This document shows, piece after piece, positions 1-64,000 of a stretch of 64,000 nucleotides of DNA (the stretch's first letter is position 1; each line of letters opens with the position of its first letter). Source of the stretch: Candidatus Aminicenantota bacterium (GTDB taxonomy: Bacteria; Acidobacteriota; Aminicenantia; Aminicenantales; Saccharicenantaceae); the NCBI GenBank assembly GCA_026393975.1, contig JAPKZD010000004.1, forward strand, positions 34,177 to 98,176, read 5' to 3'. The notes under the pieces are model-generated. The model saw nothing but the letters and a program-made list of their open reading frames with translations, did not search any database and was not told the origin of the DNA. The translations under genes and the position numbers were made by a program.

Positions 1-1070
1 GGAGCGAACCTGAAGTAGATGACGTCCCCGTCCTGGACGGCGTAGTCTTTTCCCTCGAGCCGGATCGCCCCCGCCTCCTTGGCGTGATGGAGAGAGCCGA
101 AGCGCAGGAGCTCCTCGGCCGCGACGACTTCGGCCCGGATAAAGCCTTTAGCGATGTCGGAATGGATGGCGCCGGCCGCCTCCGCCGCGGAAGCGCCACG
201 CTTCACCGTCCAGGCCCGGACTTCGTCCTTCCCGACGGTGAAGAACGAAATACGGTCCAGGAATGCGACGGCCTGCCCGGTGAACCGGGAGGCGCTCATG
301 TCGTCCAGCCCGTATTCGGTCATGAAGGCCTGCTTTTCGCCCTCTTCGAGCCGGGCGATGTCGGTTTCGATCCGGCCGCAGAAGGCCATGATGCGCCGCG
401 AGGCGCCGAGCGCCGGGAAGAGCGCCTCGGGCCGGCGGAGCGAGGCCAAGTCCTTCTCGTCCATGTTGATGACGTGGAGGAGCGGTTTGAGGCTCAGGAA
501 GGCGAAGCTGCGGATGAGTTTTTCCTCGGCGGGGGCGAGCGGGAGGTCGCGGAGACCGCGGCCGGACTCGAGCCCGGGCCGGAGCCTCTGGAGCAGTTCG
601 CGCTCTTTTTCCCCTTCCGGGTCCTTCATCTTCTTCCGGTCCTTTTCGAGGCGCTCCAGCCGCCCGTCGGCGAGAAGGAGGTCGGCCAGGACGAGTTCCT
701 CTTCCATGACCCGGATGTCCCCGGCCGGGTCGAGCCGTCCCTTGGGAGGGGGGACGTCCTCGTTTTCGAAGCCCCTGACGACGTGGACGAGGCCGTCGGC
801 CTTCCGCAGATGGCCGAGCAGGAGGCTGTCCTTGACCTCGCCGAAAGAGATTCCGACCAGGTCGGTGAGGTCCGTCGAAGCGGCGATCTTCTTTTTCTCG
901 GGGTAGACGGCCGCGATGCGGTCGAGGCGCCCATCGGGGAGGGGGACGGCGCGCACGTTCGGCTCCCGCTTCCCGTCGTCGTAGGCCCGGACCTCGACGC
1001 CAGCGCCCGTCACGAGGTTGAAAAGCGTCGTCTTGCCCGTCTTGGGGTAGCCGAACAGGGTGATATTCAC
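1..1070 (-). CDS. ychF: Redox-regulated ATPase YchF (OLA1 family), 3' edge cut by window
   Basis: Obg-family P-loop ATPase that associates with ribosomes and is linked to oxidative-stress control. About 356 codons are visible, and only the last codon or two plus the stop are missing. It starts at GTG (1068-1070). The P-loop GYPKTGKT lies at residues 7-14; many family members have GLPNVGKS there. The base-specificity motif is NMDE (about residue 202) instead of NKxD, the family hallmark linked to ATP over GTP. The C-terminus (from about residue 275) matches the TGS-like domain, including the run LEGKDYAVQDGDVIYFRF. It is transcribed away from lepB. The long plus-strand frame over the same bases is a shadow. 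Confidence 0.93.
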   Translation of the reverse strand, partial: MNITLFGYPKTGKTTLFNLVTGAGVEVRAYDDGKREPNVRAVPLPDGRLDRIAAVYPEKKKIAASTDLTDLVGISFGEVKDSLLLGHLRKADGLVHVVRGFENEDVPPPKGRLDPAGDIRVMEEELVLADLLLADGRLERLEKDRKKMKDPEGEKERELLQRLRPGLESGRGLRDLPLAPAEEKLIRSFAFLSLKPLLHVINMDEKDLASLRRPEALFPALGASRRIMAFCGRIETDIARLEEGEKQAFMTEYGLDDMSASRFTGQAVAFLDRISFFTVGKDEVRAWTVKRGASAAEAAGAIHSDIAKGFIRAEVVAAEELLRFGSLHHAKEAGAIRLEGKDYAVQDGDVIYFRFA

Positions 1071-1154
1071 GGGTCTAGTAAAGCCGGATTCGGCGGGAGT
1101 GTCAACCCCAGGAGCCGGGACCTTTCCGGGGTTAACCCTGAGCCTCGCTTCGCG

Positions 1155-1271
1155 TCCCCGCCTTGAAAGGCGGGGACTGGCGTCAAGGGACGAGCCTTCG
1201 GCTCGCCACTCGCCCGTGGCTCTTATACACGGGCGAGTACGGCGGAAGTGGACCCCCGGGCAAGCCCGGGG
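1155..1271. other. Cluster of four strong hairpins in the ychF-lepB gap
   Basis: The 304-bp gap 1071-1374 holds four near-perfect inverted repeats in a row: 1155-1164/1067+100 (that is 1167-1176), 1191-1196/1200-1205, 1208-1218/1228-1238 (11 bp each arm) and 1254-1261/1264-1271. None is followed by a T-run, so they are not ordinary intrinsic terminators. They may be an intergenic repeat or 5'-end structures of the divergent transcripts. I see no ORF here. Confidence 0.6.
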
Positions 1272-1321
1272 CCCCGGCCGCTGTCTGTCGGCGAACGGGT
1301 CAAGGTGCCGCGGTAACGGTC

Positions 1322-1350
1322 TTGATGTCCGGCGCGTTTTCCTTTATAGT
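1322..1350 (+). promoter_or_regulatory. Probable lepB promoter
   Basis: TTGATG (1322-1327), a 17-bp spacer, then TATAGT (1345-1350). The expected start site lies about 18 bases before the lepB ATG at 1375. Confidence 0.55.
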
Positions 1351-1374
1351 AGCGCTTTATTGGCCGTGAAAGAC

Positions 1375-2076
1375 ATGAAAAAAGAGACCCGCAAAAAAGA
1401 CAAGGGCATCTTCCGGGAGTATTTCGAGCTCATCGCCGAAACGGCGGTCTTCGTCTTTTTCGTCATGACCTTCGTTGTCCAGGCCTTCCAGATCCCCACC
1501 GGCTCCATGGAGCCGACCCTCCTCGTCGGCGACTTCCTGCTCGTCAACAAGCTCGCCTACGCCCGTACCGTGCTGCCCCTCGAGGGCGCCATCCTGCCCC
1601 GCAAGCCGATCGCGCGGGGCAACATCGTCGTCTTCAAGTACCCGAAGGACCTGACCAAGGACTTCGTCAAGCGAGTCATCGCGCTCGAGGGCGAAAAAGT
1701 CGAGGTCAAGGACAAGCAGGTCTTCGTCAACGACAAGCCGCTCGACGAGGCCTACAAGGTCCACATCGACAGCCACGTCAACTCCAAGAACGATTTCTAC
1801 AACTACGAGGACGTCATTCGCGACAACTACGGGCCGGTCACGGTGCCGGCGGGCCACTGCTTCGTCATGGGCGACAACCGCGACAACAGCATGGACAGCC
1901 GCTACTGGGGATTCCTGCCGATGACCTCGATCAAGGGCAAGCCCTGGGTCATCTATTTCTCCTACAAAGCCGAGCGGGACGCGTGGCAGAAGACCGGCTT
2001 CCGCGATCGGCTGAAGAAGATCGTCAGCTTCATCCCCAAGGCCCGTTGGGGCCGCATGCTCCGCATCATAAATTGA
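1375..2076 (+). CDS. lepB: Signal peptidase I
   Basis: Membrane-bound serine protease that removes signal peptides from exported proteins. The 233-residue protein has one N-terminal membrane segment (about residues 20-38), then the box-B motif GSMEPTL with nucleophile Ser44. The general base Lys99 sits in VKRVIALEGE, and box E is GDNRDNSMDSRYWG. The start is ATG 1375, which places the anchor at the N-terminus; the longer upstream frame is only hairpin DNA. It is monocistronic in this window, with a promoter directly upstream. Serine, lysine and box E are all intact, so it should be active. Confidence 0.96.
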   Translation: MKKETRKKDKGIFREYFELIAETAVFVFFVMTFVVQAFQIPTGSMEPTLLVGDFLLVNKLAYARTVLPLEGAILPRKPIARGNIVVFKYPKDLTKDFVKRVIALEGEKVEVKDKQVFVNDKPLDEAYKVHIDSHVNSKNDFYNYEDVIRDNYGPVTVPAGHCFVMGDNRDNSMDSRYWGFLPMTSIKGKPWVIYFSYKAERDAWQKTGFRDRLKKIVSFIPKARWGRMLRIIN

Positions 2077-2150
2077 CGCCGGGATTGCCGGCACGAAACA
2101 CACTCACAAACGCTCGGGGTATTCCCGAAGTCGGCCGGGGAGGGTCCTCA

Positions 2151-2202
2151 GGGATCGCCTCCGTCCGCCGCAGTGATTTAATACGCCTTCCCGGTCCGGA
2201 TC
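2151..2202. repeat. Single arm of palindromic intergenic repeat family (copy 4)
   Basis: This arm shares the run CCGTCCGCCGCAGTGATT and a following CCTTCCCGG-CCGGATC with the arm at 10615-10663, and its core with the two-arm copies at 10471 and 22130. It abuts the left hairpin of the element at 2204. It is part of the 638-bp gene-free stretch 2077-2714. Confidence 0.65.
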
Positions 2203-2203
2203 C

Positions 2204-2623
2204 GGGGACACGTACCGCTTCTCTCGAAGCGGTACGTGTCCCCTTTCTTTTCAGATATTTCCCAGAATCGCGGCTTCGGGTACTCCGCCACGATTCTGCC
2301 GGTCGCTTCAAAAGCTTCCGCTCCCTGCCGCTTCACTCCGGCGATCCCCTCGGCCCCTGCTATCAGCCTCCTCCGGGAACACCCATGTGCGTCCTTTGTG
2401 GATTCGTGCCTAACGATTTAACCGACTCTCTTGATCGACGGATGCTGCTCGCCCAGGCGGTCGGAGCGCCACCCGGGCAGTAACGGGGACCGGCAGGGAG
2501 CGAATTCTGAGAAGCGACCGGCAGAAGTACGGCGGAGCGGCTCGGAGCCGTAGTTCTGGGAGATATCTGAATAAAGTCCTGCGTGGTGAAGGAAGGGGAC
2601 ATGTACCGTAGGTACATGTCCCC
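2204..2623. mobile_element. MITE-like non-autonomous element with hairpin ends
   Basis: It is bounded by two hairpins with nearly identical stems: 2204-2243 (GGGGACACGTACC and its complement) and 2595-2623 (GGGGACATGTACC and its complement). Inside them are two 80-bp arms, 2251-2330 and 2491-2570, that are inverted copies of each other with roughly a quarter of positions different. The 160-bp middle (2331-2490) has no convincing ORF. The hairpin ends resemble the subterminal hairpins used by HUH (IS200/IS605 or REP-associated) transposases, but no transposase gene is present. A non-autonomous or decayed element is the best reading. Confidence 0.7.
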
Positions 2624-2714
2624 GAGCCAGGGTGGCGTCAAAACCGCCGATCGCCGCGGCCCGGGTTGACCGGTCCTCCGGAAAAACTTAAGATGAAGCT
2701 GTCATGAGGGCCAA

Positions 2715-4907
2715 ATGAAGAAGGCGACGCTCGTCACCGGCCGGGAATTCATCGACGGCGTCATCGACGAGATCGTCTTCACCAATCCCGACAACGGCTA
2801 TACGGTCTGCCGCTTTCAGCCCGAAAGCGGCGAGGTGATGACCGTCGTCGGCTCGTTCCCGCCTCTGACGCCCGGCGAGGTCCTCCGCATCCGCGGCCAG
2901 TGGGAGCTCAACCCGCGCTTCGGCCGGCAGTTCAAGGTCGATCACTTCACGCTCACCCTGCCCGCCTCGGTCAAGGGCATCGAAAAATTCCTAGCCTCGG
3001 GCCTGGTCAAGGGGATCGGCCCGGTGCTGGCCAAGCGCATCGTCGGGATGTTCGGCGCCGGGACGATCGACATCCTAACCCGGGACCCGGAGCGGCTCCG
3101 CGAGGTCGGAGGGGTCGGCGCCGTCAAGCTGAAAGAGATCCGGAGATCCTGGGCCGAGCACCAAGACATCCGGGACCTGATCATGTTCCTCCAGGAGCAC
3201 AGCGTCTCGACCAGCCTGGCCACGAAGATCTACCGGCAATACGGGGACCGGTCGTTCACCGTCCTCAAGACGAATCCCTACCAGCTGAGCTTCGACATCT
3301 GGGGCGTCGGCTTCAAGACGGCCGACCAGATCGCCCTGAAGCTCGGCCTGGATCCGGGCTCGCTCGACCGGGTCAAGGCCTATATCCTTTATGTCCTCGA
3401 AAAAGACAACGAGCAAGGCCACATTTTTTCTCTCGCTTCGGAGGTCCTGGAGAAATGCGGGACCGACCTGGAGGTCCCCGCGGACAAGGCCGAAGTCGCC
3501 TTGGCCGACCTGCTCAAAGGCGAGAAAGTGGTCAGCGAGGAGTGGGGCGGCGGCCGGGCCCTCTACCTGCCCTTCTTCTACCAGGCCCAGGAAGAGGTCG
3601 TACGCTCCATCCACAAGCTGGCCGGGTTTCCCTGCCGGGTTCCGGACTTCGACATCGGCCAGGCCGTCGCCGACACGGAAAAAGGACTCGGAATGGCCTT
3701 CTCGCCCCTGCAGAAGCTGGCCATCCGGGAGAGCTTCGAGCGGAAGATCCTGGTCATCACCGGCGGTCCCGGCACGGGCAAGACGACCATCGTCCGGGCC
3801 GTCGTGGACATCTTTCGCAAGTGGGGGAGGGAGGTCCTCCTGGCCGCCCCCACGGGCCGCGCGGCCAAGCGTCTCATGGAGACGACCGGACAGGATGCCC
3901 GGACGATCCACCGGGTTCTCGAATTCCAGCCCAAGAAGGGGACGTTCAAGCGGAACGAGTCGAACCCCCTCCGCGGCGAGGCCTTGGTCATCGACGAGTT
4001 CTCGATGGTCGACCTGCCGCTCATGTACCACCTCCTCAAGGCCGTCCCGCCCTGGATGCGGCTCATCCTCGTCGGCGATAAGGACCAGCTCCCCTCGGTC
4101 GGGCCCGGGACCCTGCTCCGGGACATCATCGAGTCGGGCACCGTCGACGTCGTCCGGCTCGAAGAGATCTTCCGGCAGGAGAAGGAGAGCCTCATCGTCA
4201 TCAACGCCCACCGCGTCAACCAGGGACAGTCCCTCGTCTACGCGCCGCGGACGGACAAGAACGCCGATTTCTACTTCATCCGTCAGGACGACGAGAGGAA
4301 GGCCTTCCAGACCATCCTCAAGATGTGCTCCTCGAGCATCCCCTACAAGCTCGGCCTGAGCCCGATCTCCACTCAGATCCAGGTCATCAGCCCCATGTAC
4401 AAGGGCATCGTCGGCGTCGACAACCTCAACACGGAGCTCCAGGCGCGGCTCAATCCCGGGCGGGAAGGCCTCCAGGTCGGGAGCCGCGAGTTCCGTGCCC
4501 GCGACAAGGTCATGCAGGTGCGCAACGACTACGACAAGGACGTCTTCAACGGCGACATCGGGATCGTCCTCCACGCGGACAAGGCCAAGTTCCGGCTGTT
4601 CGTCGACTTCGACGGCCGGACGGTGAGCTACGAGAGGGACGAGCTCAACGACGTCACCCTGGCCTACGCCATCTCCGTCCACAAGGCCCAGGGCAGCGAG
4701 TACCAGGCCGTCATCATGCCCCTCCTGACCCAGCACTTCATCATGCTCCAGCGCAACCTCTTCTACACGGCCCTGACCCGGGCCAAGAAGCTGAGCGTGG
4801 TCGTCGGCTCCTACAAGGCGCTCTACATCGCCATCAAGAACGACAAGCCCGTCAAGAGGAATTCGCTCGTCAAGGACAAGCTCATCCGGCTCGGCGGCGT
4901 TGTTTGA
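2715..4907 (+). CDS. recD2: RecD2-type ATP-dependent 5'-3' DNA helicase
   Basis: SF1B helicase of the RecD2 family (the type without RecBC), involved in replication-fork maintenance and DNA repair. The 730 residues carry an N-terminal OB-like region, helix-hairpin-helix repeats (about 95-215, including VKGIGPVLAKRI and VGGVGAVKL), the Walker A motif GGPGTGKT at 350-357, and Walker B as IDEFSMVD. Motif III is VGDKDQLPSVGPG, followed by the UvrD-like C-terminal motif LAYAISVHKAQGSEY and LFYTALTRAK. The start ATG 2715 is the first in frame. It stands alone between the MITE-like element and the ferritin-like operon, whose promoter overlaps its stop. Confidence 0.95.
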   Translation: MKKATLVTGREFIDGVIDEIVFTNPDNGYTVCRFQPESGEVMTVVGSFPPLTPGEVLRIRGQWELNPRFGRQFKVDHFTLTLPASVKGIEKFLASGLVKGIGPVLAKRIVGMFGAGTIDILTRDPERLREVGGVGAVKLKEIRRSWAEHQDIRDLIMFLQEHSVSTSLATKIYRQYGDRSFTVLKTNPYQLSFDIWGVGFKTADQIALKLGLDPGSLDRVKAYILYVLEKDNEQGHIFSLASEVLEKCGTDLEVPADKAEVALADLLKGEKVVSEEWGGGRALYLPFFYQAQEEVVRSIHKLAGFPCRVPDFDIGQAVADTEKGLGMAFSPLQKLAIRESFERKILVITGGPGTGKTTIVRAVVDIFRKWGREVLLAAPTGRAAKRLMETTGQDARTIHRVLEFQPKKGTFKRNESNPLRGEALVIDEFSMVDLPLMYHLLKAVPPWMRLILVGDKDQLPSVGPGTLLRDIIESGTVDVVRLEEIFRQEKESLIVINAHRVNQGQSLVYAPRTDKNADFYFIRQDDERKAFQTILKMCSSSIPYKLGLSPISTQIQVISPMYKGIVGVDNLNTELQARLNPGREGLQVGSREFRARDKVMQVRNDYDKDVFNGDIGIVLHADKAKFRLFVDFDGRTVSYERDELNDVTLAYAISVHKAQGSEYQAVIMPLLTQHFIMLQRNLFYTALTRAKKLSVVVGSYKALYIAIKNDKPVKRNSLVKDKLIRLGGVV

Positions 4908-4931
4908 CTCCCCGGACGAATCCATTATAAT
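4904..4931 (+). promoter_or_regulatory. Promoter of the ferritin-like/rubredoxin/oxidoreductase operon
   Basis: TTGACT (4904-4909), a 16-bp spacer, then TATAAT (4926-4931). The -35 box overlaps the recD2 stop codon. The operon ATG is at 4977. Confidence 0.7.
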
Positions 4932-4976
4932 GAGTTCATCCTCGGGCCCCTGACCATGTGAAAGGACGGACGCGCC

Positions 4977-5438
4977 ATGCCCCATCGCCGTTTCCGATCC
5001 GTCCCGGACATCATCGCCTTCGCCGTCGAGCGGGAAAAAGAAGCGGCCGCCGACTACGGCCGGATGGCCGGCCTGGCCAAGACCTCGGGTCTGCGGGAGT
5101 TCCTGCTCTTCCTCCGCCAGGAAGAAGAGTCCCACCGGCGCCTCCTCGAAGAACTGACGGCCGAAGAGATCGGCGGCCTGGCCCCGGCCTTCGTCCCCGA
5201 CCTTCGCCTCATCGACTACCTCGTGGAGGAGAAACTCACCGACGACATGTCCCTCCAGGAACTGCTGATCTTCGCCGCCCAGAAAGAGAAGAAGTCCGCC
5301 GAGCTCTACGACACACTGGCCCGGATGGCCAAGGCTTCGGGCCACCACCGGGTTTTCGAATTCCTCGCCGGCCAGGAGCGGGCCCACAAGCTCAAGATCG
5401 AAGCCGAGTACGAAAAGAACGTCCTGCAGGAGAATTGA
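4977..5438 (+). CDS. Ferritin-like/rubrerythrin-type diiron protein
   Basis: A 153-residue four-helix-bundle protein built from two similar halves. Each half has a Glu-rich helix (VEREKEAAADY at 18-28, AAQKEKKSAELY in the second half) and an ExxH-like helix (EEESHRR; GQERAHK). Together they give the six-ligand diiron pattern of rubrerythrin-like ferritins. It lacks the C-terminal rubredoxin domain, but a free rubredoxin is encoded 12 bp downstream and could supply electrons. The likely role is peroxide or oxygen reduction, or iron handling, in the cytoplasm of an anaerobe. It is the first gene of an operon with a good promoter. Confidence 0.82.
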   Translation: MPHRRFRSVPDIIAFAVEREKEAAADYGRMAGLAKTSGLREFLLFLRQEEESHRRLLEELTAEEIGGLAPAFVPDLRLIDYLVEEKLTDDMSLQELLIFAAQKEKKSAELYDTLARMAKASGHHRVFEFLAGQERAHKLKIEAEYEKNVLQEN

Positions 5439-5450
5439 AAGGAGGACTCG

Positions 5451-5612
5451 ATGGAGAAGTGGGAATGCCAGGCGTGCGGATACGTTTACGACCCGGCCGT
5501 GGGTGACCCGGACAACGGGGTCGTTTCAGGGACGAAGTTCGAGGACCTTCCCGACTCCTGGGTTTGCCCCCAGTGCGGCGTCGGCAAGGAACTCTTTTCG
5601 AAGGTCGACTGA
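5451..5612 (+). CDS. Rubredoxin
   Basis: One-iron electron carrier of 53 residues, starting [14 protein letters not shown], with paired CxxCG motifs (CQACG and CPQCG) binding a single Fe. The spacing and the acidic middle ([10 protein letters not shown]) match classic rubredoxins. AAAGGAGG precedes the ATG. It lies between the ferritin-like protein and an FAD-dependent oxidoreductase, giving a plausible chain from NAD(P)H through flavoprotein and rubredoxin to a diiron peroxidase. Confidence 0.95.
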
Positions 5613-5640
5613 GCCCGGGCGGGGCGTCGTTTTCCAGGCC

Positions 5641-6846
5641 ATGAAGATCGTCATCGTCGGCAACGGATTGGCGGGCACACTGGCCGCCAAGACCGTTCGT
5701 GAGCTCGACCAGGAAGCCGGGATCGAGATCTTCGGAGAGGAAAAATATGCCTACTACCCCCGGCCGAACCTGATCGAGTTCCTGGCCGGCCGCCTGCCCT
5801 ACGAGAAGCTCTTTGCCTTTCCGGAGATCTGGAGCACCCGGCAGAGGATCGGCCTCCATTTCGGCGAGAGGGTCGCGAGGATACGGCCGGACGAACGGAC
5901 CGTCGAGACCGGGACAGGCGGGATCTTTCCCTATGACGCCCTGTTGCTGGCGAGCGGTGCCCGGGCGGCCGCCCCCCCGCTCACGGGCAGCGGACTGAAG
6001 GGCGTTTTCGTCCTGAGAACTTTGGACGATGCGCTGGCCATCCTCGACCATCTTCGGACCCATGCCCGTGTCGTCGTGCTCGGCGGCGGGATCCTCGGCC
6101 TGGAGATCGCCCGGGCCATCCGCGATAGGGGCGCCGAGGTCTCTGTCGTTGAAATCTTCGACCGTCTCCTGCCCCTTCAACTCGATCCGGCGGCGGCCGG
6201 GATCCTCAAGAACCAGATCGAAAAATCGGGAATCTCCGTCCGGCTTGGCGCGGTCAGCCGCGAGATCCTCGGCGCGGCGGAGGTCCGCGGCATCCGCTTC
6301 GAATCCGGGGACGATGTCGAAGCGGATCTCGTCGTCATCGCCACGGGTGCCAAGCCCGAGCTCGCGCTGGCCAAGGACGCCGGGCTCACCGTCGATCGGG
6401 GCATCGTCGTCGACGACCGTCTGCGCACCAGTCGCCCCGAGATCTTCGCGGCCGGGGACGCCGCGGAGCACCAGGGAAGGGTCTACGGGATTATTCCGGC
6501 CTCGTTCGAGCAGGCCCGGGCCGCCGCCCACAACATGCTGGGCATGGATATGCCCTACTCGGGGACGGTGCCGTCCAACACGCTCAAGGTCGCGGGCCTC
6601 TACGTGACTTCGGCCGGAGAAGTCAACCCCGAGGCGCGCGGCCACGAGGTCCTCGTCCGGTCAGTTCCCGAGACCGGGCTTTACAAGAAAATCGTGCTCA
6701 AGGAAGGCCGTCTCGTCGGCGCGATTTGGATGGGGACGAAAAAGGGAGCCTCGGAGATCGGTCGCTTCGTCGCCCTGAAGAAGGACATCGAGATCCGGAA
6801 AGGGTACCTGCTCGAGGACACATTTGATTTCACGGAGATGTTATGA
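5641..6846 (+). CDS. FAD/NAD(P)-dependent rubredoxin reductase-like oxidoreductase
   Basis: Pyridine-nucleotide-disulfide-type flavoprotein of 401 residues. The N-terminal FAD dinucleotide fold is VIVGNGLAGTLAA (residues 4-16), the NAD(P) fold is VVVLGGGILGLEIARA (about 141-156), and the second FAD motif is IFAAGDAAEH. There is no redox CxxC, which fits NADH-rubredoxin oxidoreductase or nitrite-reductase-like reductases and not thioredoxin reductase. ATG 5641 is chosen because it places the GxGxxG fold at the N-terminus. The gene follows the rubredoxin by 28 bp, so rubredoxin is the likely partner. Its stop overlaps the start of the porin gene. Confidence 0.86.
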   Translation: MKIVIVGNGLAGTLAAKTVRELDQEAGIEIFGEEKYAYYPRPNLIEFLAGRLPYEKLFAFPEIWSTRQRIGLHFGERVARIRPDERTVETGTGGIFPYDALLLASGARAAAPPLTGSGLKGVFVLRTLDDALAILDHLRTHARVVVLGGGILGLEIARAIRDRGAEVSVVEIFDRLLPLQLDPAAAGILKNQIEKSGISVRLGAVSREILGAAEVRGIRFESGDDVEADLVVIATGAKPELALAKDAGLTVDRGIVVDDRLRTSRPEIFAAGDAAEHQGRVYGIIPASFEQARAAAHNMLGMDMPYSGTVPSNTLKVAGLYVTSAGEVNPEARGHEVLVRSVPETGLYKKIVLKEGRLVGAIWMGTKKGASEIGRFVALKKDIEIRKGYLLEDTFDFTEML

Positions 6847-7871
6847 ACAGGAAATATGCCGTCATTGCCGTCGCCCTCGCCGTTTTCCTGGTTCTCGCGC
6901 CCCCGGCCCGGGGCCAGGGCCAGAGCCAGGGCCAGAGCCAGAGCCAGAGCCAAGTCAAGTACGGGGGTTACCTGTCATTGGAGTATATCAAAGGACAGAT
7001 CGAAAGCGCCTTTCCCAAGGGGGTCATCCAATATCCCCTCGTCGGTTTCCTGGCCGCCGGCCAGGTGGGGCAGAAATTCGGGTTCGCCATTGAAGCCCGC
7101 GCCCTCAGCCTATCGTCCTTCGACTTGGCCCAGGCCTGGGTTGGGTTCCTGCCGGCCCAAGCATTCACGATCAAAGCCGGGCTTTTTGTCGTGCCCTTCG
7201 GGGCCTGGAACCGGTCCAGCCGCCCCCACGAGACGCTCCTCATCCGCACTCCGCTCAACCTGGAATACCTCTATCCCCCGATGTGGCGCGACCTGGGCGT
7301 CCTCATCGAAGGCGAGGTCGGCGTCCTATCCTACGCGGCCTACTTTGGCAACGGTCTGGCAGAGTCCGAGACGCTCGGCGCCGGCCAGCAGTTCCGTGAC
7401 AACAACGCGGACAAGGCCAAAGGGGGACGTGTCGGGCTCGCCCTCGGCGATGCGGCCCGGGCGGGGGTCTCGTACTATACGGGCAAGATGGATGACCAGG
7501 ACATGCGCGACCTGACCCTCGAAGGCGCCGACTTCGCGTGGGTGACAGGCCAGTGGGAAGTCCACGGCGAATACACCAAGGCCATCATCGAGAACCCCCA
7601 GCCCTTCGAAAACGGTAAGTCCGAGGGCTATGCCATCTGGGCGTCCATGGGCTTCCGGAGCTTACAGCCCATCGGGAGCTTCCAGAAGGTCAAATACGAT
7701 GACCCCTACCACGGCGGGGGCATCCTCCGCGACCAGAACCGCTGGACGCTGGGCTTGCGCTACGTCCTGAGCTCCACGTTTTTCCTCAAGGCCGAGTACG
7801 ACTGGAACAAGGAAAAGGAACCCATCCTCAAGAACAACCAGCTCCAAGTCCAGCTGGGCGTGAGCTTCTGA
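6843..7871 (+). CDS. Outer-membrane porin-like beta-barrel protein
   Basis: A 342-residue exported protein. A signal peptide (about residues 1-24, ending near PARG) is followed by a low-complexity Gln-Gly/Gln-Ser linker. The rest shows alternating polar/aromatic strands typical of a porin, with a C-terminal Phe (LQVQLGVSF) like the usual outer-membrane insertion signal. Runs such as LKAEYDWNKEK resemble phosphate-selective porin O/P-like barrels, but I cannot assign a substrate. The ATGA overlap with the oxidoreductase implies translational coupling, an odd pairing of a cytoplasmic redox enzyme with a porin. Confidence 0.75.
   Translation: MNRKYAVIAVALAVFLVLAPPARGQGQSQGQSQSQSQVKYGGYLSLEYIKGQIESAFPKGVIQYPLVGFLAAGQVGQKFGFAIEARALSLSSFDLAQAWVGFLPAQAFTIKAGLFVVPFGAWNRSSRPHETLLIRTPLNLEYLYPPMWRDLGVLIEGEVGVLSYAAYFGNGLAESETLGAGQQFRDNNADKAKGGRVGLALGDAARAGVSYYTGKMDDQDMRDLTLEGADFAWVTGQWEVHGEYTKAIIENPQPFENGKSEGYAIWASMGFRSLQPIGSFQKVKYDDPYHGGGILRDQNRWTLGLRYVLSSTFFLKAEYDWNKEKEPILKNNQLQVQLGVSF
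6912..6953 (+). repeat. Seven-unit hexanucleotide repeat inside the porin gene
   Basis: Seven tandem copies of RGCCAR encode the Gln-Gly/Gln-Ser linker just after the signal peptide. Because the unit is 6 bp, copy-number change would alter linker length without a frameshift. Confidence 0.75.
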
Positions 7872-7881
7872 GCCCTGGACC

Positions 7882-7910
7882 TTGAGTCGGCCGCGGCATT
7901 TTGATAAAAT
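7882..7910 (+). promoter_or_regulatory. Probable purA promoter
   Basis: TTGAGT (7882-7887), a 17-bp spacer, TAAAAT (7905-7910), located between the porin stop and the purA ATG at 7972. Confidence 0.55.
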
Positions 7911-7968
7911 CGCGGGGCGGCTCGCTTCCGATATCCCGTTCGCGACGGCATTCACGGTCAAAGGATGA

Positions 7969-9303
<1,335 letters not shown>

Positions 9304-9315
9304 GGGAGAGGGGGG

Positions 9316-10461
9316 ATGGCCGGGGCCCTGGTCGAGCGCGTCGAGATCAAAAAATCGGCCCTTATCCACAATATCCGCGAATTCCGCCGCCTCGTCGGCC
9401 GGAAGCGGAAGTTCCTGGCCGTGGTCAAGGCCAACGCCTACGGCCACGGGCTCCTCGAGGTCTCGCGGATCGCCCTCCAGAGCGGCGTCGACTGGCTCGG
9501 CGTCAATTCCGTGGAGGAAGGCGCGGCGCTCCGGGAGACGGGTGTCGAGGCTCCGATCCTCGTTATCGGCTACGTGCCCTTCCTCGGGCTCGAGGAGGCC
9601 GTGACCCGGGACCTGCGCCTGACCGTTTACAACAGGGAGACGGTCAGACGCCTGGCGGCCCTGGCTGTCCGCTTCCGGAAAACGATCCCCCTGCATGTCA
9701 AGGTGGAGACCGGGACGTGGCGGCAAGGCGTCGACGTCAAGGACATCGGGGCATTCGTCCGGGACATCCAGAAGCGCCCCGGGCTCGTCGTCGAGGGCCT
9801 CTCCTCCCATTTCGCCAACATCGAGGACACGACGAAGCACGATTATCCCCGCCGTCAGCTCGAAAGCTACCGGTCGGCCTGCCGGGACCTCGAGGCGCGC
9901 GGCCTCGATGTCCCGCTCAAGCACATGTCCTGTACGGCCTCGACCATCCTTTTTCCGGAGCCGGAATTCAACCTGGCCCGGGTCGGCATCGGTCTCTACG
10001 GCCTGTGGCCCTCCAAGGAGACCTACCTCTCTTGCATCCTCGAAAAGAAGAAGCCCCTCTCGCTCGATCCGGTCCTCTCCTGGAAGGCCCGGATCGCCCA
10101 GGTCAAGAAAGTTCCGGCCGGGGCCTACGTCGGCTACGGTTGCACTTACCGCACGACCCGGCCGACGGTCCTGGCGGTCGTCCCCGTCGGCTATTATGAC
10201 GGCTACGACCGCGGCCTTTCGAACGCCGCGCATGTCCTCGTCAAGGGACGGCGGGCCCCGGTGCGGGGGAGGGTGGCCATGGATTTCTTCATGGCCGACG
10301 TCACGGACATCCCCGGCGTCAAACTCGAAGATGACGTGACGCTCCTCGGCGCCGACGGCCGGGAACGGATCTCGGCCGAGGACCTGGCCACGCTCGCCGG
10401 GACGATCAGCTATGAGATCCTCTCCCGGATCAACCCGTTCGTGCCGCGCGTCGTCGTCTGA
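9316..10461 (+). CDS. alr: Alanine racemase
   Basis: PLP enzyme that makes D-alanine for peptidoglycan. The 381 residues are of standard length. The PLP lysine lies in AVVKANAYGHG (about residues 34-44), and the catalytic tyrosine lies in YVGYGCTYRT. VETGTWRQGV supplies the arginine that contacts the PLP phenolate, and GRVAMDFFMADV is the C-terminal signature. The GGAGAGGGGGG Shine-Dalgarno and the 12-bp gap from purA suggest co-transcription. The downstream DNA is a repeat, so it is probably the last gene of its unit. Confidence 0.95.
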   Translation: MAGALVERVEIKKSALIHNIREFRRLVGRKRKFLAVVKANAYGHGLLEVSRIALQSGVDWLGVNSVEEGAALRETGVEAPILVIGYVPFLGLEEAVTRDLRLTVYNRETVRRLAALAVRFRKTIPLHVKVETGTWRQGVDVKDIGAFVRDIQKRPGLVVEGLSSHFANIEDTTKHDYPRRQLESYRSACRDLEARGLDVPLKHMSCTASTILFPEPEFNLARVGIGLYGLWPSKETYLSCILEKKKPLSLDPVLSWKARIAQVKKVPAGAYVGYGCTYRTTRPTVLAVVPVGYYDGYDRGLSNAAHVLVKGRRAPVRGRVAMDFFMADVTDIPGVKLEDDVTLLGADGRERISAEDLATLAGTISYEILSRINPFVPRVVV

Positions 10462-10470
10462 AGGGGCCTC

Positions 10471-10596
10471 GGGGCATCGTCTCCGTTCGCCGCGGTGATT
10501 CTTCACGCCATCACGGACCAGATACTTTAGGAACTTCGATCAAATCCGGTCCGTGATGACTAAATCACCGCTTCATGCTACCGTCGACGATACCCC
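10471..10596. repeat. Two-arm palindromic intergenic repeat (copy 1)
   Basis: A left arm of 49 bp (10471-10519) and a right arm of 49 bp (10548-10596) are imperfect inverted copies. Both arms begin GGGG(C/T)ATCGTC and contain GCGGTGATT and ATCACGGACC, with a 28-bp spacer. The same element lies in the opposite orientation at 22130-22245. It is too short to encode a protein, so a REP/BIME- or MITE-like palindrome is likely. Confidence 0.8.
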
Positions 10597-10614
10597 TCGG
10601 CCCCGGGTTTAGCG

Positions 10615-10663
10615 GTCGTCTCCGTTCGCTGCGGTGATTCTTCACGCCTTCCCGGGCCGGATC
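10615..10663. repeat. Single arm of the same repeat family (copy 3)
   Basis: CGTCTCCGTTCGCTGCGGTG followed by ATTCTTCACGCC is almost identical to the left arm at 10471, but it then diverges into CTTCCCGGGCCGGATC. It shares that tail with the arm at 2151-2202. No inverted partner arm is found next to it. Confidence 0.7.
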
Positions 10664-10681
10664 TGAAAGAAAAAAATGCTT

Positions 10682-10716
10682 AAATACTACTAAATCAGTA
10701 GGAAATATTGTATAAT
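10682..10716 (+). promoter_or_regulatory. Promoter with Rrf2/IscR-like operator for the Fe-S gene run
   Basis: A perfect TATAAT -10 box lies at 10711-10716. The -35 region is weak and is covered by the dyad CTACT-AAATC-AGTAG (10687-10701), flanked by A/T-rich bases. Dyads with CTACT/AGTAG arms around a 5-bp A/T-rich centre resemble sites of the Rrf2 family (IscR type 1 and relatives), whose members often sense Fe-S status. The genes behind it are Fe-S genes. No Rrf2 gene is in the window, so the regulator would act from elsewhere. The operator call is inference from the motif and its context. Confidence 0.6.
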
Positions 10717-10739
10717 AGAGGGACCGGAGAGGTGAGAGC

Positions 10740-10841
10740 ATGACCATCGACGCAAAGACTAATAATGCCCGGAGCGCTCCGGCGGGCCGTGGCCGCCGGG
10801 CCTGGATGTTTGACTTCCATCCGGCTCGGTGGTATGAATGA
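10740..10841 (+). CDS. 33-residue ORF at the head of the Fe-S gene run
   Basis: ATG 10740 is preceded by a strong GGAGAGGTGA ribosome site and lies about 17 bases from the predicted transcription start, so ribosomes should load here first. The product begins MTIDAKTNNARS and ends FDFHPARWYE, with an Arg/Gly-rich middle, and I recognise no family. Its stop overlaps an upstream ATG of the next frame. The mRNA holds a perfect 14-bp palindrome (10769-10782), so this may be a leader peptide or structured leader and not a functional protein. Confidence 0.45.
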   Translation: MTIDAKTNNARSAPAGRGRRAWMFDFHPARWYE

Positions 10842-10861
10842 AAATCGCAAAGGAGGCCGAC

Positions 10862-11044
10862 ATGGCAATCAAGAAAACGACGAAAAGCGCCGCGAAAGTG
10901 AAGAAGAACGACGCCTATGAATGCCGGATTTGCGGCTATCGTATCATCATCGACGAGGCCTGCGGCTGCGCCGAGGAACACGTCTTAGTCTGCTGCGACA
11001 AGCCGATGAAAAAAGCCGCGAAGAAGCCGGCCAAGAAGAGATAG
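10862..11044 (+). CDS. Desulforedoxin-like small metal-binding protein
   Basis: A 60-residue protein with a desulforedoxin-type core: YECRICG (Cys21, Cys24) and LVCCDKPM (Cys44, Cys45), the CxxC...CC pattern that binds one Fe in desulforedoxin and desulfoferrodoxin N-domains. Two further cysteines (Cys34, Cys36) lie in the loop. Both ends are Lys/Ala-rich tails, unusual for the family. ATG 10862 follows AAAGGAGG and is preferred over ATG 10838. It sits between the Rrf2-like operator and nfu, suggesting a redox or iron role linked to Fe-S metabolism. Confidence 0.68.
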
Positions 11045-11054
11045 GGAGTCCTTG

Positions 11055-11276
11055 ATGAAAGAAAGAATCGAACAGGCTTTGAACAAGATCCGCCCCACCC
11101 TCCAGGCGGACGGCGGCGACGTGGAACTCGTGGATGTCGGAGCGAACGGCGTCGTCAAGGTCCGGCTCAAAGGCGCCTGCGGCGGCTGTCCGATGTCCCA
11201 GCTCACCCTCAAAATGGGGATCGAACGGATCCTGAAGAAAGAGGTTCCCGAGGTCACGTCAGTCGAGGCCGTCTGA
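11055..11276 (+). CDS. Nfu-type Fe-S carrier (NifU C-terminal domain)
   Basis: A stand-alone Nfu domain of 73 residues, which carries and hands over [4Fe-4S] clusters. It has the signatures [13 protein letters not shown] (about 16-28) and ACGGCPMS with cluster cysteines Cys42 and Cys45. ATG 11055 is chosen over the TTG just before it because of spacing from the GGGAG ribosome site. It sits upstream of the IscS-like and IscU genes in the same run, consistent with late-stage cluster delivery. Confidence 0.92.
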
Positions 11277-11348
11277 AAATTTTTTCGCGCCAGGAGCGGT
11301 TTCTTGCCGGTCCTGCCGCGGGGGCATTTGGGAAAGCAGGGGGAGGTC

Positions 11349-12530
11349 ATGAAAAAAGTGTATCTCGATCACATCGCGGCCACACCCCTGCACCCTGAGG
11401 CCTTGGAGGCCATGCGTCCGTACCTCGGTGAGGCCTTCGGCAATCCCCAGAGCCTCCATTCCGCCGGCCGCGAGGCCCTGGAGGCCGTCGAATCGGCCCG
11501 CGAAGACGTCGCCGGGCTCATCGGCGCCGCGAGCTCTGAGATCTATTTCACCTCGAGCGGTACCGAGGCCAACAATTTCGCCGTCAAGGGACTGGCCCTC
11601 GGCCAGCAGGCCCGCGGCAAGCACATCGTCGTCTCGGCCGTCGAGCACTCCTCGGTCCTCAATTCCGTCAAGGCCCTGGAAAAGCTGGGCTTCTCGTCGA
11701 CGCTCGTCCCCGTCGACCGCTTCGGGAAGGTCGACCCGGCCGAGGTCGAGAAGGCCCTGACCAAGGAGACGGTCCTGGTCTCCGTCATGACGGCCAATAG
11801 CGAGGTCGGCACGGTCGAACCGGTCGCGGCGATCGCGGCCGTCTGCCGCTCGCGGAGCGTCCTTTTCCACACCGACGCCGTGGCCGCCGCCGGCAGTATC
11901 CCGCTCGACGTCAAGGCGATGGGCGTCGACGCCCTGAGCCTGGCCGGCGACCAGTTCTACGGGCCCAAGGGTTCGGCCGCGCTTTTCGTCCGCAAGGGCG
12001 CGCGCATCCTGCCGCTCATCGACGGCGGCATCCAGGAAGGCGGACGCCGCGGCGGAACGGAGAACGTTGCCGGTATCGTCGGGATGGGCCGGGCCGCTCG
12101 GCTGGCGCGCGTGGAGATGGAGGAGCGGACGGCCGCTCTCCTGCCCCTGAGGGACCGCCTCTTCGAAGAGCTGCCCCGGAGGATCGAGAACGTGGTTGTG
12201 ACGGGGTCTCGGACCGACCGCCTGCCCCACCACGCCAGCTTCTGCGTTGAATTCGTCGAGGGCGAGGCCATGCTCCTGAGCCTGGACATGAAGGGTGTCG
12301 CCGCCTCGAGCGGCTCGGCCTGCACGTCCAAGGCGCTCAAGGCCTCCCACGTCCTCCTGGCCATGGGCCTCGACCACGCCACGGCCCAGGGGTCACTCGT
12401 TTTCAGCCTGATCGGGACGACGACGGACGAGGACGCGGACTATCTGCTCGAAGTCTTTCCCCCGATCGTCGAGCGGCTCCGGCTCATGTCTCCGCTCTAC
12501 ACGCAATTCCTGAAAGAGAGAGGCTCATAA
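11349..12530 (+). CDS. IscS/NifS-family aminotransferase fold lacking the PLP lysine
   Basis: A 393-residue member of the cysteine desulfurase family: SSGTEANN, VEHSSVLN and the mobile-loop cysteine Cys325 (SSGSACTS) are present. Three PLP contacts are not. Aligning with a constant offset of four residues to E. coli IscS, Asn155 is Ser151, Gln183 is Ala179 and the Schiff-base Lys206 is Gln202 (AGDQFYGPKG instead of the usual HK before YGPKG). Asp180 is kept as Asp176. It is therefore doubtful as a normal PLP desulfurase. Archaeoglobus fulgidus IscS is a known family member that also lacks this lysine yet binds IscU. Here the gene overlaps iscU (TAATG), so a scaffold-partner role is plausible. 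The frame is clean, with no sign of pseudogene decay. Confidence 0.85.
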   Translation: MKKVYLDHIAATPLHPEALEAMRPYLGEAFGNPQSLHSAGREALEAVESAREDVAGLIGAASSEIYFTSSGTEANNFAVKGLALGQQARGKHIVVSAVEHSSVLNSVKALEKLGFSSTLVPVDRFGKVDPAEVEKALTKETVLVSVMTANSEVGTVEPVAAIAAVCRSRSVLFHTDAVAAAGSIPLDVKAMGVDALSLAGDQFYGPKGSAALFVRKGARILPLIDGGIQEGGRRGGTENVAGIVGMGRAARLARVEMEERTAALLPLRDRLFEELPRRIENVVVTGSRTDRLPHHASFCVEFVEGEAMLLSLDMKGVAASSGSACTSKALKASHVLLAMGLDHATAQGSLVFSLIGTTTDEDADYLLEVFPPIVERLRLMSPLYTQFLKERGS

Positions 12531-13108
12531 TGTACAGCGATAAAGTCATGGACCATTTCGCCAACCCCCGCAACGTGGGCGTCCTCGCCGATGCCGACGG
12601 CGTCGGGCAGGTGGGCAACCCCGTCTGCGGCGACATGATGACGTTCTACATCAAGGTCGAGAACGACCGGCTGGCCGACGTCAAGTTCCAGACCTTCGGT
12701 TGCGGCGCCGCTATCGCCGTCTCCAGCATGGTCAGCGAGATGGCCAAGGGCAAGACGCTCGACGAGGCCATGGCCATCACCAACGACCTCGTGGCCGAAG
12801 AGCTCGGCGGTCTGCCCAAGAACAAGATGCACTGCTCGAACCTCGGCGCCGACGCCCTCCACGAAGCCATCAAGAATTTCAAGGATAAGCGGGCGGGCCG
12901 CGCTCCCGGCGAACGCGGGCCCGTCGACCTCCACGAACACGAAGGCTGCGCCTGCCCCTATTGCGAGAGCTCCCTCGAAGAGGAGGACAAGACGGTCTGC
13001 CGCGCCTGCCATATCGAGTTCGAGGAATGCCCTTCCTGCGGCGGGATAACAAAAAAGGGCGACGCGTCTTGCATCCATTGCGGGAAACCGCTCGGGAACA
13101 AGACTTGA
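12530..13108 (+). CDS. iscU: IscU-type Fe-S scaffold with C-terminal double zinc ribbon
   Basis: Scaffold on which Fe-S clusters are assembled. Residues 1 to about 120 form an IscU domain with the three cluster cysteines Cys33 (VCGD, next to Asp35), Cys58 (FGCGAA) and Cys102 (HCSNLG). An extra segment of about 60 residues follows, with four CxxC pairs (CPYC, CRAC, CPSC, CIHC), predicting two zinc ribbons or possibly a redox-metal site. Ordinary IscU ends near residue 128, so the extension is unusual. Its start overlaps the IscS-like stop, implying 1:1 coupled synthesis. Confidence 0.9.
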   Translation: MYSDKVMDHFANPRNVGVLADADGVGQVGNPVCGDMMTFYIKVENDRLADVKFQTFGCGAAIAVSSMVSEMAKGKTLDEAMAITNDLVAEELGGLPKNKMHCSNLGADALHEAIKNFKDKRAGRAPGERGPVDLHEHEGCACPYCESSLEEEDKTVCRACHIEFEECPSCGGITKKGDASCIHCGKPLGNKT

Positions 13109-13121
13109 GCCGGGAGGATAA

Positions 13122-14030
13122 TTGAAAACAGGGGACATCCTCGAAAAGATCGGCGAGCTCAAGCGGCGGAAAAATGCCGTCATCCTGGCCCACAACTATC
13201 AGATCCCCGAGGTCCAGGACGCGGCCGACTTCGTCGGGGACTCCCTCGAACTCAGCCGTAAGGCCGCCGGGCTTGACGCCGACCTCATCGTCTTTTGCGG
13301 CGTCCGCTTCATGGCCGAGACGGCCGCTGTCCTCGCCCCCGGCAAGACGGTCCTCCTGCCCGAGGCCGAAGCGGGCTGCCCGATGGCCGATATGATCAAC
13401 GGCCGCGAGCTCCGCGCCTGGAAAGAGCGCTACCCGGGGCTCAAGGTCGTCTGTTACGTCAACACCAGCGCCGAGGTCAAGGCCGAAAGCGACATCTGCT
13501 GCACGTCCAGCAACGCCGTAAACGTCGTCAATTCCCTGGGCGTCGAGGAAGCCCTCTTCGTTCCCGATAAGAACCTGGCCGCCTGGGTCGCCCGGGAAAC
13601 GGGAAAGCGGCTCATCGCCTGGGACGGCTACTGCTACGTCCATCACAGGTTCACCCCACGGGACATCCGGGACGCCCGGGCCCTCCATCCCGGGGCCGAG
13701 GTCTGGGTCCACCCGGAGTGCCCCCTCGACGTCATCGACCTCGCCGACAAGGTTCTCTCGACCGGGAAGATGGTCCTCGAGGCGCGGGCAACCTCCTGCC
13801 GCGAGGTCATCATCGGTACCGAGAAGGGCATCCTCTACCGCCTGGGCAAGGAGAACCCGGCCGTGAAATTCTATCCGGCCCGGGAGACCGCGCTCTGCGC
13901 CCACATGAAGATGACGACCCTGGCCAAGGTCCTGCGGGCTCTCGAGACCGGGACCAGCCGGATCGAGGTCCCCAAAGACATCGCCGACCGGGCCCGGGGC
14001 TCGATCCAAGCCATGCTCGAGATATCCTGA
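13122..14030 (+). CDS. nadA: Quinolinate synthase A
   Basis: [4Fe-4S] enzyme that condenses iminoaspartate with dihydroxyacetone phosphate in de novo NAD synthesis. The 302 residues fit the short NadA class. The three cluster cysteines are Cys86 (AGCPMAD), Cys171 (GYCYVH) and Cys259 (LCAHMK), matching the three of the Thermotoga enzyme. ILAHNYQIPEVQD and GDSLEL are substrate motifs. Translation starts at TTG 13122 behind GGGAGGATAA. No nadB or nadC is present, so it is here as an Fe-S client in the cluster-assembly run. Confidence 0.95.
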   Translation: MKTGDILEKIGELKRRKNAVILAHNYQIPEVQDAADFVGDSLELSRKAAGLDADLIVFCGVRFMAETAAVLAPGKTVLLPEAEAGCPMADMINGRELRAWKERYPGLKVVCYVNTSAEVKAESDICCTSSNAVNVVNSLGVEEALFVPDKNLAAWVARETGKRLIAWDGYCYVHHRFTPRDIRDARALHPGAEVWVHPECPLDVIDLADKVLSTGKMVLEARATSCREVIIGTEKGILYRLGKENPAVKFYPARETALCAHMKMTTLAKVLRALETGTSRIEVPKDIADRARGSIQAMLEIS

Positions 14031-14044
14031 AGGAGATTCGCGAC

Positions 14045-14548
14045 ATGAAAAAGATGACCGAAGAGAATGTCAAGGCCGCCCTCGCCGGCGAGAGCCAGGC
14101 CCATATCAAGTATCTCGCCTTCGCCGACAAGGCCGCCGCGGAGAAGCTCCCCAACGTGGCCCGCGCTTTCAAGGCCAACTCCTATGCCGAGCAGGTCCAC
14201 GCCACCAACTACGTTAAGACGCTCGGCGCTCTCGGCAGGTCGAAGGACAACCTCGAGGCGGCCCTCGGCGGCGAGTCCTTCGAGATCGAGGAGATGTACC
14301 CGTCCTATATCGCCGTGGCCCAGGCCCAGGGCGAGAAGACGGCCGAGAAATTCTTCAACTGGGCCCTGGCCGCCGAAAAAGTCCATGCCGGTATCTACCG
14401 GGGTGCCGCCGCGGCCGTTGAGTCGGGCCGGGACATCGATCCCAAGCCTATCCACGTCTGCTCCGTCTGCGGTTTCACGATGGAAGGCGACGCGCCGGAC
14501 AAGTGTCCCGTCTGCGGCACTCCGAAAGTCAAGTTCGTCACGTTCTGA
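14045..14548 (+). CDS. Rubrerythrin
   Basis: Peroxide-reducing diiron protein of 167 residues. An N-terminal ferritin-like bundle carries the diiron Glu/His ligands (AGESQAHIKYLAFA, SYAEQVHATNY, AAEKVHAGIY). A C-terminal rubredoxin-type domain has two CxxCG motifs (CSVCGFTMEGDAPDKCPVCG). GAAGGAGA precedes the ATG, which lies 14 bp from nadA. In anaerobes it protects Fe-S enzymes from H2O2, which fits its place behind Fe-S assembly genes. Confidence 0.95.
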   Translation: MKKMTEENVKAALAGESQAHIKYLAFADKAAAEKLPNVARAFKANSYAEQVHATNYVKTLGALGRSKDNLEAALGGESFEIEEMYPSYIAVAQAQGEKTAEKFFNWALAAEKVHAGIYRGAAAAVESGRDIDPKPIHVCSVCGFTMEGDAPDKCPVCGTPKVKFVTF

Positions 14549-14571
14549 AGCACGGCTTAAGGGAGGTTGCC

Positions 14572-15081
14572 ATGGCCATCGATAAGAAACTCACGGCTTG
14601 GGAGATCCTCGGCGTGGCCATTCGCTCCGAGGTCGACGCCGCCGCCTTCTACCAACGGCTCCAGGAGCGGGTGAAGAACGTCATCCTCGTCCAGAAGCTC
14701 AAGTTCCTGGCCCTGGAGGAAGAGCACCACAAGAAGATCCTCGAGCGGCTCCTCGGGCAGAAATATCCCGACAAGCCTAAGGACGTCCCCGAGTCGTCCC
14801 TGATGCCGCCGATCACCGTCTCCGTCGGCACCGAGCCCACGGTCCCGGCCCTTTTCGGGGCGGCGCTCAAGGCCGAGGAAACGGCCGAGGCCTTTTACAA
14901 CGAGGCCGGCGAGAGGGCGGAGGACGAGGCCGGCCGTAATATCCTGGCCTACCTCGGCCGCGTCGAGAGAAGCCACCAGGCCATGATCAAGTCCGAGCTG
15001 GAGCTCCTCCGCAAGTTCCCCGACTACTACAGCGTCGAAGACTTCCACATTGGCCAGGACCTCTTCCACGTCGGGCCCTGA
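14572..15081 (+). CDS. Ferritin-like/rubrerythrin-family protein without rubredoxin domain
   Basis: 169 residues forming two helix pairs: EILGVAIRSEVDAAAFYQ with ALEEEHHKKIL, and ALKAEETAEAFYNEAG with RVERSHQAMI, the Glu/ExxH ligand pattern of diiron ferritin-like proteins. There is no rubredoxin tail. It follows rubrerythrin by 23 bp with a GGGAGG ribosome site, and it is distinct from the 4977-5438 protein. Iron oxidation or storage, or peroxide removal, are possible; I cannot choose between them. Confidence 0.8.
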   Translation: MAIDKKLTAWEILGVAIRSEVDAAAFYQRLQERVKNVILVQKLKFLALEEEHHKKILERLLGQKYPDKPKDVPESSLMPPITVSVGTEPTVPALFGAALKAEETAEAFYNEAGERAEDEAGRNILAYLGRVERSHQAMIKSELELLRKFPDYYSVEDFHIGQDLFHVGP

Positions 15082-15103
15082 CGCGGGGAGGCGGGGAGGG
15101 GTC

Positions 15104-15763
15104 ATGGAACCGGCGCCCAAGCGTATCGGGCGGATCATCGGGCTCCTCCGGGAGCGATATCCGCAGCCCCGGACCGCCCTCGAGTTTCAGAACCCGCTCC
15201 AGATCCTCGTCGCCACGATCTTGGCCGCCCAGTGCACGGACGAGCGGGTCAACCGGATCACGCCGGGCCTTTTCCGGAAATACCCGACGGCGGCCGCCTT
15301 CGCCCGGGCCGACCGGACCGAGCTCGAGCAGGAGATCCGCTCGGCCGGTTTTTTCCGGAACAAGGCCAAGAATATCATCGGCGCGGCCCGTCGGATCGTC
15401 GAGGAGTTCGGCGGTGCCGTCCCGGATTCCATGGCCGCGCTCGTGACGCTGCCCGGGGTCGCTCGCAAGACGGCCAACATCGTCCTGTCGGCGGGCTACG
15501 GCAAGGCCGAGGGGATCGCCGTCGACACCCACGCTCGGCGCCTGTCCCGGCGGCTCGGCCTAAGCCGGCACGAGGACCCGGAGAAGATCGAGCGCGACCT
15601 CCTGGCCGTGGTGCCCAAGGACGACTGGCTGGATTTCAATTTCCTGCTCGTCGAACACGGCCGAGCTCTATGTCAGGCGCGCAAGCCGAAGTGCCCGGAG
15701 TGTTTCCTGCGGCGGATCTGCCCGTCGGCCGAGGCCCTAATTTTAGGCGGAAAACTGAAATGA
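15104..15763 (+). CDS. nth: Endonuclease III (Fe-S DNA glycosylase/AP lyase)
   Basis: Base-excision repair enzyme that removes oxidised pyrimidines. The 219 residues carry the helix-hairpin-helix LPGVARKTANIVL with catalytic Lys122, the catalytic Asp141 in AVDTHARRL, and a C-terminal [4Fe-4S] loop with spacing C-x6-C-x2-C-x5-C (CQARKPKCPECFLRRIC). Its stop overlaps the next start (ATGA). As an Fe-S repair enzyme for oxidative damage it fits this neighbourhood. Confidence 0.96.
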   Translation: MEPAPKRIGRIIGLLRERYPQPRTALEFQNPLQILVATILAAQCTDERVNRITPGLFRKYPTAAAFARADRTELEQEIRSAGFFRNKAKNIIGAARRIVEEFGGAVPDSMAALVTLPGVARKTANIVLSAGYGKAEGIAVDTHARRLSRRLGLSRHEDPEKIERDLLAVVPKDDWLDFNFLLVEHGRALCQARKPKCPECFLRRICPSAEALILGGKLK

Positions 15764-16773
15764 CCCGCGAGGCCATGCTCTGGAAGCCCCTCGAAGGCGG
15801 TCAGGCCGGCTGCGGCCTCTGCGCCCACCGCTGCGTCATCGCGCCCGGCAAGCAGGGGATATGCGGCGTCCGCGAGAACCGCGGCGGCCGTCTCCAGACG
15901 CTCGTCTACGGCGAAGTCGTCGCCGCCCACGTCGACCCCATCGAAAAGAAGCCGCTCTATCATTTTTATCCCGGTTCGAAGGCCCTCTCCATCGCGACGC
16001 CGGGCTGTAATTTCCGCTGTGGCTTCTGCCAGAACTGGGAGATCTCGCAGGCGCCGCGCCGCAAGGGCGGCGGGATCGCGGGAGACCCGTTCGCGCCCGA
16101 GGACGTCGTCCGGGCCGCCCTCGACCAGGGCTGCCGGAGCATCTCCTACACCTACACCGAGCCAACGATCTTTTTCGAGTACGCTTTCGACACGGCCCGG
16201 CTGGCCCGGGAGGCGGGCCTTCTCAACAATTTCGTCACCAACGGCTACATGACGGCCGAGGCCCTGGAGGCGATCCGGCCTTATCTCGACGCTGCCAACG
16301 TCGACCTCAAGGCGTTCAAGGACGAAACCTATAAGAAGATCTGCGGCGCCCGGCTCGAGCCCGTCCTCGAAACCATCCGCCTGATGCGCCGGCTCGGCAT
16401 CTGGGTCGAGGTCACGACCCTCGTCGTCCCGGACCTCAACGACGGCGGGGAGGAGCTTGCGGCGATCGCCCGGTTCGTCGTCTCCGTGGACCCCGACATC
16501 CCCTGGCACCTCAGCCGGTTCCACCCGGACTACGAATACACCCAGGCGCCGCCGACGCCCGCCGCCACCCTCCGAGCCGCGGCCGAAACGGGCCGGCGGG
16601 AGGGCCTCCGGCACATCTACATCGGCAACGTCCTCGGCGAATCGGAAGACACGCTCTGCGCGACGTGCGGCTTCGTTCTCATCCGCCGGCGGGGTTTCTC
16701 GGTCGTCGGCAACGTCCTGCGCGAGTCCCGCTGTCCCTCCTGCGGCGCTGTCCTCGCCGGCCTGTTCGACTGA
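15760..16773 (+). CDS. amrS: AmrS-like radical SAM enzyme (AmmeMemoRadiSam system)
   Basis: Radical SAM protein of 337 residues with the [4Fe-4S]-SAM motif CNFRCGFC. An N-terminal cysteine region (CGLCAHRCVIAPGKQGICGV) precedes the long conserved block starting YGEVVAAHVDPIEKKPLYHF, which is diagnostic of the family. A C-terminal zinc-like part has CATCG and CPSCG. The family is named for its co-occurrence with AMMECR1 and Memo proteins, neither of which is in this window, and its substrate is not known to me. The ATGA overlap with nth gives the start at 15760. Confidence 0.88.
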   Translation: MTREAMLWKPLEGGQAGCGLCAHRCVIAPGKQGICGVRENRGGRLQTLVYGEVVAAHVDPIEKKPLYHFYPGSKALSIATPGCNFRCGFCQNWEISQAPRRKGGGIAGDPFAPEDVVRAALDQGCRSISYTYTEPTIFFEYAFDTARLAREAGLLNNFVTNGYMTAEALEAIRPYLDAANVDLKAFKDETYKKICGARLEPVLETIRLMRRLGIWVEVTTLVVPDLNDGGEELAAIARFVVSVDPDIPWHLSRFHPDYEYTQAPPTPAATLRAAAETGRREGLRHIYIGNVLGESEDTLCATCGFVLIRRRGFSVVGNVLRESRCPSCGAVLAGLFD

Positions 16774-16809
16774 CGTCCCCGTTCCTCTTTTTTTCCCTGG
16801 GGATTCCTA

Positions 16810-16815
16810 TATAAT
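16810..16815 (+). promoter_or_regulatory. Candidate -10 box for the thioredoxin-fold gene
   Basis: A perfect TATAAT lies 22 bases before ATG 16838, with AGGAGG between them. The -35 region (T-rich, no TTGACA) is weak. Confidence 0.45.
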
Positions 16816-16837
16816 GGATCCTTTGCCAGGAGGCCCC

Positions 16838-18403
16838 ATGAACATCAAGACATGGTCCGGAACGGTTCTCGTTCTGCTTCTCGCGTTGGCCTGGCCGGCC
16901 GCGGGCCGACTGTTCGCCCAGGGCCGGCAGGCTCCTCCTCCCGAGTACAAGGAGCTCGTCGCGGCCCACGACATCCAGGATGCCGCGGTCCGGCTCAAGG
17001 AATTCGAAAGGATCAAGGCCGCTTACCCGGACAGCCGGTTCACGGAAGCGATCGAGGGGAGCATCCTGGAGGCCAAGGTGGAGCTGGCCGAAACCCTCAA
17101 GGACATCCTCGCCCTGCAGAAGGACTTCATGGCCAAGGGACGGGGGCCTGCCCGTCTCCAGAACCCCGTCATCTTGGCGGTCCAGCTGCTCAACCATCCG
17201 AGGCTCGGGACCTTCGACGCGTCGGAGGTCCTGGACGCCGTCCTGAAGTTCCGGGAAGAAGCTTTCAAGATCGCGGAGGACCCCGCGGTCTACGAGGAGC
17301 TTCCGCAGGACCAGCGGGGATTCTTCAAGTCCCAAGTCATCAACGCGTTCGAGCTCCTGGGGGCCAAGGCCTACCTGAATGCCGGGGACGCGGCCAAGGC
17401 CATGGGGGCGCTCGAGAGTTATAAAAAAGCCGGCGGCCCGACCGGCGGCAACTATCAATACGTTCTGGCCGCGGTCCTCGAAAGGACGGGCAAAATCGAA
17501 GGGGCTTATGACGCCTACCTCACGGCGGCCGTCGAGAACTACGAGGATGCGGCCGACAGGGCCAAGGCGCTCTACGTCAAGATCCACGGCCAGGCCGATG
17601 GTTTCGAGGCGGCGCTCGAGGCCAAGTTCAAGGCCCTGCCCTTCCGCCCCGAGCCGTTCAAGGCTCCGGCCGACTGGAAAGGCAAGGCCGTGCTCGCCGA
17701 ACTCTTCACGGGCTCGGAGTGTCCCCCCTGCGTCGGGGCCGACCTCGCCTTCGACGGACTCGTCGAAGCCGTCCCGGCGAAGTATCTGGCCGTCCTCGTC
17801 TACCACCTGCCCATCCCCCGGCCCGACCCGATGATGAACCCGGCGACCCAGGTGCGGCAAAAAGCTTACAACGTCAACAGCACGCCGACGGTCGTCATCG
17901 ACGGCACCAACAAGTCCCTCGGCGGGGGAGGTCGTGGCGCCGCCGAGGGCAAATTCGCCCAGTACCGGGCCGCGATCGAGCCGCTCCTTGCGGCCGCCCC
18001 GGCCGTCCTGTTGAAAGCGCGGGCTTCCTTGGCCGGGGACACGGTCAATGTCTCTTACGATTTCGACAAGGCGGTGCCGGGAGCCGATTACCTTCTTGTC
18101 CTCGTCCAGGACGAGCAGGAGCACAAGGGCTCGAACGGCATCGTCTATCACAAGATGGTCGTCCGCGATCTCCTCGTGGCCGACTCCGCCGCGCCGCGAT
18201 CGGCCGTGTTCGACCTGGCCGCCTCGGAAAAGGCGGCCGACGCCTATTTGACCGAGTTCGAGAAGACCTACACCCGGGTCCCGGACTTCAAATGGGAGGT
18301 CCGGCGCAACACCCTACCTCGCAAAGGTCTCAAGGTCATCTTTTTCGTCCAGGAGAAAGGGACGGGGAAGGTCCTGAACGCCGTCGTCGCCGACGTAAAA
18401 TAA
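16838..18403 (+). CDS. Secreted protein with thioredoxin-like domain
   Basis: A 521-residue exported protein. A signal peptide (about 1-28, LVLLLALAWPAAG) is followed by an alpha-helical, repeat-like region (about 35-265). A thioredoxin-like fold (about 275-400) has the redox pair CPPC in FTGSECPPCVG and a cis-proline context STPTVVIDG. A C-terminal beta-rich domain follows. The CPPC active site suggests disulfide chemistry in the periplasm, but substrate and partners are unknown. The helical part could be TPR-like. Start at ATG 16838 (after AGGAGG) is preferred over an in-frame ATG nine codons upstream that lies in the promoter. Confidence 0.75.
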   Translation: MNIKTWSGTVLVLLLALAWPAAGRLFAQGRQAPPPEYKELVAAHDIQDAAVRLKEFERIKAAYPDSRFTEAIEGSILEAKVELAETLKDILALQKDFMAKGRGPARLQNPVILAVQLLNHPRLGTFDASEVLDAVLKFREEAFKIAEDPAVYEELPQDQRGFFKSQVINAFELLGAKAYLNAGDAAKAMGALESYKKAGGPTGGNYQYVLAAVLERTGKIEGAYDAYLTAAVENYEDAADRAKALYVKIHGQADGFEAALEAKFKALPFRPEPFKAPADWKGKAVLAELFTGSECPPCVGADLAFDGLVEAVPAKYLAVLVYHLPIPRPDPMMNPATQVRQKAYNVNSTPTVVIDGTNKSLGGGGRGAAEGKFAQYRAAIEPLLAAAPAVLLKARASLAGDTVNVSYDFDKAVPGADYLLVLVQDEQEHKGSNGIVYHKMVVRDLLVADSAAPRSAVFDLAASEKAADAYLTEFEKTYTRVPDFKWEVRRNTLPRKGLKVIFFVQEKGTGKVLNAVVADVK

Positions 18404-18465
18404 GGCCGGGCTGACTTTTCGGGGCGGTTGGGGTAAGATTCCCGAAGGGATGGCCCCTAATCGCC

Positions 18466-18888
18466 ATGGATAAGTATAGGATCCTGCCCCACACCGCCGA
18501 CGGCAAGTTCCAGGCCTACGGCCGGACGCTCGAAGAAGCCTTCGGGAACGCCGCCCTGGCCACGGCCTCCCTGATGTGGGATTGGTCGAAGGTTGAACCG
18601 AGGGCCCATCATTTCGTCCACCTCAAGGGCATCGATAGGGAACAGCTCCTGGTCAAGTTCCTCGGCGAAACCATCTATCTCTTCGAGACCCAGCGGTTCC
18701 TCCTGGCGAAAGTCGACGGGCTCAGGATCCGTCCGGAATTCGAGGGCTTCAGCCTTGAGGCGCTTTTGGGGGGCGACACGATCTCCGACCGCTACGAGCT
18801 CTACGGAGAGGTCAAGGCGGTGACCTATAACGACCTGAAGATCGAGGAGTGCGACGGCTTCACCGTCCAGGTCGTCGTGGACATGTGA
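18466..18888 (+). CDS. Archease (RtcB ligase activator)
   Basis: A 140-residue archease-family protein, which speeds guanylylation of the RtcB RNA ligase. It has the N-terminal signature LPHTADGKFQAYG (residues 7-19, with the conserved Asp), LEEAFGNAALA, and the C-terminal KAVTYNDLKIEE carrying the conserved lysine and tyrosine. It is followed directly by rtcB, the classic RNA-repair pair, so partner and role are well supported by context. A weak TAAGAT -10-like box lies at 18434-18439. Confidence 0.93.
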   Translation: MDKYRILPHTADGKFQAYGRTLEEAFGNAALATASLMWDWSKVEPRAHHFVHLKGIDREQLLVKFLGETIYLFETQRFLLAKVDGLRIRPEFEGFSLEALLGGDTISDRYELYGEVKAVTYNDLKIEECDGFTVQVVVDM

Positions 18889-18896
18889 GCGCGACC

Positions 18897-20318
18897 ATGG
18901 ACCTCAGAAAAATCGGAGACAACGTCTGGGAGATCCCGAAGCAGGGCGACATGAGGGTCCCGGCTGTCATCTACTCCTCAGCCCGTCTCCTCGAAGATAT
19001 CCGCCGCGACATGACCCTTACTCAGGCCCGGAACGTCGCCTGCCTGCCCGGCATCGAGCGAATGTCCTACGTCATGCCCGACGCCCACCAGGGCTACGGT
19101 TTCCCGATCGGCGGCGTGGCCGCCTTCGACCTCGACTCGGGCATCATCTCGCCGGGAGGGGTCGGCTACGACATCAACTGCGGCGTCCGCCTGCTCAAGA
19201 CCGATTACACGGAGACGGACGTCGCCGGCAAGCGCAAGGAGCTCCTGGCCGAGATCTTCAAGGAGGTCCCGGCCGGGGTGGGGAAGGGGGGCGTGACCAA
19301 GCTCAGCCGGGGCGTCCTCAAAGAGATCCTGGTCAAAGGCGCCGAGTGGGCCGTCGAGAACGGCTACGGCCGGAAAGAGGACCTCGAGCGGACCGAAGAA
19401 TACGGTCGGATGAAGGACGCCGCCGCCGACGCCATTTCGGACAGGGCCATGGAGAGAGGCCTTCCCCAGCTCGGGACATTGGGTTCCGGGAACCACTTCC
19501 TCGAGATCCAGAAAGTCCACGAGATCTACGATGAGGACGCGGCCCGGGCGTTCGGCATCCGTGCCGCCGGCCAGGTCCTGGTCATGATCCACTGCGGCAG
19601 CCGGGGATTCGGCCACCAGGTGGCCACCGATTACATCGAGCTCATGGAGAACGCTTTCGGCGTCAAGGGCCTGCCCGACCGCGAGCTCGTCCACGCCCCC
19701 TTCAAGTCCCCCCAGGGTCAGCAGTATTACCGGTCGATGTGCGCGGCGGTCAACTACGCCTTCGCCAACCGCCAGATGATCGCCCACTGGGTTCGCGATG
19801 TCTTCGCCCGGGTTCTCGGCACCTCCAAAGGGATGGACCAGGTCTACGACGTCTGCCACAACGTGGCCAAGGTCGAGACGCACGAAGCGGGCGGACGCTC
19901 GAGGAGGCTCGTCGTCCACCGGAAGGGGGCGACGCGGAGCTTCGGCCCCGGCCGCTCCGAGATCCCCGAATGCTACCGCTCCGTGGGCCAGCCGGTCATC
20001 ATCCCCGGCAGCATGGGGACGGCGTCGTTTATTCTGGCCGGGACGAAGGAGGCCGAGGACCTGAGTTTTAGCTCCACGGCCCACGGCGCCGGCCGGGTCA
20101 TGTCCCGGCACGAGGCCGTCCGCCGTTTTCGCGGCGAGAGGATCCGGGACGACCTGGCCCGCAAGGGGATCGAACTCAGAGCGACGAATTGGAAGGGTGT
20201 CGCCGAGGAGGCCGCCGAGGCTTACAAGGACGTGGACGAGGTCGTCCGCGTCTCCCACGAGGTCGGGCTCGGCCGCCTCGTCGCCAAGGTCGTCCCCATC
20301 GGGGTCATGAAAGGCTAG
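18897..20318 (+). CDS. rtcB: RNA-splicing/repair ligase RtcB
   Basis: GTP- and Mn-dependent ligase that joins RNA 2',3'-cyclic phosphate or 3'-phosphate ends to 5'-OH. The 473 residues contain the metal-site motifs MPDAHQGYGFPIGG and GVGYDINCGVR (Cys), GSGNHFLE, and HCGSRGFGHQ. The C-terminal SSTAHGAGRVMSR holds the guanylylated His. ATG 18897 is used; a GTG at 18885 overlapping the archease stop would add four residues (VSAT) and cannot be excluded. The last 14 bp overlap the end of the convergent polX. Confidence 0.96.
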   Translation: MDLRKIGDNVWEIPKQGDMRVPAVIYSSARLLEDIRRDMTLTQARNVACLPGIERMSYVMPDAHQGYGFPIGGVAAFDLDSGIISPGGVGYDINCGVRLLKTDYTETDVAGKRKELLAEIFKEVPAGVGKGGVTKLSRGVLKEILVKGAEWAVENGYGRKEDLERTEEYGRMKDAAADAISDRAMERGLPQLGTLGSGNHFLEIQKVHEIYDEDAARAFGIRAAGQVLVMIHCGSRGFGHQVATDYIELMENAFGVKGLPDRELVHAPFKSPQGQQYYRSMCAAVNYAFANRQMIAHWVRDVFARVLGTSKGMDQVYDVCHNVAKVETHEAGGRSRRLVVHRKGATRSFGPGRSEIPECYRSVGQPVIIPGSMGTASFILAGTKEAEDLSFSSTAHGAGRVMSRHEAVRRFRGERIRDDLARKGIELRATNWKGVAEEAAEAYKDVDEVVRVSHEVGLGRLVAKVVPIGVMKG

Positions 20319-22020
20319 ATCTTTTTCCCAAGAGCGCATGGGCGCTCAAACAGTTCAAGATATCGTCCGGCCCGAGCCAGGCCCGGCGGGCGATGCCCAA
20401 GCCGAAGCGCATCATGGCCAGCCCATCGGCGAAGTGGGTATCGGTCCCGATCGTGATCTTAACGCCTTTTTCCTTGGCTTTCTTGAGGTTGAGCTCGTTA
20501 AGGTCGAGCCGGTCGTAGTAGGAGTTGAGCTCCAGGGCCTTGCCGTGGCGGGCCGCCCCGTCGATGACCTTATCGACGTCGACGTTGTAGCCTTCGCGTC
20601 CGGATATCAGCCGGCCCGTCGGGTGGGCGATCGTCCGAACATACGGATTCTCCAGGGCCTTGAGTATCCGCTCGGTGACGTTCTTCTTGAAACCCGAATG
20701 GACGGCGGCGACGACGAAGTCCAACCGGGCGAGAAGCTCGTCGGGGAAATCCAGGGACCCGTCGGCCAGGATATCGACTTCGCTTCCCTTGAGGACCCGG
20801 AAACCCTTGAGCGTTCTGTTGAAGGCCTCGATCTCTTGGATCTCGGCGGCGAGCCGGTCGGCCGCGAGGCCATGGGCGTATTTTGCCGCTTGGGAGTGGT
20901 CGCAGATCGCGACGTAAGAGTAACCCATCTTCCGGGCCAGGCCGACGACCTCGCCCAGGGACAGGTCGCCGTCGCTCGCCCGGGTGTGAACGTGGAGGTC
21001 GCCTTTGATGTTCCCGGTCTCGACGAGGCGGGGCAGGCGGCCTGCCAGTCCGAGCTCGACCTCGCCGCGGTCCTCGCGCATTTCCGGCGCGATCCAGGGC
21101 ATCCTCAGGACCCGGTAACAGTCCTCCTCCTCCCGGGACGCCAGGCGCTTCGTGCCGCGGAAGACTCCGTATTCGGATATCTTCAGGCCGCGGTCCTTGG
21201 CCAGGCCGCGGAGCTTGATGTTGTGGGCCTTGGAGCCCGTGAAGTAGAGGAGGGCGGCGCCGTATTCCGACTCATCGACGATGCGAAGGTCGACCTGACG
21301 CTCGATCTCGCCCGCCCGGACGACGATCGAACCTCTGGTATCGCCCTCCGCCAGGATGCGGACCGCGTTCGGGTTGTGCGCGAAGTAGCGGATGATCTCC
21401 TTGCCGTTTTTCCCGCAGGCCAGGATGTCGATGTCGCCGACGGTCTCTTTCATGCGGCGGAGGGATCCGGCGGCCGAGACGCGGCTGATACCGGGCGCCT
21501 TTTCGAGATAGGCGATGACCTCGTCGGCTATGAGGGCGGCCCCGCAGATGGAGATCCGCTCCGCCACGCGCTCCCGCGCTCCGATGCTCTTGCGAATGTT
21601 CTCGACCTTTTTCTCGCCCATGCCGTAGAGTCCGGCCAGCGATCCGTCGGCGATCGCGCGCTTGAGGCCGGCGAGGTCCTTGACCCCGAGCTCCTTGTTC
21701 ATGAGATGGACGGTCTTGCCGCCGAGACCCTGGATCTCGAGCAGGCCGAGGAGGCTCTCCGGGACGCCCGTCATGACCTCACGGTATTTCGTCATCGTCC
21801 CGGTTTCGAGGTATTCGCCGATCTTCTTGGCCAGCCCGTCGCCGATGCCCGGGATCGTCTCCAGCCGGCCCTCGCGGGCGACCGTTTCGACGTCCTCGGT
21901 CATGTCCTGGAGGATGCGGGAGGCCTTCCGATAGGCGACGACTTTGAACCCCGTTTCGCCCTTGATCTCGAGGGCGTCGGCGATCCTGTCGAACAGGTCG
22001 GCGACTTCCCGGTTCTTCAT
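20305..22020 (-). CDS. polX: Bacterial/archaeal-type DNA polymerase X with PHP domain
   Basis: Family-X DNA repair polymerase of 571 residues. An N-terminal 8-kDa-like and helix-hairpin-helix part (LETIPGIGDGLAKKIGEYLE, about 53-72) precedes the nucleotidyl-transfer motif GSLRRMKETVGDIDIL (185-200) with Asp196 and Asp198; the third Asp is Asp244 (RQVDLRIV). A C-terminal PHP phosphoesterase domain begins DLHVHTRASDG (341-351) and contains HPTGR and GTDTHF, giving 3'-5' exonuclease/AP-endonuclease activity in related enzymes. It is convergent with rtcB, with a 14-bp overlap. All catalytic carboxylates are present. Confidence 0.95.
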   Translation of the reverse strand: MKNREVADLFDRIADALEIKGETGFKVVAYRKASRILQDMTEDVETVAREGRLETIPGIGDGLAKKIGEYLETGTMTKYREVMTGVPESLLGLLEIQGLGGKTVHLMNKELGVKDLAGLKRAIADGSLAGLYGMGEKKVENIRKSIGARERVAERISICGAALIADEVIAYLEKAPGISRVSAAGSLRRMKETVGDIDILACGKNGKEIIRYFAHNPNAVRILAEGDTRGSIVVRAGEIERQVDLRIVDESEYGAALLYFTGSKAHNIKLRGLAKDRGLKISEYGVFRGTKRLASREEEDCYRVLRMPWIAPEMREDRGEVELGLAGRLPRLVETGNIKGDLHVHTRASDGDLSLGEVVGLARKMGYSYVAICDHSQAAKYAHGLAADRLAAEIQEIEAFNRTLKGFRVLKGSEVDILADGSLDFPDELLARLDFVVAAVHSGFKKNVTERILKALENPYVRTIAHPTGRLISGREGYNVDVDKVIDGAARHGKALELNSYYDRLDLNELNLKKAKEKGVKITIGTDTHFADGLAMMRFGLGIARRAWLGPDDILNCLSAHALLGKRSSLS

Positions 22021-22129
22021 CGTCTTGTCCCTCTACCCTTTAGGTTACCCCAAATGCATGACTGGGGGAAGTCCGGTTCCTGCCGGCATCATGGAGATGC
22101 CTTGAGGAGGCCGTGGAATAGAGGGCTGA

Positions 22130-22245
22130 GGGTATCGTCGGAGGAAGCATAAAGCGGTGATTTAGTCATCACGGTCCGAATACGTCCCTACGGATAAGGA
22201 CCGTGATGGCGTTAAGAATCACCGCAGCGGACGAAGACGATGCCC
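22130..22245. repeat. Two-arm palindromic intergenic repeat (copy 2, inverted relative to copy 1)
   Basis: Left arm 22130-22177 matches the complement of the right arm of the copy at 10471; right arm 22198-22245 matches the complement of its left arm. The arms are 48 bp with a 20-bp spacer. Both this copy and copy 1 contain AAAGCGGTGATTTAGTCATC-like and GCGGTGATTCTT-like arms. It fills much of the 300-bp gap 22021-22320, where I see no ORF. Confidence 0.8.
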
Positions 22246-22282
22246 AAAGCCCCTCCGCGGCCGACGAAGCGGCGAGCCCGAT

Positions 22283-22311
22283 TTGACAATTCTATCGACG
22301 CCTTCTAAGGT
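22283..22311 (+). promoter_or_regulatory. Candidate thyX promoter, possibly giving a near-leaderless mRNA
   Basis: TTGACA (22283-22288), a 17-bp spacer, TAAGGT (22306-22311). The expected start site is only a few bases before ATG 22321, so the transcript may have almost no 5' leader. Confidence 0.5.
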
Positions 22312-22320
22312 AGAGGCGCC

Positions 22321-23820
22321 ATGAAAGTCATCCTGGCCGGATACAACGTCGACAGCGCCGTCCTCGACGAACTCAAGAAGAATTCTCCGCCGCGCGAGGA
22401 CGTCACACCCGAGACCCTGGCCGCGGCGTATGCTCGGATCTCGCGCGACCCGCGCCCGGCCGACGAGCTCAGGGCTGCGGCCCGGATCGAGGTCGAGCGG
22501 GCCCGGCGCTCCAACCAGTCCATCATCTTCAAGATGGGACACCACTCCGTGGCCGAGCACGCCGTCTTCAATTTCGACGTCATCGGCGTGAGCCGGCTGG
22601 CCATCGAGGAGATCGAGCGCTTCCGGCTCTGCTCGTTCACGGAGAAGTCGCAGAGATACATCACCCTCGGCTCCGATTTCGTTGTCCCCGAGGAGGTGCG
22701 CCGGGCGGGAAGGGAGGACCTCTTCGTCGGGACGGTCAAGGCCCAGAACGCCCTCTATCACCGGCTTTACGAACGCCTCAAGCCGTTCGTCTTCGAAAAA
22801 TACGCGGCCGCCGCGGCCAACCCGAAAAACCACTCCGTCCTCGACGGCTGGGCCAAGGAAGACGCCCGCTACATCGTCAGCCTGGCCACGGAAGGCCAGC
22901 TCGGCCTGACCCTGAACGCCCGCAACCTCGAGCTCCTCGTCCGTCGTTTCGCGGCCAAGGGTCTCGAGGAGCTCCGGGCGTTCAACGCCAGGATCCAAGC
23001 GTTGGCCAAGGGCGTCGCCCCGTCCCTCATCCTGTTCACCGACCCGAACGAATTCGACGCGGAGACCTACGCCGACATGGCCGCCGCGGACGGGTTCGCG
23101 CCGCCGGCGCACCGAGGGAAACGGCGGGGAGGCGAGGCCAAAGAAGTCGTCCTGGCCGGCTTTGCGGCCGACGGGGACGCAAGCGTCATCGCCGCCCTGC
23201 TCCACACGGTCACGCGGCTCTCTTATAAGGAGTGCCTGGACCGGGCAAAGAAGGCCGGTCCGGCCGTCCGGAAGGACATCGTCCGCCGGGCTTTCAAGCG
23301 GATGGAATTCTACGATTTTCCGCCGCGCGAATTCGAGCACGCCGAGCTCGTCTACGACCTCGTCGTCTCCGCCTCGTGTTTCGCTCAGCTCAAAAGGCAC
23401 CGCATGGCGACGCTGACCTGGCAGCGCTACGACCCCGGACTGGGCGTGACCGTGCCGCCCTCGATCCGGGAGGTCGGCGCCGAAAAAGAGTTCCTGGCCG
23501 TCGTCGACCGGACCAATGAAGTCCACGCCGTGCTCGAAAAGGAGATCGGGCCGGCGGCCGACTATGTCCTGACCAACGCCCACAGGCGCCGGGCCCTGCT
23601 CAAGGTTAACGTCCGCGAGCTCTACCACATCTCCCGGCTCCGCGAGGATGCCTCGGCCCAATGGGAGATCCGGCGTGCTGCGGCCGAGATGTCCCGTCTG
23701 GCCAAGAAAGTCCTGCCGCTCACCTGCCTCATGCTCGGCGGGAAAGACGCCTACCCGGAGATCTACGCCAGGGTTTTCGGCCGTCCGCCCAAGATGGCTC
23801 CGCCAAAAATAATCCAGTAG
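22321..23820 (+). CDS. thyX: Tandem (double-domain) ThyX-like flavin-dependent thymidylate synthase
   Basis: ThyX makes dTMP from dUMP using FAD and methylene-THF, normally as a homotetramer of about 220-residue chains. This 499-residue protein contains two ThyX-like halves. Half 1 has GHHSVAEHAVFNFDV and ERFRLCSFTEKSQRY (RFR at 100-102): the RHR histidine is lost but the S-x-E-x-S/Q-R part is kept. Half 2 has EHAELVYDLVVSAS and QLKRHRMATLTWQRY (RHR at 359-361): RHR is kept but the S-N-E part is altered. The complementary decay suggests one composite active site per pair of halves, or a divergent function. A repeat lies upstream, and it is convergent with the purine operon. Confidence 0.82.
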   Translation: MKVILAGYNVDSAVLDELKKNSPPREDVTPETLAAAYARISRDPRPADELRAAARIEVERARRSNQSIIFKMGHHSVAEHAVFNFDVIGVSRLAIEEIERFRLCSFTEKSQRYITLGSDFVVPEEVRRAGREDLFVGTVKAQNALYHRLYERLKPFVFEKYAAAAANPKNHSVLDGWAKEDARYIVSLATEGQLGLTLNARNLELLVRRFAAKGLEELRAFNARIQALAKGVAPSLILFTDPNEFDAETYADMAAADGFAPPAHRGKRRGGEAKEVVLAGFAADGDASVIAALLHTVTRLSYKECLDRAKKAGPAVRKDIVRRAFKRMEFYDFPPREFEHAELVYDLVVSASCFAQLKRHRMATLTWQRYDPGLGVTVPPSIREVGAEKEFLAVVDRTNEVHAVLEKEIGPAADYVLTNAHRRRALLKVNVRELYHISRLREDASAQWEIRRAAAEMSRLAKKVLPLTCLMLGGKDAYPEIYARVFGRPPKMAPPKIIQ

Positions 23821-23838
23821 GCGGAACGAAGGGCGGGC

Positions 23839-24936
23839 TCATCCGCCAGGAGTTCTCTTTCTCGACCTCAGCGCGGCGACGGCCGAGATGAGCGAGACCA
23901 GCGCGCCCATGCCCCTGACCGTATCCACGGGAGAGACCCCATGCCAGGTCATGCTCCCGACGACGTCGATGGCGTGGAAGGAGAGCACGCTGACGAATGA
24001 TACCGAGAGGTAGGCGGCGAGGCCGATCCCGACTCCCCAGGCGTAGCGGTGGGAACCCGGCTTCTTCATCGCTCGGAGAAAGAGGAAGAAAAGCCCCAGC
24101 GCACCGGCGGCCACGGCGGCCATGGCCGCTTTCTGGTAAGGCTTGCGGAGATCGTAGAGGTTTCCCTCCTCGGCCAGCCGGCGGCCCCACGAGGCCAAAT
24201 GCCCGACGACGCCGGAGAGCTCGAGGAAGGCGCCGAGGACGAAGACGGCCGCGAACGCCAGCCAGATCGTCCGCTCCCTCGTCTCTCCCGAGGATGCACC
24301 CGGCCTCTTGCGGCCGGCCTTCGCCCGGCAGAGGGCTGCCGAAGAGATGAGGATGACGAAAATGATGGGATGGGCCCACGGCGAGGGACCGCGCCGCGGG
24401 CCCCGCTCGGCCGCCTTCGCTGCCGCGGACTCTGCGGCGGTCGAATAATGGTAGACCCGGGTTTTTTCGAGTCCCCGATTTTGTGCGGCCGTGCCATCCC
24501 TCTTGACCGGCATCAGCTTCGTGCTGACGGCCCGCGTCCCGTCCTGCCATTTGCCCGTCGGGCTCAGGAAGATGATGGCGGAAGCGAAGGCCATGTCCTC
24601 CCGTTCCGGGACCTCGAAGATGAACGAGAAGGTTCCGCCCCCGGCCGCCTCGCGCGTCGGTCCGGAGGAGGCGAGGTACCCCCGGATCTTCCGGTCGGCT
24701 CCCGCCCTATTAAGTGTGCAGGCGATTTGGGTTGCTTCGACGGATTTTTTCAGGGTGACCTTGATTTCGAGCGGCTGCCCGACGACCGCGGCCGCCGGCG
24801 CTTCGACGGTGAGCCAGCCGGGACGATGTTCCGTATGGTCGAGGATCACCCACGTCGCGGCAAAGACGATGACGAGCGCGACCGCCAGGCCGGTCCGCTT
24901 GAGTTTTTTCTCGAAGACCATCTTCATGCCGGACAT
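23839..24936 (-). CDS. Membrane protein of unknown function
   Basis: A 365-residue protein I do not recognise. An N-terminal membrane segment (about 14-32, GLAVALVIVFAATWVIL) precedes a soluble beta-rich region (about 38-150, similar in feel to an extracytoplasmic Ig- or CopC-like domain). About four further hydrophobic segments follow (starting near AHPIIFVILISSAALC, then IWLAFAAVFVLGAFLEL, and two near the C-terminus). It lies 18 bp downstream of purN, at the end of the purine operon, with no separate promoter seen. It ends 18 bp from thyX (convergent). Confidence 0.6.
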   Translation of the reverse strand: MSGMKMVFEKKLKRTGLAVALVIVFAATWVILDHTEHRPGWLTVEAPAAAVVGQPLEIKVTLKKSVEATQIACTLNRAGADRKIRGYLASSGPTREAAGGGTFSFIFEVPEREDMAFASAIIFLSPTGKWQDGTRAVSTKLMPVKRDGTAAQNRGLEKTRVYHYSTAAESAAAKAAERGPRRGPSPWAHPIIFVILISSAALCRAKAGRKRPGASSGETRERTIWLAFAAVFVLGAFLELSGVVGHLASWGRRLAEEGNLYDLRKPYQKAAMAAVAAGALGLFFLFLRAMKKPGSHRYAWGVGIGLAAYLSVSFVSVLSFHAIDVVGSMTWHGVSPVDTVRGMGALVSLISAVAALRSRKRTPGG

Positions 24937-24954
24937 CGCGCGATGGAGCCGGGC

Positions 24955-25602
24955 TCAGGCCCCGGGCTCGAGGACGAAGACGCGCCGCCCCCTGACCTCG
25001 ATGCGGCCCTCGAAGTAGAGCCGGACGGCTTCCGGATAGATCCGGTGTTCTTCGACGAGGATGCGGGCGGCCAGGGTTTCCTCCGTGTCGTCCTGGAGGA
25101 CGGGGACGACGGATTGGAGGATGATGGGGCCCATGTCGACCTCGGCGGCCACGAAGTGGACCGTGCAGCCCGAGAAGCGGACGCCCCAGTCGATGGCTTT
25201 CTGCTGGACGTGGAGGCCCGGGAATGACGGCAGGAGAGCGGGGTGGACGTTGATCAGCCTGTGTCGGAAGGCGTCGCAGAGCTCCGGCGTGAGGACTTTC
25301 ATGTATCCGGCCAGGCAGACGAGGTCGATCCGCCTCTGTCCGAGCTCCCGGATGATGGCCCGGTCGTAGTCCTCGCGGGTGGCGAAGAGCTTGGGGTTGA
25401 GAGAGAGGGTCTCAAGGCCCCATTCGCGGGCCTTGACGAGGCCCGGGGCATCCTCTTTATTGCTGAAGACGAGGCCGATGTCCGCGTCGATCCCGCCCTT
25501 CCGGACGGCCTCGCGGATGGCCATGAAGTTCGAGCCGCGACCGGACAGGAAGACGGCGATGCGGCCCCTTTTCCGTTGACTCCGGAAGACGACGTCGTCC
25601 AT
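24955..25602 (-). CDS. purN: Phosphoribosylglycinamide formyltransferase (GART)
   Basis: Third step of purine synthesis: formyl transfer from 10-formyl-THF to GAR. The 215 residues carry the N-terminal phosphate-binding VFLSGRGSNF (about 17-26) and the active-site Asn-His pair in LINVHPALLPSFPG. GCTVHFVAAEVDMGPII is the folate/catalytic loop with the conserved His and Asp. It follows purL by 9 bp. Confidence 0.95.
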   Translation of the reverse strand: MDDVVFRSQRKRGRIAVFLSGRGSNFMAIREAVRKGGIDADIGLVFSNKEDAPGLVKAREWGLETLSLNPKLFATREDYDRAIIRELGQRRIDLVCLAGYMKVLTPELCDAFRHRLINVHPALLPSFPGLHVQQKAIDWGVRFSGCTVHFVAAEVDMGPIILQSVVPVLQDDTEETLAARILVEEHRIYPEAVRLYFEGRIEVRGRRVFVLEPGA

Positions 25603-25611
25603 GATTCTCCC

Positions 25612-27822
25612 CTAAGTCCGGACCTTGAAAAAGTTCGGCAGGGCGTCTTTCCAGGCCCGGTAGGCTTTTTCGACGGGGACGCGGAAGAGCTCCCGGCCTT
25701 GTTGCCTGACCGCGATGTCGCGGCCGCCGGTCCGGCCGATGGATTTCGCCGGAACGCCGCCGGCCGCGGCCATTTTCAGGAAGCGGCCGAGGTTCGCCGG
25801 GCGGCAGGTGACGACGATGCGGGATTGGGTTTCGCCGAAAAGCAGGGCGTCGGGGCGGAAAGTGTCGGTGAGGTCGACTTCACAGCCCGTTTTCCGGGCG
25901 CCGTGGAAAGCGCATTCCGCGAGGGCCACGGACAGGCCGCCCTCGGCGAGGTCGTGGGCAGAGCGGACGAGCCCGGCGCCCATGGCCTCGAGCAGGAATT
26001 CCTGGAGCCGCTTCTCCCGTTCGAGGTCCATGGCCGGCGGAGCCCCGGCCTCGAGGTTATGAACGATCCGGATATACTCCGACCCGCCCAGTTCCTCCAT
26101 GTTCTCGCCGAGGAGGACGACGGCGTCGCCCGTGGCCTTGAAGCCCGGACGCACGGCCTTGCGGATGTCGTCGAGGATGCCGACGATCCCCAGCACGGGC
26201 GTGGGGTGGATGGACAGCCCCTCCGTGTCGTTGTAGAAGCTGACATTGCCGCCCGTGACCGGGATGCCGAAGGCCCGGCAGGCCTCGGCCATGCCGTCGA
26301 CCGCCTGCTCGAACTGCCACATGACCTCGGGCTTTTCGGGGTTGCCGAAATTCAGGCAGTTGGTGACGCCGACCGGCCGGGCCCCGACGCAGACGAGGTT
26401 GCGGCAGGCTTCGGCGACCGCGATCCTGGCTCCCGTCTTTGGGTCGAGCCGGGTGTAGAGGGAATTGCCGTCCAAGGACACGGCCAGGGCCTTCTTCGAG
26501 CCCTTGATCCGCAGCAGGGCCGCGTCAGCGCCGGGCAGGAAGGCCGTGTTCACCTGGACCATGTGATCATATTGCCGGAAGACCCATTCCTTGTCGGCGA
26601 TCGTCGGCGAGGCCAGGAGCTTCAGGAACACGTCCGCGTAATCGCCGGGGAGGGGCAGGGGAGGGAGGTCCGCCGGGTTCGGAAGCACGGCCGGCGCCCG
26701 GCTCGGCCTATTGTAGGCGGGACAGAGGTTGACGACCGCGTCGACCGGGATGTCGACGACGACCTCGCCCTTGAAGCTGATCCGGGCCCTGCCGCCCTCG
26801 ACGACCTCGCCGATGACGGGCGCGTCCAAATCCCATTTCGCGAAGACCTCCTGAACCGCCGCGACCTTCTCCGGCGACGCCACGATGAGCATCCGTTCCT
26901 GGGATTCCGAGAGCAGGATCTCGTAGGGGGTCATCCCGGCTTCCCGCTGGGGGACCTTGTCGAGGTCGACGACGATGCCCATGCCGCCCTTGGCCGCCAT
27001 CTCGGTCGTCGAGCAGGTCAGGCCGGCGGCGCCCATCTGCTGGATGCCGACGATGCGGCCGCGGTCCATGACCTCGAGGCAGGCCTCGAGGAGGAGTTTC
27101 TCCTTGAAGGGGTCGCCGACCTGGACGTTCGGCCTCTTGTGCTCCGTCTCCTTGCCGAACTCTGCCGAGGCCATGGTCGCGCCGTGGATGCCGTCCCGGC
27201 CCGTCTTGGCCCCGACGTAGAGGACCTTGTTTCCGGCGCCCTCGGCCTTGGCGTAGAAGATCTTGTCCTTGTCGGCCAGGCCCAGGCAGAAGACGTTGAC
27301 CAAGGGATTGAGGTCGTAGCACGGGTTGAAATAGACCTCGCCGCCGACCGTCGGGACGCCGATCGAATTCCCGTAGCCGGCGATCCCGGACACGACGCCC
27401 TCCATGACCGACCTGTTCTTAGGGTCGTCGGGCGGGCCGAAGCGCAGGGAGTCGAGGACGGCGATGGGCCGGGCGCCCATGGTGAAAATGTCGCGCAGGA
27501 TGCCGCCGACGCCCGTGGCCGCGCCTTGGTAGGGCTCGATGAAGGAGGGGTGGTTGTGGGATTCGATCTTGAAGACGATGACCTGGCCGTCGCCGATGTC
27601 GAGGATGCCGGCGTTCTCACCCGGCCCTTGGACGACGTGCTTCCCTTCGGTCGGCAGCTTCTTGAGATGGACGCGGGAGCTCTTGTAGCCGCAGTGCTCC
27701 GACCACATGACCGAAAAGATACCGAGCTCGGTCAGGTTCGGCTCCCGGCCGATCATGCCGACGATGAGCCCGTATTCGTCTTCGGTGAGGCCGTGCTGGT
27801 CGAGGGTCTTCTTGTCAATCAT
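25612..27822 (-). CDS. purL: Phosphoribosylformylglycinamidine synthase subunit PurL
   Basis: Synthetase subunit of FGAM synthase (step 4 of purine synthesis), which works with PurQ (glutaminase) and PurS. Its 736 residues fit the small PurL class. Motifs include [11 protein letters not shown] (catalytic His), [29 protein letters not shown] and, in the C-terminal half, [11 protein letters not shown] and [13 protein letters not shown]. The start overlaps the purQ stop by 8 bp, indicating coupling. Confidence 0.97.
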
Positions 27823-28555
27823 GGCGGGCCCTTTCCCGGCGGACGGGGCGGCGGGCCGGTTTCCGCCGTTCGAGGCTGAGGATGAGGGAGGCGAAGATCG
27901 TCCGGCCGTCCTCGCTCCCGAGGAGGGCCTCCGAGGCCCGCTCCGGGTGGGGCATCAGGCCGAGGACGTTGCCTTCCCGGTTCCGGATGCCGGCGATATT
28001 TCCGAGGGAGCCGTTGACGTTGGCCTCCTCGGTGATGTTCCCCTCGGCGTCGCAGTAGCGGAAGACAACTTGGCGGTGTCTCTCGATGTCCTTCAGGACG
28101 CGGGCCGGAGCGTAGTAGTTGCCGTCGAAGTGGGCGATGGGGATGCGGAGGACCTGACCCTTGCGGCCGGCCCGGGTGAAGTCCGTCTTCTCGTTCTCGA
28201 TCCGGATGCGGACGTGCTGGCAGAGGAACTTGAGGTTCTTGTTCCGGATCATGGCCCCGGGCAGGAGGCCGAGCTCGAGGAGGATCTGGAAACCGTTGCA
28301 GATGCCCAGAACGTGGCCGCCCGCGCGGGCGAAGGCCTTGACTTCCTGCATGAGAGGGGAGAAGCGGGCGATGGCCCCCGAGCGGAGATAGTCGCCGTAG
28401 GAGAAACCTCCCGGCAGGACGACGCAGTCGACGCCCTGGAGGTCGTGGTCCTTGTGCCAGAGCAGGGCCGTTTCCCGCTTCATGACGTTCCGCAGGACGT
28501 GGAACGTGTCGAAGTCACAGTTGGAACCGGGGAATTGGACGACTCCGAATTTCAT
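27815..28555 (-). CDS. purQ: FGAM synthase glutaminase subunit PurQ
   Basis: Class-I glutamine amidotransferase supplying ammonia to PurL. In its 246 residues the N-terminus is [10 protein letters not shown], the oxyanion region is [16 protein letters not shown], the nucleophile Cys lies in [11 protein letters not shown], and the His-Glu pair lies in LMPHPERAS. It lies between purS (11-bp gap) and purL (8-bp overlap). Confidence 0.96.
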
Positions 28556-28566
28556 GGCGGCGGCCC

Positions 28567-28815
28567 TTACCGGTCCTTGATGATCTGCCAGTCGAACTTC
28601 TCGATGATGGGGTTGGCCAGGACCCGTCGGGCGATCTCGGGGACGAGGGTCTCGGCCTCTTTCTTCGTCGCCCCTTCGAGCTCGAGCTCGAAGACCTTGC
28701 CCTGACGGACGTCCTTGACGGCGGCGTAGCCCAGGGTGTGGAGGGCGTTCTTCACGGTCTGCCCCTGCGGATCGAGGACGCTGTCCTTGAATGACACGAG
28801 GATTCTAACTTTCAT
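28567..28815 (-). CDS. purS: FGAM synthase structural subunit PurS
   Basis: An 82-residue PurS that bridges PurL and PurQ in the three-component complex. It has the typical start [28 protein letters not shown] and [13 protein letters not shown] 28815 is chosen: a longer frame exists but runs into purB shadow sequence, and the 11-bp overlap with the purB end suggests coupled translation. Its presence shows the organism uses the PurS-Q-small-PurL system. Confidence 0.95.
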
Positions 28816-30106
28816 CGCGGAAAACCCTTTCGAAAATGTAGTCGATCTTGTCGAGGTACGGGCCCAGCGAAAAGCAGCGCTCGATGTCCTTCGGCCCGAG
28901 GACACGCGCGACGTCGGGGTCGGTGGCGACGAGTTCGCGGAATTCGAGGCCGTCCTTCCAGGCCTTGAGGCTGTTCCTTTGGACGACCTGGTAGGCCTCC
29001 TCGCGGGTCAGGCCCTTTTTGGTCAGGGCCAGGAGGACGCTCTGGGAGAAGATGAGGCCCCGGGTCGCGCCGATGTTGGCCTTCATGCGGTCGGGATGGA
29101 CGACCCAGTACCCGATGATGTCGGCGGCGTCGGCCAGAAGGAAATCGGTCAGGATGAACGAGTCCGGGAAAACGATCCGCTCGGCCGAGGAGTGGGAGAT
29201 GTCCCGCTCGTGCCAGAGGGCGATATTCTCCAGGCCGACCTGAGCGTTGGCGCGGACGATGCGGGCCAGGCCCGAGATCCTCTCGGAGCGGACGGGGTTC
29301 TTCTTGTGGGGCATGGACGAAGACCCCTTCTGCCCCTTGGTGAAGGGCTCTTCGACTTCGAGGACCTCGGTCCGCTGGAGGTGGCGGATCTCGACGGCGA
29401 ACTTTTCGATGGAGGAAGCGAGGAGGGCCAGGACCGAGAGGACTTCGGCGTGGCGGTCGCGCTGAAGGACCTGGGTCGAAACCTTGGCCGGCTCGAGCTT
29501 GAGCTTCTTCAGGGCCATGACCTCGACCCTCGGGTCGAGGTGGATGTACGTCCCCACCGAACCCGAGATCCGTCCGACGGAGATCGTCCGCAGGGCGTTT
29601 TCGAGGCGGCCGATGTGGCGCCCGACCTCCTCGTACCAGACGAGGAGCTTGAAGCCGAAGGTCACGGGCTCGGCATGGATGCCGTGCGTCCTGCCGATGC
29701 AGACGGTCTTGCGGTGTTTGAGCGCCTGCTTTTTCAAGAGCCGCCGGAAGGCGCGGAGGTCGCCGAGGACCATCTCCAGCGACTCCTTGATGAGCAGGGA
29801 CAGGGCCGTGTCGACGACGTCGTAGGAGGTCAGGCCGAGGTGGATGTAGCGGGAGTCGGCCCCGACCTTCTCGGCGATCGAGGTCAGGAAGGCGACGAGG
29901 TCGTGCTTGACGACCTGCTCGATGGCGTCGATCCGCTCGACGGAGAATCCGGCTTTTTCCTTGATGGCCCGGAGCGCGGGCCGGGGGATCTTGCCGAGCC
30001 TGGCCCAGGCGTCGCAGACGGCCAGTTCGACCTCGAGCCACTTGTGGTACCTGTTCTCTTCGGTCCAGATCGCCCCCATCCCGGGGCGGGTATAGCGTTC
30101 GATCAT
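28805..30106 (-). CDS. purB: Adenylosuccinate lyase
   Basis: Fumarase-superfamily enzyme acting twice in purine synthesis (SAICAR to AICAR, and adenylosuccinate to AMP). The 433 residues carry the catalytic loop GSSSMPHKKNPVRSE (superfamily signature), the catalytic His in GRTHGIHAEPVTFG, and SRYIHLGLTSYDVVDTA. It is the first gene of the minus-strand operon purB-purS-purQ-purL-purN, with a consensus promoter upstream. Confidence 0.97.
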   Translation of the reverse strand: MIERYTRPGMGAIWTEENRYHKWLEVELAVCDAWARLGKIPRPALRAIKEKAGFSVERIDAIEQVVKHDLVAFLTSIAEKVGADSRYIHLGLTSYDVVDTALSLLIKESLEMVLGDLRAFRRLLKKQALKHRKTVCIGRTHGIHAEPVTFGFKLLVWYEEVGRHIGRLENALRTISVGRISGSVGTYIHLDPRVEVMALKKLKLEPAKVSTQVLQRDRHAEVLSVLALLASSIEKFAVEIRHLQRTEVLEVEEPFTKGQKGSSSMPHKKNPVRSERISGLARIVRANAQVGLENIALWHERDISHSSAERIVFPDSFILTDFLLADAADIIGYWVVHPDRMKANIGATRGLIFSQSVLLALTKKGLTREEAYQVVQRNSLKAWKDGLEFRELVATDPDVARVLGPKDIERCFSLGPYLDKIDYIFERVFRDES

Positions 30107-30136
30107 GGCGCTTCAGCCTTTCGTGTGGAGAACGAA

Positions 30137-30166
30137 ATCATAGCAGTTGGACGAAGGGCTTGTCAA
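30137..30166 (-). promoter_or_regulatory. Promoter of the purB-S-Q-L-N operon
   Basis: On the minus strand: TTGACA (30166-30161), an 18-bp spacer, TATGAT (30142-30137), 30 bases before the purB ATG. It lies in the 120-bp divergent gap shared with the ECF sigma operon. I see no clear purine riboswitch or PurR palindrome. Confidence 0.7.
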
Positions 30167-30172
30167 CGAACC

Positions 30173-30201
30173 TGGTCCGGGCTCAAAGGATTTACTATAA
30201 T
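30173..30201 (+). promoter_or_regulatory. Candidate promoter of the ECF sigma operon
   Basis: A perfect TATAAT lies at 30196-30201. The -35 at 17-bp spacing is poor (TGGTCC, 30173-30178). I could not find a GGAAC/CGTC-type ECF promoter at proper spacing, so autoregulation is not supported. Confidence 0.4.
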
Positions 30202-30226
30202 GTCCGTCTAATCGAGTGAGAACACG

Positions 30227-30802
30227 ATGGATGAACGTCCGGAAGACGATCTCGTGGAGGACGCGCGGCGGGGCAGCCGGGAGGCCTTCGCCGGGCTCGT
30301 CCGGCACCACGAGCGGAGGGTCTACGGTCTCGTCTTCCGGATGGCCGGGAATCATTCCGATGCCGACGACCTGGCTCAGGAGGTTTTCTTGACAGCTTGG
30401 AGGTCGATCGCCTCGTTCAGACGGGGCTCGAGTTTCTACACCTGGCTCTACAGGATCGCCGTCAATACCTCGTTGACGTTCCTGCGGAAGAGAAGCCGCG
30501 AGAAGGGCAGGGTGGAATTCGATGAGAATCTGGCCGGCGCCGCCGCCCGCGGCGGCGCTTCCGCGTCCCCTGAAGGAAGCTCTGCCCTGAACGAGCTTAA
30601 GGGTCGGGTGGACGAGGCCATCGAGTCCCTGCCGGAACATTTCCGGGCCTCTTTCCATTTGGTCGTGAGCCAGGGCCTGAGCCATGCCGAAGCGGCCCGA
30701 GCCATCGGCTGTTCGGAAAACACGGTCTCTTGGAGGATGCACAAGGCCCGCAAGCTCCTCCAGGCCCGGCTCAAACCCTACCTCGGGGAGGTCCGGTCAT
30801 GA
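30227..30802 (+). CDS. ECF-family RNA polymerase sigma factor
   Basis: Extracytoplasmic-function sigma factor of 191 residues. Region 2 includes FRMAGNHSDADDLAQEVFLTAW (in parts: GNHSDADDLAQ, EVFLTAWRS) and FYTWLYRIAVN. A 40-residue linker follows, then region 4 with LPEHFRAS and the helix-turn-helix LSHAEAARAIGCSENTVSWRM (split as LSHAEAARAIG and CSENTVSWRM). Its stop overlaps the anti-sigma start (ATGA), a typical sigma/anti-sigma pairing. The regulon cannot be read from the window. Confidence 0.93.
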   Translation: MDERPEDDLVEDARRGSREAFAGLVRHHERRVYGLVFRMAGNHSDADDLAQEVFLTAWRSIASFRRGSSFYTWLYRIAVNTSLTFLRKRSREKGRVEFDENLAGAAARGGASASPEGSSALNELKGRVDEAIESLPEHFRASFHLVVSQGLSHAEAARAIGCSENTVSWRMHKARKLLQARLKPYLGEVRS

Positions 30803-31404
30803 GATGTGAGAAGATGAAAAAACGGCTTTCGGACGACTTCGACGGGGCCCTCACGCCGGCAAAGAAGGCCCGTCTCGAAGTCCATCTCCGGGGATGCCCC
30901 GGTTGCCGGGCTTATCGGGCCGGCCTCGTCCGGCTTCAGTCCGGCGCCGCGCGGGCGGCGGACCGTTCTCCGGAATACTGGAGCGGGTTCGAGGAGAGGC
31001 TGGGGTCGAAGCTCGCGGGAATCGAGCCGGGACGCCGAACCGTCTGCGTTCCCTTTTCCGCCCGCCGGAGATGGGCCTGGGCGGCCGCCGGTTTTCTGGC
31101 CGTCGCCGCGGCCGGGACATATTTCGTGGTCGGCCGCGCCGCGGGGAACGTGGAGACGGCCTGGGTTCCGTACGAGGATTCGCTGGCCCCGCTACTCCAG
31201 GCGGCGGAAGCGAATCCGGAGCTCGGGAGTCTCGTCAACCGGGAAATCCTGGCTTCGATCGAGGAGCTGACCCTGGTCCCGGAAAAAGACCTCGCCGTTC
31301 CCCCCGCCGAGGACCCTCTTTTCTGGGAGGGCTTGAGCGAGGACGAACTCCGATACATCGCCTCGGAATTGGAGAGAGAAACAGGTCGTGGAGGTCCGAA
31401 ATGA
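30799..31404 (+). CDS. Anti-sigma factor with zinc-binding domain
   Basis: A 201-residue membrane protein. The N-terminal ZAS-type zinc motif is H-x3-C-x2-C (LEVHLRGCPGC, about 28-38), which in this family clamps the ECF sigma factor. One membrane segment lies at about 88-108 (WAWAAAGFLAVAAAGTYFVV), and an acidic periplasmic region of about 90 residues follows, with no recognised sensor fold. ATGA overlaps on both sides couple it to the sigma factor and to the Spy-like gene. Confidence 0.85.
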   Translation: MRCEKMKKRLSDDFDGALTPAKKARLEVHLRGCPGCRAYRAGLVRLQSGAARAADRSPEYWSGFEERLGSKLAGIEPGRRTVCVPFSARRRWAWAAAGFLAVAAAGTYFVVGRAAGNVETAWVPYEDSLAPLLQAAEANPELGSLVNREILASIEELTLVPEKDLAVPPAEDPLFWEGLSEDELRYIASELERETGRGGPK

Positions 31405-31904
31405 AAAAATATGCGCCCGCCGCCGTCCTCGTTCTTGTCCTGGCCCTGGGGACCTGGGCTCCGGTCCAGGGTGCCCTTCAGGGTGATCCGCAGGCCCGGA
31501 TGAGGCTGAGGGAGAATATCAGCAACCTTTATCTCCTCAGGCTGACCCGCGCCCTCGAACTTACCGAGGAGCAGACGGCCAAGCTCTATCCCTTCCTGAC
31601 CCGGGTCGAGAAGGAAAAGGCCGTCATTCAGCGCCAGATGGGCCTGGATCTGCGGGACCTTCGGGCGGAGCTGGCCGCGACTCCGGCGGGGGAGGAGAGG
31701 ATCCTCGGCTTGGTCGCCCGGATCCGGGAGACCCGCCGGGCGATCAGGGCGAAGGACAACGAGGTTGAGGACGTCCTCGACGGTGTCCTGACCCCCGTCC
31801 AGAAGGCCCGATATCTTATTTTCACAGTGGATTTCCTCCGGAGTATCGGGGAGAACCTGGAGAGGGCCAGGGGCCTGAAAGGGCCGATAAAAAGAACCCC
31901 TTGA
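31401..31904 (+). CDS. Periplasmic Spy/CpxP-like (LTxxQ) protein
   Basis: A 167-residue secreted helical protein. After a signal peptide (about 1-25, cleavage near APVQG) come long charged helices with two LTxxQ-type motifs: LELTEEQTAKLYPF and VLTPVQKARYL. Such motifs mark the Spy/CpxP/periplasmic heavy-metal sensor superfamily, whose members are chaperones or stress sensors. It is the third gene of the sigma/anti-sigma unit, so it may act as the envelope-stress sensor or effector. That role is inference. Confidence 0.75.
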   Translation: MKKYAPAAVLVLVLALGTWAPVQGALQGDPQARMRLRENISNLYLLRLTRALELTEEQTAKLYPFLTRVEKEKAVIQRQMGLDLRDLRAELAATPAGEERILGLVARIRETRRAIRAKDNEVEDVLDGVLTPVQKARYLIFTVDFLRSIGENLERARGLKGPIKRTP

Positions 31905-31929
31905 CAAGAATTTCGATTTCCTCTAGGAT
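31901..31929 (+). promoter_or_regulatory. Strong promoter of the tRNA-rpmG-secE-nusG region
   Basis: TTGACA (31901-31906), a 17-bp spacer, TAGGAT (31924-31929). The -35 overlaps the stop codon of the Spy-like gene. A leader of about 140 bases precedes the first tRNA. It contains a small AT-rich hairpin near 31950-31970 and pyrimidine tracts but no ORF. Confidence 0.75.
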
Positions 31930-32077
31930 ATCTGAGGTCGTTCTGTATATTTCAGATTAAATCTCTGAAAAAAAGAACATATTCGAGCTCGAGGAGAGAG
32001 GCTTTTTCCTTTTTTCATCTATTTTTCCGTATTTCCCCCATATAGGTAAGGTATTCGGACAGTCAGGTTGAGGGCAC

Positions 32078-32150
32078 GCCAGCGTAGCTCAGTAGGTAGA
32101 GCGGCTGATTTGTAATCAGCGGGTCAGGGGTTCGAGTCCCTTCGCTGGCT
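32078..32150 (+). tRNA. tRNA-Thr (UGU)
   Basis: 73 nt with full cloverleaf: acceptor GCCAGCG/CGCTGGC, anticodon stem GCTGA/TCAGC, loop TTTGTAA with anticodon TGT, and T-loop GTTCGAGTC. CCA is not encoded. Confidence 0.97.
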
Positions 32151-32250
32151 TAGAAACGAGGCTTGAGCGCGTTTGCAGGCTGCGGATATCCCTAAAGAAG
32201 GAGGGATCGCCGGCCGGCCGATTGAGGGCGACGAAAATGCATCTTAAGTT

Positions 32251-32333
32251 GGGCAGGTTCCAGAGTGGCCAAATGGGACGGGCTGTAAACCCGTTGCGGA
32301 AACGCTTCGGAGGTTCGAATCCTTCCCTGCCCA
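32251..32333 (+). tRNA. tRNA-Tyr (GUA)
   Basis: 83 nt with a long variable arm, as expected of bacterial tRNA-Tyr. Acceptor GGGCAGG/CCTGCCC, anticodon stem ACGGG/CCCGT, loop CTGTAAA with anticodon GTA. CCA is not encoded. Confidence 0.97.
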
Positions 32334-32337
32334 CTTC

Positions 32338-32411
<74 letters not shown>

Positions 32412-32429
32412 CTTCATCGAGCTCGTCGG

Positions 32430-32502
32430 GCCCAAGTAGCTCAGTTGGTAGAGCACGTCCTTGGTAAGGACGGGGTCACCAGTTCAATTCTGGTCTTGGG
32501 CT
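32430..32502 (+). tRNA. tRNA-Thr (GGU)
   Basis: 73 nt; acceptor GCCCAAG/CTTGGGC, anticodon stem CGTCC/GGACG, loop TTGGTAA with anticodon GGT. The Thr-Tyr-Gly-Thr order equals the E. coli thrU-tyrU-glyT-thrT cluster, where tufB follows; here rpmG follows instead. Confidence 0.97.
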
Positions 32503-32597
32503 TTTTCGCGTAGTCAACGTCAGGTCCGCGAGGACCGGGTTCGAGGCGACAAAGCCGAGACGTCCGAGAGGACGTCCGACGGAAGGAAAGGTTGAAC

Positions 32598-32747
32598 ATG
32601 CGAGAGATCATCACGCTCCAGTGCGGCGAATGCAAGCGGCGGAACTATTCCTCGACGCGGAACAAGAAGAAGCAGACGGAGAAGCTCGAGACGCGCAAGT
32701 TCTGCCCCTCCTGCCGGAAGCACACGGCCCACAAGGAAGGCAAATAA
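32598..32747 (+). CDS. rpmG: 50S ribosomal protein L33 (zinc type)
   Basis: A 49-residue L33 with both zinc pairs kept: CGEC (Cys9, Cys12) and CPSC (about 36, 39). MREIITLQC is the usual start. It lies between tRNA-Thr and tRNA-Trp. The 95-bp spacer before it holds two small hairpins (32522-32535, 32558-32575) that may guide processing of the mixed tRNA/mRNA transcript. The zinc-binding form is the zinc-replete paralogue in species that have two. Confidence 0.95.
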
Positions 32748-32770
32748 GCGAACGGCCATGACGGGACGAC

Positions 32771-32846
<76 letters not shown>

Positions 32847-32918
32847 TCTTCTGCCCGCAAGGCGAGCGGCGACGGGACCGGGACGGTCAGGCCGAGCAAG
32901 TCGGACAAAGGACATGCC

Positions 32919-33131
32919 ATGAACGACAAGATTCGCTGGTACAAACGGTTCTGGAATTTTATCAAGGACGTCAAGTCGGAACTCAAGAAGGTCACCTGGC
33001 CCTCCAAGAACGAGGTCACCAGCACGACGATCGTCGTCATCGCCGCCACGATCTTCTTCGGCTTTTACCTGTTCTTCATGGACGTGATCTTCTCCTGGGT
33101 GATCGGCCGGATCAAGTCCCTATTCGGATAA
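32919..33131 (+). CDS. secE: Preprotein translocase subunit SecE
   Basis: Small essential SecYEG subunit of 70 residues. The conserved amphipathic helix motif is VKSELKKVTWPSKNEV (about 17-32), followed by one membrane segment (about 37-58, IVVIAATIFFGFYLFFMDVIF). This is the single-span form typical of most bacteria. ATG 32919 directly precedes MNDKIRW. It stands next to nusG in the classic order. Confidence 0.95.
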   Translation: MNDKIRWYKRFWNFIKDVKSELKKVTWPSKNEVTSTTIVVIAATIFFGFYLFFMDVIFSWVIGRIKSLFG

Positions 33132-33148
33132 ACGCAAGGAATCGGACG

Positions 33149-33679
33149 ATGGCAAAAAACTGGTTTGTCGTTCACACCTACTCCGGCTTCGAGAAGTTCG
33201 TCGCCGAATCGATCAAACAGAAGGCGATCGAGCTCCATCTTGAGGACCAGGTCGGGCAGATCATCATCCCAACCGAGGACGTCATCGAGATCCGGGGCGG
33301 GAAGAAGGTCGTCTCCACGAAGAGGTCGTACCCGGGGTACATCCTCGTCGAAATGGAGATGAACGACGAGAACTGGCTGATGATCCGCCAGGTCCCCAAG
33401 GTGACGGGCTTCGTCGGCTCCGGCCGGACCCCCACCTCCCTGAGCAAGAAAGAGGTCGACCAGATCGTCGAGCACATGCAGACGACCTCGGAAAAGCCCA
33501 AGCCCAAGCACTCCTTCGAGAAAGGTGAGGCCGTCCGGATCATCGACGGCCCCTTCTTCAACTTCAGCGGGATCGTCGAAGAGGTCAACGCCGAGCGGAG
33601 CACCCTCAAGGTCCTGGTCACCATCTTCGGCCGGTCCACTCCCGTGGAGCTCGAGTTCCTGCAGGTGGAAAAGCTTTAG
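33149..33679 (+). CDS. nusG: Transcription termination/antitermination factor NusG
   Basis: A 176-residue NusG that binds RNA polymerase and links it to Rho or the ribosome. The NGN domain (1-115) has [14 protein letters not shown] and [14 protein letters not shown]. The C-terminal KOW domain has [19 protein letters not shown]. Downstream is the L11 operon, as in most bacteria. Confidence 0.97.
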
Positions 33680-33688
33680 GAGGACGAG

Positions 33689-34120
33689 ATGTCGAAAGAA
33701 GTCATTGCCAAGATCAAACTGGAGATCGTCGCGGGACAGGCGAGCCCCGCCCCTCCGGTCGGCCCCGCCCTGGGCCAGCACGGCGTCAATATCATGGGCT
33801 TCGTCCGGGAGTTCAACGAACGGACGAAGAAGATGGACGAGGGCACTGTCGTCCCCGTCCTGATCACCGTGTTCAAGGACAAGTCGTTCAATTTCGTGGT
33901 CAAGACCCCGCCGGCGTCCTATCTCCTGAAAAAGGCGGCCGGGATCGCCAAGGGGTCCGGGACGCCGAACAAGGAGAAGGTCGGCACGGTCACCCAGAAG
34001 CAGATTGAGGACATCGCCCGGACGAAGCTCCCCGACCTCAACGCCTACGATATCGAGGCCGCGAAGAAGATTATCGAGGGGACCGCGAGAAACATGGGAT
34101 TGGAGATCATCAGTGAGTAA
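33689..34120 (+). CDS. rplK: 50S ribosomal protein L11
   Basis: GTPase-centre protein of 143 residues that binds 23S rRNA with L10-L12. It has the Pro-rich N-domain [20 protein letters not shown] and the C-terminal RNA-binding region [13 protein letters not shown]. Length and sequence are standard. It overlaps rplA by 8 bp. Confidence 0.98.
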
Positions 34121-34811
34121 ACACGGCAAGAACACCACCAAGGCCCGGGAGGTCAAGGGGCCGGAGCCCAGGGATTACTCCCTGGAGGAGGCCGTCAGTC
34201 TCCTCAAGAAGGCCCACTTCGCCAAGTTCGACGAGTCCGTCGACATGGACATCCGGCTGGGCGTCAACCCCAAGCATTCGGACCAGATGGTCCGCGGCAC
34301 CGTCGTCCTTCCCCACGGCACCGGCAAGACGAAGAAGATCTGCGTCATCGCCGCTGGGGAGAAGCTCAAGGAGGCCGAGGCGGCCGGCGCCGACTACTTC
34401 GGCGGGGACGAGATCATCGAGAAGATCGCCGGCGGCTGGATCGACTTCGACATCGTCATCGCCACGCCCGACGTCATGCGCGGCGTCGGCAAGCTCGGCC
34501 GCATCCTGGGCACAAAGGGCCTCATGCCCAACCCCAAGTCGGGGACGGTCACCTTCGATGTCAAGAAGGCCGTCGAGGAGACCAAGGCGGGCAAGGTCGA
34601 GTTCCGCGTCGACAAGACGAGCATCGTCCATTCCACCGTTGGGAAGGTCTCCTTCCCGGAGGCCAAGCTCGTCGAGAACCTGCGGACCTTCGTCCAGGCC
34701 ATCGCCCACGCCAAGCCGCCGGCCGCCAAGGGCAAGTACATCCGGACGATGTTCGTGTCTTCGACCATGGGGCCATCCTTCAAGATTTCCGAGGACATCT
34801 TAGAGAGCTAG
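34113..34811 (+). CDS. rplA: 50S ribosomal protein L1
   Basis: A 232-residue L1-stalk protein. It starts at GTG 34113 inside the end of rplK, with TGGAG upstream. Signature blocks are [39 protein letters not shown] and [17 protein letters not shown]-like (here [18 protein letters not shown]). L1 often represses its own operon; I see no clear L1-mimic hairpin in the short leader of rplK. Confidence 0.97.
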
Positions 34812-34822
34812 GAGCGAGCGAA

Positions 34823-35347
34823 GTGAAAAAGGAAGCCAAACAACCCATCATCCAGACGCTCGAGCGTCTCTTCGAGACGAACAGCACCTACTACCTGGTG
34901 GACTTCAAAAAGATGAAGGTCTCCCAGTCGGTCGAGCTGCGGAAGATCCTGCGGAAGAACGCCTTTACCTATAAGGTCATCAAGAACCGGCTGGCCCTGC
35001 GGGCCTTGGGTGAGCGCTGCCCGGAGCCTCTCCGTCCCTTCTTCCAGAAGCCCACGGCCATCGCCTTCGCCGGCAAGGATCCGATCCAGCTGGCCAAGAT
35101 CCTCAAGGATTTCTCCAACCAGGGGAAGGTCCTGGCGGTCAAGGGCGGTCGGGTCGAGGGCCAGGTCCTCGCCCCCGGCCGTTTCGACGAGGTCAGCAAG
35201 CTCATCTCCCGCGAGGACCTGGTCGGCAAGATCGCCTATATCATGGCCAACCCGCTCCACCGGCTCATGCGGACCCTCCAGGCGCCGCTGGCCAACGTCG
35301 GGATCCTTCTCGGCGAACTCAAGAAGACGAAAAACACCGAAAACTAA
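34823..35347 (+). CDS. rplJ: 50S ribosomal protein L10
   Basis: Stalk base protein of 174 residues that holds L7/L12 dimers. It starts at GTG 34823 after TAGGAGCGAGCG. Conserved parts are [32 protein letters not shown] and a C-terminal helix for L12 binding. The rplA-rplJ gap is only 11 bp, so the long L10-binding leader known in E. coli is absent. Confidence 0.96.
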
Positions 35348-35366
35348 TAATAAGGAGACTCGTGAC

Positions 35367-35753
35367 ATGGAAAAACTCACCAAGGAACAGTTTTTCACCC
35401 ACCTCGACACCCTGACCATCCTGGAACTCTCGGACTACATCAAGGAGTTCGAGACCCGGTACGGCATCAGCGCCGCCGCTGCCGCTCCCGTCATGGTGGC
35501 CGGTGCCGCCGCCCAGGCCGACGCCAAGCCCGCCGAGGAGAAGACCGAATTCAGCGTCATCCTGAAAACCGTGGGCGACAAGAAGATCAACGTCATCAAG
35601 GTCGTCCGGGAAGTCACCAACCTCGGCCTCAAAGAGGCCAAGGACCTCGTCGACAGCGCCCCCAAGGCGGTCAAAGAGGGAGTGACCAAGGAAGAGGCCG
35701 AAGCCATCAAGGCCAAGTTCGCCGAAGTCGGAGCCGTCATCGAGCTTCAGTAA
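35367..35753 (+). CDS. rplL: 50S ribosomal protein L7/L12
   Basis: Stalk protein of 128 residues. It has an N-terminal dimer domain (1-35), an Ala-rich hinge (about 38-58), and the factor-binding C-terminal domain [21 protein letters not shown] with [22 protein letters not shown] ribosome site precedes ATG 35367. A small hairpin with GAAA loop lies near 35785-35805 in the gap to rpoB and could act as an attenuator or RNase site. Confidence 0.97.
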
Positions 35754-35831
35754 GTGACCCGGTTGGCTGAGCGTCCGTTTGTCCGGTCTCGGAAACGAGG
35801 ACACTCCATTTCTGCTTGAGAGTGAGACAGC

Positions 35832-38800
35832 ATGCTCAAAGAACCTAAGAAACCGTACCGCGAGAGGGTCGATTTTTCGAAGATCAAGGCGGTCTTCCCC
35901 ATGCCCGACCTTCTGGACATCCAAACGAAGTCCTATGCCGAATTCCTCCAGATGGAGCTCCTGCCCGAAGAGCGCAAGGACACCGGCCTCCAGGCCGCCT
36001 TGAAGGATGTCTTCCCCATCTCCGACTTCAAGGAAACGACGGAGCTGGAGTTCCTAAGCTATTCGATCGGGACCTGGGAATGCAAGTGCGGGCGGCTCAA
36101 GGGGGTCGAGAACTCCCGGGCCCGGTGCAGCGCCTGCCAGACCCTCCTTCCGGCGGACATGGAGTTCGCCGAGAAAGAGGTTTGCCCCTTCTGCGGCGCG
36201 GTCCGAAAGATCGAGCTTCCCCTGTGCGAGCACTGCGGCGACCGCGTCAGCATCAAGCTCAAATACACGCCGATGGAGTGCATCCAGAAGGGCTACAGCT
36301 ACTCCATCCCCCTCAAGCTCAAGATCCAGCTCGTGTCCTGGGAAAAGGACGCCGTGACCAAGGCCAAGCGCCTCAAGCACATCAAACAGCAGGAAGTCTA
36401 TTTCGGCGACATCCCGCTCATGACCGAGAAGGGGGCTTTCATCTTCAACGGTATCGAGCGGGTCGTCGTCAGCCAGCTCCAGCGCTCGCCGGGCGTGTTT
36501 TTCCGCCAAGCGGAGAACAAGGGCTTCTTCATCGCCAAGATCATCCCGTACCGCGGCGCCTGGGTCGAGTTCGAACACGACTCGAAAAGCCTCATCTGGG
36601 TCCGGCTGGACAGGAAGAAAAAATTCCTGGCCACGGTCTTCCTGCGGGCCCTCGGCTTCGGCACGGACGAGGAGATCCTCAAGCTCTTCCACAAGACCTA
36701 TAAGGTCATCCCCGAAGACGGTAAGCTGTACTGGGAAGTCACGGACAGCCTTGTCGGGAAGTCCCCGGCGGACGACGTTTCCGACGCCAAAGGCCGCAAG
36801 GTCCTCGCCCCCGGCAAGAAGAAGATCGTCCCGGATGTCCTGGCCGCCCTGAAGGCCGCCGGCGTCACCCGGGTCCCGCTCCTCAAGAAGGAGCTCCAGG
36901 GGGCTTACTCCCTCGTTGGGATCAAGGGCAAAGTCAGGGTCAACGAGGACATCGGCGACGCCCAGCTCGACCTCCTCGTCGGGCGGGGAGAGCCGTTCGA
37001 AGTTTTCTTCCCCGAGGAGGACCGGGCCGGGCTCATCCTGAGCACGACCCTGAAGAAGGACCTCCGCAAGGACCAGCCGTCCGCGCTCGGTGAGATCTAC
37101 CGCAAGCTGCGGCCGGGCGAGCCCCACACTCAGGAGAGCGCCCACAACCTCTTCCGCAGCCTGTTCTTCAACCCCCAGAAATACAACTTCTCCCGGATCG
37201 GCCGGCTCAAGTTCAACATCAAGCTCGGGCTCGAGACCCCTCTCGACGACAAGACGCTGACGCCGCTCGACTACGTGGAAGTCCTCAAGTACCTGCTCAA
37301 CCTCCGCTTCGGGGAGGGCCTGGTCGACGACATCGACCATCTGGGCAACCGGCGGGTCCGTTCCGTCGGCGAACTGGTCGAGAACGCCTTCCGTATCGGT
37401 CTGACCCGGATGGAGCGGACGATCAAGGAAAAGATGACCATTACCGCCGACCTGGCGGCGGCCATGCCCCAGGACCTCATCAACTCCAAGCCGGTCATCG
37501 CCGCCCTCAAGGAGTTCTTCGGCAGTTCCCAGCTCTCCCAGTTCATGGACCAGATCAACAGCCTGGCCGAGATCACCCACAAGCGGCGCCTCTCCGCCCT
37601 CGGCCCGGGCGGCCTCAGCCGGGAACGGGCCGGCTTCGAGGTCCGCGACATCCAGGCCTCCCACTACGGCCGGATCTGCCCGGTCGAGACCCCGGAAGGC
37701 CCGAACATCGGCCTCATCTCCTCCCTCAGCTGTTTCGCCCGGGTCAATGAGTACGGTTTCATCGAGACCCCCTACCAAAAGGTCGAAAACTGCCGGATCA
37801 TCGACTACGTCAAGATCCTCCATCCCGGGACGAGCGACTACAAGATCGGCGAGATCGTCGAGAAGGACAAGATGCTCAAGGCCGTCGAACGGCTCAAAGA
37901 TCAGAAGACCCGCCAGCTCCCGGTCGTCCAACCCTACTGCTTCTACCTCACCGCCTGGGAGGAAGAGAAGTACAACATCGCCCAGGCCAACGCTCCCGTC
38001 GACGAGAAAGGCTGTTTCAAGAACGACCTCGTCAGCGCCCGGGAACGGGGCAACTTCAAGTTCATCCCCCGCGAGCAGATCCACTACATCGACGTCTCCC
38101 CGAAGCAGCTCGTCTCGCTGTCGGCCGCGCTCATCCCGTTCCTCGAGCACGATGACGCCAACCGCGCCCTGATGGGCTCCAACATGCAGCGCCAGGCCGT
38201 CCCGCTCATCCGCCCGGAGGCCCCGCTCATCGGGACCGGGATCGAGGGTCTGGTCGCCGTCGGCTCGGGCGACGTCATCGTCTGCCGCCGGGATGGGGTC
38301 GTCGAGTTCGTGGACGCCGAACGGATCATCGTCCGGGTGGACGAAAAGAAGGCCAGCCGAAGCTACGACGTCGGCACGGACCTCTACACCCTGATCAAGT
38401 TCCTCCGGACCAACCAGAACACCTCCACTAACCACCGGCCCATCGTCCGGAAGGGGGACACGGTCGTCCAGGGACAGGTTCTGGCCGACAGCTCCTGCAC
38501 GGACGGCGGCGAGCTCGCCCTCGGCCGCAACGTCCTCTGCGCGTTTATGCCCTGGCGAGGCTACAACTTCGAGGACGCTATCATCGTCAGCGAGAAGCTG
38601 ATCAAGGAAGATATTTTCACGTCCCTTCACATCGTCGAGGAGACGATCGAGGCCCGCGATACCAAGCTCGGTCCCGAGGAGATCACCCGCGATATCCCCA
38701 ACGTTCCCGATAACCTGCTCCGCAACCTCGACGAGAACGGCATCGTCCGCATCGGCGCCCACGTCAAGTCGGGCGACATTCTCGTCGGGAAGGTGGCCCC

Positions 38801-40117
38801 GAAAGGGGAGACCCAGCTGTCGCCCGAGGAGAAGCTCCTCAAGGCGATCTTCGGCGAGAAGGCCCTCGACGTCAAGGACGCCTCTCTCTCCTGCTCGCCC
38901 GGCGTCGAAGGGACCATCATCGACGTCCGCATCTTCTCGCGCCGGGGCATTGAGAAGGGGCCCCGGGCCAAGGCCATCGAAAAAGACGAGATCGCCACGC
39001 TCAAGCGGAACCTCGACGACGAGATCGTCATCATGGAAAACGAGAAATGGGAGAAAGTCCGGGCGCTCCTCAAGGGCTCGGTCGTCGAGAAGACCCAGAA
39101 GGCCGGCGACCTGACCCTCGAAAAAGGGACCAAGCTGACCGAGAAGGTCCTGGAAACTCTGGACTCCGACGGCGCGGCGAAGCTCAAGCTCGACGACGAC
39201 GCGGACCGCGACCGCGAGATCAAGGACCTCGACAAGAAGATCAAGCGCCAGATCGAGGCCCTCCGGGCCGTCTTCAAGGAGAAGGTCGACAACCTCAAGA
39301 AGGGCGATGAGCTCGCCCCGGGTGTCATTCAGTCGATCAAGGTCTTCATCGCCATGAAGCGGAAGCTGTCCGTGGGCGACAAGGTCTCCGGCCGGCACGG
39401 CAACAAGGGCATCGTCGCCAAGATCGTGCCCTTGGAGGACATGCCCCGGCTGCCCGACGGGACGCCCGTCGAGATCGTCCTCAATCCGCTCGGCGTCCCC
39501 TCCCGCATGAACGTCGGCCAGATCCTGGAGACCCACGCCGGGTGGGCCGCCCGGACCCTCGACATCTGGATAGCCACGCCCGTCTTCGACGGCGCGAGCG
39601 AGAACGAGATCAAGCAGATGCTCAAGAAAGCCGGACTGCCGGAGAGTGGCAAGACCCCGCTCTTCGACGGCATGGGCGGCGAAATCATCGATCAGGAAGT
39701 GACCGTGGGCTACATCTATATGATGAAGCTTTACCACCTCGTCGACGACAAGATCCACGCCCGCTCGACCGGGCCGTACTCCCTCATCACTCAGCAGCCG
39801 CTCGGCGGCAAGGCCCAGTTCGGCGGCCAGCGGTTCGGCGAGATGGAGGTCTGGGCCCTCGAAGCCTACGGCGCGGCCTACTGCCTCCAGGAGCTCCTGA
39901 CGGTCAAGTCCGACGACGTCGAAGGACGGGCCAAGATCTACGAGGCCATCGTCAAAGGCGACCTGGAATTCACGCCCGGTCTCCCCGAATCCGTCAACGT
40001 CCTCATCCGGGAGCTCCAGAGCCTCTGCCTGAACGTGGAGCTGGAGAAGGGGGACAAGGAAGAAGTGCTGCCTTGGGGCATCGCCATACCCCCCCAAGCG
40101 GGCAAAGGAGAAGCTTA

Positions 40118-40118
<1 letters not shown>
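35832..40118 (+). CDS. rpoB: RNA polymerase subunit beta with zinc-ribbon insertion
   Basis: The 1428-residue catalytic beta subunit. Conserved blocks are present: [21 protein letters not shown], the rifampicin region [29 protein letters not shown] (wild-type pattern), [12 protein letters not shown], and [12 protein letters not shown]. Unusual feature: between LSYSIG (about residue 80) and the normally adjacent [16 protein letters not shown] lies an extra stretch of about 60 residues. It holds eight cysteines (84, 86, 99, 102, 118, 121, 132, 135) arranged as CKC..CSAC and CPFC..CEHC, predicting two zinc sites in the beta protrusion/lobe side. The frame is continuous, so this is not an error. 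Confidence 0.97.
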
Positions 40119-44272
<4,154 letters not shown>

Positions 44273-44306
44273 GGCCGTTCTCGAGGCGGGAATCCCCTTA
44301 AATTTC

Positions 44307-44335
44307 TTGACAGGGAGGCCGAATTTTGTTATTAT
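44307..44335 (+). promoter_or_regulatory. Internal promoter for the str/S10/spc/alpha genes
   Basis: TTGACA (44307-44312), a 17-bp spacer, TATTAT (44330-44335), in the 142-bp gap between rpoC and rpsL. This is close to consensus and likely a main promoter for the downstream ribosomal genes. Confidence 0.8.
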
Positions 44336-44414
44336 CCGTCCATTCGTCTCGGGACTATCTTCCTGGGGCTGAATAAAACTCACGTTCGAATTTCATGTAG
44401 AGGAGTATTTTTCA

Positions 44415-44804
44415 TTGCCGACCGTAAATCAACTCGTCAGAAAAGGCAGATCGCCCAAAAAATATAAGAGCAAATCCCCGGCCCTCGACGCCTGTCCGCA
44501 GAAGAGGGGCGTCTGTACCCGGGTCTTCACGACGACGCCCAAGAAGCCGAATTCGGCCATGCGGAAGGTGGCCCGGGTCAGGCTGACCAACAACATCGAG
44601 GTCACGGGATACATCCCCGGCGTCGGCCACAACCTCCAGGAGCACTCGATCGTCATGATCCGGGGAGGCCGCATCAAGGACCTGCCCGGCGTCCGCTACC
44701 ACATCATCCGCGGCAAACTCGACGCCGAGGGGGTGCAGAACCGCTTGAAGGCGCGTTCCCGGTACGGGGCGAAGAGGCCGAAAGAGAAACGGGCGGCCGC
44801 CTAG
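44415..44804 (+). CDS. rpsL: 30S ribosomal protein S12
   Basis: Decoding-centre protein of 129 residues. It starts at TTG 44415 (reads as M in [11 protein letters not shown]), after an AGGAG. The streptomycin-related segments [10 protein letters not shown] and [10 protein letters not shown] are the wild-type sensitive forms. It is the first gene behind the internal promoter. Confidence 0.97.
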
Positions 44805-44818
44805 ACAGGAGCATCCCC

Positions 44819-45289
44819 ATGCCGAGACGCGGAATCATCAAGAAGCGCAAGACCCCGGCCGACCCGTTCTACGGAAGCACGGTCGTCGCCCGGTTCATCA
44901 ACCTCTTCCTCCGCAAGGGGAAGAAGACGATCGCCCAGAAAGTCGTCTATGGGACGATGGACATCCTCAAGGCCAAGACCAAGGAGGACCCCCTCAAGAT
45001 CCTCGAGAAGGCCCTGGAGAACATCCGGCCCTTCCTCGAGACGAAATCGCGACGGGTCGGCGGTGCGAACTACCAGGTCCCCATCGAGGTCTCGTCCGGC
45101 CGGTCCTACTCGCTGGGGTTCCGCTGGCTGATCAAGTACGCCAAGGAGCGCGGCGGCAAGAGCATGCAGGAAAAGCTTTCCGCCGAGATCATCGACGCCG
45201 TCAACAACCGCGGCGGCGCGGTCAAGAAACGCGAGGACACGCACAAGATGGCGGAGGCCAACCGAGCCTTCGCCCATTATAAATGGTAG
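44819..45289 (+). CDS. rpsG: 30S ribosomal protein S7
   Basis: Primary 16S-binding protein of the head, 156 residues: MPRRGIIKKRK, RFINLFLRKGKKTIA, GGANYQVPIEV and KKREDTHKMAEANRAFAHYKW-like end (KREDTHKMAEANRAFAHY). Normal length. A 54-bp gap separates it from fusA. Confidence 0.97.
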   Translation: MPRRGIIKKRKTPADPFYGSTVVARFINLFLRKGKKTIAQKVVYGTMDILKAKTKEDPLKILEKALENIRPFLETKSRRVGGANYQVPIEVSSGRSYSLGFRWLIKYAKERGGKSMQEKLSAEIIDAVNNRGGAVKKREDTHKMAEANRAFAHYKW

Positions 45290-45343
45290 TCTCAAGAGAA
45301 AGAGCTTATAGAGTGCACCGGGTCGATATGGAGAGACGGAAAT

Positions 45344-47443
45344 ATGCGGTCATACCCGATCGAGAAAGTACGGAACATCGGTATCATGGCCCATATCGAC
45401 GCCGGGAAGACGACCACGACGGAGAGGATCCTCTTTTACACGGGTATGACCTACAAGATGGGCGAGGTGGACGACGGGACGGCCGTGATGGATTGGATGG
45501 TCCAGGAGCAGGAGCGCGGGATCACCATCACCTCGGCCGCGACGACGTCCGCCTGGCGTGACCACCGTATCAATATTATCGATACGCCCGGTCACGTGGA
45601 TTTTACCGCGGAGGTCGAGCGCTCCTTACGAGTGCTCGACGGCGCAATAGCCATACTGTGTGGAGTTGGCGGCGTCGAACCGCAGTCCGAGACAGTGTGG
45701 CGCCAGGCCGACAAATATCGGGTGCCCCGCATCGTGTTCATCAACAAGATGGACCGGATCGGGGCCGACCCGGAACGGGCCGTCCTGCAGTTGAGGACCC
45801 GGGTTGCGGCCAAGCCCCTGCCGATCCAGATTCCCCTGGGACGGGAAGACGGATTCCGCGGAGTGATCGACCTCATCGAACGCAAGGCGTACGACTGGGG
45901 TCAGGACATCCTCGGGACGGATTACGTCGTCCGCGAGGTCGCGGCGGAAAACCGCGAAGACGTCGAAAAGAAGCGACAGGACATGATCGAAATGTTGAGT
46001 GAGACCGACGACGGCTTGATGCAGAAGTACCTCGACGGGGTCGAGGTCTCCGCGCCGGAGCTGCGGAACGCCGTCCGCCGGGCGACCCTCGCCCTGGAGG
46101 TCGTCCCGGTCCTCTACGGTGCCTCCTTCCGGAACAAGGGCGTCCACCCGCTCCTCGACGCCATCGTCGACTATCTGCCGTCCCCCGCCGACATCCGGCC
46201 TGTCGCCGGCCACCACCCGCGCACCCAGGCCGAGGAAACCCGGCCCGCCTCGGACGAGGCGCCGTTCTCCGGGCTGGTGTTCAAGATCGTCAATGATCCT
46301 TTCCTCGGCAACCTGGCCTACTTCCGGGTCTATTCCGGGAAGGCCAAGGTCGGCCAGGTCGTCTACAATTCGACCAAGGGCGAGGAGGAGAAGCTCTCCC
46401 GGCTCCTCGAGATGCACGCCAACAAGCGCAAGGAGATCAAAGAGGTCTACGCCGGGGACATCGCCGCGATGGGGTCGACGAAGGCCATCTCGACGGGCGA
46501 CACCCTCTGCCTCAAGAGCCACCCCATCGTCCTCGAGTCCATCCGCTTCCCCGAGCCGGTCATTGCGGCGACGATCGAGCCCAAGAGCAAGGCCGACCAC
46601 CCCAAGCTCGCCACCGCCCTGGCCAAGCTGACCCGAGAGGACCCCACCCTCAAGGTCACCCAGGACCCGATGACCGGGCAGACCCTGCTCCGGGGCATGG
46701 GCGAGCTCCATCTCGAGATCGTCATGGACCGGATGGAACGGGAGTTCGGCGTCCGGGCCAACCTGGGAAAGCCCCAGGTCGCCTCCAAGGAAACCATCCA
46801 GACTGCCGCCGAGGGCGAGGGCAAGTATCTCCGCCAGGCCGGGGGAAAGGGCCTTTACGGGCACTGCGTGCTTCACCTCGAACCCCTGGGCCGCGGCCGC
46901 GGCTTCGAGTTCGTCGACAGGACCCGGGGCGGCGTCATCCCCCGGGAGTTCATCGCCGATGTCGAGAACGGAGTGCGCGAGGCCATGGAGGGGGGGATCG
47001 TGGCGGGATACCCGGTCACGGACCTCCGGGCGGCGCTCGTCGGCGGGTCGTACCACGAGGTCGATTCGGCGCCCGTCGCCTACAAGACCGCGGGGACCCT
47101 GGCCTTCCGGGAGGCCGCCAGGAAGGCCGGCCCGGTCATCCTCGAGCCGGTCATGGACCTCGAGATCGTCACTCCGGACGATTACCTGGGCAACATCGTC
47201 GGCGACATCAACGCCCGGCGGGGGAAGATCGAGGGTATGGAGATGCGCAGCGGCTCCCGGGTCATCAAGATCCATGTCCCCCTGGCCGGGATGTTCGGCT
47301 ACGCGACGACGCTGAGGACGTTGACTCAGGGGCGGGGCGTGTTCGCCATGGAGTTTTCCCAGTACGACCGGACGCCGGCCGGCGTCCAGGAAGAGATCGT
47401 CGCCCGGATCGAGGGCAGGACCCCGTTCCGGGCTAGCGCATAA
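45344..47443 (+). CDS. fusA: Elongation factor G
   Basis: Translocase GTPase of 699 residues. G1 is AHIDAGKTT, switch I is [15 protein letters not shown]3 is DTPGHVDF and G4 is NKMD. Domain IV has [15 protein letters not shown] and ends with [17 protein letters not shown]. All GTPase motifs are canonical, in contrast with the tuf gene next to it. Confidence 0.98.
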
Positions 47444-47484
47444 AGCGAGTCTTTTAGCAACGTAAGCCATACAGGAGGTGAGTG

Positions 47485-48687
47485 ATGGCGAAAGAAAAGT
47501 ATGCGAGGACGAAACCCCATGTCAACGTCGGCACGATCGGACACATCGATCACGGCAAGACGACGCTGACGGCCGCCATAACCAAGGTTCTGGCGACCAA
47601 GGGCCTGGCCAAGGCGAAGAGCTACGACGAAGTGGCCAAGGCCGACGCCAAGATGTTCCGCCGGGACGCGACGAAGATCCTGACGGTCGCCTTGAGCCAC
47701 GTGGAGTACGAGAGCGAAAAACGGCACTACGCCCACATCGACTGCCCCGGTCATGCCGACTACATCAAGAACATGATCTCGGGCGCGGCCCAGATGGACG
47801 GCGCCATTCTCGTCGTCTCCGCGGCCGACGGCCCGATGCCCCAGACGCGGGAGCACATCCTGCTGGCCAAACAGGTCAATGTGCCGTCGATCGTCGTCTT
47901 CATGAACAAATGCGACCTCGTCGACGACCCCGAGATCCTGGACCTCGTTGAGCTCGAAGTACGCGAGCTCCTCTCGAAGTACGACTTCCCCGGGGACAAG
48001 CTGCCGGTCATCCGCGGCAGCGCCACGAAGGCCGCGGCCGACGTCAACGGCGAAGCCGCCAAGCCTATTTGGGACCTGGTCAAGGCCCTGGACGATTTCA
48101 TCCCCGAGCCCTTGCGCGAGATCGACAAGCCCTTCCAGATGGCCATCGAGGACGTCTTCTCGATTACCGGCCGCGGCACGGTCGTGACGGGCCGGGTCGA
48201 GCGCGGCGTCGTCAAGGTCGGCGACGAGTGCGAGATCATCGGACTGCGCGAGACGCGGAAGACCGTCGTGACGGGCGTCGAGATGTTCAAAAAGCTCCTT
48301 GACCAGGCCCAGGCCGGCGACAACATCGGGGCCTTGCTCCGCGGCGTCGGCAAGGACGAGGTCGAACGCGGCCAGGTCTTGGCCAAGCCGGGGTCGATCA
48401 CCCCGCACCGGAAGTTCCGGGCCCAGATCGTCGCCCTGACCAAGGAAGAGGGCGGCCGGCACACGCCGTTCTTCAAGGGCTACCGGCCCCAGTTCTACTT
48501 CCGGACGACCGACGTGACGGGCTCCGTCAAACTCCCCGACAACGTCGAGATGGTCATGCCCGGCGACTCCATCAACCTCGAGATCGAGCTGATCACCGAC
48601 GTCGCCATGGAGAAGGCCCTGCGCTTCGCCATCCGCGAAGGCGGCCGGACGGTCGGCGCCGGAACGGTCACCGAGATCATCCAGTAG
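47485..48687 (+). CDS. tuf: Elongation factor Tu with atypical switch I
   Basis: Delivers aminoacyl-tRNA to the ribosome; 400 residues. G1 [10 protein letters not shown]3 [14 protein letters not shown]4 NKCD and all three domains are canonical. The switch I segment is not: where nearly all EF-Tu have an E/K-A/E-RGIT block, this protein has a stretch about five residues longer, [17 protein letters not shown]. The Mg-contacting threonine can be aligned (ILT with GIT), but the conserved Arg-Gly pair is gone. I recall similar forms in some other phyla but cannot check this. ATG 47485 follows AGGAGGTG. It is the only tuf in the window. Confidence 0.95.
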
Positions 48688-48759
48688 CGGCGGCCGCCGC
48701 CGAGGGTCCGCCGGGCCCGACGGCCCGGGAGAGGAATTCGGAGAACAGAGGAACGAACG

Positions 48760-49077
48760 ATGGAAAAAATTAGAATCCGCTTAAAGTCCTTTGACCACCG
48801 CCTGCTGGATCAATCCGTGAAGGATATCGTCGTCAAGGCGAAACGCACGGGCGCCAGTGTCGCGGGCCCCATCCCCCTGCCGACGCGCATCCATAAGTTC
48901 TGCGTCCTCCGTTCTCCGCACGTCGACAAGAAGTCGCGTGAGCAATTCGAGATGCGGATCCACAAGCGGCTCATCGATATCAGCGAGTACAACAACGAGA
49001 CGATCGAGGAACTCCAGAAGCTGGACCTGCCGGCCGGGATCGACGTCGAGATCCAGGCCTACGGAGCGGGAGAGTAA
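48760..49077 (+). CDS. rpsJ: 30S ribosomal protein S10
   Basis: 105 residues: [48 protein letters not shown]. It opens the S10 gene block. The 72-bp gap after tuf contains a GC-rich hairpin (about 48711-48728) but no T-run, so transcription probably continues from the str genes. Confidence 0.97.
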
Positions 49078-49079
49078 CC

Positions 49080-49727
49080 ATGGTCGAAGGATTGATCGGC
49101 AAGAAAATCGGCATGACCCAGCAGTTCGACGACGCCGGCAACGTCATCCCCATCACCATCCTCAAGGCCGGGCCTTGCACGGTCATCCAGATGAAGACCG
49201 TCGAGAAGGACGGCTACGTCGCGGTCCAGCTCGGGTTCGTCGAGGAGCGGGGCGTCCGTAAACCGCTGAAGCCCCAGATCGGCCATTTCAAGAGATCCGG
49301 CGTCCCCGTTGTCAGGAAGCTCCAGGAAGTCGGCTGCAGCGACCCCGCCGCGGTCAAGGAAGGCGACCAGATCCTCGTCGACATCTTCGAGGTCGGCGAG
49401 ACGATCCACGTCGTCGGGACGAGCAAGGGCAAGGGCTTCGCCGGCGTCGTCAAGAGGCACCATTTCGCCGGCGGCGGCGCCTCCCACGGCTCCATGTTCC
49501 ATCGGGCGCCCGGTTCGATCGGCGCCTCGTCCTACCCCTCGCGCGTCGTCAAGGGCATGCGCATGGGCGGCCACATGGGCGATGAGCGGGTCACCGTCCG
49601 GAAGCTCAAGGTCGTGGCCACGGACAAGGACAACAATCTCCTCCTGGTCAAGGGCGCGGTGCCCGGAGCCAAGGGGGGATACGTCCTGATCAAGAAAGGG
49701 ACATTCGTTTCCCCGCGGGCGAAGTGA
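49080..49727 (+). CDS. rplC: 50S ribosomal protein L3
   Basis: 215 residues: [40 protein letters not shown] and [20 protein letters not shown] around the peptidyl-transferase loop. Two bp after rpsJ. Confidence 0.97.
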
Positions 49728-49744
49728 ACGGAGAAGAGGGCACC

Positions 49745-50365
49745 ATGGAGAAACTCGACATCATCGACCGAAGCGGCCAGGCGGCGGCCCAGGTGGACCT
49801 GCCGGAGAGCGTCTTCTCCAAAACCGCGAACGACCACCTGATCTACGAGGCCGTCGTCAACTACCGGGCCAACCAGCGCCAGGGAAACGCGGCGACGAAA
49901 ACCCGGGCCTTCGTCCGCGGCGGCGGCAAGAAGCCCTGGCGGCAGAAGGGGACGGGCCGGGCCCGTGTCGGCAGCACACGGTCACCTCTCTGGAGAAAGG
50001 GCGGCACGGTCTTCGGCCCCCAGCCTCGCGATTATTCCTACGAGCTGCCGAAGAAGGCCAAGCGGAGCGCCCTCCGCGCGGCCCTGGCCGGGAAGCACGC
50101 GTCCGGGGAGCTCGTCGTCGTCAGCGAGTTCGAGGTCAAGGAACCCAAGACCCGGGAGGCCGTCGCCCTGCTCAAGGCGTTCAAGCTCGACTCGGCCCTG
50201 CTCGTCGACCTTCACGACAACGCGAACCTGTTCCTCGCGGTCCGGAACCTGCCCCGGGTCAAGGCGGTCGATGTCTCCGGCCTCAACATCTACGATGTCC
50301 TCGCCCACAAGCGGCTGGTCTTCAGCCGCAGGGCGTTCGAGGCCGTCCTGGAGAAATTGAAGTGA
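49745..50365 (+). CDS. rplD: 50S ribosomal protein L4
   Basis: 206 residues with the exit-tunnel loop TKTRAFVRGGGKKPWRQKGT (split: TKTRAFVRGGGK, KPWRQKGTGRARVGS). ATG 49745 is preferred to a GTG at 49724 that overlaps the rplC stop, because the family N-terminus starts near here. Confidence 0.96.
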   Translation: MEKLDIIDRSGQAAAQVDLPESVFSKTANDHLIYEAVVNYRANQRQGNAATKTRAFVRGGGKKPWRQKGTGRARVGSTRSPLWRKGGTVFGPQPRDYSYELPKKAKRSALRAALAGKHASGELVVVSEFEVKEPKTREAVALLKAFKLDSALLVDLHDNANLFLAVRNLPRVKAVDVSGLNIYDVLAHKRLVFSRRAFEAVLEKLK

Positions 50366-50658
50366 TCAAAGACCCCCATAAAATCATCATCCGTCCGGTC
50401 ATCACGGAAAAGACGACCCAGCTCAAGGGAACGAGCGGGGTCATCTGCTTCGAGGTCGCCCGGTGCGCCAACAAGATCGAGATCAAGAATGCCATCGAGC
50501 TGCTGTTCAAGACCAAGGTCGCCGAAGTCCGGACCCAGATGAAGACGGGCAAGGTCCGCCGCGTCGGCCGGAACATGGGCAGGACGAAGGACTGGAAGAA
50601 GGCCTACGTCCGACTCCAGGAAGGCGAGAAACCGATCGAATACTTCGAGGCGGTATAA
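50362..50658 (+). CDS. rplW: 50S ribosomal protein L23
   Basis: 98 residues: [50 protein letters not shown] start 50362 overlaps the rplD stop. Confidence 0.96.
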
Positions 50659-50660
50659 AC

Positions 50661-51488
50661 ATGGGCATCAAAACATACAGGCCAAGAACACCCGGCTTGC
50701 GTCACAGGACGGGCAACCGGTTCGAAGAGTTGAGCGGCGACGGCCCTTACAAGCCCCTGCTCGTGTTCCTGCCCAAGTCCGGCGGGCGCGACAGCCGCGG
50801 GCACCTGTCCATGAGGAACAGGGGAGGCGGTCACAAGAGGCTCTACCGGGTCATCGATTTCAAGAGGGACAAGATCGACATCCCGGGCACCGTGGAGACC
50901 GTCGAATACGACCCCAACCGCTCGTCCTTCATCTCCCTCGTGAAGTACCGGGACGGCGAGAGGCGCTACATCATCTACCCCGTTGGACTGCAGGTCGGGC
51001 AGGCGATCATTTCGACCGACCGCCAGGCCGACATCCTGCCGGGCAACGCCATGCCCCTGCGCTTCATCCCGCTCGGAACGGTCATCCACAACATCGAGCT
51101 CCGGAAGGACAAGGGCGGCCAGGTCGCCAAGTCCGCCGGAGCCGGCGCCCAGATCCTGGCCAAGGAAGGGGACTACGCCCAGGTTCGGATGCCGTCGTCC
51201 GAGATCCGGAAGGTCCACCTCGACTGCCGGGCGACGATCGGCCAGATCGGCAACCTCGACCACTCCAACATCAGCGTCGGCAAGGCCGGTCGAAGCCGCT
51301 GGAAGGGCATCCGGCCCCATGTCCGCGGCACGGCCATGAACCCGGTCGACCATCCGCACGGCGGCGGCGAAGGCCGCTCCAAGGGCGGCCGCCATCCGGT
51401 GAGCCCGGAGGGCATCCCGACCAAGGGCTTCAAGACGCGGCGGAATAAGCGGACGCAGTCCTTGATCATCCGGCGGAGGAGTAAGTAA
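50661..51488 (+). CDS. rplB: 50S ribosomal protein L2
   Basis: 275 residues. The peptidyl-transferase-associated C-terminal part [17 protein letters not shown] includes the conserved His. [19 protein letters not shown] lies in the RNA-binding domain. Two bp after rplW. Confidence 0.98.
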
Positions 51489-51490
51489 CC

Positions 51491-52084
51491 ATGAGCAGAT
51501 CATTGAAGAAGGGCCCGTTCATCGACGGCCACCTCCTGGAGAAGGTCCAGGCCCTGGCGACGCCCGGGGGCAAGCGCCAGGTCATCAAGACCTGGTCCCG
51601 CCGGTCCACGATCATCCCCGAGATGGTCGGCATGACCATCGGCGTCCACAACGGCCGGAAGTTCATTCCGGTCTTCGTCACCGAGAACATGGTCGGGCAC
51701 AAGCTCGGGGAGTTCTCCCCGACCCGGTATTTCAAGGGCCACACGTCCAAAGGGCCGCCTCGTGGCCGACCTCATCCGGGACAGGCTCGCCGGGGAGGCC
51801 CTGACGATCCTGCGCTTCAGCGACAAGAAAAAGATCGCCGCCATCCTGCAGAAGGTCCTCCGCTCGGCCATCGCCAACGCCCAGCAGAAGTCGCCGAACG
51901 TCGACGTCGACAACCTTTATATCTCGCGGATCCAGATCAACGGAGGCCCCATGGCCAAGCGGATCCGTCCGGCGCCCATGGGTCGGGCCTACCGCGTCCA
52001 GAAGCGGACGAGCCATGTGCATATCTTTCTCGACGAAAAAGGGAGATGAGACGTGGGACAGAAAACGCATCCATACGGGTTTAG
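51491..52084 (+). CDS. rpsS: 30S ribosomal protein S19, C-terminus lost into a read-through frame
   Basis: Residues 1 to about 87 are a normal S19: [30 protein letters not shown] and [20 protein letters not shown]-type end ([19 protein letters not shown]). S19 usually stops within about ten residues of this point. Here there is no stop: the frame enters the rplV gene out of frame and runs to 52084 (197 residues), with a meaningless tail. Homology ends near 51750. The likely cause is a small deletion removing the S19 end and the rplV start, either an assembly error or a true lesion. Confidence 0.85.
51762..52049 (+). CDS. rplV: 50S ribosomal protein L22, N-terminus missing
   Basis: The frame matches L22 from [13 protein letters not shown] onward ([38 protein letters not shown] at the end). 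L22 normally has about 20 residues before this point, including its start codon and an ISPRK-like segment. Here the frame merges upstream into the rpsS sequence and has no proper start: the GTG 51762 used as a formal start has no ribosome site. As drawn, 95 residues. See rpsS. Confidence 0.85.
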
Positions 52085-52721
52085 GCTCGGCTTCAACAAG
52101 CAGTGGACGTCCCGCTGGTTCGCCAAGGGCCCGGACTACCCCCGGCTCATCCATGAGGACCTGCGGATGAAAAAGGCCATCAAGGAGAAGTATTTCCACG
52201 CCGGCATTGCCGAGATCGACGTCGAGCGCATCGGCCCGAAGATCCGGGTCATCATCCACACGGCCCGGCCGGGGATCATCATCGGCCGCGGCGGCAAGGA
52301 GATCGAGAGCCTCAAGGCCTTACTGGAGACGATCGCCAAGAGGGATGTCTACGTCGACATCCGCGAAGTCGACAGACCCGAGCTCAACGCCCTCCTCATC
52401 GGCGAGAGCATCGCCGTCCAGCTCGAGAAGCGCATCGCCTACCGCCGGGCCATGCGGAAGGCCGTGGAATTCGCCCTCAAGATGGGGGCCAAGGGCATCA
52501 AGGTCATGTGCGCCGGCCGTCTCGGCGGCGTGGAGATCGCCCGCTCGGAGTGGTACCTGAAGGGGCGGCTCCCCTTGCAGACGCTGCGGGCGGACATCGA
52601 CTTCGCCCGCACCGAGGCCTTCACAACCTACGGCCAGATCGGCATCAAGGTCTGGGTTTACCGGGGCGACGTCGAGAAGCCCAAGATGACATCCCAGGTA
52701 GCCGAAGTCGAGGAGATCTAG
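52053..52721 (+). CDS. rpsC: 30S ribosomal protein S3
   Basis: 222 residues. The KH domain has [19 protein letters not shown], and the C-terminal domain has [20 protein letters not shown]. It starts at GTG 52053. Part of the mRNA entry helicase with S4 and S5. Confidence 0.97.
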
Positions 52722-52723
52722 CC

Positions 52724-53146
52724 ATGTTGATGCCCGCGAAAGTCAAGTATCGCAAGCAGCAGCGCGGCCGCATGCGGGGCAAGGCCCTGCGGGGCGGCAC
52801 GCTGACGTTCGGGGAGTTCGGCCTGCAGGCCCTCGAACCCGGCTGGCTGTCCTCGCGTCAGATCGAGGCCGGCCGCATCACCATTTCCCGGCACATGAAG
52901 AGAAAGGGCAAGCTGTGGATCCGGACCTTCCCCTGGAAGTCGGTCACCAAGAAGCCGACCGAGGTCCGCATGGGCAAGGGCAAGGGCGACCCCGAGTTCT
53001 GGGTCGACGTCATCCGCCCGGGCAAGATCCTTTTCGAGCTCGAAGGGGTCACTCTCGAGGAGGCCCGGGAGGCCATGCGCCTGGCCGGCCACAAGCTGCC
53101 CGTCAAGACGCGTTTCATCTCCCGGGAAGCGAGAGAACTCAGATGA
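52724..53146 (+). CDS. rplP: 50S ribosomal protein L16
   Basis: 140 residues: [52 protein letters not shown]. It overlaps rpmC by 4 bp. Confidence 0.97.
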
Positions 53147-53340
53147 AGATCAAAGAACTGAAAGAGATGTCGACGGACGAGCTGAAGCACAGGGAGGCAG
53201 AGCTCGTCGAACAGCTCTTCAAGCTCCGGTTCCAGAAGTCCCTGGGGCAGTTGGAGAGCCCGATGAAGATCAAGAACATCAGGAGGGACATCGCCCGTAT
53301 CAAGACGCTCGTGAACCAAACGCCGAAGGCAACGGAGTAG
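53143..53340 (+). CDS. rpmC: 50S ribosomal protein L29
   Basis: 65 residues: [20 protein letters not shown] and [20 protein letters not shown] with [14 protein letters not shown] 53143 overlaps the rplP stop. The longer frame upstream of it is rplP in another phase. Confidence 0.95.
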
Positions 53341-53343
53341 CGC

Positions 53344-53646
53344 ATGGACACCACAGGACAGAAACGGAAGACGACCAAGGTCGGGAAGGTCGTCGCCAAG
53401 AAGATGAAGAAGACGGTCACGGTCCAGGTGGAACGGCAGATCCGTCACCCTCTCTACAAGAAGACCATCCGGAGGAAGCAGACGTTCCTCGTCCACGATG
53501 AGACCGAGAAGTGCAAGCTCGGCGACGTCGTCCGGATTATCGAGACGCGGCCGATCAGCAAGACGAAGCGCTGGCGCGTCCTCGAGATCGTCGGCCTGAC
53601 GCCGGCCGCGACGGCGTCCGAGATCGATAGCGGAGAGTTGAAATGA
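53344..53646 (+). CDS. rpsQ: 30S ribosomal protein S17
   Basis: 100 residues: [57 protein letters not shown]. The overlap with rplN is 4 bp. Confidence 0.96.
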
Positions 53647-54011
53647 TCCAGATGAACACGATGCTCAAGGTCGCCGACAACTCCGGCGCCCGGCGGATCA
53701 TGGCCATCACGCCGCTCGGCGGCAGCGTCGGCCGGATCGCCCGGATCGGGGACGTCATCTCCGCGACTGTCAAGGAAGCCGCCCCGGAAAGCAAGGTCAA
53801 GAAGGGCACGGTCATCCGGGCGGTCGTCGTCCGCACCCGCAAGGAGATGCGCCGCAAGGACGGGTCCTACATCCGGTTCGAGGACAACGCCGCGGTGATC
53901 ATCGACAAGACGGGAGAACCCGTGGGGACGCGCGTGTTCGGCCCCGTGGGGCGCGAACTCCGGGAACGGAAGTTCATGAAGATCATCTCCCTCGCCCCGG
54001 AGGTCCTGTGA
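53643..54011 (+). CDS. rplN: 50S ribosomal protein L14
   Basis: 122 residues: [51 protein letters not shown]. Full length. Confidence 0.97.
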
Positions 54012-54343
54012 TGCACAAGATCCAGCTCAAGAAGAACGACCTCGTCTTCGTCATCCGCGGCAAGGACAAGGGGAAGACGGGCAAGGTCCTGAAGCTCATC
54101 CCCGAGACCAACCGGGTCATCGTCGAGAGGATCAATTTCAGCAAGCACTTCGTCAAGGCCGACCGCAGCCGGAACGTCCAGGGCGGGGTCATGGAGAAGG
54201 AAGCCCCGATCGCCGTGGCCAACGTCATGCTCTACTGCTCGGAGTGCGGGCAGGGCGTGCGCGCCCGGAGCCGGAGGCTCGAGGACGGCAGCAAGATCCG
54301 GCTCTGCCACCGGTGCGAGACGATGATCGAGAAGCAGAAGTGA
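54011..54343 (+). CDS. rplX: 50S ribosomal protein L24
   Basis: 110 residues: KOW motif [20 protein letters not shown], and a C-terminal part with CSECG and CHRC pairs that probably bind zinc. Start ATG 54011; a GTG one codon upstream (54008) is an alternative. Confidence 0.95.
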
Positions 54344-54353
54344 GGATGCCCCA

Positions 54354-54896
54354 ATGAGCCGCTTATATGACAGGTACCGGAAAGACGTGGTCCCCGAGCT
54401 CCAGAAGGAGCTCGGCATCACGAATATCATGGCCGTGCCACGCCTGGACAAGATCATCGTCAACGTCGGCGTCGGCGACGCTATCCAGAACAGCAAGCTC
54501 CTGGACACGGCCAAGGCCGAGCTGGCCTTGATCACCGGCCAGCTCCCCGGCATCGGGCGGGCCAAGAAGTCGATTTCGTCCTTCAAGCTGAGGAAGGGCC
54601 AGCCCATCGCCTGCTACGTCACCCTCCGCAACCGGAGGATGTATGAGTTCTTCGACCGGCTGGTTAACATCGTCCTGCCGCGGGTCCGGGACTTCCGCGG
54701 CGTCCCGCCCACGTCCTTCGACAGCCGGGGCAACTACACCCTGGGGATGCGCGACCAGCTCGTGTTCCCCGAGATCGATTACACCAAGGTCGAGCGGCCG
54801 CGGGGGATGAACATCACCATCGTCACGACGGCCCGGACGGACAAGGAAGCCCAGGCTCTCCTCAAGAAGCTGGGCATGCCTTTCCGGGAATCCTGA
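54354..54896 (+). CDS. rplE: 50S ribosomal protein L5
   Basis: 180 residues binding 5S r[59 protein letters not shown]. Full length. Confidence 0.97.
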
Positions 54897-54910
54897 GAAG
54901 CGAGGTAAAC

Positions 54911-55096
54911 GTGGCAACTTCAGCGCGCATGGCCAAAATGGTCAGGAAACCGAAATACGCGATACGGATCCGCCACCGCTGCCGGCTCTGCGGCCGCCCC
55001 CGGGCCTATTACCGGAAGTTCGACCTCTGCCGCCTGTGCTTCCGCGAGCTCGCCCTCAAGGGGGAGATCCCGGGCGTCACGAAGTCGTCCTGGTGA
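54911..55096 (+). CDS. rpsN: 30S ribosomal protein S14, zinc type
   Basis: A 61-residue S14 with both zinc pairs ([19 protein letters not shown]) and the end [12 protein letters not shown]. It starts at GTG 54911. The zinc-binding short form is typical of many non-proteobacterial lineages. Confidence 0.95.
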
Positions 55097-55117
55097 CATC
55101 GGAGAAAGGATCAAACC

Positions 55118-55507
55118 ATGGATTCCATTTCAGATCTGCTTACCCGGATTCGTAACGGCGCGAAGTCCAAGAAGAGGGAAGTCAACATCCCCTCCTGCCG
55201 GCTGGGAATCGAGGTCGTCAAGATCCTCAGGGAGGAGGGGTACGTCAAGAACTACAAGGTCATCGAGGACAGCAAGCAGGGGATCCTCAACGTGACGCTC
55301 AAGTACACCGATGACAACAAGAGCGTCATCAGCGGCATCAAGCGGGTCAGCAAGCCGGGCTGCCGGATCTACTGCACCAAGGATTCCGTTCCCAAGGTCC
55401 TGGACGGCCTGGGCCTCGTCATCGTCTCCACTTCCCGGGGCGTGCTGACGGGGCGGTCGTGCGAGGAGCTGGGGGCGGGCGGCGAAGTCCTCTGCAGCAT
55501 CTGGTAG
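55118..55507 (+). CDS. rpsH: 30S ribosomal protein S8
   Basis: 129 residues: ISDLLTRIRNGAKSKKREV, GIKRVSKPGCRIY, and the end VSTSRGVLTGRSCEELGAGG then EVLCSIW. Full length. Confidence 0.97.
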   Translation: MDSISDLLTRIRNGAKSKKREVNIPSCRLGIEVVKILREEGYVKNYKVIEDSKQGILNVTLKYTDDNKSVISGIKRVSKPGCRIYCTKDSVPKVLDGLGLVIVSTSRGVLTGRSCEELGAGGEVLCSIW

Positions 55508-55525
55508 GCGCGAGGAGAGGGTAGC

Positions 55526-56071
55526 ATGTCAAGAATCGGGAAAAAGCCCATCACGATACCGGCGGGCGTGACCGTCACGCCCCATCCGGACAGGATCGAT
55601 TTTGAGGGGAAGAAGGGGAAGCTCTCCTCTCCGCTCCAGCCGGGCATCTCGGCCGTCCTGGAAGGGACGAACCTCGTCCTGACCCGGGCCGAAGAGACCC
55701 AGACCGCCCGGGCCAACCACGGCCTCTGCCGGGCCCTGGCCCGGAACGCCGTCGCCGGGGTATCCGAAGGATTCTCCAAGAAGCTGGAGATCGTCGGCGT
55801 CGGCTACAAGGCCAAGGTCGACAAGAACAAGCTTGAGCTCAACCTGGGCTATTCTCGGCCGATCATCTACGCCATCCCCGAGGGCGTCGAGGTCGTCGCC
55901 GAGAAGCCCACGCTGCTCACCGTCCGGGGCATCGACCGGCAGAAAGTAGGCCAGGTCGCCGACGACATCAAGAGACTCCGCATCCCGGACCCCTACAAGC
56001 AGAAGGGCGTCCGCTACCTCGGCGAGAAGCTCATCAAAAAAGAACGAAAGGCGGGGGTGACCGGTGCTTAA
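55526..56071 (+). CDS. rplF: 50S ribosomal protein L6
   Basis: 181 residues: MSRIGKKPITIPAGVTV, LEIVGVGYKAKVDKNKLEL, and the end IPDPYKQKGVRYLGEKLIKK. Overlaps rplR by 8 bp. Confidence 0.97.
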   Translation: MSRIGKKPITIPAGVTVTPHPDRIDFEGKKGKLSSPLQPGISAVLEGTNLVLTRAEETQTARANHGLCRALARNAVAGVSEGFSKKLEIVGVGYKAKVDKNKLELNLGYSRPIIYAIPEGVEVVAEKPTLLTVRGIDRQKVGQVADDIKRLRIPDPYKQKGVRYLGEKLIKKERKAGVTGA

Positions 56072-56438
56072 AGACAAGACGATCGAAAAAAAGGTGCGGG
56101 ACGACCGTCTCCGGAAACGGATCCGGGAGAAGGTCAAGGGGACGCCCGAGCGGCCCCGGGTCCACGTGTTCAAGAGCAACGCCTATATCTATACCCAAGT
56201 GATCGACGACCGGGAGGGTTCGGTCCTCCTGACCGCTTCGACCCTGGAGAAGGAGTTCCGCGAAAAAGCCAAGAGCACCAAGAACAAGGACGCCTGTGGC
56301 CTTCTCGGCGAACTCCTGGGCAAGCGGCTCAAGGCGGCCAAGATCGAGAGGGTCGTTTTCGACCGGGGGGTCCACCCCTACCACGGACGCATCAAGACCC
56401 TAGCGGACGCCATTCGGAAAGAAGGCATCCAGTTCTGA
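56064..56438 (+). CDS. rplR: 50S ribosomal protein L18
   Basis: 124 residues, GTG start: RIREKVKGTPERPRVHVFKS, NAYIYTQVIDD, FDRGVHPYHGRIKTLADAIR. Binds 5S rRNA with L5. Confidence 0.96.
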   Translation: MLKDKTIEKKVRDDRLRKRIREKVKGTPERPRVHVFKSNAYIYTQVIDDREGSVLLTASTLEKEFREKAKSTKNKDACGLLGELLGKRLKAAKIERVVFDRGVHPYHGRIKTLADAIRKEGIQF

Positions 56439-56466
56439 GCGGACGGCCGAATAAGGAGAGACAAGC

Positions 56467-56985
56467 GTGGACGATCGTAAACACAGGAAAATCGGAGTTC
56501 TCGATGAAGAGGGCATGGAGCTCAAGGACCAGGTCATTTCCATCCGCCGGGTCACCAAGGTCGTCAAGGGCGGCAAGAATATGAGCTTTTCGGCCCTCGT
56601 CGCCGTCGGCGACGAACGGGGCCGGGTCGGCATCGGCAAGGGCAAGGCCCGCGAAGTCCCCCAGGCCATCGCTAAGGGCGTCGAAGCGGCGCGGAAGAGC
56701 ATGATCCGGGTGCCCCTGGCCGACACGACCATCCCCCATCTCGTCAAGGGGGTGGACGGGGCCGGGCTGGTCGTCCTGCGTCCGGCTTCGAAGGGCACGG
56801 GCGTCATCGCCGGCGGCGCGGTCCGCGTCATCATGCAGCTCGCTGGGATCCGGGACATCCTGACCAAGTCCATCCGCAGCAACAACCCCCTCAGCGTCGC
56901 CAACGCGACCCTGGACGCCCTGCGGCAGATCCGGAACCCCGAGGACGTGGCCAAGATGCGCGGAAAGGCGAAAGGTGCGCTATGA
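56467..56985 (+). CDS. rpsE: 30S ribosomal protein S5
   Basis: 172 residues, GTG start 56467: VISIRRVTKVVKGGKNMSFS, GRVGIGKGKAREVPQAIAKG, RSNNPLSVANATLDAL. Overlaps rpmD by 4 bp. Confidence 0.97.
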   Translation: MDDRKHRKIGVLDEEGMELKDQVISIRRVTKVVKGGKNMSFSALVAVGDERGRVGIGKGKAREVPQAIAKGVEAARKSMIRVPLADTTIPHLVKGVDGAGLVVLRPASKGTGVIAGGAVRVIMQLAGIRDILTKSIRSNNPLSVANATLDALRQIRNPEDVAKMRGKAKGAL

Positions 56986-57233
56986 CGGACAAAGAAACCA
57001 AACCCAAGAAGACGCCGAAGCGCGCGGAAATAGCGGCGGCCTCCGTGACGTACGTGAAGGTCACTCTCGTCCGAAGCCTCATCGGCACCCCCCGCATCCA
57101 GCGGGAGACGGCCAAGGGCCTCGGCCTGCGTAAGCTCAACTCTCATGCGGTACTCAAGGAGACTCCAGAGACGCTCGGGATGGTCCGCAAGATCATCCAC
57201 GCGCTCAAGGTGGAAACGGTGGAGAAGCCATGA
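56982..57233 (+). CDS. rpmD: 50S ribosomal protein L30
   Basis: 83 residues. A charged 20-residue N-terminal extension is followed by the usual core [19 protein letters not shown] and [24 protein letters not shown]-type overlaps on both sides. Confidence 0.94.
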
Positions 57234-57682
57234 ACCTCAGCAACCTGAAACCGGCCCAAGGATCGAGGAAGGACCGAAAGAGGGTGGGGCGGGGCCCCGG
57301 CTCCGGCCTGGGAAAGACCGCCGGGCGCGGCAGCAAGGGTCAGAAATCGGGCAGCGGCTATTCCCGTAAGCGCGGGTTCGAGGGCGGCCAGATGCCGCTC
57401 ACCCGGCGCATCCCCAAGCGCGGCTTCACCAACATCTTTCGGACCGAGTTGACGGTCGTCAATCTGGATCGCCTGGCCAAGCTCCGGAAAGAAGAGATCC
57501 GGCCCAAGGACATGGCCGACCACGGCCTGATCAAGAAGGAATCCGAGCGGGTGAAGATCCTCGGGCGGGGCGATCTCACCTCGGCCAAGACCATCCACGC
57601 CCACCAATTCTCCGAGTCGGCCGTGAAGAAGATCGAGGCCAAGGGCGGCAAGGCCGTCGTCATCGGGAAAGACCCATGTTAG
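57230..57682 (+). CDS. rplO: 50S ribosomal protein L15
   Basis: 150 residues: [40 protein letters not shown] and [15 protein letters not shown]. Overlaps secY by 7 bp. Confidence 0.96.
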
Positions 57683-59058
57683 ACAGCATCCGCAATATCT
57701 TCAGCATTCCCGAGCTGCGGAAGAGGGTCATCTTCACCCTCCTCCTCCTCGCGGTCTACCGGATCGGCGGGCAGATCCCGAACCCAGGCCTCAGCGCGAC
57801 GGCCCTCCAGGAGTTCTGGCAGTCGCAGAAGGGGTCCCTGCTCGGCTTCATCGACCTGTTCTCCGGCCGGAACATGTCCCGCATGACGATCTTCGCCCTG
57901 GGCATCATGCCCTACATCAGCGCGTCCATCATCCTGCAGCTGCTGACGGTCGTCTGGCCCTACCTCGAGCGCCTGTCCAAGGAAGGGGAGCTCGGCCGGA
58001 AGAAGATCACCCAGTACACGCGTTACGGCACGATCGTCATCTGCCTCATCCAGGCCATCGGCATCTCCATCTTCCTCCAGGCCCTGAGGACCCCCGCCGG
58101 GGCGCCCATCGTCCTCAACCCGGGCTGGGGCTTCAAGCTGCTGACCGTCCTGACCCTGACGACGGGGACCGTCTTTGTCATGTGGCTCGGCGAGCAGATC
58201 TCGGAGCGCGGCATCGGCAACGGCATCTCGCTCATCATCTTCGCCGGTATCGTCGTCAATTTCCCGACCGGGCTCAACAAGATGGTCTCCGGCCTGCGGA
58301 CCGGCGCCATGGACCCCCTCAAGATGATCTTCCTGGGCGCCATCATGGTCGCGGTCATCGCCTTCATCGTCTTCGTCGAACGGGGTCAGCGCCGCATCCC
58401 CGTCTCCTATGCGAAACGGGTCGTCGGCCGGAAAGTCTACGGCGGCCAGAGCACCCACCTGCCGCTCCGCGTCAACACGGGCGGCGTCATCCCGATCATC
58501 TTCGCCGCCTCGGTCATCACCATCCCGGCCACGGCGGCCAACCTCATCAAGGTCCCCGTCATCCAGACGGTCGCCGCCCAGTTCGGGCTAGGCATGCCCC
58601 TCTACAACCTGGTCTACATCGCGGCCATCATCTTCTTCACCTATTTCTACATCTCGATCATCTTCAACCCGGTCGACGTCGCCGACAACCTCCGCAAGTA
58701 CGGCGGCTTCATCCCGGGCATCCGGCCGGGGAAGACCACCTCGGACTACATCGACGACGTCCTCAGCCGGATCACCCTCGCCGGCGCGATCTACCTCGCT
58801 GCCGTGGCTATCCTGCCCGAGTTCTTGATCACGGGCTTCAAGGCCCAGGCCCTGCCCTGGATCGGCCCCTTCCTCGAGGCCAACCTGCCCAAGTTCATCA
58901 CCCAGGGCCTCGGCGTCGAATTCATGTTCGGCGGCACGTCCATCCTCATCGTCGTAGGCGTGGCCATGGACACCATGCAGCAGATCGAGGCCCAGCTCGT
59001 CATGCGCCACTACGACGGTTTCATGCGCCGCAGCCGGATCCGGGGGAGAAGGGGATGA
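57676..59058 (+). CDS. secY: Preprotein translocase subunit SecY
   Basis: Central channel of the Sec translocon, 460 residues with ten predicted membrane segments. Signatures: the family start LRKRVIFTLLLLAVYRIGG, the plug/TM2 region DLFSGRNMSRMTIFALGIMP, and YISASIILQLL. Conserved cytoplasmic-loop residues follow in ERGQRRIPVSYAKRVVG. It lies in the spc block between rplO and adk; its stop overlaps the adk start. Confidence 0.97.
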   Translation: MLDSIRNIFSIPELRKRVIFTLLLLAVYRIGGQIPNPGLSATALQEFWQSQKGSLLGFIDLFSGRNMSRMTIFALGIMPYISASIILQLLTVVWPYLERLSKEGELGRKKITQYTRYGTIVICLIQAIGISIFLQALRTPAGAPIVLNPGWGFKLLTVLTLTTGTVFVMWLGEQISERGIGNGISLIIFAGIVVNFPTGLNKMVSGLRTGAMDPLKMIFLGAIMVAVIAFIVFVERGQRRIPVSYAKRVVGRKVYGGQSTHLPLRVNTGGVIPIIFAASVITIPATAANLIKVPVIQTVAAQFGLGMPLYNLVYIAAIIFFTYFYISIIFNPVDVADNLRKYGGFIPGIRPGKTTSDYIDDVLSRITLAGAIYLAAVAILPEFLITGFKAQALPWIGPFLEANLPKFITQGLGVEFMFGGTSILIVVGVAMDTMQQIEAQLVMRHYDGFMRRSRIRGRRG

Positions 59059-59726
59059 GAGTCATCCTCCTGGGCGCGCCGGGAAGCGGGAAGGGGACCG
59101 TGGCCGAAGAACTCCGTTCTGCCTACGGTTTCCCCAAGATCTCCACGGGAGACCTGCTTCGCGCCGCCGTCCGGGAGCGGACCCCCCTCGGCCTGAAGGC
59201 CGAAGCCCAGATGGGCAAGGGCGGCCTCGTCGACGATGCGACCGTCCTGGCCCTCCTCGGCGAGCGGTTGGCCCGCGAGGATTGCCGTGACGGGTACACC
59301 CTCGACGGATTCCCGCGCAACATCGCCCAGGCCGAGAGCCTGGAGGCGCTCGGCGCGTCCGGGCCGGAGGTCGTCTTCGACCTCCAGGTCGGCGAGGAGG
59401 TCATCCTCGGCCGGCTGACCAACCGGAGGATCTGCCCTTTGTGCGAGGCGATCTACCACGTCATCAATAAGAAGCCGAAAAAGGACGACATCTGCGACGT
59501 CTGCGGGACCGCGCTCGTCCAGAGGGCCGACGACAGGCCCGAGGTCATCGCGGAACGGCTCAAGACCCATCTTGCGAAAACCGAGCCCCTGATCGCCCGT
59601 TACGCGGCCAAGGGGACTCTCCACAGGATCGACGGCGGCCGGACGCCAGCGGCGACCTTCGCCGAGGTCAAGAAAGTCCTGGATGCCGTCATGGGCGAGA
59701 CCGGGCCGGCACGGGGTCGAGGATGA
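59055..59726 (+). CDS. adk: Adenylate kinase, zinc-LID type
   Basis: Interconverts AMP + ATP and 2 ADP. The 223 residues carry the P-loop GAPGSGKGT (8-16), AMP site STGDLLRAAV and DGFPRN. The LID domain holds two CxxC pairs (CPLC, CDVC) for structural zinc, as in Gram-positive-like long adenylate kinases. ATGA overlaps with secY and map. Confidence 0.96.
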   Translation: MRVILLGAPGSGKGTVAEELRSAYGFPKISTGDLLRAAVRERTPLGLKAEAQMGKGGLVDDATVLALLGERLAREDCRDGYTLDGFPRNIAQAESLEALGASGPEVVFDLQVGEEVILGRLTNRRICPLCEAIYHVINKKPKKDDICDVCGTALVQRADDRPEVIAERLKTHLAKTEPLIARYAAKGTLHRIDGGRTPAATFAEVKKVLDAVMGETGPARGRG

Positions 59727-60523
59727 TCATCTACAAGTCGGCCGCCGAACTCGAGGCCATGCGCCAGAGCAGCCGCATCGTGGCCGCGGTCCTCGGGGAG
59801 CTCGAGCCGCTCATCCAGCCCGGGATCCGGACGCGCGACCTCGACCTCTACGCCGAGAAGAGGACCCGCGAACTCGGGGCCGTCCCGGCGTTCAAGGGCT
59901 ACCGGGGCTACCCGGCCTCGGTCTGCATCTCGGTCAACGAGGAGATCATCCACGGCATCCCTTCGGGCCGGATCCTCCAGGAGGGCGACATCGTCAGCCT
60001 CGATTTCGGCGTCCTCTACGAGGGCTTTTTCAGCGACTCGGCCCTGACCGCCCCCGTCGGCCGGACGAGCCCGGAGGCCCTGAAGCTCATCGCCGCGGCC
60101 GAACGGTCGTTCTTCAAGGGCCTCGAGAAGATGAAAGAAGGGAACCGCCTGTCCGACATCTCGGCCGCCGTCCAGCAGTCAGTCGAGAGCGAGGGCTTTT
60201 CCGTCATCCGCCAGTTCATCGGCCACGGCATCGGCCGGGCCCTCCACGAGGAGCCCCAAGTGCCGAATTTCGGGGCCCCGGGGCGCGGGCCGAAGCTCCG
60301 GCCTGGGATGACCCTGGCCATCGAGCCGATGATCGCCGCCGGCGGCTACGAGGTCGAGATCCTGGAGGACGGCTGGACGGCCGTGACCCGGGACCGGAGC
60401 CTCTCGGCCCATTTCGAGCATACGGTGGCCATGACCGAGAATGGGCCGGAGATCCTGAGCGCCAGGACGCCGGCCGCCGCCCGGCCGCGGCCAACCCTCC
60501 TCAAGGAGAGCCCCCATGCCTAG
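59723..60523 (+). CDS. map: Methionine aminopeptidase, type I
   Basis: Removes N-terminal Met from new proteins. Of 266 residues, the metal-binding sequence is intact: [11 protein letters not shown] (His), [18 protein letters not shown] (two Asp ligands), [12 protein letters not shown] (His) and [11 protein letters not shown] (Glu). The C-terminus has about 15 extra Pro/Arg-rich residues. It overlaps infA by 8 bp. Confidence 0.97.
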
Positions 60524-60734
60524 ACAGGACATGTTCGAAGCCGAAGGCGTGGTCCGGGAAACCCTCCCGAACGCCATGTTCCGGGTGGAGCTCTCCAACA
60601 AGCACGTCATCCTGGCCCACATCTCCGGGAAGATGCGCAAGCATTTCATCCGCATCCTGCCTGGCGACCGCGTCCTCTTGGAGCTCTCGCCCTACGACCT
60701 GACCAAGGGACGCATCACCTATCGATTCAAATAA
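60516..60734 (+). CDS. infA: Translation initiation factor IF-1
   Basis: 72-residue OB-fold protein: [50 protein letters not shown]. Canonical length. Confidence 0.97.
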
Positions 60735-60746
60735 AAGGACGGGACG

Positions 60747-60860
60747 ATGAAAGTTAAAGCATCCGTGAAGAAAATCTGCCGGAACTGCAAGATCGTCCGG
60801 CGCAAGGGCGTGGTGCGGGTCATCTGCTCCAACCCGAGGCATAAACAAAAACAGGGATAA
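60747..60860 (+). CDS. rpmJ: 50S ribosomal protein L36
   Basis: 37 residues: [20 protein letters not shown] and a zinc site C-x2-C-x12-C-x4-H (CRNC ... CSNPRH), end KQKQG. It is a very short gene, easily missed, in the standard place between infA and rpsM. Confidence 0.96.
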
Positions 60861-60871
60861 ACGAGGTCAAC

Positions 60872-61252
60872 ATGGCAAGAATCGCAGGCATTACGCTCCC
60901 CCCGGATAAGCGGATCGAGGTCGGGCTGACCTACATCTACGGGATCGGCAGCTCCAAGTCCCGCAAGATCCTGGACGAAGCCAAGATCGACCGGAACAAG
61001 AAGGCCAAGGCCCTTTCCGAGGACGAGATCAACAAGATCCGCCAGATCATCGAAAAGCGGGAGAAGATCGAAGGCGACCTCCGCCAGGAAGTCGCCATGA
61101 ACATCAAGCGGCTCGTGGATATCGGCTGCTACCGGGGCCTCCGGCACAAGAAGAAACTCCCCGTTCGGGGCCAGCGGACGAAAACCAACGCCCGGACCCG
61201 GAAGGGCGCCCGCGGTCAGCGGATCAAGAAACTCAAAGACAAGAAAGCGTAA
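60872..61252 (+). CDS. rpsM: 30S ribosomal protein S13
   Basis: 126 residues: [61 protein letters not shown]. First of the alpha block. Confidence 0.97.
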
Positions 61253-61267
61253 GGAGGGCCAGCGGAC

Positions 61268-61654
61268 ATGCCTAAATCCAACGTCAAGAAGAAAAAAACC
61301 CGAAGGGAAATCGGACTCGGGGTGGCCCACATCCAGGCCACCTTCAACAATACGATCATCACCATCACCGACCACGTGGGCGCGACCATCGTCTGGGCCA
61401 GCGCCGGCACCTCCGGTTTCAAGGGGGCCCGCAAGGGGACGCCCTTCGCCGCCCAGCTCGCGGCCAAGGATGCGGCCACCAAGGCCCGGGAGTTCGGCCT
61501 CCGCTACGTCGACGTCCGTCTCAAGGGACCGGGCGCGGGACGGGAGTCCAGCATCCGCGCCATGCAGGCGGCCGGCATCGAGATCAAATCCATCAAGGAC
61601 GTGACGCCCATCCCGCACAACGGCTGCCGGGTCCGCCGCCGGCGGCGGGTCTGA
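61268..61654 (+). CDS. rpsK: 30S ribosomal protein S11
   Basis: 128 residues: [60 protein letters not shown] ribosome site. Confidence 0.97.
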
Positions 61655-61673
61655 GGGCCGGAAGGAGAGCACC

Positions 61674-62300
61674 ATGGCGAAATACGAAGGAGCCGATTGC
61701 CGGCTCTGCCGCGTCGAGAAGAACAAGCTGTTCATCAAGGGCCACAAATGCCTGACGGAGAAGTGCCCCCTCGAACGGAGAGCCTACCCTCCGGGACAGC
61801 ACGGGCGTTCCAGGAAGAGGGTGCTGGGCTACGCCATCCAGCTCCGCGAGAAGCAGAAGCTTAAAAGGTTCTACGGCATGTCCGAGGAGCAATTCCGGTT
61901 CTTCTTCGAACGGGCCGAGCGCCAGAAGGGCATCACCGGCGAGAACCTTTTGTCCATGCTCGAACGGAGGCTGGACAACGTCGTTTACCTGATGGGATTC
62001 TCCCTGTCCCGGGGGCACGCCCGCCAGCTCATCGGCCACGGGCATTTCCGGCTCAATAACCATAGGGCCGACATTGCGTCCGCCCTGGTCAAGACGGGGG
62101 ATGTCGTCGCCTTCAGGCCGCGGTCGGCCAAGAGCGAGGACGTCAAGGCCGTCGTCGCCTCGAACCGGTCGAAGACCGTTCCCGGCTGGCTCGAGGTGGA
62201 TTGGGAGAACTTGAAGGGGAAGGTCTGCGCGCTTCCTACGCGCCAGGACGTCACCCTTCCGGTCGAGGAACACCTGGTCGTCGAGCTGTACTCCAAGTAA
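61674..62300 (+). CDS. rpsD: 30S ribosomal protein S4, zinc-binding (C+) type
   Basis: 208 residues. The N-terminal zinc knuckle is CRLCR ... KCLTEKC, followed by RAYPPGQHGRSRKRV, and the S4 RNA-binding domain is LERRLDNVVYLMGFSLSRGH-like (LDNVVYLMGFSLSRGHARQL). Full length. Confidence 0.97.
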   Translation: MAKYEGADCRLCRVEKNKLFIKGHKCLTEKCPLERRAYPPGQHGRSRKRVLGYAIQLREKQKLKRFYGMSEEQFRFFFERAERQKGITGENLLSMLERRLDNVVYLMGFSLSRGHARQLIGHGHFRLNNHRADIASALVKTGDVVAFRPRSAKSEDVKAVVASNRSKTVPGWLEVDWENLKGKVCALPTRQDVTLPVEEHLVVELYSK

Positions 62301-62342
62301 GGTCCCCGGACCGATTGGAGGACATCTCCCAAAGGAGGTCAC

Positions 62343-62972
62343 ATGACAGAAATGAATTTCCAGAGACCCAAGAACTTGGAGTGCGATTTCGACACGCTGA
62401 CCGGGCAGTACGGGCGCTTCCAGGCCCAGCCGTTCGAGCGGGGATACGGGGTGACCGTGGGCAACGCCCTGCGGCGGATCCTCCTTTCGTCGATCACCGG
62501 AGCCGCCATCACGGCCGTCCGCCTCCAAGGCGTTCTCCACGAGTTCTCGACCATTCCCGGGGTCGTGGAAGACGTCACCGACATCATCCTCAACCTCAAG
62601 AGCATCCCTCTGAAGCTCCTGGGGAACGAGCCGAAGCGGATGACTCTCAAGAAGACCGGCCCCGTCCTGGTCAAATCGGCCGACATCGCCCGCGATTCCG
62701 ACATTGAGATCCTCGACGAGACCGTCAGCATCGCCTCTCTCGACACCGACGGGACGCTCGAGGTCGAGATGGTCGTCAAGAACGGTCGTGGCTACATCCC
62801 GGCCGACCAGAATTTCGACGAGGAGCAGAGCCTCGACTACATCCCGCTCGACTCCTCCCATTCGCCCGTCCTCAAGGTCAACTACAAGGTCGAGCCGGCC
62901 CGCGTCGGCAAGAGGATCGACTACGAGAGCCTGCGGCCAAGATCATGCGTGACCACCTGGGGATCTTCCTGA
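62343..62972 (+). CDS. rpoA: RNA polymerase subunit alpha, N-terminal part (frame broken)
   Basis: Residues 1 to about 198 are a normal alpha NTD: FQAQPFERGYGVTVGNALRR, ILLSSITGAAITAVRLQGV, DYIPLDSSHSPVLKVNYKVE, PARVGKRIDYESL. Alpha normally continues with about 18 residues (an E-x-x-T-[ND]-G-[ST]-type strand and the PEDAL helix start) and then AAKI. Here the text jumps from the second base of the Leu codon straight to GCGGCC (about 62933), losing about 55 bp and shifting the frame. The tail [11 protein letters not shown] is out of frame. The break falls inside the alpha dimer-contact region, not at the flexible linker. Confidence 0.88.
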   Translation: MTEMNFQRPKNLECDFDTLTGQYGRFQAQPFERGYGVTVGNALRRILLSSITGAAITAVRLQGVLHEFSTIPGVVEDVTDIILNLKSIPLKLLGNEPKRMTLKKTGPVLVKSADIARDSDIEILDETVSIASLDTDGTLEVEMVVKNGRGYIPADQNFDEEQSLDYIPLDSSHSPVLKVNYKVEPARVGKRIDYESLRPRSCVTTWGSS

Positions 62973-63319
62973 ACATCGTCGACGAGCCCCTCGAACGGGA
63001 GGCGGCCACTTCGAAGAAGGAGATCCCGTACCTGCTCCAGGCCGACATTCTGGCTAAGACGATCGACCACCTGGAGCTGTCGGTCCGGTCCAACAACTGC
63101 CTCCGCTCGGCCGGCATCGAAAGGATCTACGAGCTCGTGCTGAAGACCGAGGACGAGCTCCTCAAGACCAAGAACTTCGGCCGCAAGTCTCTGGCGGAGA
63201 TCAAGGAGACCCTGATCAATTTGAACCTCGGGCTGAACCTCGAACTCCACCCCCGGCTCGTCGAGAGGATCCAGGCGGACATCAAAGAAGGCATGCCCGA
63301 GAAGGAGACAGAGGCATGA
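62945..63319 (+). CDS. rpoA: RNA polymerase subunit alpha, C-terminal part (frame broken)
   Basis: The second frame restarts at the NTD end ([19 protein letters not shown]; formal ATG 62945). It contains the whole alpha [43 protein letters not shown] and [15 protein letters not shown], the residues that bind UP elements and activators. There is no ribosome site before 62945, so it is unlikely to be a separately translated gene. It should be read with 62343-62972 as one gene carrying a deletion/frameshift. Confidence 0.85.
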
Positions 63320-63729
63320 GGCACCAGGTCCAGAAGGGAAAACTCGGGAGGAACACCGCCCACCGCCGGGCGCTCTTGCGCAACCTGGTGACGTCGTTTC
63401 TCGAGTGCGAACGGGTACGGACGACCTTGGCCAAGGCCCGGGCGGCCCGCCCTGTCGCTGAAAAGATGATCACCCTGGCCAAGAGGGGCACCCTCCATGC
63501 CCGCCGCCAGGCCCTGGCCTACATGACCAAGGAAGCGGCGGTGCAGAAGCTCTTCACTGAGCTCGGGCCCCGCTTCGCCGAGAGGCCGGGCGGCTACACC
63601 CGGATCGTCAAGCTCGACAAGCGCGCGGGGGACGGGGCCTCGATGGCCATGCTCGAGCTCGTCGGCGCGGAATTCAAGAAGAAGACGAAGAAGAAAGCCA
63701 AGGACGCTAAGAAACCGGCGGCGAAGTAG
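63316..63729 (+). CDS. rplQ: 50S ribosomal protein L17
   Basis: 137 residues: [60 protein letters not shown], then a Lys/Ala-rich tail. It overlaps the rpoA stop (ATGA) and is the last gene before a strong terminator. Confidence 0.97.
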
Positions 63730-63747
63730 ATCTAACGACATTCACAG

Positions 63748-63776
63748 GGGCCCGACATTCGTCGGGCCCTTTTTTT
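63748..63776 (+). terminator. Intrinsic terminator of the ribosomal locus
   Basis: Perfect 9-bp stem GGGCCCGAC/GTCGGGCCC with an ATTC loop, followed by seven T. It lies 18 bp after the rplQ stop. Confidence 0.95.
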
Positions 63777-63821
63777 ATTCATCTCCCGATTGCGGGGAAG
63801 TTCCGTATTCGGCTTGGCGAA

Positions 63822-63907
63822 GGATCTCGCCCTTAGCCCCCCGGCACCCCCGGGGACCTGTCCCGGCGGGTCCCCCCCCCGCTACGGGGGTCTTCAGGGC
63901 GAAATCC
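63822..63907. repeat. GC-rich inverted repeat downstream of the ribosomal locus
   Basis: Outer arms 63822-63837 (GGATCTCGCCCTTAGC) and 63892-63907 (complement GGATTTCGCCCTGAAG) are imperfect inverted copies. The interior is made of nested C- and G-runs that would also fold. I see no ORF between 63777 and 64000. Confidence 0.55.
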
Positions 63908-64000
63908 ATTGCCGCCTCATGACGAACTCCCCCCATATCGGGAACAGTGCTAATGTATCGGGGTCCTTTTATTTAGCCCGGCGTGCGCCCTGGTAGATCT

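Follow-up and report, generated by a model that had tools for sequence, protein, structure and literature searches.

The type-1 operator of Escherichia coli IscR is ATASYYGACTRWWWYAGTCRRSTAT, with the core ACTRWWWYAGT. The PerR regulons of anaerobes such as Clostridium, which include rubrerythrin, flavodiiron protein and thioredoxin, are under the control of a Fur-family regulator that recognizes the TTATAATNATTATAA box. In Myxococcus xanthus, RisR is a Rrf2-type repressor of isc and suf genes, with sites of the form GAC-N7-GTC that lie over the -10 and -35 elements (PMC9973013).

We analysed a stretch of 64,000 nucleotides (the window) from a Candidatus Aminicenantes genome (2.95 Mb, 25 contigs). 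It contains a 25-bp dyad, AAATACTACTAAATCAGTAGGAAAT, overlapping the -35 region of P1, a promoter with TATAAT as its -10 element. The dyad resembles the operator of E. coli IscR in its length of 25 bp at equal phase, in its identical core ACTRWWWYAGT, in its position over an Fe-S assembly promoter and in being accompanied by a three-Cys Rrf2 protein, whereas it carries TACT/AGTA instead of GACT/AGTC. In addition, and in contrast to E. coli, the operon does not begin with iscR, the His ligand is replaced in the window genome, and the apparent regulon extends to superoxide dismutase (SOD), flavodiiron protein and methionine sulfoxide reductase. The protective gene content is similar to that under Clostridium PerR, but the latter system depends on the TTATAATNATTATAA box and a Fur-family regulator, and most genomes of the present genus lack a Fur-family gene. 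The GAC-N7-GTC spacing of RisR sites corresponds to TAC-N7-GTA here, with a difference in the outer half-site base, and a term search within the RisR paper found no oxygen-defence regulon for that protein (PMC9973013).

Operator and promoter P1

The sequence-only reading had described a TATAAT element and a CTACT-AAATC-AGTAG dyad over a weak -35 region at positions 10682-10716. Both elements were seen there, and this interval corresponds to the 25-bp operator plus the -10 element (Table 1). Perfect 5-5-5 dyads number 136 in the window, three of them equally AT-rich, and the bare dyad is a chance-level feature that has no significance alone. The 25-bp operator is real and conserved across related species. 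Close relatives carrying it were located via the cysteine desulfurase, and the 25-mer and the -10 element, unlike the flanking sequences, were found to be kept in ten congeneric relatives. For 11 genus promoters aligned on the element, the commonest base at a position had an average frequency of 0.84 over the 25-mer and of 0.92 over the -10 element, compared with 0.48 in the upstream and 0.52 in the downstream flank. The closest sister locus, L008, has a 25-bp palindrome, AAATACTACTAATTTAGTAGTATTT, as its operator, and the consensus of the genus sites is AAATMCTACTAAWTTAGTAGKATTT. With a matrix built from genus sites found by pattern, the window operator among them, this operator scored 37.5 and the runner-up among 60 window promoters 5.2; given that the training sites were chosen by pattern, the matrix scores of those genus sites are not independent.

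A dispersed repeat, CGTCTCCGTYCGCYGCGGTGATTCTTCACGCC, is present just 5' of the operator in two copies (10477-10523 and 10616-10662) that are 139 bases apart. The genome contains 16 copies at three or fewer mismatches, and the reversed control gave 0.

Table 1 Features of the operator region, the genes behind it and the candidate regulator (window positions unless a contig is given)
Feature	Position	Strand	Basis or remark
25-bp operator AAATACTACTAAATCAGTAGGAAAT	10682..10706	.	sequence, genus alignment, matrix score
Inner perfect dyad CTACT-AAATC-AGTAG	10687-10701		within 25-bp operator; sequence
P1 -35, predicted weak, TACTAA	10688..10693	+	inside operator; 17 nt to -10; inferred from sequence
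P1 -10, TATAAT	10711..10716	+	starts four bases past operator; TATRAT kept in ten genus relatives
34-codon ORF, DUF438-hemerythrin-PAS remnant: MTIDAKT (first codons) joined to last-codon region (CTGGATGTTTGA)	10740..10841	+	sequence
Promoter-like P2, TTGACT-17-TATGAA, no operator	10810..10838	+	identical in L008; -35/-10 kept in L009
Desulforedoxin-like small protein	10862..11044	+	weak Desulfoferrod_N match, E=0.001, below Pfam cut-off
nfu (NifU-like C-terminal domain)	11055..11276	+	
NifS/IscS-type cysteine desulfurase	11349..12530	+	
NifU/IscU scaffold	12530..13108	+	
nadA, quinolinate synthase	13122..14030	+	
Rubrerythrin	14036..14548	+	
Second rubrerythrin/ferritin-like protein	14572..15081	+	
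nth, endonuclease III	15104..15763	+	
Radical SAM protein	15760..16773	+	start approximate
IscR-type Rrf2 protein	G000:C19:72464-72913		

Genes behind the operator and their promoters

The gene run from the desulforedoxin-like protein to the radical SAM protein was as first read, with the desulforedoxin-like call being a weak Desulfoferrod_N match only. At six related loci (L010-L013, L015 and L016), the operator precedes a DUF438-hemerythrin-PAS gene; the protein carries an extra DUF1858 domain at L010, according to Pfam, and at L016, as judged by sequence. The gene is reduced to its hemerythrin and PAS parts at L008 and mainly to the PAS part at L009 and L014, and in the window it has been deleted save for its first codons and the sequence around its last codons. 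Because the intervening gene was lost in this lineage, P1 now faces the desulforedoxin-nfu-iscSU run directly. Across L008-L016 and L094, the DUF1858-DUF438-hemerythrin-PAS gene sheds domains stepwise among congeners with retention of the promoter.

The promoter-like sequence P2 is situated between P1 and the desulforedoxin-like gene, just downstream of the operator, and L010-L016 have a different promoter-like sequence, ending in TAAGAT, immediately 5' of nfu. The Fe-S operon may also be transcribed from the operator-free P2. If P2 alone drove the Fe-S genes, the dyad would be a promoter relic left behind by the deleted DUF438-hemerythrin gene and would now be without function. In line with this reading, the sister locus L008 has its DUF438-HHE-PAS gene under the operator and an identical P2. 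The operator and -10 element are still near-perfect after the deletion, however, and the same motif directly precedes nfu in other families, so that we consider a relic to be quite improbable.

In several genera and families outside the genus, nfu-iscS-iscU promoters contain the motif with no DUF438 gene in between (p ~0.005 versus shuffles), as seen at L026/L108, L028/L107, L031/L111, L083 and L113-L117. Given that these order-level sites were kept out of the matrix, they provide independent support for the link to Fe-S genes. The matrix revealed no significant site at the nfu promoters of L017-L021, L025, L029, L099, L103, L104, L109, L110 and L112; with several families scoring low, the link between operator and nfu is not universal in the order. 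A stricter 16-position pattern applied to 396 genomes of the phylum matched only the sister genome G004, and the strict form of the operator is therefore limited to the genus. In loci of other families (L022, L077, L031 and L032), a gene resembling that for B12-dependent ribonucleotide reductase, identified by sequence, lies just 5' of nfu, and motif-like sites were present at its promoter at L022 and L077.

An IscR-type Rrf2 protein as candidate regulator

An Rrf2/IscR-like regulator had been proposed from the operator sequence, and a profile search with PF02082 indeed found two Rrf2 proteins in the genome, both above the cut-off (E values of 8.9e-38 and 4.6e-31). The best candidate for the regulator of the operator is the IscR-type protein listed in Table 1. 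Orthologs are present in 47 of 50 relatives and in 12 of the 13 genus genomes, the sole exception within the genus being a genome that is 67% complete. G014 lacks the IscR-type protein and the isc-operon NifS ortholog alike. The ortholog alignment shows three conserved Cys residues, C-x6-C-x5-C, followed three residues past the third Cys by a His in many order-level orthologs (CATH, CGTH) and by Phe in the window genome; this position is that of the His107 ligand of E. coli IscR, and the Phe counts against the IscR-type assignment. The recognition helix, SIRYLEQIIIPLKI, is near-invariant among orthologs, one of which has S for P, and Arg occupies the position of Ser40 in E. coli IscR. With TIGR02010, the NCBIfam IscR equivalog, the protein scored 107.7 bits, below the cut-off of 207.55, and we therefore refer to it as IscR-like rather than IscR sensu stricto. 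Its best PDB match, and the closest solved structure by sequence, was 4cic (E=2e-24), which we take to be IscR of the anaerobic bacterium Thermincola potens.

The promoter of the IscR-type gene itself contains a conserved, degenerate copy of the motif, AATTCCTATAAATTCATGTTGATAT, the left arm of which fits the operator. This copy scores above shuffles in most genomes and, with the exception of the window operator, surpasses 60 control promoters in 11 of 12 genus genomes, although the best match at L155, one of these 11, lies elsewhere. Only one arm matches well, and given that the degenerate right arm overlaps a TTGATA -35 element, the conservation may partly reflect promoter constraint, so that the copy is supportive but does not amount to proof.

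The second Rrf2 protein (G000:C14:25659-26054) belongs to the same family, has three Cys residues and is also found genus-wide, all of which would be compatible with its binding to the operator. Its own promoter, however, has a different conserved element, GACTTAGTC-TATTGA-N-TWAGTC, with operator-matrix scores of -4 to 4, far below those of operator sites, and we rejected it as the regulator on account of this distinct operator; that it binds the present site seems extremely unlikely. The element, which can also be written TTAAATGACTTAGTCTATTGA-N-TWAGTCAA, is strongly conserved 5' of the gene (L001 1447-1490, with orthologs at L265-L275).

Regulon and proposed mechanism

The 13 genus genomes were scanned with a two-mismatch pattern, neighbouring genes were inspected and their families were checked with Pfam. 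Sites were found to precede trxA and yebC-ruvC-ruvA in three species each, the flavodiiron protein gene fprA in three to four species, SOD (followed by photolyase) and msrAB in one to two species each, a DUF6786 lipoprotein gene in two species, and also the DUF438-HHE gene or its remnants. For the own genome, the regulon is that given by a pattern scan, not by a full matrix scan: matches precede SOD, flavodiiron protein and a housekeeping-type sigma factor beside msrAB, msrAB has an operator match of its own, and several further matches are of lower confidence. Matches of ACTACTN5AGTAGT in family g4 were rejected as regulon members, given that most of those inspected were coding sequence (for example, PTILVV). 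In the genus scan and at the order-level nfu promoters, the dyad did not occur at random outside promoters but was concentrated at those of Fe-S and oxygen-defence genes. The operator sites thus look like a single regulon for Fe-S assembly and oxygen defence.

As separate observations, the match at L296 855-879 (G000:C21) is directly 5' of the housekeeping-type sigma-70 gene, and five species have a conserved operator-like site ahead of the gene for a secreted protein of unknown function, at L240 (G000:C22:87739-87761), L223, L230, L238 and L242.

The rubrerythrin, SOD, flavodiiron protein and thioredoxin content resembles that of anaerobe PerR regulons, and a single Fur-family gene is present in the own genome, so that a PerR-like peroxide sensor of this family might bind the site, which also fits a 7-1-7 arrangement, CTACTAA-W-TTAGTAG. 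However, the match to the PerR box covers only about three of the seven bases of a half-site, and Fur-family genes are absent from eight of the 13 genus genomes, including the operator-bearing G003, G004 and G009, which are 94-96% complete (G003 in 10 contigs and G009 in seven). We rejected a Fur/PerR regulator because its gene is missing from several operator-bearing genomes, and regard it as very unlikely. Binding of the dyad by some other, unrecognised transcription factor (GntR, MarR, ArsR or other) acting as an oxygen-stress regulator is unlikely: the regulator was assigned from the geometry of the motif and a single degenerate site for autoregulation, and further families bind such dyads too, but, besides the IscR-type protein, no transcription factor was found beside a site, although a housekeeping-type sigma factor was.

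An IscR-type Rrf2 repressor probably uses the dyad as its operator and would control Fe-S assembly together with oxygen protection. When clusters are plentiful, the cluster-loaded dimer would cover the -35 and spacer region and so block RNA polymerase. Destruction of the cluster by oxygen or iron limitation would lift repression, as for RisR and IscR, and the Fe-S assembly genes would then be expressed with the rubrerythrin and ferritin-like protectors, as would SOD, flavodiiron protein and methionine sulfoxide reductase elsewhere in the genome. The initial proposal of one Fe-S-sensing regulator for the whole run is the best-supported reading but was supported only in part, by the presence of an IscR-type candidate and the concentration of the dyad at Fe-S and oxygen-defence promoters; it had missed the deleted DUF438-hemerythrin-PAS gene and P2.

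It is conceivable, if somewhat short of probable, that a single IscR-like Fe-S sensor took over the role of PerR, OxyR and SoxR as global regulator of oxygen damage in Aminicenantes, a lineage often without Fur-family proteins. Its global regulon would then comprise Fe-S assembly, SOD, flavodiiron protein, thioredoxin, methionine sulfoxide reductase and the DUF438-hemerythrin-PAS protein, and possibly also the housekeeping sigma factor and yebC-ruvCA. A computed regulon and a defined operator are now given for a widespread uncultured anaerobic lineage, and the TACT versus GACT half-sites, together with the Arg found where E. coli IscR has Ser40, offer a test of specificity in the Rrf2 family. 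Our findings suggest that anaerobes without PerR can perhaps use the status of their Fe-S clusters as an oxygen alarm.
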